This document shows, one piece after another, positions 1 through 64,000 of a DNA stretch of 64,000 bases. The notes beneath the pieces are model-generated. The model made no database searches. It worked only from the letters and a program-made list of their open reading frames with translations, and was not told where the DNA came from. The stretch comes from Desulfuromonas acetoxidans DSM 684 (GTDB lineage Bacteria > Desulfobacterota > Desulfuromonadia > Desulfuromonadales > Desulfuromonadaceae), in assembly GCF_000167355.1 (NCBI RefSeq), contig NZ_AAEW02000005.1, forward strand, positions 1 through 64,000. The letters are read 5' to 3'. How positions within the stretch are numbered: the first letter of the stretch is position 1; every line of letters begins with the position of its first letter. Made by a program: the position numbers and the translations under genes.

Positions 1-2
1 TT

Positions 3-1802
3 ATGAACCAGAAAAATATTCGCAATTTTTCCATCATTGCCCATATTGACCATGGCAAATCAACGCTGGCAGACCGTCTTCTTGAGGATACCGGCACCGT
101 CAGTGATCGGGAAAAAACCGATCAGTTTCTTGACAAGATGGACCTGGAGCGTGAGCGGGGCATCACCATTAAGGCTCAGGCTGTATGTCTGAAGTATCGT
201 GCAGACAATGGTGAGGACTATACTCTCAACCTGATCGACACGCCGGGACACGTTGACTTCAGTTATGAAGTCAGTCGTTCTTTAACTGCTTGTGAAGGTG
301 CCCTGCTGGTGGTTGATGCCTCACAGGGTGTTGAGGCTCAGACTCTGGCGAATGTTTACCTGGCTTTGGATGAAGACCTGGAGATTTTTCCTGTCCTTAA
401 TAAGGTGGATCTTCCTGGTGCCGAACCCGAACGGGTTAAAGAAGAGATTGAAGACATCATCGGTCTCGACACCAGCGACGCCATTGTTGCCAGCGCCAAA
501 GAGGGTATTGGCATTCATGATATTCTGGAGCGGGTGGTTCAGCAGGTACCTGCGCCTCAAGGCGATGTTGATGCGCCGTTGAAGGCGCTGATTTTTGATT
601 CCTGGTATGACTCGTATCAGGGTGTTGTCGTCATGGTGCGGATTGTTGATGGTGAGATCAAAAAGGGAGATAAGATCTACCTGATGGCCAGTAAGGGCAG
701 CTATGAAGTGCTCAAGGTCGGGGTGTTCTCTCCGGGAGCCGTTCCCCAGAGTTCCCTTAAAGCCGGTGAGGTCGGGTTTGTCGTTGCCGGAATTAAAGTA
801 GTTCAGGATGCTAAGGTTGGCGACACGATTACCCACTTTCACAAGCGTGCCGATAATGCGTTGCCGGGCTTCCAGGAAGTCAAGCCGATGGTTTTTTCCG
901 GGCTTTATCCCATTGATACCAGCGAGTACGACTTGCTGCGCGATGCTCTGGAAAAGTTGCAACTCAACGACGCATCGATCAGTTATGAGCCGGAAAATTC
1001 TGTAGCGCTGGGCTTTGGTTTCCGTTGTGGTTTTCTCGGACTGCTGCATATGGAGATCATTCAGGAACGCCTTGAACGTGAGTTTAATATTGACCTGATC
1101 ACCACCGCACCGACCGTTGTCTACCAAGTGACGACAGTTAAAAACGAATTGATTCATGTCGACAGTGCTAACAAGCTGCCCGAAGTGCAATATATTGATA
1201 GAATCGAAGAGCCGTTCATTCTGGCTTCGATTCATGTGCCGAATGAATTTGTCGGATCGATTCTGGCTCTGTGCGAAGAAAAACGCGGTATTCAGCGTGA
1301 GATCAAATATCTGACGGAAACCCGTGTCATGATTGTCTACGAGCTGCCGCTCAATGAGATTGTCATGGATTTCTACGATCGGCTCAAGTCGATCAGCCGC
1401 GGTTATGCGTCGTTGGATTATGAGCCGTTGGATTACCGGCCCAGCAAGTTGGTACGGATGAATGTGATGATTAATGGGGATACTGTGGATGCACTGTCAT
1501 TGATCGTTCACCAGGACAAGGCTCAGGCGCGTGGACGAGAGCTGGTCTCCAAAATGAAGGAATTTATTCCCCGTCAGCAATATGTTGTGGCCATTCAGGC
1601 GGCGGTCGGCGGTAAGATTATCGCCCGTGAAACGGTCAAGGCGTTGCGTAAGGATGTGACGGCCAAATGTTATGGTGGCGACATCTCCCGTAAACGAAAA
1701 TTGCTTGAAAAGCAAAAAGAGGGCAAGAAGCGCATGAAGCAGGTCGGCAGTGTTGAATTGCCGCAGGAGGCCTTTCTGGCCATACTTAAAGTTAAAGAGT
1801 AG
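3..1802 (+). CDS. lepA: Elongation factor 4 (LepA), ribosomal back-translocase GTPase
   Basis: Complete 599-residue LepA, the usual family length. LepA is a translational GTPase that acts on stalled or mis-translocated ribosomes at the membrane or in the cytoplasm. G1 is seen as AHIDHGKST near residues 13-21, the G3 motif as DTPGHVDF near 80, and G4 as NKVDLP near 132. The C-terminal LepA-specific domain ends with basic residues ([17 protein letters not shown]). The ATG lies two bases into the window, so its ribosome binding site and promoter are not visible. The stop is followed 5 bases later by lepB, and lepA-lepB is a common bacterial operon. Identification is secure. Confidence 0.98.
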
Positions 1803-1807
1803 GAAAT

Positions 1808-2482
1808 ATGACGAAATTGCCTGAATTTAAAGAGGAAATAAAGCAGAATAAAACCTGGTATCGCGAATATGGTGAAGCTCTGCTCGTTGCGGCAATCCTG
1901 GCTTTGATCATCCGCACATTTGTCGTTCAGGCGTTCAAAATCCCCTCCGGCTCCATGGAAGATACGTTGTTGATCGGTGATCATCTGCTGGTGTGCAAAT
2001 TTATTTATGGCACTGAGATCCCTTTCACCGACAAAGTCGTTCTGCCGCTGACAGACCCGCAGCGCGGCGATGTGATTGTCTTTGAATTTCCCGGTGATCT
2101 GGAAAAGCCGTGGCTGGAACGGCGTGATTTTATCAAGCGCATTGTCGGCACACCCGGTGATACCGTTGAAGTGCGTAACAAGCGTGTTTATGTCAACGGT
2201 GAGGTGTACGATCTTCCCCAGGAGGTGCATAAGGAATCATCGTTGATTCTTCCCGGCACCCGTGTTTCCCCCGAAGATCGGCGTGATTTCATGCCCAAAC
2301 TGGTGGTTCCTCCCGGCCAATATTTTGTCATGGGGGATAATCGTGATCGTTCTTATGACAGCCGCTTTTGGGGCTTCGTCGATCGCGACCTGATTAAGGG
2401 CAAAGCGTTCATCAAGTATTGGTCGTGGGACGGTGAAGAACACTGGCCACGATTCAACCGTATCGGTCGCCTGATTGATTAA
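1808..2482 (+). CDS. lepB: Signal peptidase I
   Basis: Membrane serine protease of 224 residues that removes signal peptides from exported preproteins. A single N-terminal membrane segment (about residues 24-42) is followed by the catalytic box KIPSGSM, whose second serine (about S49) is the expected nucleophile. The lysine general base lies in the [14 protein letters not shown] box, and the [14 protein letters not shown] box is also present. It sits 5 bases after lepA, so it is probably cotranscribed and translationally coupled. Having one membrane segment instead of the two of E. coli LepB is normal for many bacteria. Confidence 0.97.
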
Positions 2483-2490
2483 ATCTACCC

Positions 2491-2522
2491 GGATGCCGAA
2501 GTGTTTCTCTGCTTCGGCATCC
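2491..2522 (+). terminator. Inverted repeat after lepB, possible terminator
   Basis: An 11-bp perfect inverted repeat (GGATGCCGAAG and CTTCGGCATCC) with a 10-base loop starts 8 bases after the lepB stop. No strong T tract follows (GTCGTTCTATC), so it may be a weak terminator or an mRNA 3'-end stabiliser between lepB and mutS. Confidence 0.55.
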
Positions 2523-2568
2523 GTCGTTCTATCTGCGTTGCTTTCTCTCCAATTCTATTGAGGTTCCC

Positions 2569-5178
2569 ATGGCTACACCCACGCCAATGATGCGCCAATA
2601 TCTCGAAATCAAAAGTCAATATCCTGATGCGATCCTGTTTTTCCGCCTCGGTGACTTTTATGAAATGTTTCTGGATGATGCCGTCACAGCTGCGCGGATT
2701 CTCGATATCACGTTAACATCACGCAACAAAAACTCTGACGACGAGGTGCCGCTGTGTGGTGTGCCGTACCACAGTGCACAACCGTATATTGCCAAACTGG
2801 TTGCCAGTGGCCATAAAGTTGCGGTATGCGAGCAGGTGGAAGACCCAAAGTCGGTCAAAGGGATTGTTAAACGAGATGTGGTGCGAGTGGTCACGCCGGG
2901 AATGGTTCTCGAAAGTGACATGTTGACGCCGGATGAGAACAATTTTCTCATGGTTCTGGCGCATTGCGACAGTGCTTACGGTGTTGCTATCGTCGATATT
3001 TCAACGGGGGAATTTCGCGTTACCTCGGTTGAGTCGCCTGCCGATTTGGGTCGTGAAATCGACGGCAATCAGCCGCGTGAGATTGTGTTGTGCGAATGCG
3101 ATGAAGAGGTGTTGCGGGATCAGTTGGCCGGACATTTTCAGGAGCGGATGGTCAACGTGTTGCCGGAATGGGTCTTTGAAGGCGAAGACGCTCAGCAACG
3201 TCTTTACCGGTTCTTTCAGTGTGACAGCCTCGATGCGTTTGGCTGCCAACAGTTACCGGCGGCGATTTGTGCCGCAGGGGCAGCACTGTATTATGTGGAG
3301 GAAACCCAGAAAAACACTGTGGAGCATATCCGCACCCTGAAAACCTATCATGTTCAGGACTTTATGGTTCTGGATGAAGCGACCCGACGCAATCTCGAAC
3401 TGACGGCCACCCTTATTGATGGTAAGCGCCAGGGCTCACTGTTGGGCGCGTTGGATCGCACCGTGACCGCTATGGGCGGCCGCAAGCTGCGCCAGTGGAT
3501 TAATCAGCCTCTGATCGATTGTCAAGCCATTGTTCAACGCCATGAACTGGTCAGTGAACTGGTTGATGCACCGCTGTTGCGTGACGAACTCGGCCAGTGT
3601 CTTGATGATGTGTATGATCTTGAACGGCTCAGTGCGCGCATTTCCATGGCCAGTGCCAATGCCAAAGATCTGGTCGCCTTGCGCCATTCTCTGGAGCAGT
3701 TACCGGCAATTATTGCCCAGGCCTCTGAGTTGCAATCAACCATGGGTACCACCTTGGCTGGTGAGATCGACCCTCTGGATGATGTTTTACGTCTAATCTC
3801 TGCGTCAATTGCTGATAATCCGCCGTTTGTGCTGCGCGAAGGCGGCCTGATTCGTGATGGTTATCATGAGGAACTTGATGAATTGCGCCTGATCAGCCGT
3901 GAGGGAAAAAGCTGGATCATTGGTTTGGAGAAAAAGGAGCGCGAGCAGACCGGAATCAATACGTTAAAGGTTCGTTTCAATAAGGTGTTCGGTTATTACA
4001 TCGATGTGCCGAAAACCCAGATTAGCAAGGTTCCCGAGTCGTATGAGCGCAAACAGACTCTGGCGAATTCCGAGCGTTATTTCACCCCAGAGCTCAAAGA
4101 GTACGAAGATAAGGTCCTTGGTGCCGAAGAACGTTTGGTTGCCCTTGAATACGAGCTGTTTCAGCAGATACGCAGCCAGGTTGCTGCGCAGGGAGCGCGC
4201 ATTCAGCAAACTGCGGAAGCGTTGGCCCAGTTAGACGTGATGGTGTGTTTTGCTGCGGTGGCGCATGAGCGCAACTATGTGCAACCGGTGATGGATCAGG
4301 GAACGGCTCTGACTATTGAAGAGGGACGTCATCCGGTCATTGAGAGCATGAACCTGGGTGAGCGTTTTATCCCCAATGATGTGCAGCTTGATACCGAAAC
4401 TGATCAATTATTGATCATTACCGGACCGAACATGGCGGGTAAATCAACCTTTATGCGTCAGGTCGCTTTGATCACTCTGATGGCCCAGGTTGGGAGTCTG
4501 GTGCCGGCTAAGTCTGCCCATATCGGTGTCGTTGACCGCATTTTTACCCGGGTTGGAGCCAGTGACAACCTGGCGCGCGGGCAGTCGACCTTTATGGTGG
4601 AGATGAGCGAGACCGCAAACATTCTTAACCATGCAACGTCGCGCAGTCTGATCATTCTCGATGAGATTGGTCGTGGCACGTCAACCTTTGATGGTGTCAG
4701 TATTGCCTGGGCGGTGGCCGAATATTTGCATGACAACGATCAGGTTGCTGCAAAAACCTTGTTTGCCACCCACTATCATGAACTGACTGATCTGGCATTA
4801 ACACGCGAACGGATCGCTAATTTCAATATTGCGGTGCGTGAATGGAATGACCAGATCGTCTTTTTGCGTAAAATTGTTGCTGGTGGGGCCAGTCATTCCT
4901 ACGGCATCCAGGTGGCACGGCTGGCCGGTCTGCCTGATGCGGTGATCGGCCGGGCCAAAGAAGTTCTGGCGAACCTTGAAGGTGGCGAGTTCTCGACTCA
5001 GGGGGAGCCGCGTCTGGCGCGGAGCCGGCAGCAACCACACCAGGTGAAGAGCCCACAGATGTCGCTGTTTAATGCGGATGATGACCCGGTACGCCAGCAA
5101 CTGCAGAAGGTGGATGTGAATACACTCAGTCCACTTGAGGCGTTGAATCTGCTTGATGAACTGAAAAAACTGCTTTAG
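2569..5178 (+). CDS. mutS: DNA mismatch repair protein MutS
   Basis: Full-length MutS of 869 residues, the ATPase that recognises mismatches and recruits MutL. The mismatch-reading F-x-E motif is seen as F30-Y31-E32 within GDFYEMF. The ABC-type Walker A (GPNMAGKST) starts near residue 619, followed by the signature region ([10 protein letters not shown]), Walker B ([12 protein letters not shown]) and ATHYHEL. The extreme C-terminus ([16 protein letters not shown]) resembles the MutS tetramerisation tail. The start is ATG preceded by TTGAGG. This is MutS1, not MutS2: the N-terminal domain is present and there is no Smr domain. Confidence 0.98.
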
Positions 5179-5267
5179 TGGTCTTCCAAAACAACCGAAA
5201 GAACAACTACGGCCAATCATCGTTGCCGTTATAAGCTGTCTTTGCGCAGACCAACAGGGGTTAACCA

Positions 5268-7016
5268 GTGCTGAGATTGAATCGTATATTTCTGATTCTG
5301 TTGTTTGTCTTCTTCGCTGTATCATCAGTGAGCCAGGCCAGTGTTCTGCAGGATTACCGGGATGCGCGTTATGCGTATCAACAGTTGCTCCGGGCACCGC
5401 AAAAGCAGCAGTATCGCCATCATTGGGATAAAGTTTTCACCCAGCTTCAACACTTTGTTGATCAGCATCCTGACCACGAAAAAGCTCCCGGAGCGTATTA
5501 CCTTCTGGGCCAATCCCACGAGAAACTCTATGAAATATCACGGGTCAAAAAAGATGCTCGTGCTGCAGTGGATTACTACCAGAGTCTGGCTCGTCGTTAT
5601 CCTTCAAGCTCTTTGGCGGATGATGCGTTGCTCTTCAGTGCCCGTCTGCAATGTGAAGTGCTCGGTGCCGAGCAAGCGGCGCGTAACGACTGCCAGGTGA
5701 TTCTGCAACGTTATCCTTCCGGAGATATGCATAAGAGGGCCAGGGAGTTGTTGGCCACATTACCACCGTCCACAACACCTGTACCTGTGAAGGTCACGAC
5801 ATCTCAACCAGTGGTTTCTCCAGGGCCTCATGTGGTTTCCGCCATTCGCCATTGGCAGGATGCAGATCATACCCGGCTGGTTCTCGACCTTGATGGTATT
5901 CCGGTTTATCGTGTCAATACTCTGCCTCCGAGTCAAAAAGACAACACTTCTGCACGGTTATATATCGATCTTTTTAAAACGAATCGCGTTCCTACTCTAT
6001 CGTCCAACCAAAAAATTGGTGGGACTCTGGTAAAAAGTATTCGCGTTGGTGAAACCGAAGAACGCACGCGCATCGTTTTCGACCTGGCGCAGTTGACCCG
6101 CTACAAAGTGATCACTCTTGCTGGGCCACCACGCATTGTAATCGATTTGGCGAACCATGTCGGAGCAACATTGAAAGAGGACGTGCCGCAACTTGAAACT
6201 TCGACTGATGCGGTTAAGGGTGACTCGGGTTCCGATCAGATTTCCCAGGTGTTGCAGCGGGTGCCTGCGGATGAAACCCCACAAATTCATCTGCCGGATG
6301 TGGCGGCTAAAACACATGGCAAACTGCGGATTGTGGTAGATGCCGGTCATGGCGGCAAAGACCCCGGTGCGATTGGACCGGGCAAACTGTATGAAAAGGA
6401 TGTCGTGCTGAAATTGGCCAAAACGCTTGCGCAACGGCTTGAATCATCCTTTCATTGCGAGGTGTTGTTAACTCGTGATCGGGATATTTATATCCCGCTT
6501 CTGGAACGGACTGCGTATGCCAATGAAGTCGATGCGGATCTGTTCATCTCTATCCATGCCAATGCCAGCGTTAACAAAAAGGCCTATGGCATCGAAACGT
6601 TTTATCTGAATTTTTCTAAGACCGATAAGGCCATGGCGGTTGCCGCTCGTGAAAACGGGATGAGTTTGCAGGAGGTCGGTGATCTTGAACTGATCCTGTT
6701 TGATATGATGGCCAACTCAAAAATTAATGAATCCAGCCGTTTAGCAGCAGAGATACAGTCGTCTCTGGTGGGACAGTTGAGTCGTAAGTACTCGAATGTC
6801 AAAGACCTTGGCGTGCGTCAGGGCCCGTTCCATGTGCTTCTGGGGGCAACGATGCCTTCGGTTCTGGTTGAAGTGGCGTTCATTAGTCATTCACGCGAAG
6901 CCAAACGATTGAACAGCCGAACCTATCGTGAACGGTCGGCTGAGGCTATCGTTCATGGCGTGCGTCAGTATTTGCAATCACAGAACCTCCTTGCGAAACG
7001 AGCCAGTGACTCATGA
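5268..7016 (+). CDS. N-acetylmuramoyl-L-alanine amidase with AMIN domain (AmiC-like)
   Basis: Exported 582-residue cell-wall hydrolase, predicted to cleave the amide bond between MurNAc and the stem peptide during septal splitting. An N-terminal signal peptide (LFVFFAVSSVSQA, cleavage near residue 24) is followed by a helical TPR-like region (about 25-165) and a proline-rich linker. An AMIN domain (about 190-300) comes next, with a C-terminal Amidase_3 domain from about 350. Zinc ligands are suggested by VVDAGHGGKDPGA, a downstream E (GKLYEKD) and FISIHANAS, with the catalytic Glu in LVEVAFISH. It overlaps glnD by 4 bases (ATGA), so they are translationally coupled. Confidence 0.93.
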   Translation: MLRLNRIFLILLFVFFAVSSVSQASVLQDYRDARYAYQQLLRAPQKQQYRHHWDKVFTQLQHFVDQHPDHEKAPGAYYLLGQSHEKLYEISRVKKDARAAVDYYQSLARRYPSSSLADDALLFSARLQCEVLGAEQAARNDCQVILQRYPSGDMHKRARELLATLPPSTTPVPVKVTTSQPVVSPGPHVVSAIRHWQDADHTRLVLDLDGIPVYRVNTLPPSQKDNTSARLYIDLFKTNRVPTLSSNQKIGGTLVKSIRVGETEERTRIVFDLAQLTRYKVITLAGPPRIVIDLANHVGATLKEDVPQLETSTDAVKGDSGSDQISQVLQRVPADETPQIHLPDVAAKTHGKLRIVVDAGHGGKDPGAIGPGKLYEKDVVLKLAKTLAQRLESSFHCEVLLTRDRDIYIPLLERTAYANEVDADLFISIHANASVNKKAYGIETFYLNFSKTDKAMAVAARENGMSLQEVGDLELILFDMMANSKINESSRLAAEIQSSLVGQLSRKYSNVKDLGVRQGPFHVLLGATMPSVLVEVAFISHSREAKRLNSRTYRERSAEAIVHGVRQYLQSQNLLAKRASDS

Positions 7017-9691
7017 TTACCATTGACAACAGTTCTTTATTAGCGTTCAGCGACAACATTGACCAACCGGACTTTGACCGATTTCGCCCTGAGTTTCTTA
7101 AAGCGTGTATTGAATATCGCGATGTTCATCAGGAGCTGATCAAGCATTATCACCGGACCGGAGGCAGTGGTCGCCAGGTGGTTGAAAAAATTACCTTGAT
7201 GACCGACCTGATGCTGGAAGGGATTTTCCGCTTTGCCATTCAGGATCTTGACATTAAGCAACCGTGCACCCTGATCGCGTTAGGTGGTTATGGGCGCTCG
7301 GAAATGAATCCGTTGTCCGATATTGATCTGATGTTCTTTTGTCAGGACCCGGAAACACCCTATATGCTGCAACTCTCTGAGAGAATGTTGTATCTGTTGT
7401 GGGATCTTGCCTTTGATGTCGGTCACTGTGTGCGCAATGAGAAACAGTGTATTGATATTGCCGCAGATGATTTGACCGCGTGTACGGCATTGCTTGATTC
7501 GCGCTATTTGTGCGGCGATGAAGAGTTGTTTGCGCATTATGAAAAGAAAGTTTTGCCGGCGGTTATGGGGCGCAACAGTCGCTCTTTTATTCGTGAAAAA
7601 ATGGCTGAGCACGACAAGCGTATCAAAAAATACGGTTCATCCGTTTATCTTCTTGAACCGAATATTAAAGAGGGAGAGGGCGGTCTGCGCGACCTGCACA
7701 CAGCCTTGTGGGTTTCAAAGATCAAATATAAGGTCTATACCCTGCGTGGCTTGGTAATCAAGGGGGTCATGAGTGAGGCCGAAGAAGAAAAATTTCTCGA
7801 GGCACTCGATTATCTATGGCGGATTCGTACTGAATTGCATTACTTGTCGTCACGTAAAAACGACCAGCTTCATTTTGAACAGCAGGAACAGATTGCGTTA
7901 TTCCTCGGCTATCGGGACAGCAAGCGCGCTCTGGCCGTCGAACAGTTCATGCAGGATTATTATGCTCAGGCGACTCGTGTCGAACACCTGGCTTCGACAA
8001 TGATTTCACGAGCATCGGATCATGATAGGGAAGAGTCGCGGATCCTCGGCTACTTGCGACGTCGCAATGTCGATGATGGATTCTATGCATTACGCGGTGA
8101 GCTCAATGTGACGGAAGATGATTTGTTCGTCAATCAACCCGAACTGATGATGAAGGCCTTCTGGCTGGCTCAGCGTCAGGAATTGAAGCTGAGCTTGAAG
8201 TTGAAAACATTGATTCGTGAGAGTCTGCACCTGATCAATGATCGTCTGCGCCGCTCACGGGCCATGAGCTCAATGTTTCTCGACATTCTGCGTTATAAGC
8301 GTGGTATCTACGAAATTCTGTCCCAGATGCATCACCTGCTGTTTCTCAACCAGTTCATTCCCGAGTTTAAGCGGATCTACTGTCGAGTGCAGCATGATGC
8401 CTACCATATTTACACCGTGGATACCCATACCCTGTTCGCTATCCGTGAAGTTGAGAAGCTGTGGCGAGGTAAATACACGGAAAAAAAACCGCTGTTGACT
8501 CGGGTTGCCGATGAGGTGGAAAAGCCGGAGTTGTTGATTCTCTCTGTCATGCTGCATGATATCGGCAAAGGCGAAGGGCAGAAGCACAGCGAAAAGGGCG
8601 CTGCAATGATTCCGACCATTGCCCGCCGTCTGGGACTGAACAAGGAAGACAGTCTGCGTTTGCAGTTCTTGGTGATGGAACACCTGCAAATGGCTCACAT
8701 CTCCCAGCGACGTGATTTACACGACGAACGGATGATTGCCCAGTTTGCCCAGACCATGGAGATGAGTGAAAACCTCAAGATGCTCTACATCCTGACCTTT
8801 GCTGACATTAAAGCGGTTGGCCCGGATGTCTGGTCAGAATGGAAAGGGTTTTTGCTTCAAGAGTTGTACGAAAAAACCTACGATGTTATTGAACGGGGTG
8901 ATTTTTACAAAGAGAAACGTTCTGAGAAGATCCGCAATCGCAAACGCAAAGTGGTTGAATTGCTCAAAGATGAATTTGATCCACGCGCGCTCAAGGAGTG
9001 TTTGCGCAATTTCTCAACGCGCTATTTGATGACTTATCGCTCCCTCCAGATTGCCGAGCATGTGCGTCTGATTTTGAGCCGTGGTGATGATCCTTTGGCC
9101 ATGAGTGTTGTTTATAATCGGGAGAGCAGCTACACCGAGGTGATTCTGGTCACTGTTGATATCGCCGGCTTGTTCAGTAAAATCAGCGGGGTCATGGCTG
9201 CTAATGGTGTTAATATCCTTGGTGCGCAGATTTTTACCCAGAAAAGTGGTATTGCCGTAGATATTCTTCAAGTGGGTCGCGATGGCAATATTTACGACGA
9301 TGACCGCAAATGGGCGACCATTGAAAAAGATCTGATCTGGTTCCTGCAGGGTCGAGGCGATGTTGACGAGCAGGTGGAAAAACGCAAAAGCTCTATCCTT
9401 GATCTGTCCCGTCAGGTGCCAACAATTCCGCCACGGGTCGATATCGACAACGAGGTTTCGGACGAATATACCGTCGTTGATGTTACGACTATGGACAGGG
9501 TTGGCTTGCTGTACCAAATTGCTAACAGCTTGAAAAAAATCGGTATTTACATCGGTGTATCAAAGATTTCGACCAAAGGTGATCGCGCTGGCGATACATT
9601 TTATGTTCAGGATATTTTTGGCCATAAAATTGTGCAGCCCGAAAAACTTGATGAATTGCGTGAGACCCTGATCAAGGACCTGAGTTCTTAA
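7013..9691 (+). CDS. glnD: [Protein-PII] uridylyltransferase / uridylyl-removing enzyme
   Basis: 892-residue bifunctional nitrogen sensor that uridylylates PII proteins when nitrogen is scarce and removes UMP when glutamine is high. The nucleotidyltransferase motif is seen as GGYGRSEMNPLSDIDLM near residue 91. The HD phosphohydrolase motif is seen as MLHDIGKGEGQKHSEKG (about 514-530). Two C-terminal ACT domains begin near 705 (TEVILVTVDIAGLFSKISG) and 820 (YTVVDVTTMDRVGLLYQIA). Its ATG overlaps the amidase stop and xerD follows with no gap. No PII or glutamine synthetase gene lies in the window. Confidence 0.97.
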   Translation: MITIDNSSLLAFSDNIDQPDFDRFRPEFLKACIEYRDVHQELIKHYHRTGGSGRQVVEKITLMTDLMLEGIFRFAIQDLDIKQPCTLIALGGYGRSEMNPLSDIDLMFFCQDPETPYMLQLSERMLYLLWDLAFDVGHCVRNEKQCIDIAADDLTACTALLDSRYLCGDEELFAHYEKKVLPAVMGRNSRSFIREKMAEHDKRIKKYGSSVYLLEPNIKEGEGGLRDLHTALWVSKIKYKVYTLRGLVIKGVMSEAEEEKFLEALDYLWRIRTELHYLSSRKNDQLHFEQQEQIALFLGYRDSKRALAVEQFMQDYYAQATRVEHLASTMISRASDHDREESRILGYLRRRNVDDGFYALRGELNVTEDDLFVNQPELMMKAFWLAQRQELKLSLKLKTLIRESLHLINDRLRRSRAMSSMFLDILRYKRGIYEILSQMHHLLFLNQFIPEFKRIYCRVQHDAYHIYTVDTHTLFAIREVEKLWRGKYTEKKPLLTRVADEVEKPELLILSVMLHDIGKGEGQKHSEKGAAMIPTIARRLGLNKEDSLRLQFLVMEHLQMAHISQRRDLHDERMIAQFAQTMEMSENLKMLYILTFADIKAVGPDVWSEWKGFLLQELYEKTYDVIERGDFYKEKRSEKIRNRKRKVVELLKDEFDPRALKECLRNFSTRYLMTYRSLQIAEHVRLILSRGDDPLAMSVVYNRESSYTEVILVTVDIAGLFSKISGVMAANGVNILGAQIFTQKSGIAVDILQVGRDGNIYDDDRKWATIEKDLIWFLQGRGDVDEQVEKRKSSILDLSRQVPTIPPRVDIDNEVSDEYTVVDVTTMDRVGLLYQIANSLKKIGIYIGVSKISTKGDRAGDTFYVQDIFGHKIVQPEKLDELRETLIKDLSS

Positions 9692-10588
9692 GTGACCCTA
9701 CTGAGCCTGCTTGACAGTTTTCTCGACTATCTGAGTATTGAACGCGGTTTGTCGGCCAATACCTTGGAATCCTATGCGCGTGATTTGCAGCGTTATATTG
9801 GATTTCTTGAGGAACGTCACATCAACGACGTGATTGCTATTCGTCAGAATGATGTGTTGGATTTTTTTACCGAGCTTAAAGAGCAGGGGATGGGCGTGCG
9901 CAGTCGGGCGCGCTTGCTTGCGGCGTTGCGTGGTTTTCATCACTATGCTGTTGACGAGTATCAACTGGCCAACAATCCGGTTGCGCGTTTGACGACACCG
10001 AAAATGCTCCAGACACTGCCGGATACACTCAGTCCTGCCGATGTCGATGCTCTGCTGGATATCAACGATGATGGTCAGGCGTTGACCCGCCGCGACATTG
10101 CCATGCTCGAATTGCTTTACGCGACAGGCATGCGCGTGTCGGAGCTGGTTGGATTGAAACTGGATGATCTGCATTTGAATAGTGGCTATTTGCGTGTCTT
10201 TGGCAAAGGAAGCAAGCAGCGCATTATCCCGATCGGAGAGATTGCCATCGACACGTTGAGGGACTACCTCGCCCGGGTGCGTCCCGAGCTGGATCGTCAG
10301 CGCAATCTGAGCCCATGTGTTTTTCTCAACCGATCCGGCAAAGGGTTGACACGGCAGGGGTTCTGGAAGATGATTAAGCGCCGCGCCTTGGAGGCCGGTA
10401 TCACCAAGAATGTGACACCGCACACCTTGCGCCATTCGTTTGCCACCCACCTGTTGGAGAACGGGGCGGATCTTCGGGTTGTGCAGATGCTGCTTGGTCA
10501 TGTCGACATCTCGACAACACAGATTTACACCCATGTAACCCGTGAGCATGTACGCCATGTTCATCAATCATTTCATCCCCGTAAGTAA
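9692..10588 (+). CDS. xerD: Site-specific tyrosine recombinase XerD
   Basis: 298-residue tyrosine recombinase that resolves chromosome dimers at dif with XerC and FtsK. Catalytic residues visible are R148 (ATGMRVSEL), a lysine in GKGSKQR, H244-x-x-R247 (HTLRHSF), H270 (LLGHVDIS) and the nucleophile Y279 (TTQIYTHV). The end of the protein ([10 protein letters not shown]) resembles the XerD C-terminus of E. coli more than XerC. GTG start directly abuts the glnD stop. It matters here because a dif-like site and an element built around it lie about 20 kb downstream. No xerC is seen in the window. Confidence 0.93.
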
Positions 10589-10608
10589 TTACGGATTATG
10601 AGGAGTAT

Positions 10609-11814
10609 ATGAAGTATCTGGTTTTACTCGGAGACGGTATGGCGGACGAGCCGTTAGAGGCTCTCGGCGGCAAAACACCTCTGGAGCACGCGGCAACGCC
10701 TAATATGGACAAGTTGGCGGCAACGGGTGAAATAGGATTGGCTGAAACGGTTCCCGATGGGTTTCATCCGGGCAGCGATGTGGCCAATCTCAGTGTGTTT
10801 GGCTACGACCCGTCACAGTGTTATACCGGACGCTCGCCGTTGGAAGCGGCAAGTATGCATGTTGAACTTGGCCCGAACGATGTGGCTTTTCGCCTTAATT
10901 TGGTCGATATCATGCATCATTACGGCAAATTGTACATGGCGGATTTTGCGGCGGGACATATTTCCACCGAGGAATCCGGTCAGATCATCGCAACGCTTCA
11001 GGATGAGTTGGGTGATGAGAACTTCGAGTTTTATCCTGGTGTTTCTTATCGCCATTTGATGGTGTGGCGCAACGGTAAAGATCAGATGGAATTTGTTCCG
11101 CCCCATGACATCATCAACCAGAGCATTGAAGATAAGATGCCTAAAGGGGATGGTGCTGATGAGCTGATCCACCTGATGAATTCAGCTCAGATGCTTCTCA
11201 GTAATCACCCGGTGAATGTACAACGGACCCGCGACGGCAAAGCGCCAGCCAATTCCATCTGGTTGTGGGGCCACGGCAAAGCCCCGCAAATGGAGACCTA
11301 TCAGGTTAAATTTGGGCTGAGCGGTGCAGTGATCTCTGCTGTTGACCTGATCAAAGGGATCGGTATTTATGCTGGTCTGGAAATTATTGATGTGCCGGGT
11401 GCCACAGGTTACATCGACACCAATTATCAGGGCAAAGCGCAAGCCGCTCTTGACGCATTGCAACGCCACGACTTTGTTTATCTTCATGTCGAAGCACCGG
11501 ATGAAGCCGGGCATTCCGGCGATTTAGAGGAAAAAATCAGGGCCATCGAACTTTTTGATGAACTGGTGGTCGGCACGATCATTAATCAGGCCGAGCAATT
11601 AGGCGATTTTCGTATGCTGGTGTTACCGGATCATCCGACCCCAGTCGAATTGCGCACCCATACGCCGGATCCGGTGCCGTATATTTTGTATGCGTCTGAC
11701 GGGTCGCTGGCGGGATCCGGTGGGCGTTGTTACAATGAAAAGGCTGCCAAACAGAGTGGTGTTTATGTGCAGGAAGGGCACCAATTGCTGACGAAAATGA
11801 TTCAGCGGAGTTGA
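10609..11814 (+). CDS. apgM: 2,3-bisphosphoglycerate-independent phosphoglycerate mutase (archaeal type)
   Basis: 401-residue cofactor-independent phosphoglycerate mutase of the ApgM branch of the alkaline phosphatase superfamily, interconverting 3- and 2-phosphoglycerate in the cytoplasm. The start MKYLVLLGDGMADEPL gives the first metal aspartate. TPNMDKLA and HPGSDVANLSVFGYDP (with the phosphorylated Ser) follow, then HVEAPDEAGHSGD and VLPDHPTP near the C-terminus supply further metal ligands. AGGAG-like ribosome binding site (GAGGAGTAT) before the ATG. This type is common in Deltaproteobacteria. Confidence 0.94.
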   Translation: MKYLVLLGDGMADEPLEALGGKTPLEHAATPNMDKLAATGEIGLAETVPDGFHPGSDVANLSVFGYDPSQCYTGRSPLEAASMHVELGPNDVAFRLNLVDIMHHYGKLYMADFAAGHISTEESGQIIATLQDELGDENFEFYPGVSYRHLMVWRNGKDQMEFVPPHDIINQSIEDKMPKGDGADELIHLMNSAQMLLSNHPVNVQRTRDGKAPANSIWLWGHGKAPQMETYQVKFGLSGAVISAVDLIKGIGIYAGLEIIDVPGATGYIDTNYQGKAQAALDALQRHDFVYLHVEAPDEAGHSGDLEEKIRAIELFDELVVGTIINQAEQLGDFRMLVLPDHPTPVELRTHTPDPVPYILYASDGSLAGSGGRCYNEKAAKQSGVYVQEGHQLLTKMIQRS

Positions 11815-11820
11815 TCTTTC

Positions 11821-12663
11821 ATGACTGACGAACGCACCGTGTCAACCTGGCGTTTGATCGCTGCAAATAAAATGGCCATGGCCGGAGCTGCAATGGTTCT
11901 GGCCATGTTTGTTTTAGCCATCGTTGCACCATTGATCTGCAAGGATCCCGGAGCTGTTGACATCTCCCGCCAGCTCCAGTCTCCAGGTTTTGATGCCTGG
12001 CTGGGGACAGATGATCTTGGCCGCGATGTCTTTTCGCGCATCGCTTATGGCGCACGCATTTCGTTGTTGGTTGGCTTTGTTGCCGTCGGCATTGCCACGG
12101 TGATCGGCATTTTTCTCGGTGCTGTGGCAGGTTATTACGGTGGTTGGATTGACACTCTGGTGATGCGTTTCGTCGATATCATGTTGTGTTTCCCGTCGTT
12201 TTTTCTCATCCTGGTGGTAATCGCTTTTCTCGAGCCGTCGATCTGGAATATCATGGTCATCATCGGCCTGACCGGATGGATGGGGGTTGCCCGCCTGGTG
12301 CGTGCTGAATTCATGTCGTTACGTCACCGCGATTTTGTGTTGGCCATCCGTTCTCTCGGTGCCAGTGATCGACGCATTATTTTCCGGCATATTTTGCCGA
12401 ATGCCTTATCGCCAGTGCTGGTTTCAGCGGCTTTAGGAGTGGCCGGAGCCATCCTGACCGAGAGTGCCTTATCGTTCCTCGGCATTGGTGTACAACCACC
12501 GACCCCATCGTGGGGCAATATGCTGATTGCCGGTAAGCAGACGTTGGGAACGGCCTGGTGGTTGTCTTTTTTTCCCGGTGTGGCGGTTCTGATTACCGTG
12601 CTTGGTTACAATTTGTTGGGGGAAGGGTTGCGTGATGCCCTTGATCCGCGTTTGAAACGATAG
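11821..12663 (+). CDS. Orphan DppC/OppC-type ABC transporter permease
   Basis: 280-residue inner-membrane permease of the dipeptide/oligopeptide/nickel family. It has about six membrane segments, the family LGTDDLGRDVFSRI motif near residues 61-74 and the EAA loop (RSLGASDRRIIFRHILPNALSP) in the second half. A normal importer needs a DppB-type partner permease, DppD/F ATPases and a binding protein. None of these lies next to it: apgM is 6 bases upstream and the SEC-C protein 6 bases downstream. Substrate cannot be told from sequence. Confidence 0.88.
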   Translation: MTDERTVSTWRLIAANKMAMAGAAMVLAMFVLAIVAPLICKDPGAVDISRQLQSPGFDAWLGTDDLGRDVFSRIAYGARISLLVGFVAVGIATVIGIFLGAVAGYYGGWIDTLVMRFVDIMLCFPSFFLILVVIAFLEPSIWNIMVIIGLTGWMGVARLVRAEFMSLRHRDFVLAIRSLGASDRRIIFRHILPNALSPVLVSAALGVAGAILTESALSFLGIGVQPPTPSWGNMLIAGKQTLGTAWWLSFFPGVAVLITVLGYNLLGEGLRDALDPRLKR

Positions 12664-12669
12664 GGTGTC

Positions 12670-13173
12670 ATGTCTGTTGAGCGTAATGCGCCATGCCCTT
12701 GTGGCAGTGGTCAAAAATATAAAAAATGTTGTCTTAATAATGGGATAACGACCACCCGATTGAGCGAAACGAGTCCGCCTGAACTTGTTACTAAACGCGT
12801 TGAAGCGTTTTCTCACAACGATTTCGGGTTTATTTTCGACACCTATCACCCTGATTCCAATTTCCGCCTGCAATTCCCATCGCGTGTCGCGTATATTCAA
12901 TATGGCCAATCAACCCTTAATGATGATTATCGGATTCGCTCCTGTCAGATTTTGACTGAGCGCGATGTTGATGAGAGTGTGGCTCAAGTGTTGTTTTTGT
13001 TGACCGTCGACTATCAGGGGCAGCAGCAGCAATATTTCGAATTGTCTGAATTTCACCGTTGTCGCGGGCAATGGTATTATCTGCAGAGCCACCGTTTGGA
13101 ACGCCGCGAATTCAGTGGCGGACTTGACGAAATGACCTGTGACAAGATGCTTGAACAGGGAATCTGTTTTTAA
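12670..13173 (+). CDS. SEC-C motif / YchJ-like protein
   Basis: 167-residue protein beginning with a zinc-binding SEC-C motif (NAPCPCGSGQKYKKCC). The rest resembles the NTF2-like fold of the YchJ (UPF0225) family, seen in SRVAYIQYGQ and in the C-terminal FHRCRGQWYYL. The function of this family is not established. It sits 6 bases after the ABC permease in the same transcriptional direction, apparently in a run of unrelated genes. Confidence 0.85.
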   Translation: MSVERNAPCPCGSGQKYKKCCLNNGITTTRLSETSPPELVTKRVEAFSHNDFGFIFDTYHPDSNFRLQFPSRVAYIQYGQSTLNDDYRIRSCQILTERDVDESVAQVLFLLTVDYQGQQQQYFELSEFHRCRGQWYYLQSHRLERREFSGGLDEMTCDKMLEQGICF

Positions 13174-13251
13174 CCGGCAGTTCCTCAAGACATTGTTGCA
13201 CTCGTAACATTTTCTGCTGAACCTGGCACCCCATTCAATGGAGGAAACACC

Positions 13252-14598
13252 ATGACTCAACGAAGCCAATGGGCCTCCCGTCTCGGTTTTATTCTCGCGG
13301 CCTCGGGCAGTTCCATCGGGTTGGGCAACATCTGGAAGTTTCCTTATGTTGCCGGACAAAATGGTGGTGGGGCTTTTGTTCTGGTTTATCTGGTTTCGAT
13401 CCTCCTGGTCGGTATTCCAATCATGATGGCGGAGTTTCTTCTCGGTCGGGAAGGTGGGAAGGATGCCATTGGCTCTTTTGCCCGCCTTGCTGGTAAAAAC
13501 AGCCCGTGGTGCCTGGTGGGCGGGACCAGTGTCATCGCCGCATTTATCCTGTTGTCCTTTTACGCTGTCGTTGCGGGTTGGTGTTTTGATTATGTTGTGA
13601 AATCTGCAGCCGGAACGTTGCAGCACGCATCCCCGGAACAAATCAGCGCTCTGTTCAGTGACCTTCTTTCGTCTCCAGGCCAGATGATATTCTGGCAGGC
13701 CTGTTTTCTGATGGCCACTGCGGCCATCGTTTCGTGTGGCATTCAGCATGGTATTGAGCGCTGGAGCAAAATTCTTATGCCGTTGTTGTTTCTATTGCTG
13801 CTGTATCTGTTTGTTCATGGCCTGTTTTCCGGTGGAGCAGGGCGTGCGGCCCAGTTTCTGTTTTCTGCGGATTTCTCTTTGTTGACCCCTCAAAGTCTAC
13901 TTGCGGCAGTTGGCCATTCCTTCTTTACCTTATCTCTGGGTGCTGGTGTGATGATCACTTATGGCTCCTATCTGGATCGCCAGGCCGATCTGTTCAGTAT
14001 GGCGATAAAAGTTTCAGCACTGGATACCATGGTGGCGTTGCTGGCTGGTATGGCCATTTTCCCGGTGGTTTTTTCAGCGGGTCTTGATCCTGGTGCCGGG
14101 CCAGGGCTGGTTTTTCAGACCATTCCCATTGTCTTCTCCTCGGCACCCATGGGTTGGTTGCTGGCTGTTGTCTTCTTTTTATTATTGGCTTTTGCAGCGC
14201 TGTCTTCGTCAATTTCCATGCTGGAGGTCTCTGTTGCCTGGCTGGTCGATGAGAAACAGTGGTCACGTTTTAAGTCCACGACACTGCTCTCCTTGGGTGC
14301 GTTTTTGCTGGGGTTACCGTCGTTGTTTTCATTCAACCTGTGGCACGATGTGACATTTTTCGGGTCACTGACGTTTTTTGATCTTTGTGACAAGCTGATC
14401 ACCTCTTATATGTTGCCATTGGGGGGGATGGCTGTGGCGGTGTACAGTGGTTGGTTCCTGAAACGCTCGTCCTCTCAATGTCGTCAAAGTCTTTGCTGCG
14501 CTCAATCCTGGATATACCCGCTATGGTCTATCCTGATCCGTTTTGTTGCACCGGTTGCCGTGGCTATTGTCTTTATCCAACAATTAGGAGTGATCTAA
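13252..14598 (+). CDS. Sodium-dependent symporter of the NSS/SNF family
   Basis: 448-residue LeuT-fold transporter with about 11-12 membrane helices. The family signature is near the N-terminus (SRLGFILAASGSSIGLGN, then IWKFPYVAGQNGGGAFVLVY), giving the unwound TM1 region that binds Na+ and substrate. GAGVMITYGSYL marks TM6 or its vicinity. Bacterial members import amino acids such as tryptophan, leucine or alanine with sodium, but the substrate cannot be assigned here. AATGGAGG precedes the ATG. mutM follows 4 bases after its stop. Confidence 0.92.
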   Translation: MTQRSQWASRLGFILAASGSSIGLGNIWKFPYVAGQNGGGAFVLVYLVSILLVGIPIMMAEFLLGREGGKDAIGSFARLAGKNSPWCLVGGTSVIAAFILLSFYAVVAGWCFDYVVKSAAGTLQHASPEQISALFSDLLSSPGQMIFWQACFLMATAAIVSCGIQHGIERWSKILMPLLFLLLLYLFVHGLFSGGAGRAAQFLFSADFSLLTPQSLLAAVGHSFFTLSLGAGVMITYGSYLDRQADLFSMAIKVSALDTMVALLAGMAIFPVVFSAGLDPGAGPGLVFQTIPIVFSSAPMGWLLAVVFFLLLAFAALSSSISMLEVSVAWLVDEKQWSRFKSTTLLSLGAFLLGLPSLFSFNLWHDVTFFGSLTFFDLCDKLITSYMLPLGGMAVAVYSGWFLKRSSSQCRQSLCCAQSWIYPLWSILIRFVAPVAVAIVFIQQLGVI

Positions 14599-14602
14599 AG
14601 TA

Positions 14603-15421
14603 ATGCCAGAGTTGCCGGAAGTGGAAACTGTGTGTGCTGGATTACACGATCTTGTCGTTGGCCAGCAGATTGTTGATGTGCGTGTTTATGAGTCACGCCT
14701 GCGCTATCCGGTGCCGATGGAATTGGCTGATGTTCTGTCTGGGGAAACGGTTGTTTCTCTTAGACGGCGAGCCAAATATCTTTTAATGGACATTGGGCCG
14801 CAAGTGGTCATCCTCCATTTGGGGATGAGTGGCAGTCTGCGCTGGGTTTCTGATGGTCAGACACCGCAAAAGCATGATCATGTTGATATCGTTTTTTCTG
14901 GTGGCTGTTTACGTTTTCATGATCCACGCCGTTTCGGTCTGATTGTTCTTGCTCCGCCCCCTGTGGAACAGCATCGTTTATTGGCGCACCTTGGACCGGA
15001 ACCTTTGTCTGACGACTTTGATGGCCAATGGCTTTTTGAAAAAAGTCGTGGCCGAAGAATCGCGATCAAATCTTTGTTGATGGAGAACAGGGTTGTTGTT
15101 GGTGTGGGCAATATTTATGCGAACGAGTCCCTGTTTCTCAGTGGCATGGCCCCGAAAAAAACGTCAGGAGAGCTCACGGATCAACAGTGTGTGATTCTGG
15201 TCGATAAGATTAAAAAAGTTTTGGCCGAAGCAATCAAGGCGGGTGGGACAACGCTGCAGGATTTTGTCAATGGACACGGGCAGCCGGGATATTTTCAGCA
15301 GAAGCTATATGTCTATGGTCGTGATGAGCAGCCGTGTTTAATCTGTGGAACAATGATCGAGCGTTGTCGCATCGGCCAACGCTCAACATTTTATTGTCCT
15401 GAGTGTCAAAAATTAGAATGA
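14603..15421 (+). CDS. mutM: Formamidopyrimidine-DNA glycosylase (Fpg)
   Basis: 272-residue base-excision repair glycosylase/AP lyase for 8-oxoguanine and formamidopyrimidines. The N-terminal MPELPEVET supplies the catalytic Pro2 and Glu3, and RRAKYL holds the conserved lysine. HDPRRFG is the loop motif, VGVGNIYANESLF the helix-two-turn-helix, and the C-terminal zinc finger has two CxxC pairs (CLICG and CPEC). The gene ends 3'-to-3' with the pilin-like gene, overlapping it by 9 bases. Confidence 0.96.
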   Translation: MPELPEVETVCAGLHDLVVGQQIVDVRVYESRLRYPVPMELADVLSGETVVSLRRRAKYLLMDIGPQVVILHLGMSGSLRWVSDGQTPQKHDHVDIVFSGGCLRFHDPRRFGLIVLAPPPVEQHRLLAHLGPEPLSDDFDGQWLFEKSRGRRIAIKSLLMENRVVVGVGNIYANESLFLSGMAPKKTSGELTDQQCVILVDKIKKVLAEAIKAGGTTLQDFVNGHGQPGYFQQKLYVYGRDEQPCLICGTMIERCRIGQRSTFYCPECQKLE

Positions 15422-15856
15422 GGTCGGATAAAGAGGAAAAGCTGTTTTGTCCGATTCAAAAAGATATAAATCATCAATTCCGTCCATATTCCGATCAAAA
15501 TTTGTTTTTATCTTTACGGTATAAGCATTCTCTTCCAATCCTATGGGCGTTTGAATTTGGTAGGCTTGGCCATTCGGTATGTAAAGTTCTAAATCGGTAC
15601 CAGTGACTTCAACCGGTGAGTCGGCATGGGTTATGACGGTATCACCCAAGCTGAAATAGGTCTGATAACTTGTCTTGTAGACTTCCTGGACTAGACGTAT
15701 TTGGTGAAGCGTTGAGTAAACTGTGGCCATTTTAGCTTTGTCACGATGCGCAATATAGTGTGGAATGGCGATGGTGGAGAGAATCCCAATGATCGTGATA
15801 ACAGTTAATAACTCGATTAATGTATAACCGGATTCATGTGTGTGTGTTTGGGTCAT
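15413..15856 (-). CDS. Type IV pilin / pseudopilin-like protein
   Basis: Prepilin-type protein of about 147 residues. A short leader ending in ESG is followed by YTLIELLTVITIIGILSTIA, matching the prepilin peptidase site G|(F/Y) and Glu5 of the mature protein, and a single hydrophobic helix. The globular part carries DRNMDGIDD (a D-x-N-x-D-G-x-x-D calcium-loop-like sequence) near the C-terminus. An upstream start at 15886 overlaps the stop of the previous gene (ATGAGTAA) and would give a 20-residue leader; I prefer 15856 because it gives a 10-residue leader and has AGAGAA about 8 bases before it. No secretion or pilus machinery is nearby, so the role (minor pilin or pseudopilin) is open. Confidence 0.8.
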   Translation of the reverse strand: MTQTHTHESGYTLIELLTVITIIGILSTIAIPHYIAHRDKAKMATVYSTLHQIRLVQEVYKTSYQTYFSLGDTVITHADSPVEVTGTDLELYIPNGQAYQIQTPIGLEENAYTVKIKTNFDRNMDGIDDLYLFESDKTAFPLYPTSF

Positions 15857-15878
15857 TTTTAAATTCTCTTTTTGGAAT

Positions 15879-16403
15879 TTACTCATTTTTATCTTCAATT
15901 GTGAACGTTGTATTCCCATTTCTTTTATATGTAAAATTATCCAGGAATGGCTGCAGCTTTTCCGAGATATAATTTGGAATCAGCATTTCAAGTGAATCAG
16001 GTGCTGCTCCTTTGTGGTCGGTTTGATATGAATCAATAGCAAATACAATCAAAGACCTCATTGTTTCCTGATTTTTTTTTAAGTCAATATGAACACTTTT
16101 TACCGGTTCGGGACGATTCATATAGTTAAAAATTTGTACGCAACCAAAGATTGCAAGGCACGTTACAAAAACATAAGCGGCTCTTTGACGTTGTTTTTTT
16201 ATGATACGTTTGTGTTCTAGCTGATATTCTTCTTTGCGCTGCTGCTTGACAATTTTTTCAGCATGTTTCACTTCTTTGTCGGTGTTTAAAACCACGCAAT
16301 CTCCACATAAAACTTTACCGGAATCTTCGATTGCGCATTTTTCCAAAATTTTTTTGCCACAGCGCTCGCAGGCTGTATATTTTTCAGTCTGTTCAGAATT
16401 CAC
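15879..16403 (-). CDS. Zinc-ribbon, single-TM membrane protein, partner of the pilin-like gene
   Basis: 174 residues, unrecognised as a whole. Two CxxC pairs near the N-terminus (CERCGKK and CGDC) suggest a zinc ribbon. A highly charged helix (about 48-70) is followed by one membrane segment (YVFVTCLAIFGCVQIFNYM). The extracytoplasmic domain contains a stretch (MRSLIVFAIDSYQTDHKG..PDSL) that resembles the post-helix part of pseudopilins. Its stop overlaps an alternative ATG of the pilin-like gene, so the two are probably one operon. Confidence 0.65.
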   Translation of the reverse strand: MNSEQTEKYTACERCGKKILEKCAIEDSGKVLCGDCVVLNTDKEVKHAEKIVKQQRKEEYQLEHKRIIKKQRQRAAYVFVTCLAIFGCVQIFNYMNRPEPVKSVHIDLKKNQETMRSLIVFAIDSYQTDHKGAAPDSLEMLIPNYISEKLQPFLDNFTYKRNGNTTFTIEDKNE

Positions 16404-16649
16404 TGGTACCTCGCATTTTTAATTTTATCAAGTAAGTACGTTTTTAAGAATAATACAATGAAGGGAAAAAATAAACATATTGTCTCTTTGCGAAAGTGCG
16501 CAGACAAATTTATTTTTTCTGAGACACAACCCCATGAATTAGTAAAACAGGATGAGGCCCATCAGGCAGAACTCTACTCAAATAAATAATTTGCCCAATG
16601 GCGTATACGTGTTAACTCTTCAATAACCAAATAAACAAGGGGAGCTGTC

Positions 16650-17024
16650 ATGGATATCTCAAAAACAATCGCTGAAATGAAAAATGATCCACATTTTGCC
16701 GAAAACGTCGGCATGATTCTCGTTCACAATGGAATCGTCCGGGGTTGGTCGCGTGGCGACCGGACAGCGGTGTGCAAAATGATGGTGAGTTCTGATCTGG
16801 GCAAGATTGAACAGATTCGCCAAGATATCGAAGCAATGGATGGAATTTATAAGGTTGCCTTTGAAGCGCGTTCCGGTGTTATGGTGCCTGGGGATGATGT
16901 GCTGTTTCTTGTTGTTGCCGGCGATATTCGCGAAAATGTTAAACCGGCGTTGGCGCTCATGTTAGATCGGGTAAAAGCCGAAGCAGTAACCAAAGAAGAA
17001 TATTTCGAGGAGGGTAGCGTATGA
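16650..17024 (+). CDS. moaE: MoaE-like molybdopterin synthase catalytic subunit
   Basis: 124-residue protein placed in the MoaE family by its position before moaC and mog and by matching segments: VGMILVHNGIVRGWSRGD, a GVMVPGDDVLFLVVAGD core, and a C-terminal lysine-containing RVKAEAVTKEEYF. MoaE transfers sulfur from MoaD thiocarboxylate to precursor Z. It is divergent: the usual HYP and RxG segments of classical MoaE are not evident, and no moaD is adjacent. It overlaps moaC by 4 bases. It could be a MoaE paralogue with another role. Confidence 0.65.
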   Translation: MDISKTIAEMKNDPHFAENVGMILVHNGIVRGWSRGDRTAVCKMMVSSDLGKIEQIRQDIEAMDGIYKVAFEARSGVMVPGDDVLFLVVAGDIRENVKPALALMLDRVKAEAVTKEEYFEEGSV

Positions 17025-17500
17025 GCTTCAATCATTTCGATGGCCAGGGTAAGGCAATTATGGTTGATGTCAGTGGTAAGAAGAAAACATTACGCACGGC
17101 TACGGCAGCAGCGACGGTACATATGTCATCGAACCTGTTACAGGCGATCCTCGATCATAAAACGACTAAAGGGGACGTTCTTGGCGTGGCGCGTCTGGCT
17201 GGAATCGCCGCCAGTAAAAAGGTTCCTGACCTGATTCCACTTTCTCATCCTCTGGCCATTCACCATGCGGCAATTGAGTTTAATTGTGATGTTGATCAAG
17301 GCACTGTTGAAGTACAGGCGACAGTTCGTGCTTACGAGCGTACCGGCGTTGAGATGGAAGCCATGGTGTCCGCATCTCTTGCGGCTTTAACTATTTACGA
17401 TATGTGTAAAGGAAGTGAAAAAGATATTTCCATTGATGCTGTTCGGCTTCTGTTCAAAGAGGGCGGCAAAAGCGGAACCTATCGCGCGGAGGGGCTATGA
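17021..17500 (+). CDS. moaC: Cyclic pyranopterin monophosphate synthase MoaC
   Basis: 159 residues, the normal MoaC length. MoaC with MoaA converts GTP to cyclic pyranopterin monophosphate, the first step of molybdenum cofactor synthesis. Signature sequences are IPLSHPLAIHHAAIEF (around residues 68-83) and the GVEMEAMVSASLAALTIYDM block, followed by a KGSEKDISI segment with catalytic Lys/Asp. Overlaps both neighbours by 4 bases (ATGA), giving a tightly coupled moaE-moaC-mog operon. Confidence 0.96.
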   Translation: MSFNHFDGQGKAIMVDVSGKKKTLRTATAAATVHMSSNLLQAILDHKTTKGDVLGVARLAGIAASKKVPDLIPLSHPLAIHHAAIEFNCDVDQGTVEVQATVRAYERTGVEMEAMVSASLAALTIYDMCKGSEKDISIDAVRLLFKEGGKSGTYRAEGL

Positions 17501-17991
17501 AAGCTGCGGTATTGATACTTTCTGACAAGGGTGCTGCAGGAAAACGGGAGGATTTAAGTGGACCGGCCCTGATCGACTGGCTGGAGCAACACCAAGTTGA
17601 AACATTACGCTATGAAATGATCCCGGATGATTATGATGTGATTGTTTCTACATTGACGAATTGGTGTGATGAAGGGTTTTGTGACGTGCTCATCACCTGC
17701 GGAGGTACCGGCGTGTCACCGCGAGATGTCACACCGGAAGCCACTATAGAGGTCGTGGATCGCATTCTGCCTGGTTTTGGTGAAGCGATGCGTTCTGAAA
17801 GCCTCAAAATTACCCCGATGGCTATCCTGTCTCGTGCTATGGCCGGCATTCGCGGTACCTGTCTGGTGATGAACTTGCCGGGTAGTCCTAAAGCGGCAAT
17901 TGAAAACCTCGAAGCGGTGTGGCCGGCGGTTGCCCATGGGGTGGATAAAATTGGTGGCAATCCTTCGGATTGTGCAGGGATTCATTCCTGA
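17497..17991 (+). CDS. mog: Molybdopterin adenylyltransferase (MogA/MoaB family)
   Basis: 164-residue MoCF-domain protein that adenylylates molybdopterin before molybdenum insertion. Visible motifs are the N-terminal VLILSDKGAAGKREDLSGP, VLITCGGTGVSPRDVTPEAT (the GGTG signature) and MNLPGSPKAA near the C-terminus. It is the last gene of the moaE-moaC-mog operon; the pyr leader starts right after it. Whether it is MogA or MoaB cannot be settled by eye. Confidence 0.92.
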   Translation: MKAAVLILSDKGAAGKREDLSGPALIDWLEQHQVETLRYEMIPDDYDVIVSTLTNWCDEGFCDVLITCGGTGVSPRDVTPEATIEVVDRILPGFGEAMRSESLKITPMAILSRAMAGIRGTCLVMNLPGSPKAAIENLEAVWPAVAHGVDKIGGNPSDCAGIHS

Positions 17992-18033
17992 TACAACGCC
18001 TTAAAAAACTCGTGTACAGATCATCGATTTTCC

Positions 18034-18062
18034 TTGACTTCACTTCATCATGATTGTTAGGT
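18034..18062 (+). promoter_or_regulatory. Possible pyr operon promoter
   Basis: TTGACT (18034-18039) is followed 17-18 bases later by a weak -10-like TTAGGT/TAGGTT around 18057-18063. Its position, about 25 bases upstream of the PyrR-binding loop, fits a transcription start for the pyr leader. The -10 match is poor, so this is tentative. Confidence 0.35.
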
Positions 18063-18083
18063 TCTCGAAAATATCTTTTCCCT

Positions 18084-18113
18084 TTTAAACCAATCCAGAG
18101 AGGTTGGTAAAGG
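18084..18113 (+). promoter_or_regulatory. PyrR-binding loop in pyr operon leader
   Basis: The sequence AATCCAGAGAGGTT at 18092-18105, flanked by complementary CC/GG and by purine-rich TAAAGG, matches the known PyrR-binding anti-antiterminator loop of Bacillus pyr leaders (core UCCAGAGAGG). It lies between the presumed promoter and the terminator at 18172, in the mRNA of an operon that starts with pyrR itself. Expected behaviour: PyrR with UMP stabilises this hairpin and lets the downstream terminator form. Confidence 0.85.
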
Positions 18114-18171
18114 CGATACGAATGAACCAGGCTTTTCAAAAATATCACTATTTCTGTACCCGCAACCTTTT

Positions 18172-18199
18172 TGCCTTCTTGGTAGGAAGGTATTTTTTT
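18172..18199 (+). terminator. Regulated terminator of the pyr leader
   Basis: GCCTTC, a short loop (TTGGTAG), GAAGGT and then a run of seven T residues form a typical intrinsic terminator about 40 bases before pyrR. Together with the PyrR-binding loop it forms an attenuation system. The antiterminator would have to pair upstream sequence with the GCCTTC arm; I did not resolve that pairing. Confidence 0.8.
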
Positions 18200-18242
18200 G
18201 TCCAAAAAATGAGTTATTCCAACTGCTTTACGGAGGGCAATG

Positions 18243-18779
18243 ATGGGGAGTAAAGAAAAAGTTATTCTTGACAAACAAGGGATTGATCGTGCTGTCACCC
18301 GGATCACCCATGAGATTCTTGAAAAAAATAAAGGGTGCGACGATCTGGTGTTGATCGGCATTCGCAGTGGTGGTGACCATCTAGCGGCTTTGCTTCGAGA
18401 ACGGATGAAAGAGATTGAAGGTGGGCAGGTTCCTCATGGTGCGGTTGACGTTACCATGTACCGCGACGATGTTGGTCAGGGAGCGGTTCGCCCTCTGGGG
18501 AAGACGGAAATTCCCTTTGCTCTGGACAATCGTCACGTCATTCTGGTTGATGAAGTGATCTATACTGGCCGAACTATTCGTGCTGCCATGGATGCCTTGA
18601 TGGATATCGGCCGCCCCAGCAGTATTCAACTGGCGGTTTTGGTCGATCGTGGACACCGGGAATTACCTATCCGTGCTGATTATGTCGGGCGTAATGTTCC
18701 ATCCGCCCGGGACGAAAATATACAGGTTTTCTTTGATGAGGCTCACCAGCCGCTTGAAGTTCGACTGATTAAGCCTTGA
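18243..18779 (+). CDS. pyrR: PyrR: pyr operon regulator / uracil phosphoribosyltransferase
   Basis: About 178 residues. PyrR binds pyr mRNA in response to UMP and often has uracil phosphoribosyltransferase activity. The PRPP-binding motif is VILVDEVIYTGRTIRAAMDAL, and LVLIGIRSGGDHLAALL and LAVLVDRGHRELPIRADYVG are family blocks. Two ATGs occur in tandem (18240 and 18243); GGAGGG at 18232-18237 gives better spacing to the second. It leads the operon and its own leader carries the target loop, so autoregulation is expected. Confidence 0.95.
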   Translation: MGSKEKVILDKQGIDRAVTRITHEILEKNKGCDDLVLIGIRSGGDHLAALLRERMKEIEGGQVPHGAVDVTMYRDDVGQGAVRPLGKTEIPFALDNRHVILVDEVIYTGRTIRAAMDALMDIGRPSSIQLAVLVDRGHRELPIRADYVGRNVPSARDENIQVFFDEAHQPLEVRLIKP

Positions 18780-18797
18780 TGGAAAAAGGGGAGTGAC

Positions 18798-19733
18798 ATG
18801 GGATTTGCACACAAGCACATTATCGGCACGCAGCAGCTATCCAAAGAGGATATCGAACTGATTCTTGAAACGGCAGAAAGTTTCAAGGAGATCAACCTGC
18901 GTGACATCAAGAAAGTTCCGACGTTGCGTGGTAAAACGATCATTAATCTGTTTTATGAAAACAGTACCCGTACCCGCACATCTTTTGAGCTGGCTGGCAA
19001 GCGGATGTCGGCAGATACTATCAATATCTCTGCTTCAGGGTCGTCCGTTACCAAAGGGGAAACCCTTGAGGATACAGCCAAGAACATCGAAGCGATGAAT
19101 GCCGATGTGATTGTTATGCGTCATTCCTGCTCCGGCGCTCCGGATTATCTGGCCAAGCGTTTGACTAGGAGTGCCGTGATCAATGCCGGTGACGGTGCTC
19201 ACGAGCATCCGAGTCAGGCGCTGCTTGACCTGATGACCATCAAAGAACATAAGGGCCGCATTGAAGGGCTGACCGTTGCCATTATCGGTGATATTGCCCG
19301 CAGCCGTGTCGCCCGTTCCGATTTGTATGCTCTGAAAACCATGGGCGCCACGGTGCGTCTTGCCGGACCGGCAACCATGCTTCCCCCGGGCATTGATGAA
19401 CTGGGCGCTGAAGTTTACACCGACATCAATGAAGCGATCAAGGATGCTGATGTGGTCATAATGCTGCGGATTCAATTGGAACGGGAAGGGGGCAATACAT
19501 TGATTCCTACCCTGCGTGAATACGCCCAGTTCTTTGCATTGAACACAGAGAATATCAAGCTGGCCAAGCCCGATGCGATCGTAATGCATCCCGGGCCCCT
19601 GAATCGAGGTGTTGAAATCTCCTCCTATGTTGCCGACGGTGGCCAGAATGTCATTCTGGATCAAGTGGAGAATGGTGTGGCGGTACGCATGGCCCTGCTT
19701 TATCTGCTGGCCGGTGGCAACGACGAAGAATAA
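18798..19733 (+). CDS. pyrB: Aspartate carbamoyltransferase catalytic subunit
   Basis: 311 residues; forms carbamoyl-aspartate from aspartate and carbamoyl phosphate, the committed pyrimidine step. The carbamoyl phosphate site is seen as [13 protein letters not shown], with [11 protein letters not shown], a [12 protein letters not shown] motif and the C-terminal [12 protein letters not shown]. No pyrI regulatory-subunit gene follows, consistent with PyrR control at the RNA level. GGGGAG ribosome binding site. Confidence 0.97.
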
Positions 19734-19759
19734 TCCCCTTCCTGAGATGAGGTTTAGTG

Positions 19760-21040
19760 ATGAAAACAGTGATTAAAAATGGACATGTGATTGACCCCTC
19801 CCAGGACCTGGATGGTCGTTTCGACCTGATAGTTGAAGATGGCTGCATTGTTGAACTTGGGGAGAATCTGCCAGCAGAGGATGCTGATGAGGTGATTGAT
19901 GCTGACGGGCTATTGGTGACACCTGGCCTGATCGATATTCATGTTCACCTGCGTGATCCCGGCTTTGAATACAAAGAAGATATTGTTTCCGGTACCCGCT
20001 CGGCAGCAGCGGGAGGATTTACCTCAGTGGCCTGTATGCCCAATACTAAGCCGGTTAATGACAATAAAGCGACCACGCTATACATGATCAACAAAGCCCA
20101 GCTGGAAGGGTTCGCCAATGTCTTCCCGATCTGCACCATTACCAAAGGGCAGAAGGGGACAGCGTTGGTTGAAATGGGTGACCTCAAGCAGGCAGGTTGT
20201 GTCGGATTTTCCGATGACGGCCTCAATGTTGAGTCTGGCGACGTGTTGCGACGTGCCATGGAATATGCCAGCGGGTTTGATATGCCGATCATCGCTCATG
20301 CCGAAGATGAAGGTATCAAATGCGGCGGGGTGATGAACGAAGGACGTGTAGCCACTGAACTCGGTCTGGCTGGTAACCCCTGGGTTGCTGAGGCCTCTAC
20401 CGTTGCCCGCGATCTGATGCTGGCGGAACTGACCGGTGCCCGGCTGCACGTGTGTCACATCTCGACCCGTCGCACCGTCGAGCTGATCCGCGAAGCCAAG
20501 GCGCGTGGTGTTAAAGTCACTTGCGAAGTCACCCCGCATCACTTCACCCTCACCGAAGAGGCCGTGCGAGGTTATGATGTCAATGCCAAGATGGGGCCGC
20601 CTTTGCGTACCGCTGACGATGTCAAAGCGATGAAAGAGGGCTTGGCTGACGGCACGATTGATGCCATTGCAACGGATCATGCGCCTCATCATGTTGATGA
20701 TAAAAACGTTGAATTCAATGTGGCCGCCAATGGTTTGGTTGGTCTTGAAACCGCGCTGCCGTTGGCTTTAAACCTGGTCAAAGAGGGCGTGTTGACCCTT
20801 AATCAGGCTATCTGCTGTCTGACTACGCGTCCGGCGTCGGTCATGCGCATCCCCCGCGGAACGCTGGCCAAAGGAACTGCGGCTGATATTACCTTGATCG
20901 ATCCGGATTATCAGTGGACTCTGGATGCCACCCAGATGAAAACCAAAGCACGCAATACGCCTTTTGATGGCTGGGAATTGACTGGTGCGGCAATGATGAC
21001 CATGTGCGCCGGTAAGATCACGTTTCAACGTAACTCATAA
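19760..21040 (+). CDS. pyrC: Dihydroorotase
   Basis: 426-residue class I-type dihydroorotase that cyclises carbamoyl-aspartate to dihydroorotate. Metal ligands are seen in [26 protein letters not shown] and the catalytic DHAPH ([12 protein letters not shown]). GTG at 19757 and ATG at 19760 are adjacent; AGG spacing favours the ATG. It is an active-type enzyme, not the inactive DHOase-like partner seen with some PyrB proteins, because the metal histidines are intact. Confidence 0.96.
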
Positions 21041-21090
21041 ATAGACTTAAGATACAGCTACTAACTCTGCAATAAGGAGCACACTCAAGA

Positions 21091-22221
21091 ATGAAAGCTA
21101 TTCTGGCTCTCGCCGATGGCCGCGTTTTTCACGGTCAAAGCATTGGTGCCGTTGGGGAAACCTTCGGTGAAGTTGTTTTTAATACCAGTATGAGCGGATA
21201 TCAGGAGATTCTGACGGATCCGTCCTATCATGGTGAAATTGTCACCATGACCTATCCGCAGATTGGCAACTACGGTGTCAACAAAGAAGATGTTGAGTCT
21301 GACAAGCCCCATCTTGCCGGGTTTGTCGTTAAAGAGAGCTGTGAGTTTCCCAGTAACTGGCGCAGTGAACTCAGTCTCAATGAGTATCTGCAGCAAAACA
21401 ATATCGTTGGTATTCAGGGCATTGATACACGCGCCCTGGTCAAACATATTCGGGATCATGGTGCTCAGACCGGCGTGATCTCCACGGTTGACCTTGATGT
21501 CGACAGCCTCGTCGAAAAAGCCCGCAAAGCTCCGGGTCTGGTTGGGCGTGATCTGGTCAAAGAAGTGACCACCGCAGAGTCCTATACCTGGACACAGGGC
21601 GTGTGGGATCTTGAAAAAGGCTACACCGAGCTGGTTGAACCGGCGCGCTACCATGTTGTGGCCTACGATTTCGGCATCAAACGCAATATTTTGCGCAATC
21701 TGGTCAGCGCCGGTTGTCGTGTCACAGTTGTTCCGGCATCAACATCCGCCTCTGACGTTCTGGCCCTCAACCCTGACGGTGTCTTCCTCAGTAATGGCCC
21801 GGGCGACCCGGAACCCATTACCTATGCTCAGGAAAACATTCGTCAATTGCTCGGTAAAGTGCCCCTGTTCGGTATCTGTCTCGGCCATCAATTGCTGGCT
21901 ATTGCATTGGGTGGCACGACCTATAAACTTAAATTCGGTCATCGCGGCGGCAATCAGCCGGTTCAGCGCGATGAAAACAAGCGTGTCGAAATCACCTCAC
22001 AAAACCATGGCTTTGCCGTTGACGCCCAAAGCCTTGAATCGGCTTCCGCCATCAGTCATCTCAATCTTAATGACAATACCGTCGAGGGTCTGTGCCATAG
22101 TCAGTTGCCGGCATTTTCAGTCCAGTATCACCCGGAGGCATCCCCTGGTCCCCACGATGCACATTACCTGTTTGACCGCTTTATTAGCCTGATGGAAGAC
22201 TTCAAGAAAAACGAGAACTAA
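21091..22221 (+). CDS. carA: Carbamoyl-phosphate synthase small (glutaminase) subunit
   Basis: 376 residues. The N-terminal CPSase small domain ([23 protein letters not shown]) is followed by a class I glutamine amidotransferase domain with the catalytic Cys in [13 protein letters not shown] and the His/Glu pair in [13 protein letters not shown]. It supplies ammonia to CarB. AAGGAG ribosome binding site before the ATG. Inside the PyrR-led operon. Confidence 0.97.
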
Positions 22222-22231
22222 GGATAGATAA

Positions 22232-25200
22232 ATGCCTAAACGTACAGACATAAAAAAGATTCTGATCATCGGTGCCGGTCCCATTGTCATTGGTCAGGCC
22301 TGTGAGTTTGACTACTCCGGGACCCAGGCGTGTAAAGCGCTCAAAGATGAAGGTTACGAGGTGGTTCTCCTTAATTCCAACCCAGCCACCATTATGACCG
22401 ATCCCGATTTTGCCGACCGGACCTATGTCGAACCGGTGACCCCGGCGGTACTGGCAAAAATCATTGAAAAAGAGCGCCCGGATGCGCTGTTGCCGACGCT
22501 TGGTGGGCAAACGGCCCTTAACACTGCTGTGGCAGTGGCAAAAGACGGCACTTTGGATAAATTTGGCGTTGAGTTGATTGGCGCCAAGCTTCCGGCCATT
22601 GAGAAAGCCGAAGATCGTACCCTGTTTAAACAGGCGATGGACAGCATTGGTGTTGCGGTGCCGCGTTCCGGACTGGCGCATAATTACGATGAAGCCATGG
22701 TGGTCATTGAAGAGGTTGGTTTTCCAGCAATTATTCGCCCCTCGTTTACCCTTGGCGGGACCGGCGGTGGTATTGCGTACAATCGCGAAGAGTACGAAGC
22801 CATGGCCGTGGCCGGCATCGATGCGTCTCCGACCGATGAGATTTTGGTAGAAGAGTCCGTCATCGGCTGGAAAGAGTATGAGCTCGAGGTGATGCGCGAT
22901 CTTGCCGATAATGTTGTCATCATCTGTTCCATTGAAAACTTCGATGCCATGGGCGTGCATACCGGTGATTCGATCACCGTGGCACCGGCACAGACCCTGA
23001 CCGATAAGGAATACCAGATTCTTCGGGATGCTTCGTTGAAGATTATTCGTGAGATCGGTGTTGAGACGGGTGGCTCCAACATCCAATTCGGCATCAATCC
23101 CAAAGATGGTCGCCTGGTTGTCATCGAGATGAATCCGCGCGTGTCGCGCTCGTCGGCTCTGGCGTCTAAAGCGACCGGCTTTCCTATTGCTAAGATTGCC
23201 GCGAAACTGTCGGTTGGTTACACACTCGACGAAATTCCTAACGATATCACGCGTGAAACGTTTGCCTCTTTTGAGCCAACCATTGATTATGTGGTGACCA
23301 AGGTACCGCGTTTTACCTTTGAAAAGTTCCCCAGCACCGATCCGACCCTGACCACTCAGATGAAATCGGTGGGTGAGGCGATGGCCATTGGCCGGACCTT
23401 CAAAGAGAGCTTCCAGAAGGCATTGCGTTCCATGGAAATCGGCTCGGATGGTTTTGAAAGTCGTCTGTTTGCTTCACCGGCGGATGTTACCACACCGCTC
23501 AGTGCTGGCGATCTGGAGCAACTGCGCGACAAATTGCGCGTGCCTAATGTCGACCGAACCTGGTATCTCGGTGATGCACTGCGTGCCGGTCTGTCTGTTG
23601 ATGAAATTTATCAGATCAGTGGTATCGATCCGTGGTTTGTTAACAATATTGGGCAAATTATTGCCAAAGAGAAACAACTCTACGACTGCCGCGAGACGAT
23701 TCTGACTGCCACAGAGCAGGGGTTGGACCTGCTCCGTGAGGCCAAACAGTATGGATTTTCTGATCGTCGTTTAGCTTATCTGCTCGGAACGGACGAAGGG
23801 GTTATCCGCCAACTGCGTTATGACCACGCTATTCGTCCGGTTTACAAGCGGGTGGATACTTGTGCGGCTGAATTTGAAGCGTTCACGCCTTACATGTATT
23901 CTACGTATGAGGAAGAGTGTGAAGCTAACCCCAGCGATCGTAAAAAAATTATGATTCTGGGCGGCGGCCCCAACCGCATCGGGCAAGGTATCGAGTTTGA
24001 TTACTGTTGTGTTCACGGTGTTTTTGCGCTCCATGATGACGGTTTTGAAACCATCATGGTTAACTGCAACCCGGAAACGGTTTCCACTGATTACGATACG
24101 TCCGATCGTCTCTATTTCGAACCGTTGACTTTGGAAGATGTGTTGGAGATTGTCGCTGTTGAAAATCCAGATGGTGTCATCGTTCAATTCGGAGGACAGA
24201 CACCGCTTAAGCTGGCGGTTGCGCTTGAAAAAGCCGGTGTGCCCATTATCGGGACCAGTCCGGATGCCATTGACCGTGCCGAAGATCGTGAGCGTTTTCA
24301 GGCTCTGCTGCACAAGCTGGATCTCAAGCAACCGGCCAACGGCTTGGCGCGATCCTTTGAAGAAGCGGAGACCATTGCCGAGCAGATCGGTTATCCGGTT
24401 GTCGTGCGTCCGTCCTACGTACTCGGTGGGCGTGCCATGGAGATCGTCTATGGTATTGAGCAGTTGCGCAATTACATGAAATTTGCGGTTCAGGCTTCTC
24501 CTGAGCATCCGATTCTCATTGACAAGTTTCTTGATCATGCCATTGAAATTGATGTTGATGCCTTGGCCGACGGCACTGATGTCGTTATTGGTGGCATCAT
24601 GCAACACATTGAGGAAGCCGGTATCCATTCCGGTGACTCAGCCTGTTCCCTGCCGCCGTATTCTCTTGCAGAAGAGCTTGTCGAAGAGGTGCGCCGCCAG
24701 ACGCGAGCCCTGGCTCTTGAGCTGGGCGTCATCGGCTTGATGAATATTCAGTTTGCGGTTAAAGACAATGTTGTCTACCTCATTGAGGTGAACCCGCGTG
24801 CCAGCCGTACGTCACCCTTTGTCTCTAAAGCAACCGGACGTCCCCTGGCAAAAATTGCAGCACGCCTGATGGCAGGAAAAACCTTGAAAGAACTCAATAT
24901 CCTCGATGATATTGTTCCTGACCATGTTGCGGTCAAAGAATCGGTTTTCCCTTTTGCCAAATTCCCCGGCGTCGACACCTTGTTGGGACCGGAAATGAAA
25001 TCCACCGGTGAAGTTATGGGCCTGGACAAGGACTTCGGGAAAGCTTTTGCGAAAGCTCAGATGGGTGCCGGCGTCAATCTTCCGTTGAGTGGTAAAGTGT
25101 TTATCAGTGTCAAAGACAGCGATAAGCCGGAAACGATTGCGATTGCCAAGAAGCTCGTCGATGCCGGATTTAGCCTGATTGCCACCGGTGGCACGGCAGC

Positions 25201-25489
25201 AACCCTTCAAGAAAACGGCTTGCCGGTTGAACGTGTCAATAAGGTGAAAGAAGGGCGACCGCATTGTGTTGACGCCATTAAAAATGGTGACATTGCCATG
25301 GTCTTCAACACCACCTTTGGTATTCAGTCTATTGCAGACTCTTACTCGATCCGTCGTTCAGCTCTGATGTACAGTGTGGCCTACTTTACAACGGTCACCG
25401 GAATGGACGCTGCGGTCGATGGCATCCTGGCCATGCAGCGAGAAACCCTTGACGTTGTTGCTCTCCAAGAGTATAGTTTGAAGTCTTAA
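22232..25489 (+). CDS. carB: Carbamoyl-phosphate synthase large subunit
   Basis: 1085 residues with two homologous ATP-grasp halves ([19 protein letters not shown] at the start and [19 protein letters not shown] near residue 572), each with its [16 protein letters not shown] and [20 protein letters not shown]-type motifs. A C-terminal MGS-like regulatory domain follows (about 940-1085: [15 protein letters not shown]). It makes carbamoyl phosphate for both pyrimidines and arginine. Starts 10 bases after carA. Confidence 0.98.
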
Positions 25490-25527
25490 ACGCAAACAAA
25501 AACAAGTTGATACACGATACAAGGTTG

Positions 25528-25562
25528 CGGGTAGAAGCACTTCTGCCCGTGACTTTGTTTTT
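25528..25562 (+). terminator. Hairpin between carB and greA
   Basis: CGGGTAGAAG pairs with CTTCTGCCCG (one G-T pair) and is followed, a few bases on, by TTTGTTTTTT. It could partly terminate pyr operon transcripts or separate greA expression from the pyr operon. Confidence 0.5.
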
Positions 25563-25582
25563 TAGAAGAGGGAAAAAGAATA

Positions 25583-26059
25583 ATGTCTGATTCTGTACCG
25601 ATGACACCTGAATGTTACGCGCGTCTTCAGGAAGAACTCAAAAACCGCATTAAGGTTGATCGCCCTAAAGTTGTTCAAGACATTGCAGAAGCTCGCTCCC
25701 ATGGTGACCTCTCTGAAAATGCTGAATACGATGCTGCCAAAGACCGTCAGGCCCACATCGAAGGTCGTATTGCTGAGCTCAATGACAAACTGGCGCGAGC
25801 TGAAGTGATTGATCCGAAAAGTATTAATACGGATAAAATCGTTTTTGGTGCAACCGTCACGCTTTTCGATACGGACTCTGACAATGAAGTGGTTTACCAG
25901 ATTGTCGGTGAAGATGAAGCGGACATCAAACAAGGAAAAATCTCTGTAACGTCGCCGGTGGGTAAGGCGTTGATCGGCCATACTCTGGATGATGAGGTTC
26001 GCATCAATGTTCCTTCTGGAACACGCATTTATGAAGTGACGGAAATCGAATACAAATAG
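25583..26059 (+). CDS. greA: Transcription elongation factor GreA
   Basis: 158 residues, the usual length. An N-terminal coiled coil with the ARSHGDLSENAEYDAAKDRQ tip (acidic D/E residues that reach the RNA polymerase active site) is followed by a FKBP-like C-terminal domain (ISVTSPVGKALIGHTLDDEV). It stimulates transcript cleavage in backtracked RNA polymerase. It follows carB after a hairpin and may have its own transcript. Confidence 0.97.
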   Translation: MSDSVPMTPECYARLQEELKNRIKVDRPKVVQDIAEARSHGDLSENAEYDAAKDRQAHIEGRIAELNDKLARAEVIDPKSINTDKIVFGATVTLFDTDSDNEVVYQIVGEDEADIKQGKISVTSPVGKALIGHTLDDEVRINVPSGTRIYEVTEIEYK

Positions 26060-26068
26060 GCGTTGTCC

Positions 26069-26275
26069 ATGTTCGATAAAACCACAAAAATGGCAGCCGT
26101 GTTAAAGGGCCATCCCAAAGCCAAAGAGGTTCTGGAATCCTTTGGGTTACAATGCTCAACCTGCTCCGGAGCCAAGCATGAATCTATAGAGCTCGGGGCG
26201 ACCAACCACGGCCTGGACGTTAATGAGTTGCTCACTCATCTCAATGCTTTGTTTGACGAGCCTCCTGGAAAATAA
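26069..26275 (+). CDS. DUF1858 domain protein
   Basis: 68 residues resembling DUF1858: a short N-terminal regulatory-like segment (MAAVLKGHPKAKEVLESFGLQCSTC) with a CSTC pair, and DVNELLTHLNALF at the end. The family occurs in anaerobes, often next to redox genes; function unknown. I prefer ATG 26069 over TTG 26063 because AGG at 26058-26060 is then 8 bases away. It may be cotranscribed with greA. Confidence 0.8.
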   Translation: MFDKTTKMAAVLKGHPKAKEVLESFGLQCSTCSGAKHESIELGATNHGLDVNELLTHLNALFDEPPGK

Positions 26276-26295
26276 CCAACAAGATTGACATCGGG

Positions 26296-28410
26296 ATGGG
26301 ACACCATACGTCACAGTCTGCTGATTTAAACACCCCTCTGAGCTCACTCAGGGGGGTGGGTCCCAAACTGTGCGAAAAACTGACCCGCCTTGGTCTTCAC
26401 ACCGTCGAAGACCTGCTGTACACCTTGCCGCATCGGTATGAAGATCGGCGGCATTTCTCTACCATCAACCAGCTTAAACCTGGAGAACCTGGCCAGTTTC
26501 GCGGTAAAATCCTCAATGCCGATGAAGTGCCGATCGGCCGTGGTCGCCAAAAACTCTTTGAAGTTGTTGTTGGCGACGACACCGGCCAGATGCTACTCAA
26601 ATGGTTCCATTACCGACGCGACTGGATGAAAAAAAACTATACGCCCGGACGAATTGTCCAGGTTTATGGTGAAGTGCGCTTCTACTCCGGTCGCCGTGAA
26701 ATCCTTCACCCTGAGATTGACTTTAATGACGCGACAGATTCTGCCAGTCTGCGCATTCTTCCGGTCTACCCGTTAACCGAGGGGTTGTCACAAAAGCAGT
26801 TACGCAACTTTTGCCAACAAGCTGTGGCGGACTATGCTGATTCCGTTCCGACCCATCTGCCTGAGTGGGTCATGAAAAAGCGCGACCTTCTCCCGTTGAA
26901 TCAAGCCTTGCTGCACTGCCATTGCCCACCCGTCGACAGTGACTTTCTCTGCTTACAGCAAGGGCAGGACCCGGCGCGACGGACGCTGGTTTATGATGAG
27001 TTTTTTTACCTTCAACTTGGTTTGACTCTCCGCCGCCAGGGCGTTCAGGTCGAGCAAGGCCGAGCGTTCACATTGGAGCACCGCTATACGCAACCCTTAG
27101 CTAAAGCACTGCCGTTCAGCCTGACCGCCGCCCAAAAACGTGTTTTGGGTGAAATTAAACAGGATATGCTGGCACCGCACCCAATGAATCGCCTGATTCA
27201 GGGCGATGTCGGCAGCGGTAAAACCATTGTCGCCTTGATGGCTGCCCTAATCGCTGTTGAAAACGGTGCCCAGGCTGCGGTTTTGGCACCAACTGAAATC
27301 CTTGCAGAGCAACACTACAATCAGTTCCACCATTGGATGACGCAACTGGGACTTCACTGTGCTTTGCTGACCGGATCCACGCCAAAATCCGAACGACAGA
27401 CGCTGTTAGATGGCCTGGCCCATGGTGAGATCAAACTCTTGGTCGGTACCCATGCCATTCTCCAGCCCGACGTGACGTTTGCTGATCTCGGGCTTGTGAT
27501 CATCGATGAACAACACCGCTTCGGTGTTCAACAACGTCATCAATTGCGCAAAAAAGGTCACAACCCGGACACGCTGGTTATGACGGCGACTCCCATTCCA
27601 CGCACACTGTCTCTTACGCTCTACGGTGATCTGGCCATGTCGGTGATTGATGAACTTCCTCCGGGACGAACACCGATTACGACGCGTATTGCCCGTTCCT
27701 CGCAACGACCACAACTGCTCGACTTTGTCCGCCGAGAACTCGATAAAGGGCATCAGGTGTATTTCGTTTATCCTCTGGTTGAGGAGAGTGAACGCTCTGA
27801 ACTCAAAGCCGCTACTGAAGCGTTTGAAGCCCTTGAAAAGGAGTTGGGTTCAGAGTATAGCGGTGGTCTGTTGCACGGACGTCTCCATCCACGCGACAAA
27901 GAAGCTGTGATGGATAAATTCAAGCAGGGACAGATTCATTATCTGGTCGCAACCACAGTGATTGAAGTCGGAATTGACGTGCCGAACGCCTCTGCCATGG
28001 TGATTGAGCATGCGGAACGATTTGGTTTGGCTCAACTCCATCAGTTGCGAGGCCGGGTAGGGCGGGGCGCTGCAAAAAGTTACTGTGTGTTGGTCCCGTC
28101 CGAACAGTGCAGTCACGATGGTCAGCAGCGGCTCAATATCATGCAAAGCTCAAACGATGGCTTTGTCATCGCCGAGGCCGACCTGGAATTGCGTGGGCCC
28201 GGAGAATTTCTGGGTACCCGTCAGGCGGGCATTGAGAATTTTCGAGTTGCCAACCTGTTACGCGATGCCTCACTGCTCGAACAAGCCAGGGAAGACGCTT
28301 TGCAGCTTATTGAGCAGGATGATTTTCTCACTTCACCACAGTACTATGCAGTGCGCGAAACATTAAAGCAGCGATGGGGCAGTCGCCTCGAGCTGGCCAG
28401 TGTCGGATAA
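26296..28410 (+). CDS. recG: ATP-dependent DNA helicase RecG
   Basis: 704-residue branch-migration helicase that rescues stalled forks and processes recombination intermediates. An N-terminal wedge/OB domain (about 50-150) comes first. The helicase core follows: Walker A GDVGSGKT (near 303), LVIIDEQHRFGV (DExx box), TATPIPRT and, in the second RecA-like domain, VIEVGIDVPNA and QLRGRVGRG. The C-terminal LGTRQAG region is the RecG TRG-type motif. It lies on the + strand just before the dif-like site. Confidence 0.97.
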   Translation: MGHHTSQSADLNTPLSSLRGVGPKLCEKLTRLGLHTVEDLLYTLPHRYEDRRHFSTINQLKPGEPGQFRGKILNADEVPIGRGRQKLFEVVVGDDTGQMLLKWFHYRRDWMKKNYTPGRIVQVYGEVRFYSGRREILHPEIDFNDATDSASLRILPVYPLTEGLSQKQLRNFCQQAVADYADSVPTHLPEWVMKKRDLLPLNQALLHCHCPPVDSDFLCLQQGQDPARRTLVYDEFFYLQLGLTLRRQGVQVEQGRAFTLEHRYTQPLAKALPFSLTAAQKRVLGEIKQDMLAPHPMNRLIQGDVGSGKTIVALMAALIAVENGAQAAVLAPTEILAEQHYNQFHHWMTQLGLHCALLTGSTPKSERQTLLDGLAHGEIKLLVGTHAILQPDVTFADLGLVIIDEQHRFGVQQRHQLRKKGHNPDTLVMTATPIPRTLSLTLYGDLAMSVIDELPPGRTPITTRIARSSQRPQLLDFVRRELDKGHQVYFVYPLVEESERSELKAATEAFEALEKELGSEYSGGLLHGRLHPRDKEAVMDKFKQGQIHYLVATTVIEVGIDVPNASAMVIEHAERFGLAQLHQLRGRVGRGAAKSYCVLVPSEQCSHDGQQRLNIMQSSNDGFVIAEADLELRGPGEFLGTRQAGIENFRVANLLRDASLLEQAREDALQLIEQDDFLTSPQYYAVRETLKQRWGSRLELASVG

Positions 28411-28425
28411 CCCTCAGGAGCGATT

Positions 28426-29658
28426 ATGATAGATACAAAACGTTTTCAAAAAGATTTTCGTGCGATTGCTCAGTTTGGTGCCTTAGATAATGGCGGGGTG
28501 ACAAGACTGGCGTTATCCAAAGCTGACCATGAAGCGCGTAACTATTTGATTAAACAGATGCAACAAGCTGATCTTGATGTACATATCGACCCTTATGGCA
28601 ACATTCGTGGCCGGCGTAACGGCAGTGATAGTCAGCTACCTGCAGTCATGGTCGGGTCCCATTTGGATACCGTGCCGCAGGGGGGACATTATGATGGCAT
28701 TATTGGTGTTCTTGCCGCCCTTGAACTCGTCCGTCACTTGAACGATGAACACATAACAACTAAGCATCCCATTGAAATTATTGATTTTTGTTGTGAAGAA
28801 TCCAGCCGGTTTGGTGTTGCAACGTTGGGAAGTAAGGGCCTAACCGGTCAACTCAATTGTGCACGCATGAAAGAACTTTGTGATCGTGATGGAATCAGCT
28901 TTTATCAGGCGTTGCTTCAATCCGGCTGCTCACCGGATGTCGAAAACGGTGGCTATCTGACACCGGGAGATCTTAAGGCTTTTTTCGAACTGCACATCGA
29001 ACAAGGCCCGGTTCTTGAGCATCATCAGGAACATCTGGGCATTGTTGAGGCGATTGCTGCACCCAGTCGTTTTCGTTTGACCATCAACGGCCGCAGTGAT
29101 CATTCAGGCACAACACCAATGACGATGCGCCAGGATGCTTTGGTCGCAGCAGCGCAGCTCGTTCTTGGTACAGAGAACATCGCGCGACAAAGCAGTGAAC
29201 AGAGTGTTGCGACCATTGGTGAAATTCACACACAGCCCAATGTCATGAATGTCATTCCAGGGTCTGTCACGTTAGGCGTTGATATCCGCGACATTGATGG
29301 TGATCGCAAGCAACAGATGGTTGCAGCGTTTCAAAATCTGGTTGACACCGTTGAGAGCCAATCCGGGTGTCGCATCCATACTGAAAGGTTGTGTGATGAT
29401 GCTCCGGTCCAATTAGATGGGATGCTGCAACAACAATTGATTGACCTGGCTCAAGCACATCAGTGGCGTTGGCGCAAAATGCCCAGTGGTGCCGGTCACG
29501 ATGCCATGCATATGGCACGCCTTGCACCAACAGCGTTGATCTTTATTCCCAGCCACAATGGGATCAGTCACAATGTTGCTGAATCGAGTTCACTCGAAGA
29601 TATTATGCGTGGTGTCACATTGTTATCTGAAGCAGTTCAACAATCGGCTCAAGAGTGA
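28426..29658 (+). CDS. M20-family Zn hydrolase (allantoate amidohydrolase / N-carbamoyl amino acid hydrolase type)
   Basis: 410 residues of the AllC/HyuC/beta-ureidopropionase type. Metal ligands are seen in GSHLDTVPQGGHYDGIIG (His and bridging Asp), CCEESSRFG (Glu) and, near the C-terminus, SHNGISHN (His). The dimerisation-domain substrate residues lie in ELHIEQGPVLE and GRSDHSGTTPM. The family hydrolyses N-carbamoyl amino acids or ureides such as allantoate; no other purine or hydantoin catabolism gene is nearby, so the substrate is not assignable. Confidence 0.88.
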   Translation: MIDTKRFQKDFRAIAQFGALDNGGVTRLALSKADHEARNYLIKQMQQADLDVHIDPYGNIRGRRNGSDSQLPAVMVGSHLDTVPQGGHYDGIIGVLAALELVRHLNDEHITTKHPIEIIDFCCEESSRFGVATLGSKGLTGQLNCARMKELCDRDGISFYQALLQSGCSPDVENGGYLTPGDLKAFFELHIEQGPVLEHHQEHLGIVEAIAAPSRFRLTINGRSDHSGTTPMTMRQDALVAAAQLVLGTENIARQSSEQSVATIGEIHTQPNVMNVIPGSVTLGVDIRDIDGDRKQQMVAAFQNLVDTVESQSGCRIHTERLCDDAPVQLDGMLQQQLIDLAQAHQWRWRKMPSGAGHDAMHMARLAPTALIFIPSHNGISHNVAESSSLEDIMRGVTLLSEAVQQSAQE

Positions 29659-29688
29659 TCTTTACTGCCTTGGTGATAAAGTAACAAA

Positions 29689-29716
29689 AGTTTACATAAT
29701 ATTTCTTATGCGACAT
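29689..29716 (-). other. dif: dif-like XerC/XerD recombination site (candidate chromosomal dif)
   Basis: Read on the minus strand, the 28 bases split into a XerC-type arm ATGTCGCATAA, a 6-base centre GAAATA and a XerD-type arm TTATGTAAACT. E. coli dif has arms GGTGCGCATAA and TTATGTTAAAT: the inner CGCATAA is identical, and the XerD arm differs at two positions and equals the B. subtilis dif XerD arm. It lies in a gap between the M20 hydrolase and a mobile element, exactly where element-related sequence begins. The XerD arm would be chromosomal and the XerC arm and beyond element-derived after integration. Confidence 0.75.
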
Positions 29717-29749
29717 AGTTAGTGTGTCGTTTACTGGCGGGGTCGTCTC

Positions 29750-30157
29750 ATGACTCCGTCTCTTACGATCTCTCCTGTTGATGATGGTGCCGTTCAGGTC
29801 ACTGTCACCATACCTGCTGATCAATCTAACCACTTCGTCAACCTGTTCAACTCTCTGTCTGGATCAGGCGCTACACCCGTTACCGATTCAGTACCGTCCA
29901 GACCTCGCAATAAAACTATCAGTGAACTTGACAAGGAACGTGCTGAACAGGCTAAGGCTGCCTACTTTGAGCTGATTGCCGGCCTTTTCGATAAATATAC
30001 CGCTGAGGGATTTAAACGTAATGATGCTATCAAGCGCATTGCTGCCGACCTCAGAGCCAGGAATCACTGTTGGAGTTCTACTGACCTGGTTAGGTCATTT
30101 CTTCCTGCAGCTGGTCGACCTGGTACACGTGGCCCTCGTCCTGAGGGTGTGTCATGA
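29750..30157 (+). CDS. Element ORF1, unknown protein preceding rep
   Basis: 135 residues that I do not recognise. The N-terminal part is beta-like (LTISPVDDGAVQVTVTIPAD). A helical block follows (about 55-105: ISELDKERAEQAKAAYFEL, then IAGLFDKYTAEGFKRNDAIK), then a C-terminal tail rich in Pro, Gly and Arg. GGCGGGG lies 7 bases before the ATG. It overlaps rep by 4 bases (ATGA), so it is cotranslated with the replication initiator and may regulate or assist replication. A frameshifted second copy lies at 32302. Confidence 0.7.
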   Translation: MTPSLTISPVDDGAVQVTVTIPADQSNHFVNLFNSLSGSGATPVTDSVPSRPRNKTISELDKERAEQAKAAYFELIAGLFDKYTAEGFKRNDAIKRIAADLRARNHCWSSTDLVRSFLPAAGRPGTRGPRPEGVS

Positions 30158-31311
30158 TTCCAACCGCAGACAGAAAGGCATCCAGAGGTGTTTATGTAGA
30201 TCGAGCTGCGGCGGTCGGGGGTGGTGTTGATGCTGCGGGAACAGTGGAGCCACCCTTTTCTCCTGATACCGTTCAGAGTTCTGGGCATTCAGCAGACCTT
30301 GGGCCACATCTGGTTTCGGAGCCTCCGCGTCACCGAGGGGCCGAGGTACGCGGTGGAGCTAAACCAGACGGGCCGCTTGTTACTTCTCCCATATCTCAAA
30401 CTTTTGAAGTTCCGACCTTTCACGTTTATCCTGCAACGGTCAAGATAAAGAGACCTTTTATAGGTAAGGTTCCTGTCGCACCTGATCGCACACGCACATC
30501 TATTCAAGGCTTTAGCGATAAATCTCGTGGCCGACTTCGCTTTGTTGCTGCCAATTCCAGGGATAAAATCAAGACTCAATTCTGCATGACCTATGGTGAT
30601 GTTTGGCCCATCAATGGCCGATCACTTAAAGCCGATCTGAACCGCTTTCTTACCAACGTCCGCAAACAGTTCCCAGGCATGGAATACATCTGGATTGCTG
30701 AGTTTCAAACCCGTGGATGTCCTCATTTTCATCTGTTCAGTTCAATCCCTCTTACAGACGAAAACCACCAGAAGCTCACCAAGGCATGGCACCGTGTCGC
30801 TGGTTATGGCCAAGACAAGCACCTCCGAGTTCATTCCCATGATCGTAACTTTATCGAATGGGATTTGGGCAAAGGTTCCTATCTGTGCAAGTACCTGGAC
30901 AAGGAAGCTCAGAAAGCCATTCCCGAAGGGTTCTCTTCCTTTGGTCGCTGGTGGGGAAACAGTCGCACCCTTGTAGATGTTCCCGATGAAATACCCTCAG
31001 AGTACCTGGACGAAACCTACGGTTATGAGTCGATTGATTTAGATACTGGTGAGGATACCGGATTCACCCCTTCAAAGTGGATATATCGGCAACTTGGCCG
31101 CTACCAGGAAGCATTACACCGGGACAGAGTTCGCAAGATCAAGGAACTCAATCTCACACGCTCAAAGGACGATAAAATCCCCATCCCTCCCCGTCCCTGG
31201 TTCCGTCACACGAATAAGAGCACTTCGTCTTTTACAGGCGCACCAGTATTTAACCGTCTACTTGCCTATGCTCAATCTGTGCAACCAGAGTCCGAGAAAT
31301 CTCCTTTCTAA
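30154..31311 (+). CDS. Rolling-circle replication initiator (HUH endonuclease)
   Basis: 385 residues. The HUH motif is seen as CPHFHLF (H191 and H193), in a context (WIAEFQTRGCPHFHLF) typical of rolling-circle Rep proteins. The catalytic tyrosine motif is SYLCKYLDK (Y243 with K246). Such enzymes nick one strand at a double-strand origin and covalently hold the 5' end. The first 120 residues are low-complexity and not recognised. It resembles plasmid and filamentous-phage or satellite Reps rather than IS91 or REP transposases, but family assignment needs a profile search. Confidence 0.82.
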   Translation: MIPTADRKASRGVYVDRAAAVGGGVDAAGTVEPPFSPDTVQSSGHSADLGPHLVSEPPRHRGAEVRGGAKPDGPLVTSPISQTFEVPTFHVYPATVKIKRPFIGKVPVAPDRTRTSIQGFSDKSRGRLRFVAANSRDKIKTQFCMTYGDVWPINGRSLKADLNRFLTNVRKQFPGMEYIWIAEFQTRGCPHFHLFSSIPLTDENHQKLTKAWHRVAGYGQDKHLRVHSHDRNFIEWDLGKGSYLCKYLDKEAQKAIPEGFSSFGRWWGNSRTLVDVPDEIPSEYLDETYGYESIDLDTGEDTGFTPSKWIYRQLGRYQEALHRDRVRKIKELNLTRSKDDKIPIPPRPWFRHTNKSTSSFTGAPVFNRLLAYAQSVQPESEKSPF

Positions 31312-31440
31312 TTCAACAACCAAAAACAGACTATCCGTTCCCCTCCTCTCCCCACTGACCGACGCGCACAGGCGCGCAGCCGGGGGGGGTAGCCCGTAGG
31401 GGTCGGCTGGTATCGGTCACGCTCACATGCTCCATGCTGG

Positions 31441-31492
31441 CGGGAACCAGGGCCGAGGCTCACGCTATTTCGTGAAGGAGGCCAAGTTCCCG
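31441..31492. repeat. Large imperfect hairpin after rep
   Basis: CGGGAAC at 31441-31447 pairs with GTTCCCG at 31486-31492. Internal GGCC blocks can pair, and CACG/CGTG (31461-31464 and 31471-31474) close a CTATTT loop. This is a long, stable cruciform-capable element of the kind found at rolling-circle double-strand origins or filamentous-phage intergenic regions. Confidence 0.6.
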
Positions 31493-31571
31493 TAGCGTAA
31501 GCGTTAGCGGTAAGCGTCCAAGCTGAGCGAACGGCGATTTAGCCGGAGCGTGAATTGTGAGCGATTACCTG

Positions 31572-31620
31572 TTGACTACATATTTTCAGTTGTGATAGAA
31601 ATGTTACATTTAGATGTCAC
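31572..31620 (+). promoter_or_regulatory. Promoter-like TTGACT and inverted repeat before the RHH gene
   Basis: TTGACT at 31572-31577 could be a -35, with a weak ATAGAA about 17 bases on. Next to it lies the imperfect inverted repeat GTTACAT-TTAG-ATGTCAC (31603-31620), 16 bases before the start of the ribbon-helix-helix gene: a good candidate operator for autoregulation. Confidence 0.45.
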
Positions 31621-31636
31621 TAGAAAGGAAAATACT

Positions 31637-31873
31637 ATGGCTAGAAAACGTGTTGCTATGACACTCGACGAGGACATTTATGCACAGTTTCAATCAACCG
31701 TTATTGAACAGGGCTACCCTCGCGCTGCTGTTGGTATGATCGTTCAAAATTTTATGAAAAAGGTGATCCGAGATATCGAAAAAAATGGTGTCTCTGTTGA
31801 CCTAGTACGGTTCGATCTTGGTGATGAGATTGGCGAAGATGAAACTTTGGTTGTCCTGGCTGATAAGAAATAG
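31637..31873 (+). CDS. Ribbon-helix-helix (CopG/Arc-like) regulator of the element
   Basis: 78 residues. The N-terminus RKRVAMTLDEDIYAQFQ resembles the strand and first helix of ribbon-helix-helix DNA-binding proteins; an amphipathic helix (AVGMIVQNFMKKVIRDI) and an acidic tail follow. Start ATG 31637 has AAAGGAA 7 bases upstream; the longer reading from 31550 lacks such a site. In RCR plasmids and satellite phages such small proteins repress rep or copy number, which is the likely role here. It has no copy in the truncated second unit. Confidence 0.65.
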   Translation: MARKRVAMTLDEDIYAQFQSTVIEQGYPRAAVGMIVQNFMKKVIRDIEKNGVSVDLVRFDLGDEIGEDETLVVLADKK

Positions 31874-32240
31874 AGCTTTATCAGTCGTATAGTTGACTAA
31901 ATAAACCCTTTGGTATTACCATCGAAACATTAGAAAGTCGCGCTAATCTCCTACACTATCTGGTAACTGCAATTACCGGATATGTTACAGATTCCGGCAC
32001 AACATTAAAATAAAAAAGCCTCCAAGAGCTGCAACTCCTGAAGGCTTAGAACGGTGAAACATCAGAGCTGCAACTCCGGTGTTTCGATAAAAAAACCACC
32101 ACCTATAGCGGATTTTTGTATGATCGTACTGCCTTTTTTGTATTACGTCAACACCCCTGCACCCACCCATACAGCACCCTTCCGCTTTCCATTTCTGGTT
32201 GTTAATTCCGAAAGTTTTCACTATTCACCTTTTCATATAT
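31874..32240. other. Non-coding tail of the first element unit
   Basis: 367 bases without a convincing gene. The first part (31874-32010) is AT-rich and featureless to me; it is followed by the two related hairpins at 32016-32085. An open frame at 32054-32305 has no ribosome binding site and runs across the hairpin and the second att-like site, so I do not call it. Confidence 0.5.
32016..32085. repeat. Two tandem hairpins sharing a 14-base core
   Basis: Hairpin 1 (32016-32047) has arms AAGCCT/AGGCTT and hairpin 2 (32056-32085) has arms GAAACA/TGTTTC. Both enclose the identical AGAGCTGCAACTCC (32025-32038 and 32064-32077). On the minus strand hairpin 1 is followed by six T residues, so it could be a terminator in that direction. 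Two different stems around one conserved loop suggest selection on the loop or an ssDNA fold. Confidence 0.6.
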
Positions 32241-32268
32241 TCAAGAAACAATATTTCTTATGCGGCAT
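32241..32268 (-). other. Second att-like site between element units
   Basis: On the minus strand: XerC-type arm ATGCCGCATAA, the same centre GAAATA, and a degenerate XerD side TTGTTTCTTGA. The XerC arm and centre match the site at 29689 while the XerD arm does not. This is the pattern known for attP of elements that integrate by XerC catalysis (CTX-type), and it supports reading the first site's XerD arm as chromosomal. Confidence 0.6.
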
Positions 32269-32301
32269 GATTAGTGTGTCGTTTGCTGGCGGGGTCGTCT
32301 C

Positions 32302-32615
32302 ATGACTCCGTCTCTTTATCTGGATCAGGCGCTACACCCGTTACCGATTCAGTACCTGCCAGACCTCGCAATAAAACTATCAGTGAATTTGACAAGGAAC
32401 GTGCTGAACAAGCCAAAGCTGCTTACTTTGAGCTGATTGCCGGCCTTTTCGATAAATACACCGCTGAGGGGCTTAAACGTAATGATGCTATCAAGCATAT
32501 TGCTGCCGACCTCAGAGCCAGGAATCACTGCTGAAGTTCTACTGACCTGGTTAGGCCATTTCTTCCTGTAGCTGGTCGACCAGGTGCACGTGGCCCTTGT
32601 CCTGAGGGTGTGTCA
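32302..32615 (+). pseudogene. Decayed second copy of element ORF1
   Basis: Starts with the same ATGACTCCGTCTCTT as ORF1 but lacks roughly 95 bases, which puts the remainder out of frame. The conserved part is now readable only in another frame (ending in DLRARNHC), where a TGG Trp codon of copy 1 has become a TGA stop. Non-functional. Confidence 0.75.
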
Positions 32616-32884
32616 TGAATCCTACCGCAGACAGAAAGGTGTCCAGAGGTGTTTATGTAGATCGAGCTGCGGCGGTCGAGGGTGGTGTTGATACTGCGGG
32701 AACAGTGGAGCAACCCTTTTCTTCTGATATCGTTCAGAGTTCTGGGTATTCAGCAGACTTGGGGCCACATCTGGTTTTGGAGCCTCCGTGTCACCGAGTG
32801 GCCGAGGTATGCGGTGGATCAAAACTTTTGCCGACTTGGTATCGGAACAATCATGGTCTTGACAACCGTTCATTGGCTTTATGA
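32615..32884 (+). pseudogene. Truncated 5' fragment of a second rep gene
   Basis: Begins like Rep (MNPTADRKVSRGVYVDRAAA against MIPTADRKASRGVYVDRAAA) and follows it for about 67 codons. It then diverges at about 32820 into unrelated sequence and stops. The HUH and tyrosine motifs are absent, so it cannot act as a replicase. The divergence point marks the right end of recognisable element sequence, close to the promoter region of the FMN riboswitch. Confidence 0.75.
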
Positions 32885-32935
32885 AAGAATTTTATCTGGA
32901 ACTGTATAGACAGACTTGTTACTTTAATGCCCTAT

Positions 32936-33070
32936 TCTCAGGGCGGGGTGAAATTCCCCACCGGCGGTGACTCCTTGTGAGAAGCCCGCGAGCGCCTTTA
33001 TTATTGGGATAAAGGGTCAGCAGATCTGGTGAGATTCCAGAGCCGACGGTTATAGTCCGGATGAAAGAGG
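32936..33070 (+). ncRNA. FMN riboswitch (RFN element)
   Basis: Conserved RFN blocks are readable in order: TCTCAGGGCGGGGTGAAATT, CCCCACCGGCGGTGA, AGCCCGCGAGCGCC, GGGTCAGCAGATCTGGTG, AGAGCCGACGG and the closing AGTCCGGATGAAAGAGGA. It binds flavin mononucleotide and lowers ribB expression when FMN is sufficient. No clear terminator lies between it and ribB, so control of translation (hiding AAGGAG at 33147) is more likely; this is inference. Confidence 0.96.
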
Positions 33071-33158
33071 ATATTCAGCTTCCTGTGGTTGTTGTTGCAA
33101 CTCGCAGCACTGTCTTCCTGTGCGCCCTGATTCCCGCTTAGCTCTAAGGAGACTTCGC

Positions 33159-33800
33159 ATGAATCAGACCCTTGATACTCTTTTTGGTACCTCTCAACAA
33201 CGTGTTCAGCGTGCCCTTCAGGCTCTTCAACGTGGTCATGGTGTCATTGTCACGGACGATGAAGATCGCGAAAACGAAGGCGATCTTATCTTCAGCGCCG
33301 ACCATCTGACCAACGAACAGATGGCCCTGTTGATTCGTGAATGCAGTGGCATTGTCTGTTTATGTCTGACGGAGGACAAAGTTGCTCAATTGCAGTTACC
33401 GATGATGGTCAATGACAACCGCAGCCATTACCAGACCGCGTTTACCGTCAGCATTGAGGCGGCAGATGGCGTGACAACCGGAGTCTCAGCCGCTGACCGC
33501 GTTACGACAATTCGTGCTGCAAGTGCCCAAGACTGTCGACCGGAGCACATTCATAGCCCTGGCCATGTGTTCCCTTTGAAAGCAAAATCCGGCGGTGTTC
33601 TCGAACGCCGCGGTCATACTGAGGCCACCGTGGATTTGATGGATTTAGCGGGGTTGAATCCGTGTGGTGTCCTTTGTGAGGTCACTTTGGAAAATGGTGA
33701 AATGGCCCGCATGCCTCATTTAATTGACTTCTGTCAGAAACATTATTTCCCTCTGGTAACCATTGACGACATTGCCTGTTACAAACAACAGAATTCTTGA
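33159..33800 (+). CDS. ribB: 3,4-dihydroxy-2-butanone 4-phosphate synthase
   Basis: 213 residues, the length of stand-alone RibB (E. coli 217), not a RibBA fusion. It converts ribulose 5-phosphate to formate and the four-carbon precursor of riboflavin. Motifs: [15 protein letters not shown] (metal and substrate acids), [44 protein letters not shown] and CEV(T)[11 protein letters not shown] 33159 has AAGGAG in front; an upstream GTG frame lacks one. Controlled by the FMN riboswitch. No other rib gene is nearby, so it is likely a stand-alone, riboswitch-controlled supplement to a rib operon elsewhere. Confidence 0.96.
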
Positions 33801-33892
33801 TAGTTCGTTGATATAAAAGAGATTTTTTTCAACGATTTTTTGAACCTGTGCTATGTTGTCATTATTGATTTAATTCAAATGGAGTAATCCCA

Positions 33893-35440
33893 ATGATGAC
33901 TCAAGAAGATGTCCTAAATTTTGTTCTCAGCTCAGATGAGTTGCCGACATTATCTGCTGTCGCTTCACGGCTGATTTCCATTACAGCGGAAGAAGACACT
34001 ACAATCAGTGATATCGCCTCATTGATATCCAAGGACATCTCCTTGTCCACTAAGATTCTTAAAGTGGTCAATTCATCATTTTACAGTTTTCCGCAACAGA
34101 TCGGCACGATTCATCAGGCGGCATCCATTCTGGGAACCAATGCCGTACGCAGCCTGGTTTTATCCTTTTCCTTTCTGAAGCCGGATAAGCAAAAAAAAGA
34201 TGGCTTTGACTATGCCACTTTTTGGGAAAAATCATTGTCCGAAGCTGTTGCCTCCCGCATGTTGATGACCACTGTTGGTGCGGATGATACAGAAGAAGGT
34301 TTTATCGCCGGTCTTCTGCAAAACCTCGGTGTTCTGGTTTTGGCAAAAGCGTTTCCTGCTGAATACAAAAAGATTGATCAGGCTGTTGCCGATGAAGAGA
34401 TGGAACGCTGTGAAGCAGAAATAAAATTTATCGGTGCAGACCACACCTACATTGGCAGCGAAGTATGTCGCAGTTGGGGCTTTCCTGCTGAGATTGTCGA
34501 ACCACTTCGTTACCACCATGAGCCGCATAAACTCCCTTCTAAGGACGCTAAACTGAAACTTTTGTGCGAAGTGGTCTGCTTGTCTGGGATTATTTCACGG
34601 GTTTACAATGCGAAAAAGCCGGATGAACTGGTTGGTTTGTTCAAATCTCAGGCCAAACGTCGTCTACACCTAACTGAGAAAAAACTGGAAGACTTTCTTG
34701 ACCGGGTGCATATGGAAGTTGAAGAGATCGGCAAGTTTTTCGACATCAAGATTCAGAATCAGAAATCAATTGCTGAAGTTCTGCAGATTGCCAACGCTGA
34801 ACTCAGTGTACTCAACCTCAGTTATGAGCAAATGAATCGCTCTCTGGTGGAGAAGACCGTTCAACTGGAGATGCTTACGGCCGAGCTGGAAAAGAAGAAT
34901 AAACTGTTGGAGCGTCTGGCCAATGTTGATGGTTTGACTGAAGCCTATAACCACCGCTATTTTCAAAACTTTCTTGATCGGGAGATTAATCGCTCGGAAC
35001 GCAACGATTACACGCTTAGCGTGGTGATGGTGGACATTGATAATTTTAAAAAATTCAACGATTTGCACGGCCATCAAGTCGGTGACTATATTCTCAAACA
35101 ATTTGCGGATGTAGCACGCAGTTTACTGCGGGAATACGATCTGTTTGCCCGTTATGGAGGAGAAGAGTTTGTCTTGGTTTTGCCTGAAACCAATGCTCAA
35201 GAAGGTGAAGTCGTTGCTGAGAAGTTCCGTAGCACCCTGTCGGAACACACTTTTACCCATGAGCGTGAAACCTATTATATTACGGCCAGTTTTGGCGTCT
35301 CCGATATCTCCCCTGCTAAGGATAAAATTGATAAAAATGATGTGATTTCTCAAGCGGATTCAGCCCTTTATGAATCAAAGAAAAAAGGACGCAATCGGGT
35401 GACAGTTTACAGCGCGAAAAAGAAATGGTTCGGTAAATAA
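33893..35440 (+). CDS. HDOD domain-GGDEF diguanylate cyclase
   Basis: 515 residues. An N-terminal HDOD domain (about 10-210: ELPTLSAVASRLI, SLSTKILKVVNSSFYSFP, SWGFPAEIVEPLRYHHEP) is joined by a coiled coil (about 290-345) to a GGDEF domain with the active motif GGEEF at about 422-426. The RxxD inhibitory site (REYD) lies five residues before it, so an active, product-inhibited c-di-GMP synthase is expected. The gene is followed directly by a strong terminator. Confidence 0.93.
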   Translation: MMTQEDVLNFVLSSDELPTLSAVASRLISITAEEDTTISDIASLISKDISLSTKILKVVNSSFYSFPQQIGTIHQAASILGTNAVRSLVLSFSFLKPDKQKKDGFDYATFWEKSLSEAVASRMLMTTVGADDTEEGFIAGLLQNLGVLVLAKAFPAEYKKIDQAVADEEMERCEAEIKFIGADHTYIGSEVCRSWGFPAEIVEPLRYHHEPHKLPSKDAKLKLLCEVVCLSGIISRVYNAKKPDELVGLFKSQAKRRLHLTEKKLEDFLDRVHMEVEEIGKFFDIKIQNQKSIAEVLQIANAELSVLNLSYEQMNRSLVEKTVQLEMLTAELEKKNKLLERLANVDGLTEAYNHRYFQNFLDREINRSERNDYTLSVVMVDIDNFKKFNDLHGHQVGDYILKQFADVARSLLREYDLFARYGGEEFVLVLPETNAQEGEVVAEKFRSTLSEHTFTHERETYYITASFGVSDISPAKDKIDKNDVISQADSALYESKKKGRNRVTVYSAKKKWFGK

Positions 35441-35443
35441 CAC

Positions 35444-35477
35444 AAAAAAGGCTTCGTTAGAAAACGAAGCCTTTTTT
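35444..35477. terminator. Bidirectional terminator after the HDOD-GGDEF gene
   Basis: A near-perfect inverted repeat (AAAAAAGGCTTCGTT, AGAA loop, AACGAAGCCTTTTTT). It has T runs on both strands and starts 3 bases after the stop. The IS element lies 8 bases further on. Confidence 0.92.
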
Positions 35478-35526
35478 CTATCTCTTGTCCCGTCCTGAAA
35501 TAAGTTTACACCTTGGAGACTTATTT

Positions 35527-35928
35527 ATGGACAGAGTAGAAAGCAAGCGGAGTCGGCGGACTCAACGAGATTACACAATGGGCTTTAAATTGCAGGTTGT
35601 TGATGCCGTAGAAAAAGGCGATATGACCTACAAGCAGGCCCAGAAGATCTATGGCATCCAGGGTCGCTCAACCGTGCTAACATGGTTAAGAAAGCACGGA
35701 AAGTTGGATTGGACCCAGCCAGTGAGGCTCGCTATGCCCAAAACTCCCAAAGCCAAAGAAACCCCTGCACAAAAGATAAAGCGACTTGAGCGCGAACTTG
35801 AAGATGAACGTCTTCGTAATCTGCTTTTGAATGAAGTTGTTGATATCCTGGATTCTGAGCACGGAATGAGCTTGAGAAAAAAGTATATTGCCAAGGAGCG
35901 AGACGCATTCAAAAACACAAAGGGCTAA
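35527..35928 (+). CDS. IS3-family OrfA (transposase N-terminal HTH protein)
   Basis: About 133 residues from the ATG at 35527. A basic N-terminus, a helix-turn-helix region (FKLQVVDAVEKGDMTYKQAQ, then IYGIQGRSTVLTWLRKHGK) and a leucine-zipper-like helix (KIKRLERELEDERLRNLLL) match OrfA. A longer reading from 35485 would begin inside the terminal repeat. The slippery heptamer A-AAA-AAG sits at 35877-35883 in the correct frame. Confidence 0.88.
   Translation: MDRVESKRSRRTQRDYTMGFKLQVVDAVEKGDMTYKQAQKIYGIQGRSTVLTWLRKHGKLDWTQPVRLAMPKTPKAKETPAQKIKRLERELEDERLRNLLLNEVVDILDSEHGMSLRKKYIAKERDAFKNTKG
35877..35883 (+). other. Programmed -1 ribosomal frameshift site
   Basis: The heptamer AAAAAAG reads as A-AAA-AAG in the orfA frame. 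After a -1 slip the frame (AAA GTA TAT TGC CAA ...) stays open straight into orfB, so the ribosome can make an OrfAB fusion transposase as in other IS3 members. Confidence 0.85.
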
Positions 35929-35930
35929 GT

Positions 35931-36761
35931 TTGAGCCGCGCTTGCAAGCTTCTTGGCATCAGTCGGCAGGCCGTTTATCAAAGAGAAAGGCGCACCCAGC
36001 AACGCAACATAGAGCTGGCTCCCGTCAAAGGGATGGTGATGGAGTTGCGACGATTCATGCCGAGGTTGGGCGGTCGCAAGCTGTACTCACTGCTGAAACC
36101 GAAATTTGATGCTCAGGGCATCAAATTAGGTCGGGATGGATTTTTTGATTATTTACGAGAGCATCGGCTGTTAGTTCCACCGGTCAAACGATTCATCAAG
36201 ACAACGCAGAGCAGGCACTGGATGAAAAAATATCCGAATCTTATCGCGAGTCAGGATATCAATCGGGCTGAACAGGTCTTTGTCAGTGACATCACGTACG
36301 TTGAAACAGATGAAGGGGTTCATTATCTATCGCTGGTTACTGATGCTTATAGCCGTAAAATCATGGGGTATGAGGTCAGTGACAATCTACGCGCAGAAAG
36401 TGTTGTCAAGGCATTACGTCAAGCAGCCAGACAACGCCAGACAGGTAAACCGTTGTTACACCATTCCGATAGAGGATTACAGTATTGCTCATCAATCTAT
36501 CAGGAAGAGCTGAAGCGTCATGACATAACGCCATCCATGACAGATGGTTACGATTGTTATCAAAATGCTTTGGCTGAGAGGGTGAACGGAATTCTGAAGC
36601 AAGAGTTTTTGTTGTTTAAGTGTCGTGATTTGCAGGAACTGAAGGACTTGGTTCGCGAATCGGTCGCTATTTACAACCGCCTACGGCCGCACCTTAGCTT
36701 GAATATGAAAACACCGGAAGAAGTACATAAAAAAGCCACCTCCATGGGGGAGGTGGCTTAG
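35931..36761 (+). CDS. IS3-family OrfB (DDE transposase catalytic part)
   Basis: 276 residues with an rve integrase core. The DDE residues are seen in FVSDITYVE, HHSDRGLQYCS and, 35 residues on, NALAERVNGILK, followed by the usual HLSLNMKTPEEVH end. The nominal TTG start at 35931 is weak; the natural product is probably the OrfAB frameshift fusion entering from 35880. The last codons overlap a hairpin that terminates minus-strand transcription. Confidence 0.9.
   Translation: MSRACKLLGISRQAVYQRERRTQQRNIELAPVKGMVMELRRFMPRLGGRKLYSLLKPKFDAQGIKLGRDGFFDYLREHRLLVPPVKRFIKTTQSRHWMKKYPNLIASQDINRAEQVFVSDITYVETDEGVHYLSLVTDAYSRKIMGYEVSDNLRAESVVKALRQAARQRQTGKPLLHHSDRGLQYCSSIYQEELKRHDITPSMTDGYDCYQNALAERVNGILKQEFLLFKCRDLQELKDLVRESVAIYNRLRPHLSLNMKTPEEVHKKATSMGEVA
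36727..36760 (-). terminator. Terminator hairpin within the end of orfB, facing the minus strand
   Basis: AAGCCACCTCC and GGAGGTGGCTT form an 11-bp stem (36733-36759). On the minus strand it is followed by TTTTTTA, so it would stop transcripts entering the IS from the flavoprotein gene to the right. Built into the last codons and stop of orfB. Confidence 0.75.
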
Positions 36762-36819
36762 GAATAAACTGTCAACGTATTTTAGGACGTGACATCTCCC
36801 TTGCTCTAATCTCGTTATT

Positions 36820-38373
36820 TCAGGGTGTTTTTTGGCTGGGGATTTCACATTGTTCCACTTGGAAATCACGTGAACAATCATGATAACCATCTTGAGGATT
36901 CCAGGTTTTCACCCACATTTTTCCTGGGAAAGCCTGGGCTTTGTAGATCGATTTTCCAATCAGCAGGCGCAGGCATTCCTGCGTCGTTTCTGAGATGCTC
37001 GGATGAGGATACACCGATTTAAGGACCTCGGCAGCGCCTTTATCGTGATCCATAAAATGAGCGATGGACAGAACGACGTTGGACACTTGCGGTCCGGCAG
37101 AACGCATACCAAGAATTTTCATTTCGGCATCATCCGTCACCAAAATCTTAACAAACCCCCTCTTCGCCCGCATGGCCAATGGCCTGCTGGACATGGCATA
37201 CGCCACATAGGCCACCCGATAACTCAGTTTTTTGGCCTGGCATTGTTCTTCACTCAATCCGACGGTTGCAACAGAGGGATTGAGAAACATGATTGCCGAC
37301 ATATTACAGTAATTCAGTGGACGGATGGCCCGACAAAACATCTCTTTGGCGGCCATGCGTGCTTCCAATTCGGCGATGTTGACCAGATTTGGATGACAGG
37401 TTACGTCACCACAAGCAAAGATATTTCCATCAACGCGACAGTCCACCCCAGTGGTCAAAAAACCGTTTTCACTGATATCAATGCCAATCTTGTCCAATCT
37501 GAGATGTTGTAAATTGGGTTGCCGTCCTACCGAGATCAGTGCGGCATCAACCTCAATCACTTCGCTGTGGCCGTCTGGAAAATCGAGAACTGCGGCGAGG
37601 TAGTCCTGTCGACGGTGAATATCCTGCAGTGTTGCGGATTGATGGAGTACGACGCCGGCACCTTCAAGACTCTGTTCAACAAACGCACTGACATCACGGT
37701 CTTCATACGACAGAACCCGGTCTTTGTGGTCAACCAGATGAACCTGTGTCTGTCCAAAGTTGGCAAAAATCGTGGCGTATTCGCAGCCAACGACACCGGC
37801 GCCGAGAATCAACAATCGTTTGGGGAATTTTTTAAGTCGGTGAATACCGTTTGAATTGAAGATTTTATCCTGATCCACTTGGAGATTGCCATAACCACGT
37901 GGATGGCTGCCAGTGGAGATCAGAAAATTCTTCGCATGGATGTGCTGCGTTGTGCCATCGTCGAGACAGACCTCAACAGTGTGCCGATCAACAAAAGATG
38001 CCCACCCTCGAACGTAGGTGATTGACCCCTCTCCTTGCCAACGTCGGGGGGAAAAGGTTTCCAGTTGCGTGAGCATCTGATATTGGCGCTCTTTGACGGC
38101 TTCTTCAATGGTTGCATTGACTTCGCTAAAATCAACAGTGAGGTGTTGGCTTTGGTAACCACGATCCTGTTTGGCGGCAATGGAGTAATCTTTGGAAAGC
38201 TCCCACATTGTTTTTGATGCCAAAGCCCCCCATTTTACCCCGGCACCGCCAATCTCTCCTCCTTCGACAACACAGACATGTTTGCCGAAATCAAATGCCC
38301 TCATGGCTCCGGCAAAACCACCGGGACCGCAACCGAGCACACATAAATCATATTCTACTGTCTGTTCTGTCAT
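36820..38373 (-). CDS. Pyridine nucleotide-disulfide oxidoreductase family flavoprotein lacking the redox cysteines (SthA/Lpd-like)
   Basis: 517 residues. The FAD Rossmann motif is GCGPGG (about 14-19), a second NAD(P) GxGxxG is in LLILGAGVVGCEYA, and the FAD GD motif is GNIFACGDV. The dimerisation domain with VYPHPSISE (catalytic His-Pro of the lipoamide dehydrogenase family) is at the C-terminus. The redox box, usually GGxCxxxGCxPSK, reads GGAGVKWGALASK (G45, A50): both cysteines are lost. E. coli SthA, which has lost only the second, is the closest type I recall. ATG 38373 has GAAAGG 8-9 bases before; TTG 38388 is less likely. Confidence 0.85.
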   Translation of the reverse strand: MTEQTVEYDLCVLGCGPGGFAGAMRAFDFGKHVCVVEGGEIGGAGVKWGALASKTMWELSKDYSIAAKQDRGYQSQHLTVDFSEVNATIEEAVKERQYQMLTQLETFSPRRWQGEGSITYVRGWASFVDRHTVEVCLDDGTTQHIHAKNFLISTGSHPRGYGNLQVDQDKIFNSNGIHRLKKFPKRLLILGAGVVGCEYATIFANFGQTQVHLVDHKDRVLSYEDRDVSAFVEQSLEGAGVVLHQSATLQDIHRRQDYLAAVLDFPDGHSEVIEVDAALISVGRQPNLQHLRLDKIGIDISENGFLTTGVDCRVDGNIFACGDVTCHPNLVNIAELEARMAAKEMFCRAIRPLNYCNMSAIMFLNPSVATVGLSEEQCQAKKLSYRVAYVAYAMSSRPLAMRAKRGFVKILVTDDAEMKILGMRSAGPQVSNVVLSIAHFMDHDKGAAEVLKSVYPHPSISETTQECLRLLIGKSIYKAQAFPGKMWVKTWNPQDGYHDCSRDFQVEQCEIPSQKTP

Positions 38374-38416
38374 GAGCAGGCCTTTCAATATGAAGTCAAG
38401 TTAAGAGAAGTATACA

Positions 38417-39238
38417 CTATTTTGGGGCGGATGCGTCATCAGGTTGCGGCGGAATAAAGGGTAACTTAAGCAGGTAAACCAACGTGTGCCGGGCAAAACT
38501 CTGATAATCGGACAACCCAATCTGCATGCCCTGATGCCCTTTCTGGGGGTGCTCCGTGTAGCTGTGGAACAAAAAATCCCACCAGGATAAACAGAATCCG
38601 TAATTGGAATTGGTTTCGCGGACAGTCACCGAATGGTGAATACGATGCATATCCGGTGTCACCAGAAAATGGCGCAGGAGTCGATCAAGCGGTGCAGGGA
38701 TGGCTATGTTACCGTGGTTGAACATGGCCGCACTGTTAATCAGAATTTCCGAGACCACCACCACTTGTGCTGGAACGCCCATAAAAGCGACTGCCGCACA
38801 TTTGAGCAACAGCGATAGTAGGATTTCTGCAGGGTGAAAACGTAATCCCGTTGAGACATCAATGTCCAAATCAAGATGATGCACTTTATGCAAACGCCAT
38901 AAACAGCCGATTTGATGAAACCAGCGATGTTGCCAATAGATCACCATATCCATCCAGATCAAGGCGATCAGCCAGACCATGGGCGTTGGCAGAGGTATTT
39001 GATTGAGGATTCCCAACTGATGATCATGGACACGGGTGGCCACCATAACGACCGTCAACGGCATCCACAGGTACACCACAACAACATCAATTGCGATCAG
39101 GCCCAAATTACGCTGCCAGCGGGTTTTCTTCGAATGGTGGCTACTGAGGCGTGGCCAACGTATTTCACTGAAGGCAACGGCAGAAAAAACGATGAGAAAT
39201 ACTGTACCGCGTAAGAGAGTGTTATCCACTATAGTCAC
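38417..39238 (-). CDS. Sterol desaturase / fatty acid hydroxylase family protein
   Basis: 273-residue integral membrane di-iron oxygenase-type protein. The histidine clusters are HRWFH (about 105), HKVHH (about 118) and HRIHH (about 198), with several membrane segments before and between. Family members hydroxylate or desaturate lipids using oxygen; the substrate is unknown. The nominal start is GTG 39238; a second GTG three codons on (39229) has AGGTGA in front and is equally plausible. It starts 14 bases after the COG0857 gene stop, so the two may be cotranscribed. Confidence 0.88.
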   Translation of the reverse strand: MTIVDNTLLRGTVFLIVFSAVAFSEIRWPRLSSHHSKKTRWQRNLGLIAIDVVVVYLWMPLTVVMVATRVHDHQLGILNQIPLPTPMVWLIALIWMDMVIYWQHRWFHQIGCLWRLHKVHHLDLDIDVSTGLRFHPAEILLSLLLKCAAVAFMGVPAQVVVVSEILINSAAMFNHGNIAIPAPLDRLLRHFLVTPDMHRIHHSVTVRETNSNYGFCLSWWDFLFHSYTEHPQKGHQGMQIGLSDYQSFARHTLVYLLKLPFIPPQPDDASAPK

Positions 39239-39252
39239 CTGTCAGCACTGTT

Positions 39253-40347
39253 TTAATCAAACAGTCTATCCACCGTATCGAAATCCAATTCAATTTCGGC
39301 AAGATGGCCGATCAAATCAATTTTCTCCTGATCTTGAGCCGTAATTTTGGAGACATCATTCTGAATTCGGGTAAAGGCTTCAGAGTTGGTCAAATGGGTA
39401 CGCATATAAGGAATATTACTGTCATCAACAATTCGCGCCGTAATCGGTGAGACCGGCGCATGTCCCGGAATGATCATGCCGGCAATTTTATGGCGGTATT
39501 CCGGAAGATGGTATAGCGATGCCAGCATGACCATCAACTCGTCACGAGTACTGTTGACCAGCAAAAGGCTCGACTCCTCAAGCAGATCCGCAACCCGTTG
39601 TGCTGAAGCAGCACCTAATTGAACATGATGGACAATGCGGTGCTGCTCGTCCAGATTGCCCTTCAGGGGTGATTCTAGCAAGCGGCTGATGCGGTGTAAC
39701 GTGGGGTTCGCCAGGATGGGCGAAAAGTTAAAGCCACCCTGAATGTGAATATCGCGGTTGCCAAAGGCTTTCTTAAGATAATGCATTGTCAATTCACGCT
39801 TGTCGGCAATCAATTTATTTGCTACCAGCATGCGCACCGGAGCTCCTGCCAGTTGGAAAACACTGAGATTCATGCTGACAGCATCAATCGCGCGACCGAT
39901 GCCCCCATCCGTAACCATCATGACCGGAGCATCCAATAATTTAGCAACCTCGGCATTGTTGTAGCCCAACACCGATCCGACTCCAGCATGGCCAGCACCT
40001 TCGATCACCAGAAAATCGCACTCTTTTTCAAAATACCGACATGCTTCGATCATTTTTTCGGCAAAAAAGTCCGGGCCAATCTGGCCATCAAGAACTTGCC
40101 GGGTGGTATCCGCAAACACGGGAACAGGGTTCATCTGGCGGATATGCTCCTCAAGTCCAAAGACTTGAGCCATGAGAACGGCATCTTTATCCACATGGAA
40201 ATTGTTGAACTCAATCAGTTTAGGACCAATAGGTTTGATAAAACCGATACGGGGGTATTTTCGCGCAGCGCGGTACAATAACGACAGGCAGATGGTTGAC
40301 TTTCCGCAGTTTTTACCCGTTGCGGCAACAAAGATTTTTTTTGCCAT
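39253..40347 (-). CDS. COG0857 protein: BioD-like P-loop plus DRTGG domain (Pta N-terminal-like)
   Basis: 364 residues resembling the non-catalytic N-terminal part of long phosphotransacetylases. A BioD/CobB-like P-loop (VAATGKNCGKSTICLSLL), LVIEGAGHAGVGSVLG and a MMVTDGGIGRAID block come first. A DRTGG-type domain (about 220-330: LLLVNSTRDELMVMLAS, GMIIPGHAPVSP) follows. There is no phosphotransacetylase catalytic domain. ATG 40347 follows GGAGGGG; an upstream TTG frame is not needed. Role unknown: regulatory or nucleotide sensing is a guess. Confidence 0.8.
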   Translation of the reverse strand: MAKKIFVAATGKNCGKSTICLSLLYRAARKYPRIGFIKPIGPKLIEFNNFHVDKDAVLMAQVFGLEEHIRQMNPVPVFADTTRQVLDGQIGPDFFAEKMIEACRYFEKECDFLVIEGAGHAGVGSVLGYNNAEVAKLLDAPVMMVTDGGIGRAIDAVSMNLSVFQLAGAPVRMLVANKLIADKRELTMHYLKKAFGNRDIHIQGGFNFSPILANPTLHRISRLLESPLKGNLDEQHRIVHHVQLGAASAQRVADLLEESSLLLVNSTRDELMVMLASLYHLPEYRHKIAGMIIPGHAPVSPITARIVDDSNIPYMRTHLTNSEAFTRIQNDVSKITAQDQEKIDLIGHLAEIELDFDTVDRLFD

Positions 40348-40392
40348 GGAGCCCCTCCGCAAATAAATATCATGTCATATAGATTCAAGCGT

Positions 40393-40773
40393 CTACCAGC
40401 GACTGTCAAATTGACTGGCACAAAGCGCCAACAGACACCAACCGCACAAGAAGGAGATGCCACCAACCGGTGTGATCAGTCCCAAAACAGTCACCTGGGT
40501 CAAAACCAATACATAAAGACTACCTGAAAAAAGAACAATGCCGACAAAAAACAACAAACCGGCTGTTCTTACCCGCCGCACTTCCGGCCAGGTTTTAATA
40601 CACAGGGCGACCAGCAGCAACGCCAGAGCATGATACATCTGATAGTCTACACCCTTTTCCCAGGTGATCAGCAGTTCAGGACTGACCCGTTGACGCAGAC
40701 CATGCGCACCAAACGCACCCAGAGCAACGGAAAGGAATGCGTTCACACAACCAAGAACAAAAAACAATTTCAT
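40393..40773 (-). CDS. DUF423 family small membrane protein
   Basis: 126 residues with four hydrophobic segments and the family signature GAFGAHGLR plus WEKGVDYQMYHALALL. DUF423 (YgdD-like) proteins are inner-membrane proteins of unknown function. ATG 40773 has CGGAG about 10 bases before it. Confidence 0.87.
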   Translation of the reverse strand: MKLFFVLGCVNAFLSVALGAFGAHGLRQRVSPELLITWEKGVDYQMYHALALLLVALCIKTWPEVRRVRTAGLLFFVGIVLFSGSLYVLVLTQVTVLGLITPVGGISFLCGWCLLALCASQFDSRW

Positions 40774-40807
40774 AACAGCCAAACTCCGTTCAGGGCAAAA
40801 GGAAACA

Positions 40808-41269
40808 TTAACGTGTCAGAGTGCGCAGTGAAATCTCTCCTTGTTTCTCTACGGTAATTCCCGGCGCTAACCAGCCAATATTGAGCTTGGCACGCAAGGT
40901 ATAAGTGAACTGATCACGAGGTTGACGGGTCAATTGTGAAATCAGATCAAGGCTGTTGAGTAAGTCGGCGGTAACAGACAACGTCACCTTCTGTTCAGAA
41001 AAGCCCTCAATGCGTGGTAGATCCGACTTAACACCCGTGAGCAAAGGGATTTCTTCGATTTCAAGGGCATAACTCAGCCCGTCAATCTCCAGAGGCTGCC
41101 GGTTATGATTAATAATATTGAGTGTGATGGCAAAACGCGGTGCCAGCCCCTGGCTCTCCATGACGGAGAAACGGGTGACTTGGATCGTCGGCGATTCAAA
41201 CCCTGGCCGCATCCAGGCACAAGAACACAGTGAAAAAATCATAACCAGAGAAATTAATATTTTTGCCAC
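40808..41269 (-). CDS. LEA_2/WHy-domain lipoprotein
   Basis: About 153 residues. Starting at GTG 41269 (AAAGGA 8 bases upstream) it opens with a short signal peptide ending in the lipobox LCSC, so it is a predicted lipoprotein. The body (ITLNIINHNRQPLEIDGLSY..., VTLSVTADLLNSL) resembles the LEA type 2 / water-stress (WHy) fold found in many bacterial periplasmic proteins. An ATG start at 41332 would put 21 extra residues before the signal and is less likely. Function unknown. Confidence 0.78.
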   Translation of the reverse strand: MAKILISLVMIFSLCSCAWMRPGFESPTIQVTRFSVMESQGLAPRFAITLNIINHNRQPLEIDGLSYALEIEEIPLLTGVKSDLPRIEGFSEQKVTLSVTADLLNSLDLISQLTRQPRDQFTYTLRAKLNIGWLAPGITVEKQGEISLRTLTR

Positions 41270-41425
41270 AACAAGGTTCCTTTCAATAAAGTTCATGACG
41301 TCATTGTTAACCTGAATAGGCAACAATTTCAATCATCTATTGGCAAAATAGTAGATTCCCCCCTTCCATCGAGATCTCTGTTATACTTTCAGGTGTAACA
41401 TTTTTCCATTAACGTGGAGGGCGCC

Positions 41426-42001
41426 ATGATTGAATCAATCAATACATCAACACTCGACAGCTTTAAAGCTGAAGCACGGCAATTGCTCGAAGCTGCTGTT
41501 CAAAAAAGACAAATGCAGCAGGAACAAGGACCTCAGAGAGGTGTTCAGGATACCGTGTCTCTCGGCAATAAACCGGTTGATCCAGGAACCTACACTGCCA
41601 GCGTTTCAGATGCTGAGCTGGGCAAAACCTTTACCATGTTGCGTGATCTCTTTGCGACGACTCTGCAGGAACAAGGAATTGCTCTGGAAGTTTCGACCGG
41701 AGACAGCACCATTGATCTGCAGACTCTGACACCGGAACAGGCTCAGGATCTGGTGGCAGAAGATGGTTATTTCGGTGTCGAAAATACCGCCCAACGGATT
41801 TTCGATTTTGCTGTGGGACTGGCTGGCAATGACCCCAGTCGCGTCGATGCCATTAGAGCCGGAATTGAAGATGGCTTTGCCCGGGCTGAAGAAGCCTGGG
41901 GAGGTACTCTGCCAGATATCTCCTATGAAACCAGAGATACATTGATGGCTAAACTTGATGATTGGGTGAATGCCGCCACGGAATCGGCCGAAGCCCCTTA
42001 G
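41426..42001 (+). CDS. Hypothetical DUF5610-like protein
   Basis: 191 residues, no signal peptide. The central and C-terminal part (DLVAEDGYFGVENTAQRIFD, FAVGLAGNDPSRVDAI, RAGIEDGFARAEEAWGG) matches what I recall of the DUF5610 family of short bacterial proteins of unknown function. The N-terminal 50 residues are polar and probably disordered. GGAGGG precedes ATG 41426. Confidence 0.7.
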   Translation: MIESINTSTLDSFKAEARQLLEAAVQKRQMQQEQGPQRGVQDTVSLGNKPVDPGTYTASVSDAELGKTFTMLRDLFATTLQEQGIALEVSTGDSTIDLQTLTPEQAQDLVAEDGYFGVENTAQRIFDFAVGLAGNDPSRVDAIRAGIEDGFARAEEAWGGTLPDISYETRDTLMAKLDDWVNAATESAEAP

Positions 42002-42152
42002 AAAGATTGGCGCAGGCGCACGATTTTAGTCGTACCTAAAAGACTCAGCTCTTTTTTTTACGGGCAAACAGCGCTAGTATGACCGCTTCAACACGCCATA
42101 CTGTTTTTCAATTTGCAATGTGGCGTTTAACTACACGAAGGTTGCCGGTCAT

Positions 42153-43280
42153 ATGAGCCAAATCAGTGTTCCTCAGGGTCAATGGGATCTTTATCGCTAT
42201 CCGGTTCGTAACAATGATCCGTTACGCGCCTGGGATGCTGCGGACGAATTTATCCTCAACGAGTTACACGATCAGAGCTTGCCCCAGCCATCGCAACGCC
42301 TACTGATCGTCAACGACTCTTTTGGCGCATTGAGTTGTTGCCTGCACCCTTATGAGCCGACCTTGGTCAGCGATTCATGTCTAACGTATCACGGGCTATT
42401 ACACAATCTGAAAAGTAACCGGATAGCCCAGGACTGCATCACGTTTTTTGACAGCTTAACCACTCCGCCAGGCCACTATGATATTGTCCTGATCAAAGTT
42501 CCCAAAAGCCTTGCCTTGCTTGAAGATCAACTGGTTCGGCTACGTCCTGTCATCAAACCGGAGTCAGTGATCATTGGCGCCGCAATGGTCAAGCATCTCA
42601 GTGCTTCGGCAATTGAGCTGTTTGAAAAAATACTGGGACCAACTCACACGTCGCTTGCCCGAAAAAAAGCGCGTTTGATCTTCAGTAGCTTTGATGCAGA
42701 GCGCACTCTCACGCCATTGCCTCCCGCCAACCTCCGCTTACCGGAGTTTCAGCTTAATCTGCTACAACACCCTGGCGTTTTTTCAATGAACAGGCTCGAC
42801 TTGGGAAGCCGACTGGTTCTTGAGCAAAGTCACCTACTGCCTCCGGCTAAGGTGATTATCGACTTAGGCTGCGGCAATGGCATTCTTGGCATCACCGCAG
42901 CACGCCAGCAGCCTGAAGCGCACCTCACCTTTGTTGACGAATCGTATCGGGCCGTTGACTCGGCTCGGATCAATTTTGAAGCGATTTTCGGTCATCGCCC
43001 TGCCCGCTTTGAAGTGATCGACTGTTTGAACGGGATCGATCGGGACAGCGCCGATCTGATCATCAATAATCCACCGTTTCACCAGCAACAGGTTGTCGGT
43101 GACCAAGTGGCCTGGCAGATGTTTCGCCAGGCTCGCCAGGTGTTAGGACGTTCCGGGCAGCTCTGGGTTGTCGGTAACCGCCATCTCGGCTACCACACCA
43201 AGCTCAAGCGTTTGTTTGGTAACTGCAAACTCGTGGCCAGCACCCACAAATTTGTGTTGTTGAAAGCAACGAAATCCTGA
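42153..43280 (+). CDS. rlmG: 23S rRNA (guanine-N2)-methyltransferase RlmG-like
   Basis: About 375 residues. A degenerate N-terminal methyltransferase-like domain (PLRAWDAADEFIL) is followed by a catalytic SAM-binding domain with VIIDLGCGNGILGITAA (near 230) and NPPFH (near 300), as in RlmG/RsmC. E. coli RlmG modifies G1835 of 23S rRNA. Starting at ATG 42153 aligns its beginning (MSQISVPQGQWDLYRYP) with E. coli RlmG; GTG 42120 would add 11 residues. RsmC is the main alternative. Confidence 0.82.
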   Translation: MSQISVPQGQWDLYRYPVRNNDPLRAWDAADEFILNELHDQSLPQPSQRLLIVNDSFGALSCCLHPYEPTLVSDSCLTYHGLLHNLKSNRIAQDCITFFDSLTTPPGHYDIVLIKVPKSLALLEDQLVRLRPVIKPESVIIGAAMVKHLSASAIELFEKILGPTHTSLARKKARLIFSSFDAERTLTPLPPANLRLPEFQLNLLQHPGVFSMNRLDLGSRLVLEQSHLLPPAKVIIDLGCGNGILGITAARQQPEAHLTFVDESYRAVDSARINFEAIFGHRPARFEVIDCLNGIDRDSADLIINNPPFHQQQVVGDQVAWQMFRQARQVLGRSGQLWVVGNRHLGYHTKLKRLFGNCKLVASTHKFVLLKATKS

Positions 43281-43329
43281 CTTGATAACGTGGCTTGGAT
43301 TGTCGTTTCTCTTCACTGATACACCGGCC

Positions 43330-44256
43330 TTACGATGGATGATTTTTCCAAGCCTGTTGTTGCTCTGCTGGTAACGTCTTATAATAGAGCTGGATGCCAC
43401 GCAACGAATTGCTCATAAAATAGCGTTCCCGGGCATAAATATCGGTCTCAAGCTGTTCCACAGCACTGAATGTCGGGTCATTATTTAATAACCAGTCATA
43501 AATTACCTCGTCACGTTGTTCTTCAACGATATGATCAGTTACCGCCACTGCTTTCACCCACAGTCCCAACTGCTTGCGGGCTGTTTGCAGATAGCTGACA
43601 GCCGGTTCGACAAGCCCGTGATGGGCAATGACAAGATAGCGCGGCGCCACGGCAATCATTTTATCGATCGAGTCTCTGGCGACTTCATAGATAAAGCGTG
43701 GCGGCGTAGCCGGACGCATATAGCGCCCAGAGTCAACCGGGATATGCACGCCGGCAATCTCTCCACCGAACACCAAGTCTTCATAGCGGTAACAGACATG
43801 ATGTGGCGCATGCCCCGGTGTTTCATACACCTGAATGCCGCTGTTGCCAACTTCTGAAGCGTAAAAGATCGACTGCGACGGCACCGGAATAATTTCGCCG
43901 TAAACTTCGGCAGTTTCTCCCAGTACTTGCAAAGAGCCTTGCCAGAGTTTTTCCGGAGAAATCATATGCTTAATGCCGCTTTGATGACAAATAACTTGAG
44001 CTTCAGGGAAGTACTTGATCAACTCACCGGTCCCTCCGGCATGATCAATATGGATGTGCGTCAACAGGATATAATCGATCGATTCTACCTGCAGATCTCT
44101 CAAGGCATTTACCAGAACCGGAATAGTCGACAATGGTCCCGGATCGACAACAGCACGGAACCCGTCGGTTTCGATATACCAGCTGCTGATAAAGTTTCGA
44201 AATCCTTCCAACTGTGGTTGATCCAGGTAAATACATTTCAACTGTTTGACATTCAT
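43330..44256 (-). CDS. MBL-fold metallo-hydrolase
   Basis: 308 residues. The zinc motif THIHIDHAGG (HxHxDH, about 68) is followed by HAPHHV and, later, a VIAHHG histidine, with Asp in FGGE replaced by a Glu-containing segment (VFGGEIAGVH). C-terminal residues after about 220 form a helical extension. Substrate unknown; glyoxalase II-like or other thioester/phospho-substrates are possible. ATG 44256 (GGAG 6 bases before) is preferred to 44268. Confidence 0.87.
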   Translation of the reverse strand: MNVKQLKCIYLDQPQLEGFRNFISSWYIETDGFRAVVDPGPLSTIPVLVNALRDLQVESIDYILLTHIHIDHAGGTGELIKYFPEAQVICHQSGIKHMISPEKLWQGSLQVLGETAEVYGEIIPVPSQSIFYASEVGNSGIQVYETPGHAPHHVCYRYEDLVFGGEIAGVHIPVDSGRYMRPATPPRFIYEVARDSIDKMIAVAPRYLVIAHHGLVEPAVSYLQTARKQLGLWVKAVAVTDHIVEEQRDEVIYDWLLNNDPTFSAVEQLETDIYARERYFMSNSLRGIQLYYKTLPAEQQQAWKNHPS

Positions 44257-44529
44257 GACGATCTCCATTTAAAGATAAACAGCTTTTGAGCATTGTCCCG
44301 TCGGGCGTAATATTTGTCAACACACCCCTTATTGGGTGACCGTTCCCCACGTAAATGGCCTTTCGGATTCACGCTTACCTACCAAATCAACGGTAAATAT
44401 AACTTTGATTAGCTCAGCATACCTCTATAGCGACTTCAACCGGATCAGTCGTCCACAAAAAGGCTAATTGACGCGAGGGACTAAACATGCCATTTTGTTG
44501 ATCTTCCCGCTCAACCCGGAGGAAACACC

Positions 44530-45762
44530 GTGATTATTCTGACCCTGAACTGTCGCAGCCAGACCATTCATTACCATTTATTCGACTACCCTAACCCTAT
44601 CCCATTAACGCAGGGCTATGTCGAAGGAATAGGCACTCATAGCACCAATTGTATTTTGAACGGCTCGCCCCTGCTGCTCGAAGATCACCACGACGCGCTT
44701 GATTACATTTTAAAAACTCTTTGCCACCCTGAATACGGAGTGTTGGATTCTTTGTCGCAGATCCGTGGTGTGGGGCATCGTGTTGTCCATGGGGGGGAAA
44801 CGTATCATCATTCTGTAAAGATTGATGTCGAAGTTCTGCATACCATTCGCAAAGTTGAGCGCATGGCTCCCAAATACAACATTCCCAGCCGGCAAACGAT
44901 CATCGCGGCCATGGAATTGTTACCCGATGTTGACCATGTCGCCATCTTTGACACGGCTTTTCATCACACTATGCCAGCCAAAGCGTATATGTATCCCCTG
45001 CCCTACGAATGGTATGAAAAATATCGTGTGCGCCGCTACGGATTCCACGGCAGTTCGCATCTTTACTTGGCCCGGCGAGCGGCAGCGCATCTCGGCAAAC
45101 CCGTTGAACAATGCAATTTGATCACTATTCATCTGGATCTCGGTGTGTCATTGTGCGCCATCCGCAACGGTCAGTCCATTGATACCAGTACCGGCATGAC
45201 TCCCGTTGAAGGGACCGCCCAGGAACGTCGCTGCGGTAATATTGATCCAGGCATCCCTGGATTTATCATGGATTGGGAGGAACTCAGTCCGCAACAGATT
45301 GAAGAAGTCCTCAATGAAAAAAGTGGCTTGATGGGCTTGACCGGTGGAGACTGCACAACACGTCAGGAAGTGCTTATCAAAGCCGAACAGAATGATCCTC
45401 GCGCCAAATTTGCTGCGCAGATTGAAGCCTATCGGTTACGGAAGTTTATCGGTGAATACCTCTGTGTCCTCGGTCAATGCGATGCGATCGTCTTTTCTTC
45501 AGGCCAGGGAAATATTGAGGCCGATGTTCGCCGTCGTGTTCTCGACGGAATGGATTGCTTTAACATCCTTCTTGATGAAAAGAAGAATGGCCAACCGCGC
45601 TGTATTCACAGCGAAATAAAAATCAGCCACCCGGATTCAGCCATTGACCTGCTGGTGATCCCAACAGATGAAGCCCGCGTCTTTTGCGAAGATACAGCTC
45701 AAATCGTCAATGGCACCTTTGATCCAACACGCCACATCTCCTACACTTTCGACGATCTGTAA
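44530..45762 (+). CDS. Divergent acetate kinase family protein
   Basis: 410 residues clearly of the acetokinase fold. Conserved: N7 (LTLNCRS), R84 (GHRVVHGG), D141 (IFDTAFHHTMP), H173 (RYGFHGSSH), R234 (RRCGNIDPG) and E381. Altered: the phosphate loop GSSSxK is RSQTIH, HLGNG is HLDLG (N to L at 204), and the GIGEN nucleotide loop is GQGNI. The catalytic acids and arginines remain but ADP-binding loops are unusual, so it may have other substrate use or reduced activity. GTG start behind CGGAGGAAA. No pta gene is adjacent. Confidence 0.82.
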   Translation: MIILTLNCRSQTIHYHLFDYPNPIPLTQGYVEGIGTHSTNCILNGSPLLLEDHHDALDYILKTLCHPEYGVLDSLSQIRGVGHRVVHGGETYHHSVKIDVEVLHTIRKVERMAPKYNIPSRQTIIAAMELLPDVDHVAIFDTAFHHTMPAKAYMYPLPYEWYEKYRVRRYGFHGSSHLYLARRAAAHLGKPVEQCNLITIHLDLGVSLCAIRNGQSIDTSTGMTPVEGTAQERRCGNIDPGIPGFIMDWEELSPQQIEEVLNEKSGLMGLTGGDCTTRQEVLIKAEQNDPRAKFAAQIEAYRLRKFIGEYLCVLGQCDAIVFSSGQGNIEADVRRRVLDGMDCFNILLDEKKNGQPRCIHSEIKISHPDSAIDLLVIPTDEARVFCEDTAQIVNGTFDPTRHISYTFDDL

Positions 45763-45791
45763 TTATCAAGGGAAAAGTTCTTTAAAGTAAA

Positions 45792-45828
45792 GATGTTGAA
45801 GGGGAGGATCTGTTTCCCCTGTAACATC
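45792..45828 (+). terminator. Hairpin after the acetate kinase-like gene
   Basis: GATGTT/AACATC arms with an inner AGGGGA/TCCCCT stem form a strong hairpin 30 bases past the stop; no T run follows, so it is a possible terminator only. Confidence 0.5.
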
Positions 45829-45953
45829 TCTATCCCCATCTAACACCGCCACTATTGCACTTTTTTAGACAAGATTTTACTCATAGTCTTTAAATTAAGA
45901 TCTTCTATGCTAGTCTGTTTAGGGTTGTTGTCCTTCACAGTCAGGAGATTCTG

Positions 45954-47927
45954 GTGAAGCTTAATGTGAAATTGATCTCGATCACAGGTGTGCTTTTTCT
46001 TGTCTTTCTTCTTTGTGAAGCCTGGTTTGAATTTATTGAAATACAGGACTATTCGCGTCAACAGATCCTTGAGCAATCACGCAGTATTCGTGATTTTATG
46101 ATGTCAACCCGCTATGTCTATCACCATCAGTTCATCTCCAGTGGCCTACCTCTGACCGATGACACTCTTGGGTTCCTCCCTGCTCATGCCTTAGCACGTA
46201 TCTCGGAGCATTTTGACCAGATCAACCCGACGGAACTCTCATTTAATAACGTCTCAGCCGATCCACGTAATATCTACAATCGTGCTGACAGTATCGAAAC
46301 CAATGTGGTTCGCTATTTCGAAGAACACCCGCAACAAAAGGAGTATTTTGAAAAAGTGGCCACCGGGTCGCGGATATTCTATCAATATGCAACGCCTATC
46401 TGGACAGAAGATTACTGTCTGAGATGCCATGGCGATGCAGATTCCGCTCCCCCGACTATTTCAGCACGCTATACAACCGGGTTTAATTATCATGTCGGCG
46501 ACCTGCGTGGCATTATGAGTGTCCGCATTCCTGTAGAGCATTTCAACCGACATGTCAGAGCACAACTATTGAGTAACGTGCCGGTTATTATGGCGTTCCT
46601 GCTCAGTTTATGCCTGCTGATGTATTGGTTGGTGCAAACCACGATTGTTCATCGCCTAAAGGGGTTGTTAAGGTCAGTCAACTTCATTCGAGAGGGGCAT
46701 TACGATCGGCATATGCCGATCAACGGTCATGATGAGATTGCAGATCTTGCCAAAAACTTTGAGCGGATGGCGCAAGCGATTGCGTTGCGAGAAAATCGTT
46801 TAAAACAGAGTGAACAGCGCCTTGAAAACGCTCAAAGGATTGCCCGAATCGGCAACTGGCAATGGCATGCTGGCCGAAACGAACTATTTTGCTCTGACCA
46901 GATTTACACAATCCTCGATTGTTCGCCGGACAGTGTTCTGACGCCACGGCAGTTTATCCGAAGAGTGCCCTCTTCGCAGAGACAACGTCTTTTTGAGCAT
47001 CTGAAAAACAGCTTTGCAACACAACAGTTCGATGAGTTTGAGACCGTTATCACGGCCGAAAGCTCTGAACTGGGCTATGTTCGACTTCGTGGTGAGTTCG
47101 AGTCACGTCATGGTCAGCTCCTGCTTTCAGGTACATTGCAGGATATAACAACAATGAAGCGAGCCGAACAAGAGATCATCGAATTAAACCACAGTCTCGA
47201 AGATAAAGTGGCTCAACGTACCGAACAGCTACAACGGACCAACAAAGAACTTGAAGCGTTCTCCTACTCCGTTTCACACGATTTACGTGCACCTTTACGC
47301 GCGATAAGCGGTTTTTCGCAGATACTTCAAGATGAATACAGTGAAAACCTGTCGCCTGAAGCAAGCCGATATCTCAGCCTGGTCGTTGATAACAGCCAGA
47401 TGATGGGAACCTTGATTGATGATTTATTGCGCTTCTCGCGACTGAATCGTCATGAATTGAAAAAACAGATGATCGACACCGAGGCCCTTGTCCGCCAGGT
47501 GGTCGATGAGTTGTTACAGGATTGCGTTTATACATTTATTCATGCACCTGAGATTGAAATTGGTTCACTTGAGAGGTGTTACGGTGATCCGGCACTGATT
47601 AAACAGGTTTTTATCAATGTGCTCTCCAACGCCCTTAAATTTACGCAAAAGACCTCTTATCCGCACATCTGTATTACATCAACGCACCAAGGGGAAATTG
47701 TTACTTTTAACATCAGTGACAACGGGGCCGGCTTTGATATGCAATATGCAGAGAAACTATTCGGTGTATTCCAACGACTCCACCATCAGAGCGAATTTAC
47801 CGGTACCGGCGTGGGGTTGGCTATTGTGCAACGTGTCATTGCCAGACATCAAGGAACCATATGGGCGCAGGCGGAACCAAATAAAGGGGCCACGTTTTCT
47901 TTCACCCTGGAAAGGTATGTGGAATAA
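45954..47927 (+). CDS. Haem-binding (Tll0287/DUF3365-like) sensor histidine kinase
   Basis: 657 residues. A membrane segment (about 8-25) is followed by a periplasmic DUF3365-like domain carrying a c-type haem motif CLRCH (C155, C158, H159). A second membrane segment (about 205-225), HAMP, a PAS-like region (about 285-400) and a coiled coil lead to a HisKA with H442 (SVSHDLRAPLRA). The HATPase domain (NALKFT, DNGAGFD, GTGVGLAIV) is of the phytochrome-like class. It probably senses redox state or gas ligands through haem. Its stop abuts the next ATG. GTG start with AGGAG. Confidence 0.92.
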   Translation: MKLNVKLISITGVLFLVFLLCEAWFEFIEIQDYSRQQILEQSRSIRDFMMSTRYVYHHQFISSGLPLTDDTLGFLPAHALARISEHFDQINPTELSFNNVSADPRNIYNRADSIETNVVRYFEEHPQQKEYFEKVATGSRIFYQYATPIWTEDYCLRCHGDADSAPPTISARYTTGFNYHVGDLRGIMSVRIPVEHFNRHVRAQLLSNVPVIMAFLLSLCLLMYWLVQTTIVHRLKGLLRSVNFIREGHYDRHMPINGHDEIADLAKNFERMAQAIALRENRLKQSEQRLENAQRIARIGNWQWHAGRNELFCSDQIYTILDCSPDSVLTPRQFIRRVPSSQRQRLFEHLKNSFATQQFDEFETVITAESSELGYVRLRGEFESRHGQLLLSGTLQDITTMKRAEQEIIELNHSLEDKVAQRTEQLQRTNKELEAFSYSVSHDLRAPLRAISGFSQILQDEYSENLSPEASRYLSLVVDNSQMMGTLIDDLLRFSRLNRHELKKQMIDTEALVRQVVDELLQDCVYTFIHAPEIEIGSLERCYGDPALIKQVFINVLSNALKFTQKTSYPHICITSTHQGEIVTFNISDNGAGFDMQYAEKLFGVFQRLHHQSEFTGTGVGLAIVQRVIARHQGTIWAQAEPNKGATFSFTLERYVE

Positions 47928-48365
47928 ATGGATTCTCCAATTGAAATTCTTCTGGTTGAAGACAATCTCAATGATGTGGAGTTGACGCTTCACGCTTTTA
48001 AAAAAAACCATATTAAAAACCCGATTGAAGTTGTCCACGATGGCGCTGAAGCACTGGACTTTATTTTTTGTCGCGGACGCTATGTGGATCGCGACCCGAG
48101 TGCCCAACCTCGGTTGATTCTTCTGGACCTCAAATTGCCTAAAGTGGATGGGCTTGAAGTTCTCAAAGTCTTGAAATCTACAGAGGAAACACGCCAGATT
48201 CCAGTCGTTGTCCTGACTTCATCGCGTGAAGAGATTGACATGCACAAAAGTTATCAGCTCGGCGTGAACAGCTATATTGTCAAACCGGTCGACCTTGAGC
48301 AATTTGTTCAAGCTACCGGTCAATTGGGGCTTTATTGGCTGATTATGAACCAAACCGCTTCATAA
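47928..48365 (+). CDS. Rcp1-like CheY-type response regulator
   Basis: 145-residue stand-alone receiver domain: acidic pocket VEDNLND, phosphorylation Asp in LILLDLKLPKVDG, the VVLTSS switch residue and K in IVKPVD. It belongs to the Rcp1 type usually paired with phytochrome-like kinases, which fits the kinase directly upstream (adjacent, no gap). Likely phospho-acceptor of that kinase. Confidence 0.93.
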   Translation: MDSPIEILLVEDNLNDVELTLHAFKKNHIKNPIEVVHDGAEALDFIFCRGRYVDRDPSAQPRLILLDLKLPKVDGLEVLKVLKSTEETRQIPVVVLTSSREEIDMHKSYQLGVNSYIVKPVDLEQFVQATGQLGLYWLIMNQTAS

Positions 48366-48376
48366 AAGGATTTTCG

Positions 48377-50506
48377 ATGCCGGAAACCATCCTGAACATT
48401 CTTATTCTTGAAGATTCAGCAACCGATGCAGAACTGATGTTACACACTTTGCGCAAAGAAGGGTTGAATGTCTCTGCCCATGTGACAATGACCCGACAGG
48501 GGTATGTCGCTGCGCTAAACGACGAAATTGATCTGATTTTATCCGATTACAATCTGCCACAATACGACGCGCTGCAAGCGCTGGAACATCTGAATGCACT
48601 GGGATACGATATCCCCTTTATTCTTGTTTCCGGGACAATCGGCGATCAACGGGCCGTGGAAATTATTCGCCGGGGCGCCACCGACTATCTGCTCAAATCA
48701 CGCATGCCGAAACTTGGTCAGGTGGTCAAACGTGCGTTGCAAGAACGTCATATTCTCCATGAAAAACAACAGGTTGAAGAACAGCTGCACCTTGAACGGG
48801 ATCTGTTGCACAACGTTATCGACGGTCTGGAGATGCAGGTCATGATCACAGACCGGGATTTCAACATCCAAGTTCTTAACTGGCAAGCTCAGAAATTGGT
48901 TCCTGTCGGTCAATCAGCAACGGAAATGACCTGCTACCAATTGACACGCGGCTTTGATAGCCCCTGTTCAGAGCATGGCATGGAGTGCCCGATTGAAACA
49001 GCTTTGGCTAAGAACCGAGCAACAAAAGTGCAACAAAATTATCAGGATGAAAATGGCGAAAACGTTTCTGTTGAAAAAACCGCGACATTGCTGCGTAACC
49101 GCCAAGACGATGTTACGGGAATTTTTCTTACCTGCCGCGATATTTCTGAAAATATGCGCCAGAAAGAGGATATTGCCTATAAAGAGATGCAGCTAGAGCA
49201 GATTCTCCATTACGACACCCTGACGGGATTACCACAACGGGATTTTTTCTTTGATTTGCTGCACAGCCATATGGTCGGCTGCCAAAAGAACAACCGCACA
49301 CTGGCGCTGCTCTATCTGGATTTGGATCGTTTTAAAAATATCAATGACACTCTGGGACATACCGTGGGGGATCAAGTATTGCAGGAAGTGGCGCAGCGGC
49401 TGCAGAACAATATCCGCATTACCGACAATTTGAGCCGCATGAGCGGTGACGAGTTCCTCATTACCCTTGACCCGGCAGACAATCTGAGTGAGGTAACGCA
49501 GCTGGCGCAAAAATTCCTCAGTGTCATTTCAGTACCGATGAAAATCGAACATCACCGCTTTCATTTGACAGCAAGTATCGGTATCAGCCTTTTTCCTGGA
49601 GATGCCACCAGCCCGGAAAAACTCTTGAGTTGTGCCGACTCTGCCATGTACCGGGCCAAGGAGTCCGGCCGTGATGCCTTTCGGTTTTATAAACCACACA
49701 TGAACGAGAAAGCTCAGGGCCTTCTCTGGCTCGAAACGGAGTTGAGGCTCGCCATCGAGCAAGAACAACTTGAGTTGCATTATCAACCGCAATACGATCT
49801 CAATACCGGCCAGCTGGTCGGGATGGAGGCTCTGGTGCGCTGGAATCATCCCGAGAAAGGGATGATTCCGCCGGGAGAATTTATTCCTCAGGCGGAAGAG
49901 ACCAGTTTAATTATTCCTCTGGGAGAATGGGTCCTGAACACGGCGTGTCGCCAAATTGCAGCATGGCACGCGATGGGAATCTCGCCAATACGTATGGCTG
50001 TCAACATTTCAGCCGTACAATTTTACCGTATTGATCTGGCGCAAATGGTGGCAAAGCTTCTAGACCACTACGGGTTGCCCGCGACTCTGCTTGAACTGGA
50101 GATTACCGAGAGTGTTCTCATGGATGATGTTGAAGCCGCTGCTGAGACCATGAATAAATTGACAGCCATGGGCATCCAACTGTCCATTGATGATTTTGGC
50201 ACCGGATACTCTTCATTAAGTTATTTGAAGCGCTTTCCCATTTCAACATTGAAGATCGATCGCTCTTTTATCAACGACGTCACCATCAATGAACAGGATG
50301 CCGCCATTGCCTTGTCAATTATATCTCTGGCCGGCCATATGGGCATTGAGGTGTTGGCAGAAGGTGTGGAGACGGTTGAGCAACTGAGTTTTTTGCAACG
50401 TCATGCCTGTCAATACGGCCAGGGCTATCTGTTCAATCGCCCTCTCCCCGCTAAAGACATCGAACGGCAGCTTAAAACAGCTCATTTGCCAGAGTGTCTG
50501 CAATAA
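48377..50506 (+). CDS. REC-PAS-GGDEF-EAL c-di-GMP turnover protein
   Basis: 709 residues. A receiver domain (about 1-120: LEDSATDAEL, LILSDYNLPQYDALQ) comes first, then a PAS region (about 145-270) with several Cys. A GGDEF domain with the motif SGDEF (about 368-372; first Gly replaced by Ser) follows. The EAL domain carries EALVRW, ISAVQFY, DDFGTGYSSLSYL and LKIDRSF. The EAL half looks catalytically complete; cyclase activity is uncertain. ATG 48377 has AAAAGGA in front. Last gene of the kinase-regulator operon, so c-di-GMP is the probable output. Confidence 0.93.
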   Translation: MPETILNILILEDSATDAELMLHTLRKEGLNVSAHVTMTRQGYVAALNDEIDLILSDYNLPQYDALQALEHLNALGYDIPFILVSGTIGDQRAVEIIRRGATDYLLKSRMPKLGQVVKRALQERHILHEKQQVEEQLHLERDLLHNVIDGLEMQVMITDRDFNIQVLNWQAQKLVPVGQSATEMTCYQLTRGFDSPCSEHGMECPIETALAKNRATKVQQNYQDENGENVSVEKTATLLRNRQDDVTGIFLTCRDISENMRQKEDIAYKEMQLEQILHYDTLTGLPQRDFFFDLLHSHMVGCQKNNRTLALLYLDLDRFKNINDTLGHTVGDQVLQEVAQRLQNNIRITDNLSRMSGDEFLITLDPADNLSEVTQLAQKFLSVISVPMKIEHHRFHLTASIGISLFPGDATSPEKLLSCADSAMYRAKESGRDAFRFYKPHMNEKAQGLLWLETELRLAIEQEQLELHYQPQYDLNTGQLVGMEALVRWNHPEKGMIPPGEFIPQAEETSLIIPLGEWVLNTACRQIAAWHAMGISPIRMAVNISAVQFYRIDLAQMVAKLLDHYGLPATLLELEITESVLMDDVEAAAETMNKLTAMGIQLSIDDFGTGYSSLSYLKRFPISTLKIDRSFINDVTINEQDAAIALSIISLAGHMGIEVLAEGVETVEQLSFLQRHACQYGQGYLFNRPLPAKDIERQLKTAHLPECLQ

Positions 50507-50540
50507 GCGTTTTCACCTGAAAAGAACCGATTCAATGGCA

Positions 50541-50577
50541 AAAAGGCCGCTTCGTTTTTGATTCGAAGCGGCCTTTT
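50541..50577. terminator. Bidirectional terminator between convergent genes
   Basis: GGCCGCTTCG/CGAAGCGGCC stem (50545-50554 and 50564-50573) flanked by AAAA and TTTT. It serves both the REC-PAS-GGDEF-EAL gene and the convergent chemoreceptor gene. Confidence 0.92.
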
Positions 50578-50585
50578 CTCATGGA

Positions 50586-52673
50586 TCAGTATTTACCGAA
50601 TTCATCGTCGTCCAAAGCAATTTGTGCCGAAGATGACGAGGTTCCCCACCCATCATCATGGGGTTTTGATGCCGGTGTTGGTGATTCAATGCGGGGTTGT
50701 GGTACCGCAGTCGATTGTGATGGCGCAGGTTCAAAAGATTGATGGGTGGCCAATTTAAAATGACTGACCAGTTGACGGAGTTGGATCGCTTGACTGTTCA
50801 GTTCCTCACTGGCTGCGGCCCCCTCTTCAGCACTGGCTGTATTCTGTTGAGTCACTTGGTCAATCTGGGTCAGGCCAATATTGATCTGGCCAATTCCCTG
50901 AGCCTGCTCGTTACTGGCCGCAGCAATGTCTGCAACCAGATCAGTGACCTTGGTAATGCCATCAACAATCTCATTGAGCCCATCTGCGGTGCGGTTGGCA
51001 ATTTCAGCGCCGTTTTCAGCTTTGCTCACCGAGCCCTCAATCAGTTCGGCTGTTTCACTGGCCGCTTTAGCACTGCGTGCCGCCAGGTTACGAACTTCTT
51101 CGGCCACCACGGCAAAACCTTTACCATGCTGCCCGGCCCGCGCTGCTTCAACAGCGGCATTAAGCGCCAGCAAATTTGTCTGAAACGCGATCTCATCAAT
51201 CACCTTGATGATTTTGGAAATATTCTGACCTGCTTCGTTGATTTCCGCCATGGCTTGAACCATCTGTTGCATCTGTTCAGAGCCACGCCCTGCTGAGTTA
51301 TGAGATTGAGAAGAAAGTTGACTGGCCTGCTTGGCGTTATCCGCATTGAGTTGCGTCTGCGACGTCAACTCATTCATCGATGCCGCAATCTCCTCTAAGG
51401 AACTGGCTGATTCCGTCGCACCTTGCGACAATGCCTGACTGGTATCAGAAACCTCCGTGGAGCCAGCGGCAATCTGATCACAGGCTGCACGAATCTGCTC
51501 AAGAATATGACATAGATCCGTGGTCATTTTCTGCAGGGCCAGCCCCAACCTGTCATCTTTTGACGCCAGTTTAACATCGACACGCAAATCGCCGCTGGCA
51601 ACGGTTTCAGCTAAAATAGCCTTTTCTTCCAGACCGTCGGCCATGTGGTCGAGCGCTTGCGTAAGAATTCCCAGTTCATCGCTACGCTCAATATTCAACC
51701 GTGTCGAAACATCACCACGACGGACCTTCTCGGCAAAAGCAACTCCGGTGCGGATCGCTTTAACGATATTGTTGACAGCCAGATAGATCACCAGTGCGAT
51801 AATACCGACAACAATCAGGGTTAATGTCACGCTAAGATTACGTACCGTAACAATCGGGGCAAAAATGTCATCCAACTCAGCACCGAAGGCAATCATCCAG
51901 CCCGTTGCTTCGACCGGTCGATAGCTGACAATTTTATCCACACCGTTCCAGGGGTATTCCTGAAAACCACTTTTTTGGCGCAGCATGGTTTGTCCCCAAT
52001 CGTAGCCGGCAATGCCCGAATTGATCAGCTTGGATTGGTCAGGATACGCAATAAAGCGCCCCTTTTCATCGACCAGATAGGCATAGCCGCGGTTACCGGC
52101 TTTCACCGGCTTGATAAATGCATCGGAAAAGCTGTTCATGTCTACGACTGCGACAAGAACACCCTCGGTCTGTTGCTCAATTTTCAAGGGTGCGGCAATT
52201 GAAAAAATAGGATTTCCGCTGATTTTACTGATCAGAACATCTGAAAGAACTTCCTTTCCACGCAGGGCTTGCTGGAAATAATCACGTTGACTCAAGTCAA
52301 GACCGACCTGTTCCTGATTCGAGGCAACAACAACTCGTCCATCCCGATTGACCACCGCAAGAAATTCATAAGAACCGTATGAAGAATAGACCTCGGCAAG
52401 AATTTCATGTGCCCGGCCTCGTGCCCCCTCTTCGTCAAGAGCTGCAACCAGTTCTTTGGAGTCGGCCAACACCATGACATCATCCTGATGATCAACGACC
52501 CAATTGTTGATTTGCAAGGCCAGAGATTGAGTCATTTGAGTCATCTGACTGCGAATATTGTCCTGAAGTGCCTTTTTTGATGCATTAAAGCTGACCAGTG
52601 TCAAAATGACCATGCCAACAATGGCCACCCCCAGAATTGGCACCAAAAATTTCATTTTCAAATTAAGTTTCAT
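50586..52673 (-). CDS. Methyl-accepting chemotaxis protein (dCache-type)
   Basis: 695 residues. An N-terminal membrane helix (about 10-28), a periplasmic dCache ligand domain (about 35-275: [33 protein letters not shown]), a second helix (about 285-305), HAMP and a long coiled-coil signalling domain follow. The conserved hairpin tip is [21 protein letters not shown]-terminal tail is Pro/Ser-rich then acidic and lacks an obvious CheR-tethering pentapeptide. Ligand unknown, but small organic molecules or amino acids are usual. Confidence 0.95.
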
Positions 52674-52984
52674 CCTAAATCCCCCCTCAAGCAGCTAATT
52701 TAATCTAAATAAACCGGCTTTTCCCCTTAGGCTGCCACCATAATTGGACTACATTGTTCAAAAATGACAACGGCTCTCATATATTTTGTATACATAGATA
52801 CAATAAAACTCAAGCTTATCGGAATTAAATTTAACAAATACATTAGTTCTCCCCCATATCGGTGATCCCATAGGGGTTTCCCATAGATGCTGCAAAAATA
52901 TATTATTATACCATCGAAGCTGAGCGAATTCATCAGTCACCCCACGTTTCAGGTGACAAGTTCAGTGCAGGATTGTCGTGGTGG
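52674..52984. other. AT-rich intergenic region
   Basis: 311 bases without a supported gene. Short open frames on the minus strand (for example 52727-52933) have no ribosome binding site or recognisable protein. It contains TTTTGTATACAT at 52784-52795, which resembles the palindrome at 53877-53890, and presumably the chemoreceptor promoter. Confidence 0.5.
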
Positions 52985-53479
52985 TCAAAGGCTGGACAAT
53001 TGCGTCAAAGCACTTGGAGGGTTGTCAAAGAGTTCTTCATAGGCGGCGGCCAAGGCTTCCAGATGGTGATGATTGTAATGCCCTAAGGCCTGAAACATCT
53101 TTTTTAAACGGGGAGAGGTGAATTGCAAGGCATTGCGTGCATGAACAAGAGTGGTCTGCGCTTCAAGATCAACGGCAATTTTAACGGCATCCGCATCAGA
53201 AAAAGCGTTGTTTTTCACTTCTTCAAATAATTCATCAACCAGACAGCACAGATCATCCAAGGCGTCAAAAGAGAGTGTGGCGGAAAAAGATTCATCTTTG
53301 AGAGCCAAGCGTGACGCCAGTTCGATCTCCAGCGCATGCCCTTCCTCATCCTCACTGAGCTTTTTCCACATTTGACGCCGATGTTCTGGATAGGAGCCTT
53401 GTTGGGCCCAATGGTGATACAGATTGCCGATCGAACGTTCAATATGGACACAACGGGAAAAAAAATGATGTGGGATCAT
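52985..53479 (-). CDS. Ferritin-like / rubrerythrin-related protein
   Basis: 164 residues, all-helical. Possible di-iron ligands are E14 (HIERSIGNLY), EDEEGHALEIE (an ExxH-type pair), a Glu pair in DLEAQTT and a His-rich HYNHHHLEAL near the end, as in the rubrerythrin/ferritin-like superfamily. No rubredoxin CxxC domain. A role in oxidative stress or metal handling is likely but unproven. Confidence 0.68.
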   Translation of the reverse strand: MIPHHFFSRCVHIERSIGNLYHHWAQQGSYPEHRRQMWKKLSEDEEGHALEIELASRLALKDESFSATLSFDALDDLCCLVDELFEEVKNNAFSDADAVKIAVDLEAQTTLVHARNALQFTSPRLKKMFQALGHYNHHHLEALAAAYEELFDNPPSALTQLSSL

Positions 53480-53551
53480 GGACTCATCAACCGATAAAAA
53501 AAATTGGAAAAATGACCAATCTCAATAGTAATGGATTTTTTGATAATAAAA

Positions 53552-53577
53552 AAGCCCCGAAAACGTTTTCGGGGCTT
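53552..53577 (-). terminator. Palindromic terminator after the small membrane protein gene
   Basis: A perfect 26-base palindrome (AAGCCCCGAAAAC/GTTTTCGGGGCTT). On the minus strand it is followed by TTTTATTATC, so it terminates the gene at 53586. Confidence 0.88.
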
Positions 53578-53585
53578 GAATCAAT

Positions 53586-53870
53586 TCAGTCGCTACCGAA
53601 TTTCCAATCTTCATCGGTAACACCGGTGCTCAAATAGCACACATCTTCCTCCGGATCAATCGGCGGAGGTGGTGGATAAAGTCCTTCGGGCCAATTCAAA
53701 TACTCGCGAGTCCCTTCTGCAGCATTTTCCATGAGGCATCTCCTTTTTTCAGCCTGGTACAGATGGCGGTTCATCCTGTCGAAAAGGGTAATTGCGACAC
53801 TTGTGCCAAAAACCGTAAAGTAGAATAAGTATTCCAAATCATTAACCAGATTGAAATATCTCTCTAACAT
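53586..53870 (-). CDS. Small hypothetical membrane protein
   Basis: 94 residues from ATG 53870 (or 106 from a TTG at 53906). One membrane segment (about 12-32: LEYLFYFTVFGTSVAITLF), a short basic stretch and a C-terminal acidic, Pro-rich tail (PPPPPIDPEED). No family recognised. A dedicated downstream terminator supports it as a real gene. No clear ribosome binding site; the palindrome TTTTGTATACAAAA lies just upstream of the ATG. Confidence 0.55.
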   Translation of the reverse strand: MLERYFNLVNDLEYLFYFTVFGTSVAITLFDRMNRHLYQAEKRRCLMENAAEGTREYLNWPEGLYPPPPPIDPEEDVCYLSTGVTDEDWKFGSD

Positions 53871-53876
53871 GCTGAA

Positions 53877-53890
53877 TTTTGTATACAAAA
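53877..53890. promoter_or_regulatory. Palindrome TTTTGTATACAAAA, possible operator
   Basis: Perfect 14-base palindrome 7 bases before the ATG at 53870. A close match, TTTTGTATACAT, occurs at 52784-52795, upstream of the chemoreceptor. It could be a shared regulator site; no regulator is identified. Confidence 0.35.
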
Positions 53891-53906
53891 CCGAACTGTT
53901 CCACAA

Positions 53907-54206
53907 CTGAACAAAGTGTCCTCATGTATGGCATTGTGACCACATATGGAACAAAAGAACATTTCGTGTTTACAGCGTGAGGGTGCTGCATGTTCTTACA
54001 TTCAATATATTCAACGCTGAGAATCAAATTGCCCTGTTTCAACTCCAGGCTATTTATCTTGACAACCGATTCACTTTCACCAACCCTGTGTGGACGGGTG
54101 TATCGCAAGCCAAATATCGTATTTTTACCGTGCATCGTTGTGGGACACTTCTGACGGGTAGTGCGTCAACATCCTGTTCACAAAACACGACAAAAGAGTT
54201 GATTTA
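53907..54206. other. Intergenic region upstream of umuD
   Basis: 300 bases between divergent genes, with no supported gene. Open frames on both strands (53842-54135 minus, 53977-54207 plus) have no recognisable product. An SOS (LexA) operator is expected here, but I could not find a convincing CTGT-N8-ACAG or GAAC-N4-GTTC site. Confidence 0.4.
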
Positions 54207-54638
54207 ATGACTGTTGAATACCTGGGCAAAAGCGACGAATTTCCGGCGCTGGACATTCCCCTGTTTCTTGAAGCTGTTCCTGCCGGTTTTCCCAGCCCGG
54301 CATCGGACTATTGCGAGCGAACACTGGATCTCAATGCGTTGTGCATCCAGAAACCGGCGGCCACCTACTTTGTTCGGGTTCAAGGTGATTCCATGATCGA
54401 AGCAGGCATCTTTCCCGGTGATGTTCTTGTCGTTGACCGTTCACTGGCGGCTCAACATGGCGATATCGTCATTGCGGCCCTCAATGGTGAATTAACCGTC
54501 AAGAAGCTGGAAACATCATCGACAACCCGGCTGGTACCGATGAATAAACAACATCAGGCGATTGAGATACCCGAAGGTGCTGAGCTGGAAATTTTCGGTG
54601 TCGCAACAACTGTTATCCATTCGTTAAAAAGATTATGA
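54207..54638 (+). CDS. umuD: UmuD, SOS mutagenesis protein (S24 autoprotease)
   Basis: 143 residues. The RecA-stimulated self-cleavage site is Ala26-Gly27 in VPAGFPSPA (Cys-Gly in E. coli). The catalytic Ser62 is in GDSMIEAG and Lys99 in LTVKKLE, 37 residues apart as in E. coli (S60/K97). Cleaved UmuD joins UmuC to form DNA polymerase V. It overlaps umuC by 4 bases. No DNA-binding domain, so it is UmuD and not LexA. Confidence 0.95.
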   Translation: MTVEYLGKSDEFPALDIPLFLEAVPAGFPSPASDYCERTLDLNALCIQKPAATYFVRVQGDSMIEAGIFPGDVLVVDRSLAAQHGDIVIAALNGELTVKKLETSSTTRLVPMNKQHQAIEIPEGAELEIFGVATTVIHSLKRL

Positions 54639-55900
54639 CAAGCTACGCTCTGGTCGACTGCAATAATTTTTATGTCAGTTGTGAGAGGCTGTTCTGCCCA
54701 CAACTCAAGCGGCGTCCTGTTGTTATCCTGTCCAACAATGACGGCTGTGTTGTGTCACGCAGTCAGGAAGCCAAAGCACTCAAAATCCCCATGGCAACGC
54801 CGCTGTTCAAGGTTCATTCTTTGCTCAAACGGCATCAGGTGGCCATCTTTTCATCGAATTACACCCTCTATGCCGACATCTCCTCCCGGGTTATGCAAAC
54901 CCTTGAATTGTTTTCCCCCGAGGTGGAGGAATACTCCATAGATGAAGCTTTTCTCAACCTGACCGGGTTGGTTAAAAGCGAAGATCGTCTGGACTATGGT
55001 CAAAAAATTCGTCAGACCGTGCATCAACATGTCGGCATCCCGGTTTGCGTTGGCCTGGCCCCGACCAAAACCCTGGCTAAATTAGCCAACTATGCGGCAA
55101 AAAACTACCCGGCAACCAACGGCGTTGTCGATCTGCACTCACCTCAGCGTCGCCAACGCTTGCTCCATCTCACCCCGGTTGGTGAAATCTGGGGCATTGG
55201 TCGGCGCACGGCCTTACGTCTGCAACAGATGGGCATTCATACCGGCTGGCAACTGACCCAGATGCCGCTGAAGCAGGCTCGGCACCGCTTTTCCATCGTC
55301 ATGGAGCGATTGATTCGGGAACTGCATGGGGAAAACTGCCTGGAGGTCGACCATCAACCGGCGCCTCAGCAACAGGTGATCTGTTCGCGCTCCTTTGGAG
55401 AAAAAATTGTTTCTTTCGATGAGTTACGTGAGACGGTTTGTGAATTTTCCGCGCGAGCCGCCGAAAAGTTACGTCACAATCAACAGGCAGCTCGGCTGAT
55501 TAATGTCTCGATTCGCACCAGTGCGTATTGTGCTGCGGAACCGTGCTATGCCAATTCCGCCAGTGGCATGTTGCAACAACATACCAGTGATTCACGTCAG
55601 ATTGTCGCCAAAGCCACTCAGCTTCTTGAGGGGTTGTGGAAAGAGGGTTATCGTTATGCCAAAGCTGGAGTTATGCTGAGTGATCTGTGCCTGGAAAACA
55701 ACATTCAGCCCGGACTGTTTGATGATGTAAACCAGAAGAATAAAAGCAAAGCCCTCATGCAAGCAATGGATCACATCAATGAACAGTGTGGTTCCATCTG
55801 GTTGGGCGGGCAACGGCCGCAACGCGATTGGTTCATGAACCAGAATTATCTGTCCCCCGCCTATACCACACGCTGGGACTGCCTGCCGGTAGTCTCCTGA
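54635..55900 (+). CDS. umuC: UmuC, Y-family translesion polymerase subunit
   Basis: 421 residues (E. coli 422). Catalytic acids are in ALVDCNNFYVSCERLF and EEYSIDEAFLNL, with VGLAPTKTLAKLANYAAK, a HhH region (GEIWGIGRRTALRL) and the little-finger and C-terminal UmuC domain (AGVMLSDL). It bypasses lesions during the SOS response. The umuDC pair is intact and coupled by ATGA overlap. Confidence 0.96.
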   Translation: MTSYALVDCNNFYVSCERLFCPQLKRRPVVILSNNDGCVVSRSQEAKALKIPMATPLFKVHSLLKRHQVAIFSSNYTLYADISSRVMQTLELFSPEVEEYSIDEAFLNLTGLVKSEDRLDYGQKIRQTVHQHVGIPVCVGLAPTKTLAKLANYAAKNYPATNGVVDLHSPQRRQRLLHLTPVGEIWGIGRRTALRLQQMGIHTGWQLTQMPLKQARHRFSIVMERLIRELHGENCLEVDHQPAPQQQVICSRSFGEKIVSFDELRETVCEFSARAAEKLRHNQQAARLINVSIRTSAYCAAEPCYANSASGMLQQHTSDSRQIVAKATQLLEGLWKEGYRYAKAGVMLSDLCLENNIQPGLFDDVNQKNKSKALMQAMDHINEQCGSIWLGGQRPQRDWFMNQNYLSPAYTTRWDCLPVVS

Positions 55901-55919
55901 TTGGCTACGGAGAAAAACA

Positions 55920-56204
55920 ATGGCTTCTAAATCGGATTTAAGCAGCCTGCTTAAACTCAAGCGCCGCATTCTCGAATATGTCGCGGTGGTCCGTTCGCCT
56001 CAAACACCTGTTCACGTTAAACTTCTGGCCGTTGCCGCCGGACTTTATCTGCTCATGCCTGTTGACCTGATTCCCGACATGATTCCGGTATTGGGCCTTA
56101 CCGATGATGCCGCTATAATCGGCCTCTTTCTCAGTTATCTCAATCGATTTGTCACCGAGGATATCAAGCGGTCAGTCGAGCAAAAAAACACGCCAAAAAG
56201 TTAA
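55920..56204 (+). CDS. DUF1232 (YkvA-like) small membrane protein
   Basis: 94 residues with the DUF1232 motif VKLLAVAAGLYLLMPVDLIP followed by D(M)IPVLGLTDDAA. Small membrane-associated family of unknown function. It follows umuC by 19 bases and may be read from the umuDC transcript. Confidence 0.88.
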   Translation: MASKSDLSSLLKLKRRILEYVAVVRSPQTPVHVKLLAVAAGLYLLMPVDLIPDMIPVLGLTDDAAIIGLFLSYLNRFVTEDIKRSVEQKNTPKS

Positions 56205-56338
56205 TGCCGCACCTCCAATCTTTCGTGTAGTTAATATTAAAAAGCATAATTAAAACACATACTTCGCAATGTTTTGTGTTATGTTGTCTACGTTTTTTTG
56301 TTAATGGTCTCAGCTTTGGACGCTTGGAAAGTGTTGGA

Positions 56339-57661
56339 ATGAAGGCATACCACTCCATTACCAGACGTGTTGCCGTCGGTTATCTCGTCATTGTGTTCTT
56401 CAGCACACTGGCGATCGGCTATGCCCTGACCCGTCTTCACGACCACACCAGACACACCCAACAGTTGGTTGAAACCCAGTTTCATGCTTTCACATTGCTT
56501 CGCGATATCCGTCAAAACCTACTGGCTCAGGAAAATCTTGAAAAGCAATTGCTTATTCTTGAGGACACGCAACTGCTGGATCTGGTCGAACGACGCTGGG
56601 ATGACTTTGATCTGATTCTGGCAAAATCAAAGCGCGCTACCCTGCCCGACCACTTCTCCACACTGCCGCGCACTCTGGCCAATTATCGTAAGAACGGAAA
56701 AATTCTGCTGCAGGCCTTTATGGATAAAGACTGGCAACAGGCACGCAAATACAGCAAGGCGGCAACACTGCAACGCAATCAACTCCTTGATCGTCTGTCA
56801 AAAATACGCAACATCCACCAGATTGCCGTTGATCACGATCTGCATTCGCTCTCAGAACAAAGCAACCAGGCGTTTACGGTGACAGTCTTACTTGCCTTTG
56901 CCGGCCTGCTGCTCTCTGCTCCCGTGGCATTAACGGTTATCCTGGGAATACACCGCTCTGTAAAAGCGCTGCAGGATGGAACGCGCGATATCGCTCAAGG
57001 GAACTTCAACTCAAAGCTCGGCATCCGCAGCAAAGATGAATTCGGCCAGTTGGCCCTTGATTTTTCATCCATGGCACGAAAACTTCGTGAATTGGAACAA
57101 CTGCATCTTGATGCCAACCCGCTGACCCGACTTCCCGGCAACCTGGCGATTGACCGCGAACTGGAACGACGCATCCAGGACCAGGAGGCTTTTGCCCATC
57201 TCTATATCGACTTGGATAACTTCAAAGCCTATGGTGACCGCTATGGCTACAAAGCCGGCAGCGATGTTATCCACGATGTTGGAACCATGTTGAAAAATGT
57301 GGTGAAAGATCATGGAACGGAAAATGACCTAGTCGGCCATATCGGTGGTGATGATTATGTTGTGCTGACCACTCCGGCCAAAGCCGAAACCATCGCCCAA
57401 GCCCTGATCAAAGATTTTGAAAACTATGTCCCGTCGCTCTATAACGAAGAAGATCGCAAAGCCGGATATTATATGGGCACAGATCGTTATGGTGTACAGC
57501 GGAGTTTCCCCCTGCTCACCATGTCCATTGCCGTGATCTTATCCGAAAATATGGAAAGCCCTTCCGTCTTAGCCATCAGCGATGATTGCGCCAAGATGAA
57601 AGACCACCTCAAACGACTTAAAGGTAGTAACTACCTGATTGATCGAAGAAAGCATCTCTAA
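56339..57661 (+). CDS. Membrane HAMP-GGDEF-like protein with a degenerate motif
   Basis: About 440 residues from ATG 56339. Two membrane helices (about 11-30 and 182-205) flank a helical sensory region resembling four-helix-bundle domains. HAMP (about 205-258) and a GGDEF-fold domain follow, with NPLTRLPGN at its start. The active site reads GGDDY (about 336-340) in place of GG(D/E)EF, and no RxxD site is obvious, so cyclase activity is doubtful. It could be a c-di-GMP or GTP sensor. It overlaps the next gene by one base (TAATG). Confidence 0.85.
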   Translation: MKAYHSITRRVAVGYLVIVFFSTLAIGYALTRLHDHTRHTQQLVETQFHAFTLLRDIRQNLLAQENLEKQLLILEDTQLLDLVERRWDDFDLILAKSKRATLPDHFSTLPRTLANYRKNGKILLQAFMDKDWQQARKYSKAATLQRNQLLDRLSKIRNIHQIAVDHDLHSLSEQSNQAFTVTVLLAFAGLLLSAPVALTVILGIHRSVKALQDGTRDIAQGNFNSKLGIRSKDEFGQLALDFSSMARKLRELEQLHLDANPLTRLPGNLAIDRELERRIQDQEAFAHLYIDLDNFKAYGDRYGYKAGSDVIHDVGTMLKNVVKDHGTENDLVGHIGGDDYVVLTTPAKAETIAQALIKDFENYVPSLYNEEDRKAGYYMGTDRYGVQRSFPLLTMSIAVILSENMESPSVLAISDDCAKMKDHLKRLKGSNYLIDRRKHL

Positions 57662-58041
57662 TGATATTTCGTTCTCTTACTATTTCACTTTGCCTTGCTC
57701 TCCTGCTCTCCGCCTGCACCCCGCCAACATTCTGGCAAGAGAAACAACGGCAAAAAACCTTTACAGAAGCCCTTGATCATTATCTGTCTGAACAAGATCG
57801 CACCTTTCTTGAAGAGATCGCGCTCAGTCAACCTGCAACCCCCTGGTCTCAACGTGCCCAACAACTTGTGAATCGCCTGGATAAACTTGAGCAACAACAG
57901 CAAGATACCGCACAAGAATTACAAATCACCCGGCAACACTGTGCAGAAAATATGCAACTCCTTGAACAGGAGAACCAAGATCTCCAAGAGACCATGGATC
58001 AACTCAAACAACTCTTTATCGATATGGAGTTGCGTGAATAA
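57661..58041 (+). CDS. Small coiled-coil lipoprotein
   Basis: 126 residues. A signal peptide ends in the lipobox LLSAC. The rest is helical, with a Gln/Glu-rich coiled coil (about 75-122) ending in MELRE. No family recognised. Start overlaps the stop of the GGDEF-like gene, so the membrane signalling protein and this lipoprotein are probably made and perhaps work together. Confidence 0.8.
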   Translation: MIFRSLTISLCLALLLSACTPPTFWQEKQRQKTFTEALDHYLSEQDRTFLEEIALSQPATPWSQRAQQLVNRLDKLEQQQQDTAQELQITRQHCAENMQLLEQENQDLQETMDQLKQLFIDMELRE

Positions 58042-58266
58042 GATTAAGCTCTCATCGTATTCTAGCCATTCTTGAGCCCCCTCCAATAAGTAACGCTATA
58101 ATTTATTAAATCCTTCCTTGACTCCATTCGTCTTTTTTTCGTAAACTTTGGTAAATTTATACTAAACATAGGTTCCGGTTATCGCGCTCTAGGATCTACA
58201 GCGTAAACAGCTAGATTTGAAAATATGGGGGGAAGTGCTCGTCCTCCCTCCGCGTAAGGAGTATTA

Positions 58267-58905
58267 ATGATCAGGATACTTGTGACAATCCTGTTGGCCA
58301 TGGGCCTGAGTTTCCCATGTTCATCTATGGCAACATCGCCTGCTTCCAGTGTTGTTCATTACGACGAACAGCACGATTTGCTTGACATCAAAGCAACCCA
58401 AGCCTCTCTACAAAATCTCTGTAGCCGTATTTCCGATGCCACTGGAGTGATTTTCGATCTATCTCCTGAAGCCGAACAGCAAATCAGCTTCAATTCAAGT
58501 CAGAAAAGTGTTGAAGAAACCCTAAAGGATCTTATGGTCTCAACGCATCTCAGTCATATGTTTGTCTATGCAACAAAAAGTGGAAAAACACGCCTTTACC
58601 AAGTGAAAATCCTCGCTAGAACATTTGATTCAGGAAACCAACACAGCACGCAGCAAACGCCAATGACAACCGAGCAACGTCGTCAATTTCTTGCTGAGCT
58701 AAAAGAGAAACGTGAGAAGAAGTTTGAGCAGGCAATGCTCAAACCGACATCTTTCGAAAACAACGCGCCACCACAACCCGTGATCCCCCAGCCACCTTCA
58801 ATGCCAAACGAGCATCAAGGTTTGATTTTTCCGCGGTGGAATTCGAAAAATCCCCCCATCGATTTTAAAATGCAACCGACACGAGAACAAGGAGACAACC
58901 AATGA
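58267..58905 (+). CDS. Exported STN-like protein, copy 1
   Basis: 212 residues with a signal peptide (ILLAMGLSFPCSSMA). The mature N-terminal part (about 32-115) resembles the secretin/TonB short N-terminal (STN) fold: LLDIKATQASLQNLCSRISDATGV, then SFNSSQKSVEETLKDLMV. A charged helix (EQRRQFLAELKEKREKKFEQ) and a Pro-rich tail follow. It overlaps the next gene by 4 bases. A second, nearly identical copy starts at 60878. Function unknown; export and an STN fold suggest a role at the outer membrane. Confidence 0.8.
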   Translation: MIRILVTILLAMGLSFPCSSMATSPASSVVHYDEQHDLLDIKATQASLQNLCSRISDATGVIFDLSPEAEQQISFNSSQKSVEETLKDLMVSTHLSHMFVYATKSGKTRLYQVKILARTFDSGNQHSTQQTPMTTEQRRQFLAELKEKREKKFEQAMLKPTSFENNAPPQPVIPQPPSMPNEHQGLIFPRWNSKNPPIDFKMQPTREQGDNQ

Positions 58906-60707
58906 ATCTGGTCAAAGGACTACAAAACCTTCTGGGGGTCAGCATTCTGCTCACCCTACTGGCAGCGTGCAGCAATGGCAGCTCACACAGGACAACAACC
59001 GAAACCACGTTTCCATTTGGTGCTGAAGAGGTGATCTCTGAAACTGATTACGATGGCGACGGGCATTGGGATACAAGAACAATCTATTCCTTTGTTTACA
59101 ATGAGGATCTTCAAGTCACTGAAGTTACAGGTATTTATGAAGATGATGAGAATGCCGACGGGATTGCTGATTCCAGAACCATTAACACATCAACCTACGA
59201 TCCGACCATTACTGCTGAAGAGATCATGATTAAAAGCGCGGTTCAAAAAGTGGCTGCACCTTCCAATAACAGTGTCTTTGGCGCTGTGCTTTCACATATC
59301 TTAGTGGAGTACCGCTCTAATGAAGTAAGCGGTGAAATTGCAGAGTACCCCAATTACCGCCGCGAAGAAAGCTACACGTATACAGATGAAGGGAAAGTCC
59401 TTAGTTATTCTTATCTCAGATTTTACTACAATGAGGAAGACGGGACACTTTCTGAGTCTTATTCCCATACGAGAACAAAAACGTACGATGAGGACGGAAA
59501 GACAATAGAGGAGTCCGATTCCTCGTCTGATGACAATGATGGCGACGGTGTACTCGACAGTAGCAGATCAACAATCTGCACAATGACCTACGATAGTAAC
59601 GGCTATCTCACAAGCCAAAGTTGCACGAGGACAGAAGATGGTGGCGACCCTACCGTCGACGAAATGACCTGCACGCATACCTATACGGATGGGTTGTTGA
59701 CCCAAACCACTGTCACGGAAACAGGCGAACAGCCTTACACGCTTGATTTTACGTATAATGAAGATGGTCTGGTCGCGACAAAAACAAAGACTTCCGACAA
59801 TGATGTCTACAGACTTGCTTTCACTTATGATTCTGAAGGGCGGGTTATCAGCTATACCCATCGCAATGAGAATGATTATGATGGTGATGACATCCTGAAC
59901 TCAGTCACGGAATATCTCTACACGTTCAGCTATGATGACAGTGGCCGCATAACGGAATACAGCAGGCAGTACCGTTATGACAACACTCCGGCCACCCCCG
60001 AGTACTCTAGCAATGAGATCGATACACACATTTACAGCTATACCGAAAGCGGATCAGTCTCATCTTATAGTTATACCAGCCAGAACGATCTGGATCTGGA
60101 TGGCGAAATGGATAACGTGACACACACCAGAAATTATGAATTCAGCTATGATAACGGTTCTCTTGTTTCAATAAGCTATGACAATGAAGCGACGGGCGAT
60201 TATCATGAGCATAGCACTCAAGTACTCACCTATCAGGATGGATTGATTAAAACCTCTGTTTGGGAGGGCGATGATGACAATGACGGCATCATCGATGACG
60301 CCACAACCACTGAAATAACCTACGATGCTTCGGGCCGAATGAGCGCCTATGTGGAGACCGATTATGATGGTAACTACGCCTCTGTTGAGGAAACTCAAGC
60401 CGTAGCCTTAACCTACAATGCGGATGACACGGTCACAGGCACCATCACCACCACGTCCTATGGTGAAGGTGACCCGGAGGTCACAACGACACCCGTCAGT
60501 ATTGATTTTTCAGCCAATGGATTACCCAGTGGCGGTATGGAATTTTCGTCAGGAAGCTTTTCCCCTGACTATTGTGTCACGCCTTCAGCAGAGACTCTGC
60601 TTTATTATTACAGATCAGATTACATCGAAGAACAGAGTTATCTCATCAATATTAACATTCCTAAGGTACTTGGTATCTTGTGGAATACCTCCAGCGAAGA
60701 CAATTAA
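58902..60707 (+). CDS. Large repeat lipoprotein with Ca-loop/YD-like repeats, copy 1
   Basis: 601 residues. The signal peptide ends in LLAAC (lipobox). The body is a tandem array in which acidic loops of the D-x-D-x-D-G type (DYDGDGHWD, DENADGIAD, DNDGDGVLD, DLDLDGEMD, DDDNDGIIDD) are each followed by strands such as TYDSNGYL or SYDDSGRI, resembling TSP3/dockerin-like calcium loops mixed with YD repeats. No toxin or RHS core domain follows. Predicted surface-exposed, calcium-stabilised lipoprotein. Unknown function; strongly linked to its STN-like partner. Confidence 0.8.
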   Translation: MNLVKGLQNLLGVSILLTLLAACSNGSSHRTTTETTFPFGAEEVISETDYDGDGHWDTRTIYSFVYNEDLQVTEVTGIYEDDENADGIADSRTINTSTYDPTITAEEIMIKSAVQKVAAPSNNSVFGAVLSHILVEYRSNEVSGEIAEYPNYRREESYTYTDEGKVLSYSYLRFYYNEEDGTLSESYSHTRTKTYDEDGKTIEESDSSSDDNDGDGVLDSSRSTICTMTYDSNGYLTSQSCTRTEDGGDPTVDEMTCTHTYTDGLLTQTTVTETGEQPYTLDFTYNEDGLVATKTKTSDNDVYRLAFTYDSEGRVISYTHRNENDYDGDDILNSVTEYLYTFSYDDSGRITEYSRQYRYDNTPATPEYSSNEIDTHIYSYTESGSVSSYSYTSQNDLDLDGEMDNVTHTRNYEFSYDNGSLVSISYDNEATGDYHEHSTQVLTYQDGLIKTSVWEGDDDNDGIIDDATTTEITYDASGRMSAYVETDYDGNYASVEETQAVALTYNADDTVTGTITTTSYGEGDPEVTTTPVSIDFSANGLPSGGMEFSSGSFSPDYCVTPSAETLLYYYRSDYIEEQSYLININIPKVLGILWNTSSEDN

Positions 60708-60715
60708 CTAAAAAG

Positions 60716-60749
60716 TGCGGTTGGACGTTTAACTAGACGTCCGACCGCA
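60716..60749 (+). terminator. Terminator after pair 1
   Basis: TGCGGTTGGACGT and ACGTCCGACCGCA (one G-T pair) form a 13-bp stem followed by TTTAATTATTATT. A related GGACGT-containing stem follows pair 2. Confidence 0.82.
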
Positions 60750-60877
60750 TTTAATTATTATTTGCCGAAATGTCTGATACACCTTCCCACCTCAAGATGA
60801 ACTTATTACTTCAACTATGCTGACGTACTAGCGTCATTTGGGAAATGCTCGCCTTTCTGCCGAGTAAAGGATTCGTA

Positions 60878-61516
60878 ATGATCTGGAAACTTGTGACAAT
60901 CCTGTTGGCCATGGGCCTGAGTTTCCCATGTTCATCTATGGCAACATCGCCTGCTTCCAGTGTTGTTCATTACGACGAACAGCACGATTTGCTTGACATC
61001 AAAGCAACCCAAGCCTCTCTACAAAATCTCTGTAGCCGTATTTCCGATGCCACTGGAGTGATTTTCGATCTATCTCCTGAAGCCGAACAGCAAATCAGCT
61101 TCAATTCAAGTCAGAAAAGTGTTGAAGAAACCTTGAATGATCTTGTCGTCTCAACGCATCTCAGTCATATGTTTGTCTATGCAACAAAAAGTGGAAAAAC
61201 GCGCCTTTACCAAGTGAAAATCCTCGCTAGAACATCTGATTCAGGAAACCAACGCAGCAAGCAGCAAACGCCAATGACAACCGAGCAACGTCGTCAATTT
61301 CTTGCTGAGCTAAGAGAGAAACGTGAGAAGAAATTTGAGCAGGCAATGCTCAAACCGACATTTTTCGAAAACAACGCGCCACCACAACCCGTGATTCCCC
61401 AGCCACCTTCAATGCCAAGCGAGCATCAAGGTTTGACTCTTCCGGGTTGGAATTCGCAAACCCACCCCATCGGCTTTAACATGCAACCGACACTTGAACA
61501 AGGAGACAACAAATGA
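60878..61516 (+). CDS. Exported STN-like protein, copy 2
   Basis: 212 residues, same architecture as the gene at 58267 and nearly identical in sequence, including about 245 identical consecutive bases from the first codons to the GVEET segment. Start chosen as ATG 60878 to match copy 1; an upstream frame from 60845 is not shared. Differences concentrate in the C-terminal half (for example LNDLVV against LKDLMV). Overlaps the following lipoprotein gene by 4 bases. Confidence 0.8.
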   Translation: MIWKLVTILLAMGLSFPCSSMATSPASSVVHYDEQHDLLDIKATQASLQNLCSRISDATGVIFDLSPEAEQQISFNSSQKSVEETLNDLVVSTHLSHMFVYATKSGKTRLYQVKILARTSDSGNQRSKQQTPMTTEQRRQFLAELREKREKKFEQAMLKPTFFENNAPPQPVIPQPPSMPSEHQGLTLPGWNSQTHPIGFNMQPTLEQGDNK

Positions 61517-63387
61517 ATCTGGTCAAAGGGCTACCAAACCTCCTGTGGCTGTGCATTCTGATCACCCTGCTGACAGCGTGTAGCAACAGCAGCTCGCACA
61601 GAGCAACAACCGAAGCTACCACCTTGCCATTTGGTGCCGAAGAAGTCACCGCAGAGACAGATTACGATGGTGATGGTCATTGGGACACAAGAACAACCTA
61701 TTCTTTTGTTTACAATGAGGATCTTCAGGTCACGGAAGCAACAATCATTTATGAAGATGACGACAATGCCGATGGTATCGCCGATTCGAGGACCACTGAA
61801 ACATATGTTTATGATCCAACAATTGAAGCCGAAGACATTACGATCAGGAGAGCCGTTCAAAAAGGTGCCGCGCCTTCCAACAACAGCGCCTTTGGAGCGC
61901 TGATTTCCCAAATTTCAGTGAACTACAGATCTGATGAAATAAGTGGCGAAATTGCAGAGTATCCCTATTCTCGACGCGAATACACCTACACATATACAGC
62001 TGAAGGAAAATTGCTCAGTTACTCCAATACCCGTTTTTATTACAACGAAAGTGACGGGACTCTTTCAGAGTCGAACTCCACGACAACGACAAACACATAT
62101 GATGAAGACGGAAAGACGATAGGTGGTTCTTTTTATGATGCTACTGACAATAATGGCGACGGCATCCTCGACGACAGTGAATCAATAGTATGTACGATAA
62201 CCTACGACAGTAGCGGATACCTCACTAGTCAAAGCTGTGTGACGACAAGTGACGATGATGGCGATGGTCCTACAGAAGCAACAGAAACAGTCAGTGATAC
62301 AACTTACACACATACCTATACGGATGGGGTGTTGACTCAAACCATTGTTGAAGGTGGTGACGAAATATTTAATACTCCTTACACGCTCGATTTCACCTAC
62401 AATGAAGATGGCCTGGTCGCCACAAAAACAAAGTCTTACAACAATTATGGTGAGAGTGGCATTGATACCTATTACAGACTCTCCTTCAGTTATGACTCAG
62501 AAGGTCGAGTCATCGGCTACACCAATCGCTTTGAATATGATTCTAATGACGATGAGGTTCTGGACTATTTTGAGGAACGGATTTACACTTTCAGCTATGA
62601 TGACAACGCACGCATTTTGACAAGCAATTATCAGTACCGAGATGACAGCACACCCACCGTAGAAGGGTACAATAGCAACTACCTGTACACCCATACGTAT
62701 AGCTATACCGATGATGGATTGCTTTCATCCTATGATCGTACCTATCAGACCGATCTGGATCGGGATGGTGAAGTTGACAACGTGAGTTACACCAGAAATA
62801 TCGAATACACTTATGAAAACGGTTATCTTGCTTCACTAAACTACGATTATGAAAGCACTGGCGATGATGAGGTCATTGACTCTCAGGATCATGAAACCCA
62901 AGTGTTCACCTATCAGGATGGGCTGCTTAAAACCATCGTCTGGGAAGACGATGACAATAATGATGGCGCGATTGATGAAGCCACAACGATAGAAGCAACC
63001 TATGATGCATCAGGCCGAGTGACCGCCTACGAGGCCATCAATTATGATGGTGACTATGCCTCACTTGATGAAGCTCAAGCCGTAGCGTTAACCTACAACG
63101 CCGATGACACGGTAACAGGAACAATCACGATGACCAGTTACGGTGAAGGTGATCCCGAGGTGACAACAACCCCAGTGAACATCGATTTTTCAGCCAATGG
63201 ATTGCCAAGTGGTGGCATGGATTATACATTCGACACCATTGAACCCGACTATTGTGTTACCCCTTCAACTGAGACTCTTCTCTATTATCACGGGGACAAT
63301 TACATTAAAGAACAGACTTATCTCATCAATATCAAAATCCCTAAGATCCTTGGTATCATGTGGATGGTCTCCATGAGCGATTCTTAA
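61513..63387 (+). CDS. Large repeat lipoprotein with Ca-loop/YD-like repeats, copy 2
   Basis: 624 residues, homologous to the gene at 58902 along its whole length but clearly diverged. It has the same LLTAC lipobox region, the DYDGDGHWD opening, repeated acidic loops (DDNADGIAD, DNNGDGILDD, DLDRDGEVD, DDNNDGAIDE) and a shared C-terminal block (SANGLPSGGM, DYCVTPS.ETLLYY). It is 23 residues longer through small insertions in the repeats. Unknown function, predicted surface lipoprotein. Confidence 0.8.
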   Translation: MNLVKGLPNLLWLCILITLLTACSNSSSHRATTEATTLPFGAEEVTAETDYDGDGHWDTRTTYSFVYNEDLQVTEATIIYEDDDNADGIADSRTTETYVYDPTIEAEDITIRRAVQKGAAPSNNSAFGALISQISVNYRSDEISGEIAEYPYSRREYTYTYTAEGKLLSYSNTRFYYNESDGTLSESNSTTTTNTYDEDGKTIGGSFYDATDNNGDGILDDSESIVCTITYDSSGYLTSQSCVTTSDDDGDGPTEATETVSDTTYTHTYTDGVLTQTIVEGGDEIFNTPYTLDFTYNEDGLVATKTKSYNNYGESGIDTYYRLSFSYDSEGRVIGYTNRFEYDSNDDEVLDYFEERIYTFSYDDNARILTSNYQYRDDSTPTVEGYNSNYLYTHTYSYTDDGLLSSYDRTYQTDLDRDGEVDNVSYTRNIEYTYENGYLASLNYDYESTGDDEVIDSQDHETQVFTYQDGLLKTIVWEDDDNNDGAIDEATTIEATYDASGRVTAYEAINYDGDYASLDEAQAVALTYNADDTVTGTITMTSYGEGDPEVTTTPVNIDFSANGLPSGGMDYTFDTIEPDYCVTPSTETLLYYHGDNYIKEQTYLINIKIPKILGIMWMVSMSDS

Positions 63388-63394
63388 AAACAAT

Positions 63395-63436
63395 CCGGCC
63401 GGGCGTTCAACTGAACGTCCGGCCGGGTTTCTTTTA
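63395..63436 (+). terminator. Terminator after pair 2
   Basis: CCGGCCGGGCGTTCA and TGAACGTCCGGCCGG form a 15-bp stem with a 2-base spacer, followed by GTTTCTTTT. The position after the gene is equivalent to that of the terminator of pair 1. Confidence 0.88.
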
Positions 63437-63542
63437 CCATTCGACTCTCACACCACCCGTTCTTCACTCTTCCCCTCATCTTGAATTCTCACTTCACCAT
63501 GTTATAGTAATTACTCATTTTCCTTAACCAACTGGAGTGAAA

Positions 63543-64000
63543 ATGTCTCTACAGGGCAACACACCTCTGATTTTTGGAGAGGTTCTCTACGACATCTTCC
63601 CGGACCAGTCAGTTCTTGGAGGTGCTCCGTTCAATGTTTGCTGGCATTTAGCCGGATTTGGCCTTGACCCGCAATTTATCAGCCGTATCGGCACTGACAC
63701 TCTTGGCGATCAGGTTGTTCAATCCATGCACGATTGGGGGCTGGCGACCCAAGGGGTACAACGAGATGACAATCATACAACCGGGCGGGTTTCCGTCTCA
63801 CTGCAGCAAGGCCAGCCGCAGTATCTGATCGAGGAAAACCAGGCCTACGACCATATCGCCTCGGATCAGCATTATCCTTCCTATCCGCAAACACCACTGC
63901 TTTATCACGGCACCCTGGCCTTACGCTCCACAACCAACAGAAACACTCTCAACCATCTTCTCTCATCCACTCAGGCACCCAGTTTTGTGGATCTCAACCT
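63543..64000 (+). CDS. PfkB-family carbohydrate kinase (fructokinase-like), truncated at the window edge
   Basis: First 152 codons only; the frame is open to the edge. The N-terminus LIFGEVLYDIFPD and VLGGAPFNVCWHLAGFGL match the PfkB sugar-kinase fold (GE.L.D and GGAP.N motifs), with SRIGTDTLGDQVVQSM following. The C-terminal signature with the catalytic Asp lies outside the window. Fructokinase is the commonest assignment for this subgroup; substrate is not certain. Confidence 0.88.
   Translation, partial: MSLQGNTPLIFGEVLYDIFPDQSVLGGAPFNVCWHLAGFGLDPQFISRIGTDTLGDQVVQSMHDWGLATQGVQRDDNHTTGRVSVSLQQGQPQYLIEENQAYDHIASDQHYPSYPQTPLLYHGTLALRSTTNRNTLNHLLSSTQAPSFVDLN

Follow-up and report, generated by a model that had tools for sequence, protein, structure and literature searches.

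A clade-wide acetate kinase variant with rewritten nucleotide loops, probably non-canonical in function, in Desulfuromonas acetoxidans and its relatives

Introduction

What might an acetate kinase relative do when the loops that hold its nucleotide have been rewritten and the residues that transfer phosphate have been kept? A gene of Desulfuromonas acetoxidans DSM 684 raises this question. It lies in a 64,000-nucleotide stretch, the window analysed here (positions 1 to 64,000 of contig NZ_AAEW02000005.1, forward strand). A sequence-only reading had described it as an acetate kinase paralogue with altered phosphate and nucleotide loops, and had proposed either an enzyme with another phosphoryl donor or acceptor or a regulatory pseudo-kinase.

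Acetate kinase (AckA) is a dimer in which Arg91, His180 and Arg241 serve the transferred phosphoryl group. Residue numbers and the loop alignment follow the Methanosarcina thermophila enzyme (1g99) as reference. In this enzyme (PMC4390882), Asn211 touches the beta-phosphate and is bonded to Gly239; replacing Asn211, Gly239 or Gly331 singly lowers activity approximately 6- to 200-fold. PMC5517563 describes Leu122 as lining the acetate pocket and Val93 as limiting the chain length of the substrate. Our literature search found no report of selective loop loss in acetate kinase or of a link to Desulfuromonas.

Results

Gene and Product

The paralogue occupies positions 44530–45762 on the plus strand, begins with a GTG start and encodes 410 amino acids without an internal stop, and is thus an intact open reading frame. 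Its assignment as a divergent acetokinase draws on the reading frame, family models and orthologues. The product matched the Pfam Acetate_kinase model (PF00871) over residues 3–384 (E 1.1e-108; 363.9 bits against a cut-off of 22) and also passed TIGR00016 (364.9 bits against 293.4). An AlphaFold2 model built from a 34-row alignment (mean pLDDT 78.1) has the acetokinase fold, and its top matches in the PDB were acetate kinases (TM 0.82/0.84 to 2iir), the nearest solved relatives being those of Treponema, Thermotoga and Methanosarcina. Confidence falls below a pLDDT of 50 at residues 146–171, 224–246 and 258–264, a range that takes in LOOP3, so the model is unable to show the pocket. Two other assignments were rejected: the protein scored 298.1 bits with the propionate kinase model NF009045 (cut-off 580) and 47.3 bits with the model of butyrate kinase (TIGR02707, cut-off 289.1), an enzyme of the same superfamily.

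All five nucleotide loops are altered in the alignment to M. thermophila AckA. PHOSPHATE1 (44548–44571, plus strand, as are all features of the gene) reads NCRSQTIH where the canonical motif is NxGSSSxK; Gly9, Ser11, Ser12 and Lys14 have become Arg, Gln, Thr and His, Asn7 and Ser10 are kept, and the GSSSLK of M. thermophila is replaced by RSQTIH. PHOSPHATE2 (45130–45144) is HLDLG in place of HxGNG (HLGNG in M. thermophila), with Gly210 changed to Asp and Asn211 to Leu. In LOOP3 (45211–45231), GTAQERR stands for GLxMGTR; Gly239 is Glu, and the final Arg234 corresponds to the kept Arg241. LOOP4 (45343–45372), where the alignment is less certain, reads GGDCTTRQEV, with Thr at Asp283 and Gln at Arg285. 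The ADENOSINE loop (45502–45519) is GQGNIE for the canonical GIGENS, in which Ile332, Glu334 and Asn335 are replaced by Gln, Asn and Ile and both Gly331 and Gly333 are kept.

The residues of phosphoryl transfer are preserved. Arg84 (44779–44781), Asp141 (44950–44952), His173 (45046–45048) and Glu381 (45670–45672) align with Arg91, Asp148, His180 and Glu384, and His208 is retained together with Arg241, Asn7 and Ser10. Lys115-Tyr116 (44872–44877) replaces Leu122-His123, so that the conserved active-site His123 is a Tyr. The protein is therefore like AckA (EC 2.7.2.1; PF00871/TIGR00016) in fold, length, phosphoryl-transfer residues and the Phe179/Pro232 of the acetate pocket, and unlike it in PHOSPHATE1, PHOSPHATE2, LOOP3, LOOP4, part of ADENOSINE and the Lys/Tyr pair. 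The predicted product is confirmed by alignment as a well-preserved acetate kinase relative with rewritten nucleotide loops and kept phosphoryl-transfer residues. The sequence-only reading was accurate on the PHOSPHATE1, PHOSPHATE2 and ADENOSINE changes and on the kept catalytic Arg, Asp, His and Glu; the changes in LOOP3 and LOOP4, the altered acyl pocket, the replacement of His123 and a clade that spans the class were absent from it.

Canonical Copies and Genomic Context

Besides the window gene, the host genome carries two further acetokinase genes, both with canonical loops, on contigs C12 (L002) and C10 (L001), making three in all. The expectation that this gene is a paralogue and that a classical ackA lies elsewhere was thus borne out twice over, and of the case that the earlier reading had set against itself, normal activity with ATP together with no second ackA, the second half does not hold. 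A phosphotransacetylase gene faces the C12 copy tail to tail, and the C10 copy is near betaine-reductase components, a betaine transporter, thioredoxin and SelB. From these contexts, the roles of a Pta–AckA pair and of a kinase for betaine-derived acetyl phosphate each seem to be served by a canonical enzyme. The C10 surroundings (locus L122; G000:C10, 8649–19587) include a GrdH-like reading frame beside components C alpha and beta, and the betaine transporter there is of the BCCT family. The GrdH-like frame stops at 348 aa and the 435-position family model runs on, as an in-frame Sec TGA would give; this gene set suggests ATP gain from betaine reduction.

Upstream of the paralogue, a ribosome-binding-site-like sequence, GGAGGAAA (44518–44525, plus strand), ends 4 bases before the GTG, and its GGAGG is found in 5 of 6 aligned upstream regions. 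A −35-like TTGACG (44468–44473, plus strand) is identical in all six aligned genus members; it was not among the promoter matches of a consensus scan, which gave only a minus-strand site in the upstream region. On the side of the neighbouring gene, TTTGTCAA is likewise identical in 6/6 upstream regions. That neighbour, a divergently transcribed metallo-beta-lactamase-fold hydrolase (43330–44268, minus strand), adjoins the paralogue in all six genus loci, the window included, and a block of seven genes (39253–45762) is conserved in the same 6/6 orthologue loci.

At the far end of this block, six genes from the paralogue, a free-standing AAA_26 and DRTGG protein (39253–40362, minus strand; 6/6 genus loci) resembles the N-terminal half of a long phosphotransacetylase (NF004167, E 2.5e-30 over residues 6–362, below the model cut-off). 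Among the seven window genes scanned around the paralogue, none encodes a phosphotransacetylase catalytic domain. On the other side, a histidine kinase gene with a Tll0287-like sensor (45954–47927, plus strand) adjoins the paralogue in the window and in G008 but is missing from that place in the remaining four loci of the genus. In G011 (L120), a 36% relative of this histidine kinase directly follows the paralogue.

Extent and Phylogeny of the Divergent Clade

Orthologues 94, 93, 90, 86 and 72% identical to the window protein were found in five other genomes of the genus, with loops the same or nearly so, which argues that the altered loops are more than chance. Members of the divergent clade were found in at least 52 genomes of the class. 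Scoring of 14 nucleotide-loop positions in 212 rows (duplicates, the reference, the window, L159 and L206 included) gave a two-peaked distribution: 155 rows had 0–3 changes, none had 4, and 57 had at least 5, one of these (L159) being a frameshift artefact. The high-scoring peak comprised the window's orthologues (72–94%), more distant members of the same order and many second copies elsewhere in the class. Named records from this rest of the class were Pelotalea, Geobacter and Geobacteraceae, here called the Geobacter side.

A phylogeny of the acetokinases, a check that the sequence-only reading had proposed, placed the window gene within a divergent clade apart from canonical AckA. In a tree from which the loop columns and the 119–127 stretch had been removed, 37 divergent and 39 canonical rows split on one branch (bootstrap 100, in all 200 trees; SH-aLRT 97), a split that also appeared in a quick tree of 95 rows (SH-aLRT 99). 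Since one branch is recovered without the loop columns, the members of the clade share one history and did not decay independently of each other. The position of L012 inside the clade differs between the two trees. The first-branching members, L276 and L277, share 65% identity with the canonical L002 protein, have milder loop changes and might still be ordinary kinases; the most extreme degeneration was seen in L283 and L285. The 43- and 53-row sets used below and the trees leave out L156, L159 (frameshifted), L167, L206 (in-frame TAG) and near-duplicate loci. L206 (G228:C68) is a clade copy with one in-frame TAG, either a broken copy or an assembly error.

The clade likely includes AckA-2 of Geobacter (GSU3448/Gmet_0149), a protein called uncharacterised in 2009 and named AckA-2, for GSU3448, in PMC4121341. 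This placement of GSU3448 is likely because, among 11 genomes examined of family code f24, ten carry a copy with the clade motifs (L259, L276–L283 and L285), nine of which the tree placed in the clade; in the eleventh, G193, both acetokinase genes are canonical and the clade is not represented, which shows that an extra copy need not be a clade member. The published AckA-2 peptide GIRLDRERN was present in L077, L213 and L279 only and was uninformative as a marker.

Beyond the class, we examined 395 genomes drawn from the phylum and the best 80 loci from a contig scan of 583 relatives, both of which favour close relatives, so remote clades may exist elsewhere. Eighteen genomes of the draw passed E 1e-170; 17 belonged to the class, and a clade member was present in five of these (G000, G144, G160, G161 and G206); the single strong match outside the class (L254 in G456) had canonical loops. 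Among the best 80 loci, those outside the class had canonical loops wherever the loop was present (L109 is without the N-terminal loop).

Two further groups of acetokinases were observed. L178 (G016:C1:2858800-2860200) is a separate variant outside the clade that carries Tyr at 285 and Ser at both 211 and 239, two positions at which the eukaryotic acetate kinases described in PMC4390882 differ as well. L175, L176, L180 and L190, all of family code f4, form a further subgroup with intact loops. Three of these four adjoin the divergent clade in the 37 + 39-row tree (L190 was left out there), and all four make a separate group in the quick tree. This subgroup is a possible clue, from its tree position, to the origin of the divergent clade.

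Conservation and Selection

At least 97% of 137 canonical rows agree at 114 positions; at 13 of these, the majority of 43 clade rows differ (positions 9, 11, 14, 125, 153, 210, 211, 239, 248, 283, 286, 330 and 334). The five nucleotide loops hold 10 of these 13 positions against 16 of the 101 others (Fisher p 1.4e-5, in a test that treats positions as independent, uses loop borders set by the analyst and is partly circular, the canonical rows having been selected by at most one loop change). This count agrees with the earlier description of a paralogue altered chiefly in its nucleotide loops.

Within the clade, 53 rows were compared, of which 52 are distinct (L077 and L279 are identical, and three pairs are more than 97% identical). 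Gly9 was replaced by Trp, Arg or Leu in every one of the 53; it was kept in all 155 low-scoring rows except L167, which lacks the stretch. Position 210 was acidic in 39/53, Asn211 was replaced in 47/53 (37 with a basic residue) and Gly239 in 41/53, and Asn7 was kept in only 32/53. A salt bridge between acidic 210, basic 211 and acidic 239 was considered as an explanation and rejected: all three occur together in only 23/53 rows, and the window protein has Leu211. On the other side of the active site, Arg91, Phe179, His180 and Pro232 were kept in 53/53 rows, Asp148, His208 and Arg241 in 52/53 and Glu384 in 49/53. The losses were in L285 (Asp148 and Arg241), L283 (His208 and Glu384) and L184, L185 and L022 (Glu384), which leaves the acyl side incomplete in some members. 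The acyl pocket is also altered in the clade. Val93 is Ala in 30/53 rows, all outside the window's branch, and is kept in the window protein; Leu122 is Lys in all eight rows of that branch and Arg in L012.

Selection was estimated among the six genus orthologues. Eleven of 15 pairs were measurable, dS being infinite in the other four; ten gave dN/dS of 0.030–0.059 and one 0.100, values that are rough because most pairs approach saturation at synonymous sites (dS was at most 1.1 in only 3/15). The window gene gave 0.046 and 0.034 against its two closest orthologues, and canonical ackA orthologues gave 0.012–0.039. Amino-acid change is a small share of the DNA change among the genus orthologues. 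The paralogue is faster-evolving than canonical ackA but constrained, and its low dN/dS indicates that it is not decaying.

Co-Resident ackA and Neighbours Across the Class

Of the 52 clade carriers, genomes chosen for carrying a clade member (one, G228, with the in-frame TAG copy), 48 also have an intact canonical ackA with 70–100% identity to L002. On this evidence the clade gene accompanies AckA and does not replace it. As for the four exceptions, ackA is frameshifted in G002 and in two contig-end pieces in G207, and none was found in G005 (80% complete) or G254 (88% complete). The G002 case is L159 (G002:C1:1943400-1944900), the only canonical ackA found in a one-contig genome of the same genus; it is split over two overlapping frames whose halves are 97 and 98% identical, from a sequencing error or a real loss.

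Gene neighbourhood was rejected as a guide to function. The distant members L119, L120 and L121 have none of the seven-gene block of the genus, L120 sharing only the histidine-kinase relative (36%), and associations on the Geobacter side are scattered. Among 19 Geobacter-side loci (L236, L240 and L241, where ORF calling missed the clade gene, were left out), an acetyl-CoA hydrolase/transferase-family gene lies directly upstream on the same strand in three and a MarR-type gene in four others; Pfam was run on one CoA-transferase-family and three MarR genes, and the remainder were named by clustering. At L035 (2–3145) and L077 (966–5603), a large reading frame directly upstream of the paralogue resembles the glutamate synthase large subunit by sequence reading.

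Discussion

The alignments and trees of predicted proteins show one clade, under purifying selection, with the acyl-phosphate residues kept, the nucleotide-loop residues replaced and a canonical ackA co-resident. From these we infer a loss of normal ATP use, and the clade is an acetate kinase variant whose function is probably non-canonical. Our preferred reading is that it may be an acetokinase derivative that binds acyl phosphates or carboxylates, a retained duplicate that has given up normal ATP/ADP exchange and either acts on phosphate or only senses its ligand. We consider the chances of this reading to be even, an estimate that spans the chemistry and the sensing options and overlaps both the regulator discussed below and an ATP-independent enzyme.

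Under this model, a duplicate of acetate kinase would have been retained, giving a clade now present in more than one order of the class. The ancestral phosphoryl-transfer half-site would still bind a small carboxylate or acyl phosphate. The nucleotide half-site would be out of use, with phosphate exchange with ATP/ADP below a useful rate because other residues now stand where the nucleotide was held. The site would then pass phosphate to another acceptor or to water, or would only sense its ligand. Since Arg91, His180 and Arg241 are kept, some chemistry may remain, whether to water, phosphate or another acceptor; the company of AckA and the scattered regulatory neighbours make a sensing or heterodimer role conceivable; and the Gly331, Gly333 and Asn7 kept in the window protein could permit weak nucleotide binding.

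The strongest rival, which we regard as possible if doubtful, is that these proteins would still be ATP-dependent short-chain acid kinases that act on another acid (propionate, or a charged or longer one) and handle nucleotide more slowly. The altered acyl pocket, with Val93 changed to Ala in 30/53 rows and Leu122 to Lys in the window's branch, agrees with this, and so does the CoA-transferase-family gene directly upstream in three of the 19 Geobacter-side loci. The propionate kinases TdcD and PduW are like those 30 clade rows in the Ala at the Val93 position and unlike the window protein, which keeps Val93 and falls far under the NF009045 cut-off; the loops of TdcD are canonical. Salmonella propionate kinase appears to have this Ala as Ala88, a correspondence drawn from aligned ranges of equal length and a 13-residue tag (A88 mutants are named in PDB titles). 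By BLAST, Gmet_0149 lies nearer to the propionate kinase of E. coli than to its acetate kinase (PMC2700814), but GSU3448, if a clade member, lies in a route that is lower on propionate than on acetate (PMC13274346). A change of acid would also leave the acidic 210 and 239 and the loss of Gly9 and Asn211 in most members unexplained. The Entamoeba enzyme, the one pyrophosphate-dependent acetate kinase known, is an improbable parallel. It shares an altered adenosine-side loop with the window protein, Gln332 of the window's branch falls within the stretch of the Entamoeba Gln-Met that narrows the adenosine pocket (PMC5517563), and the basic residue at 211 in 37/53 rows could hold phosphate. The substitutions are otherwise different: the Entamoeba histolytica enzyme has Gln331, Met332, Thr211, Ser239 and an extra Gly in PHOSPHATE2 (PMC4390882 and PMC5517563), whereas in the window protein these positions read Gly331, Gln332, Leu211 and Glu239, and PHOSPHATE2 carries no insertion. 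Filing the protein with the Entamoeba type was rejected on the Gln-Met at 331–332 and the PHOSPHATE2 Gly, and the acidic 210 and 239 would be ill-suited to pyrophosphate.

That the protein is a regulatory pseudo-kinase, a catalytically silent ligand-binding partner of canonical AckA or an acetyl-phosphate sensor, is unlikely in our view, although an intact ackA accompanies it in 48/52 carriers, it directly follows a MarR-type (4) or CoA-transferase-family gene (3) in 7/19 Geobacter-side loci, and the protein resembling a phosphotransacetylase N-terminus (39253–40362) belongs to the same conserved genus block. Silent pseudo-enzymes often lose catalytic residues. Here the phosphoryl-transfer residues are nearly invariant (Arg91 and His180 in 53/53 rows, Asp148 and Arg241 in 52/53), which argues against a plain scaffold. 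The same near-invariance, with the conserved upstream elements, the low dN/dS in the genus and the open frames of the other clade copies listed, makes a decaying duplicate without function barely credible, even with loops degenerate to differing degrees, the missing catalytic residues of L283 and L285 and the in-frame TAG of L206; for the window's branch in particular, the selection signal argues against decay. The sequence-only reading as a whole is partly supported.

The preferred reading, that of an acyl-phosphate- or carboxylate-binding derivative, has a more specific form that we offer tentatively and think unlikely as it stands: the clade would be an acetokinase of a new kind, one that acts on acyl phosphates independently of ATP (as a phosphatase, or as a transferase to a non-nucleotide acceptor) and sets the acetyl- or acyl-phosphate pool beside AckA–Pta in Desulfuromonas and Geobacter relatives. 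TIGR00016 was passed by the window protein and by all five other clade members scanned, and the family models name them acetate or propionate kinases, so metabolic models of metal- and electrode-respiring bacteria may list these genes as another ATP-forming acetate route. Should the ATP site truly be lost, those models and the readings of knock-outs would need correction. The clade is also an experiment of nature, one that rewrote chiefly the nucleotide half of an acetate kinase, and bears on how the choice of phosphoryl donor evolved in the acetate and sugar kinase superfamily.
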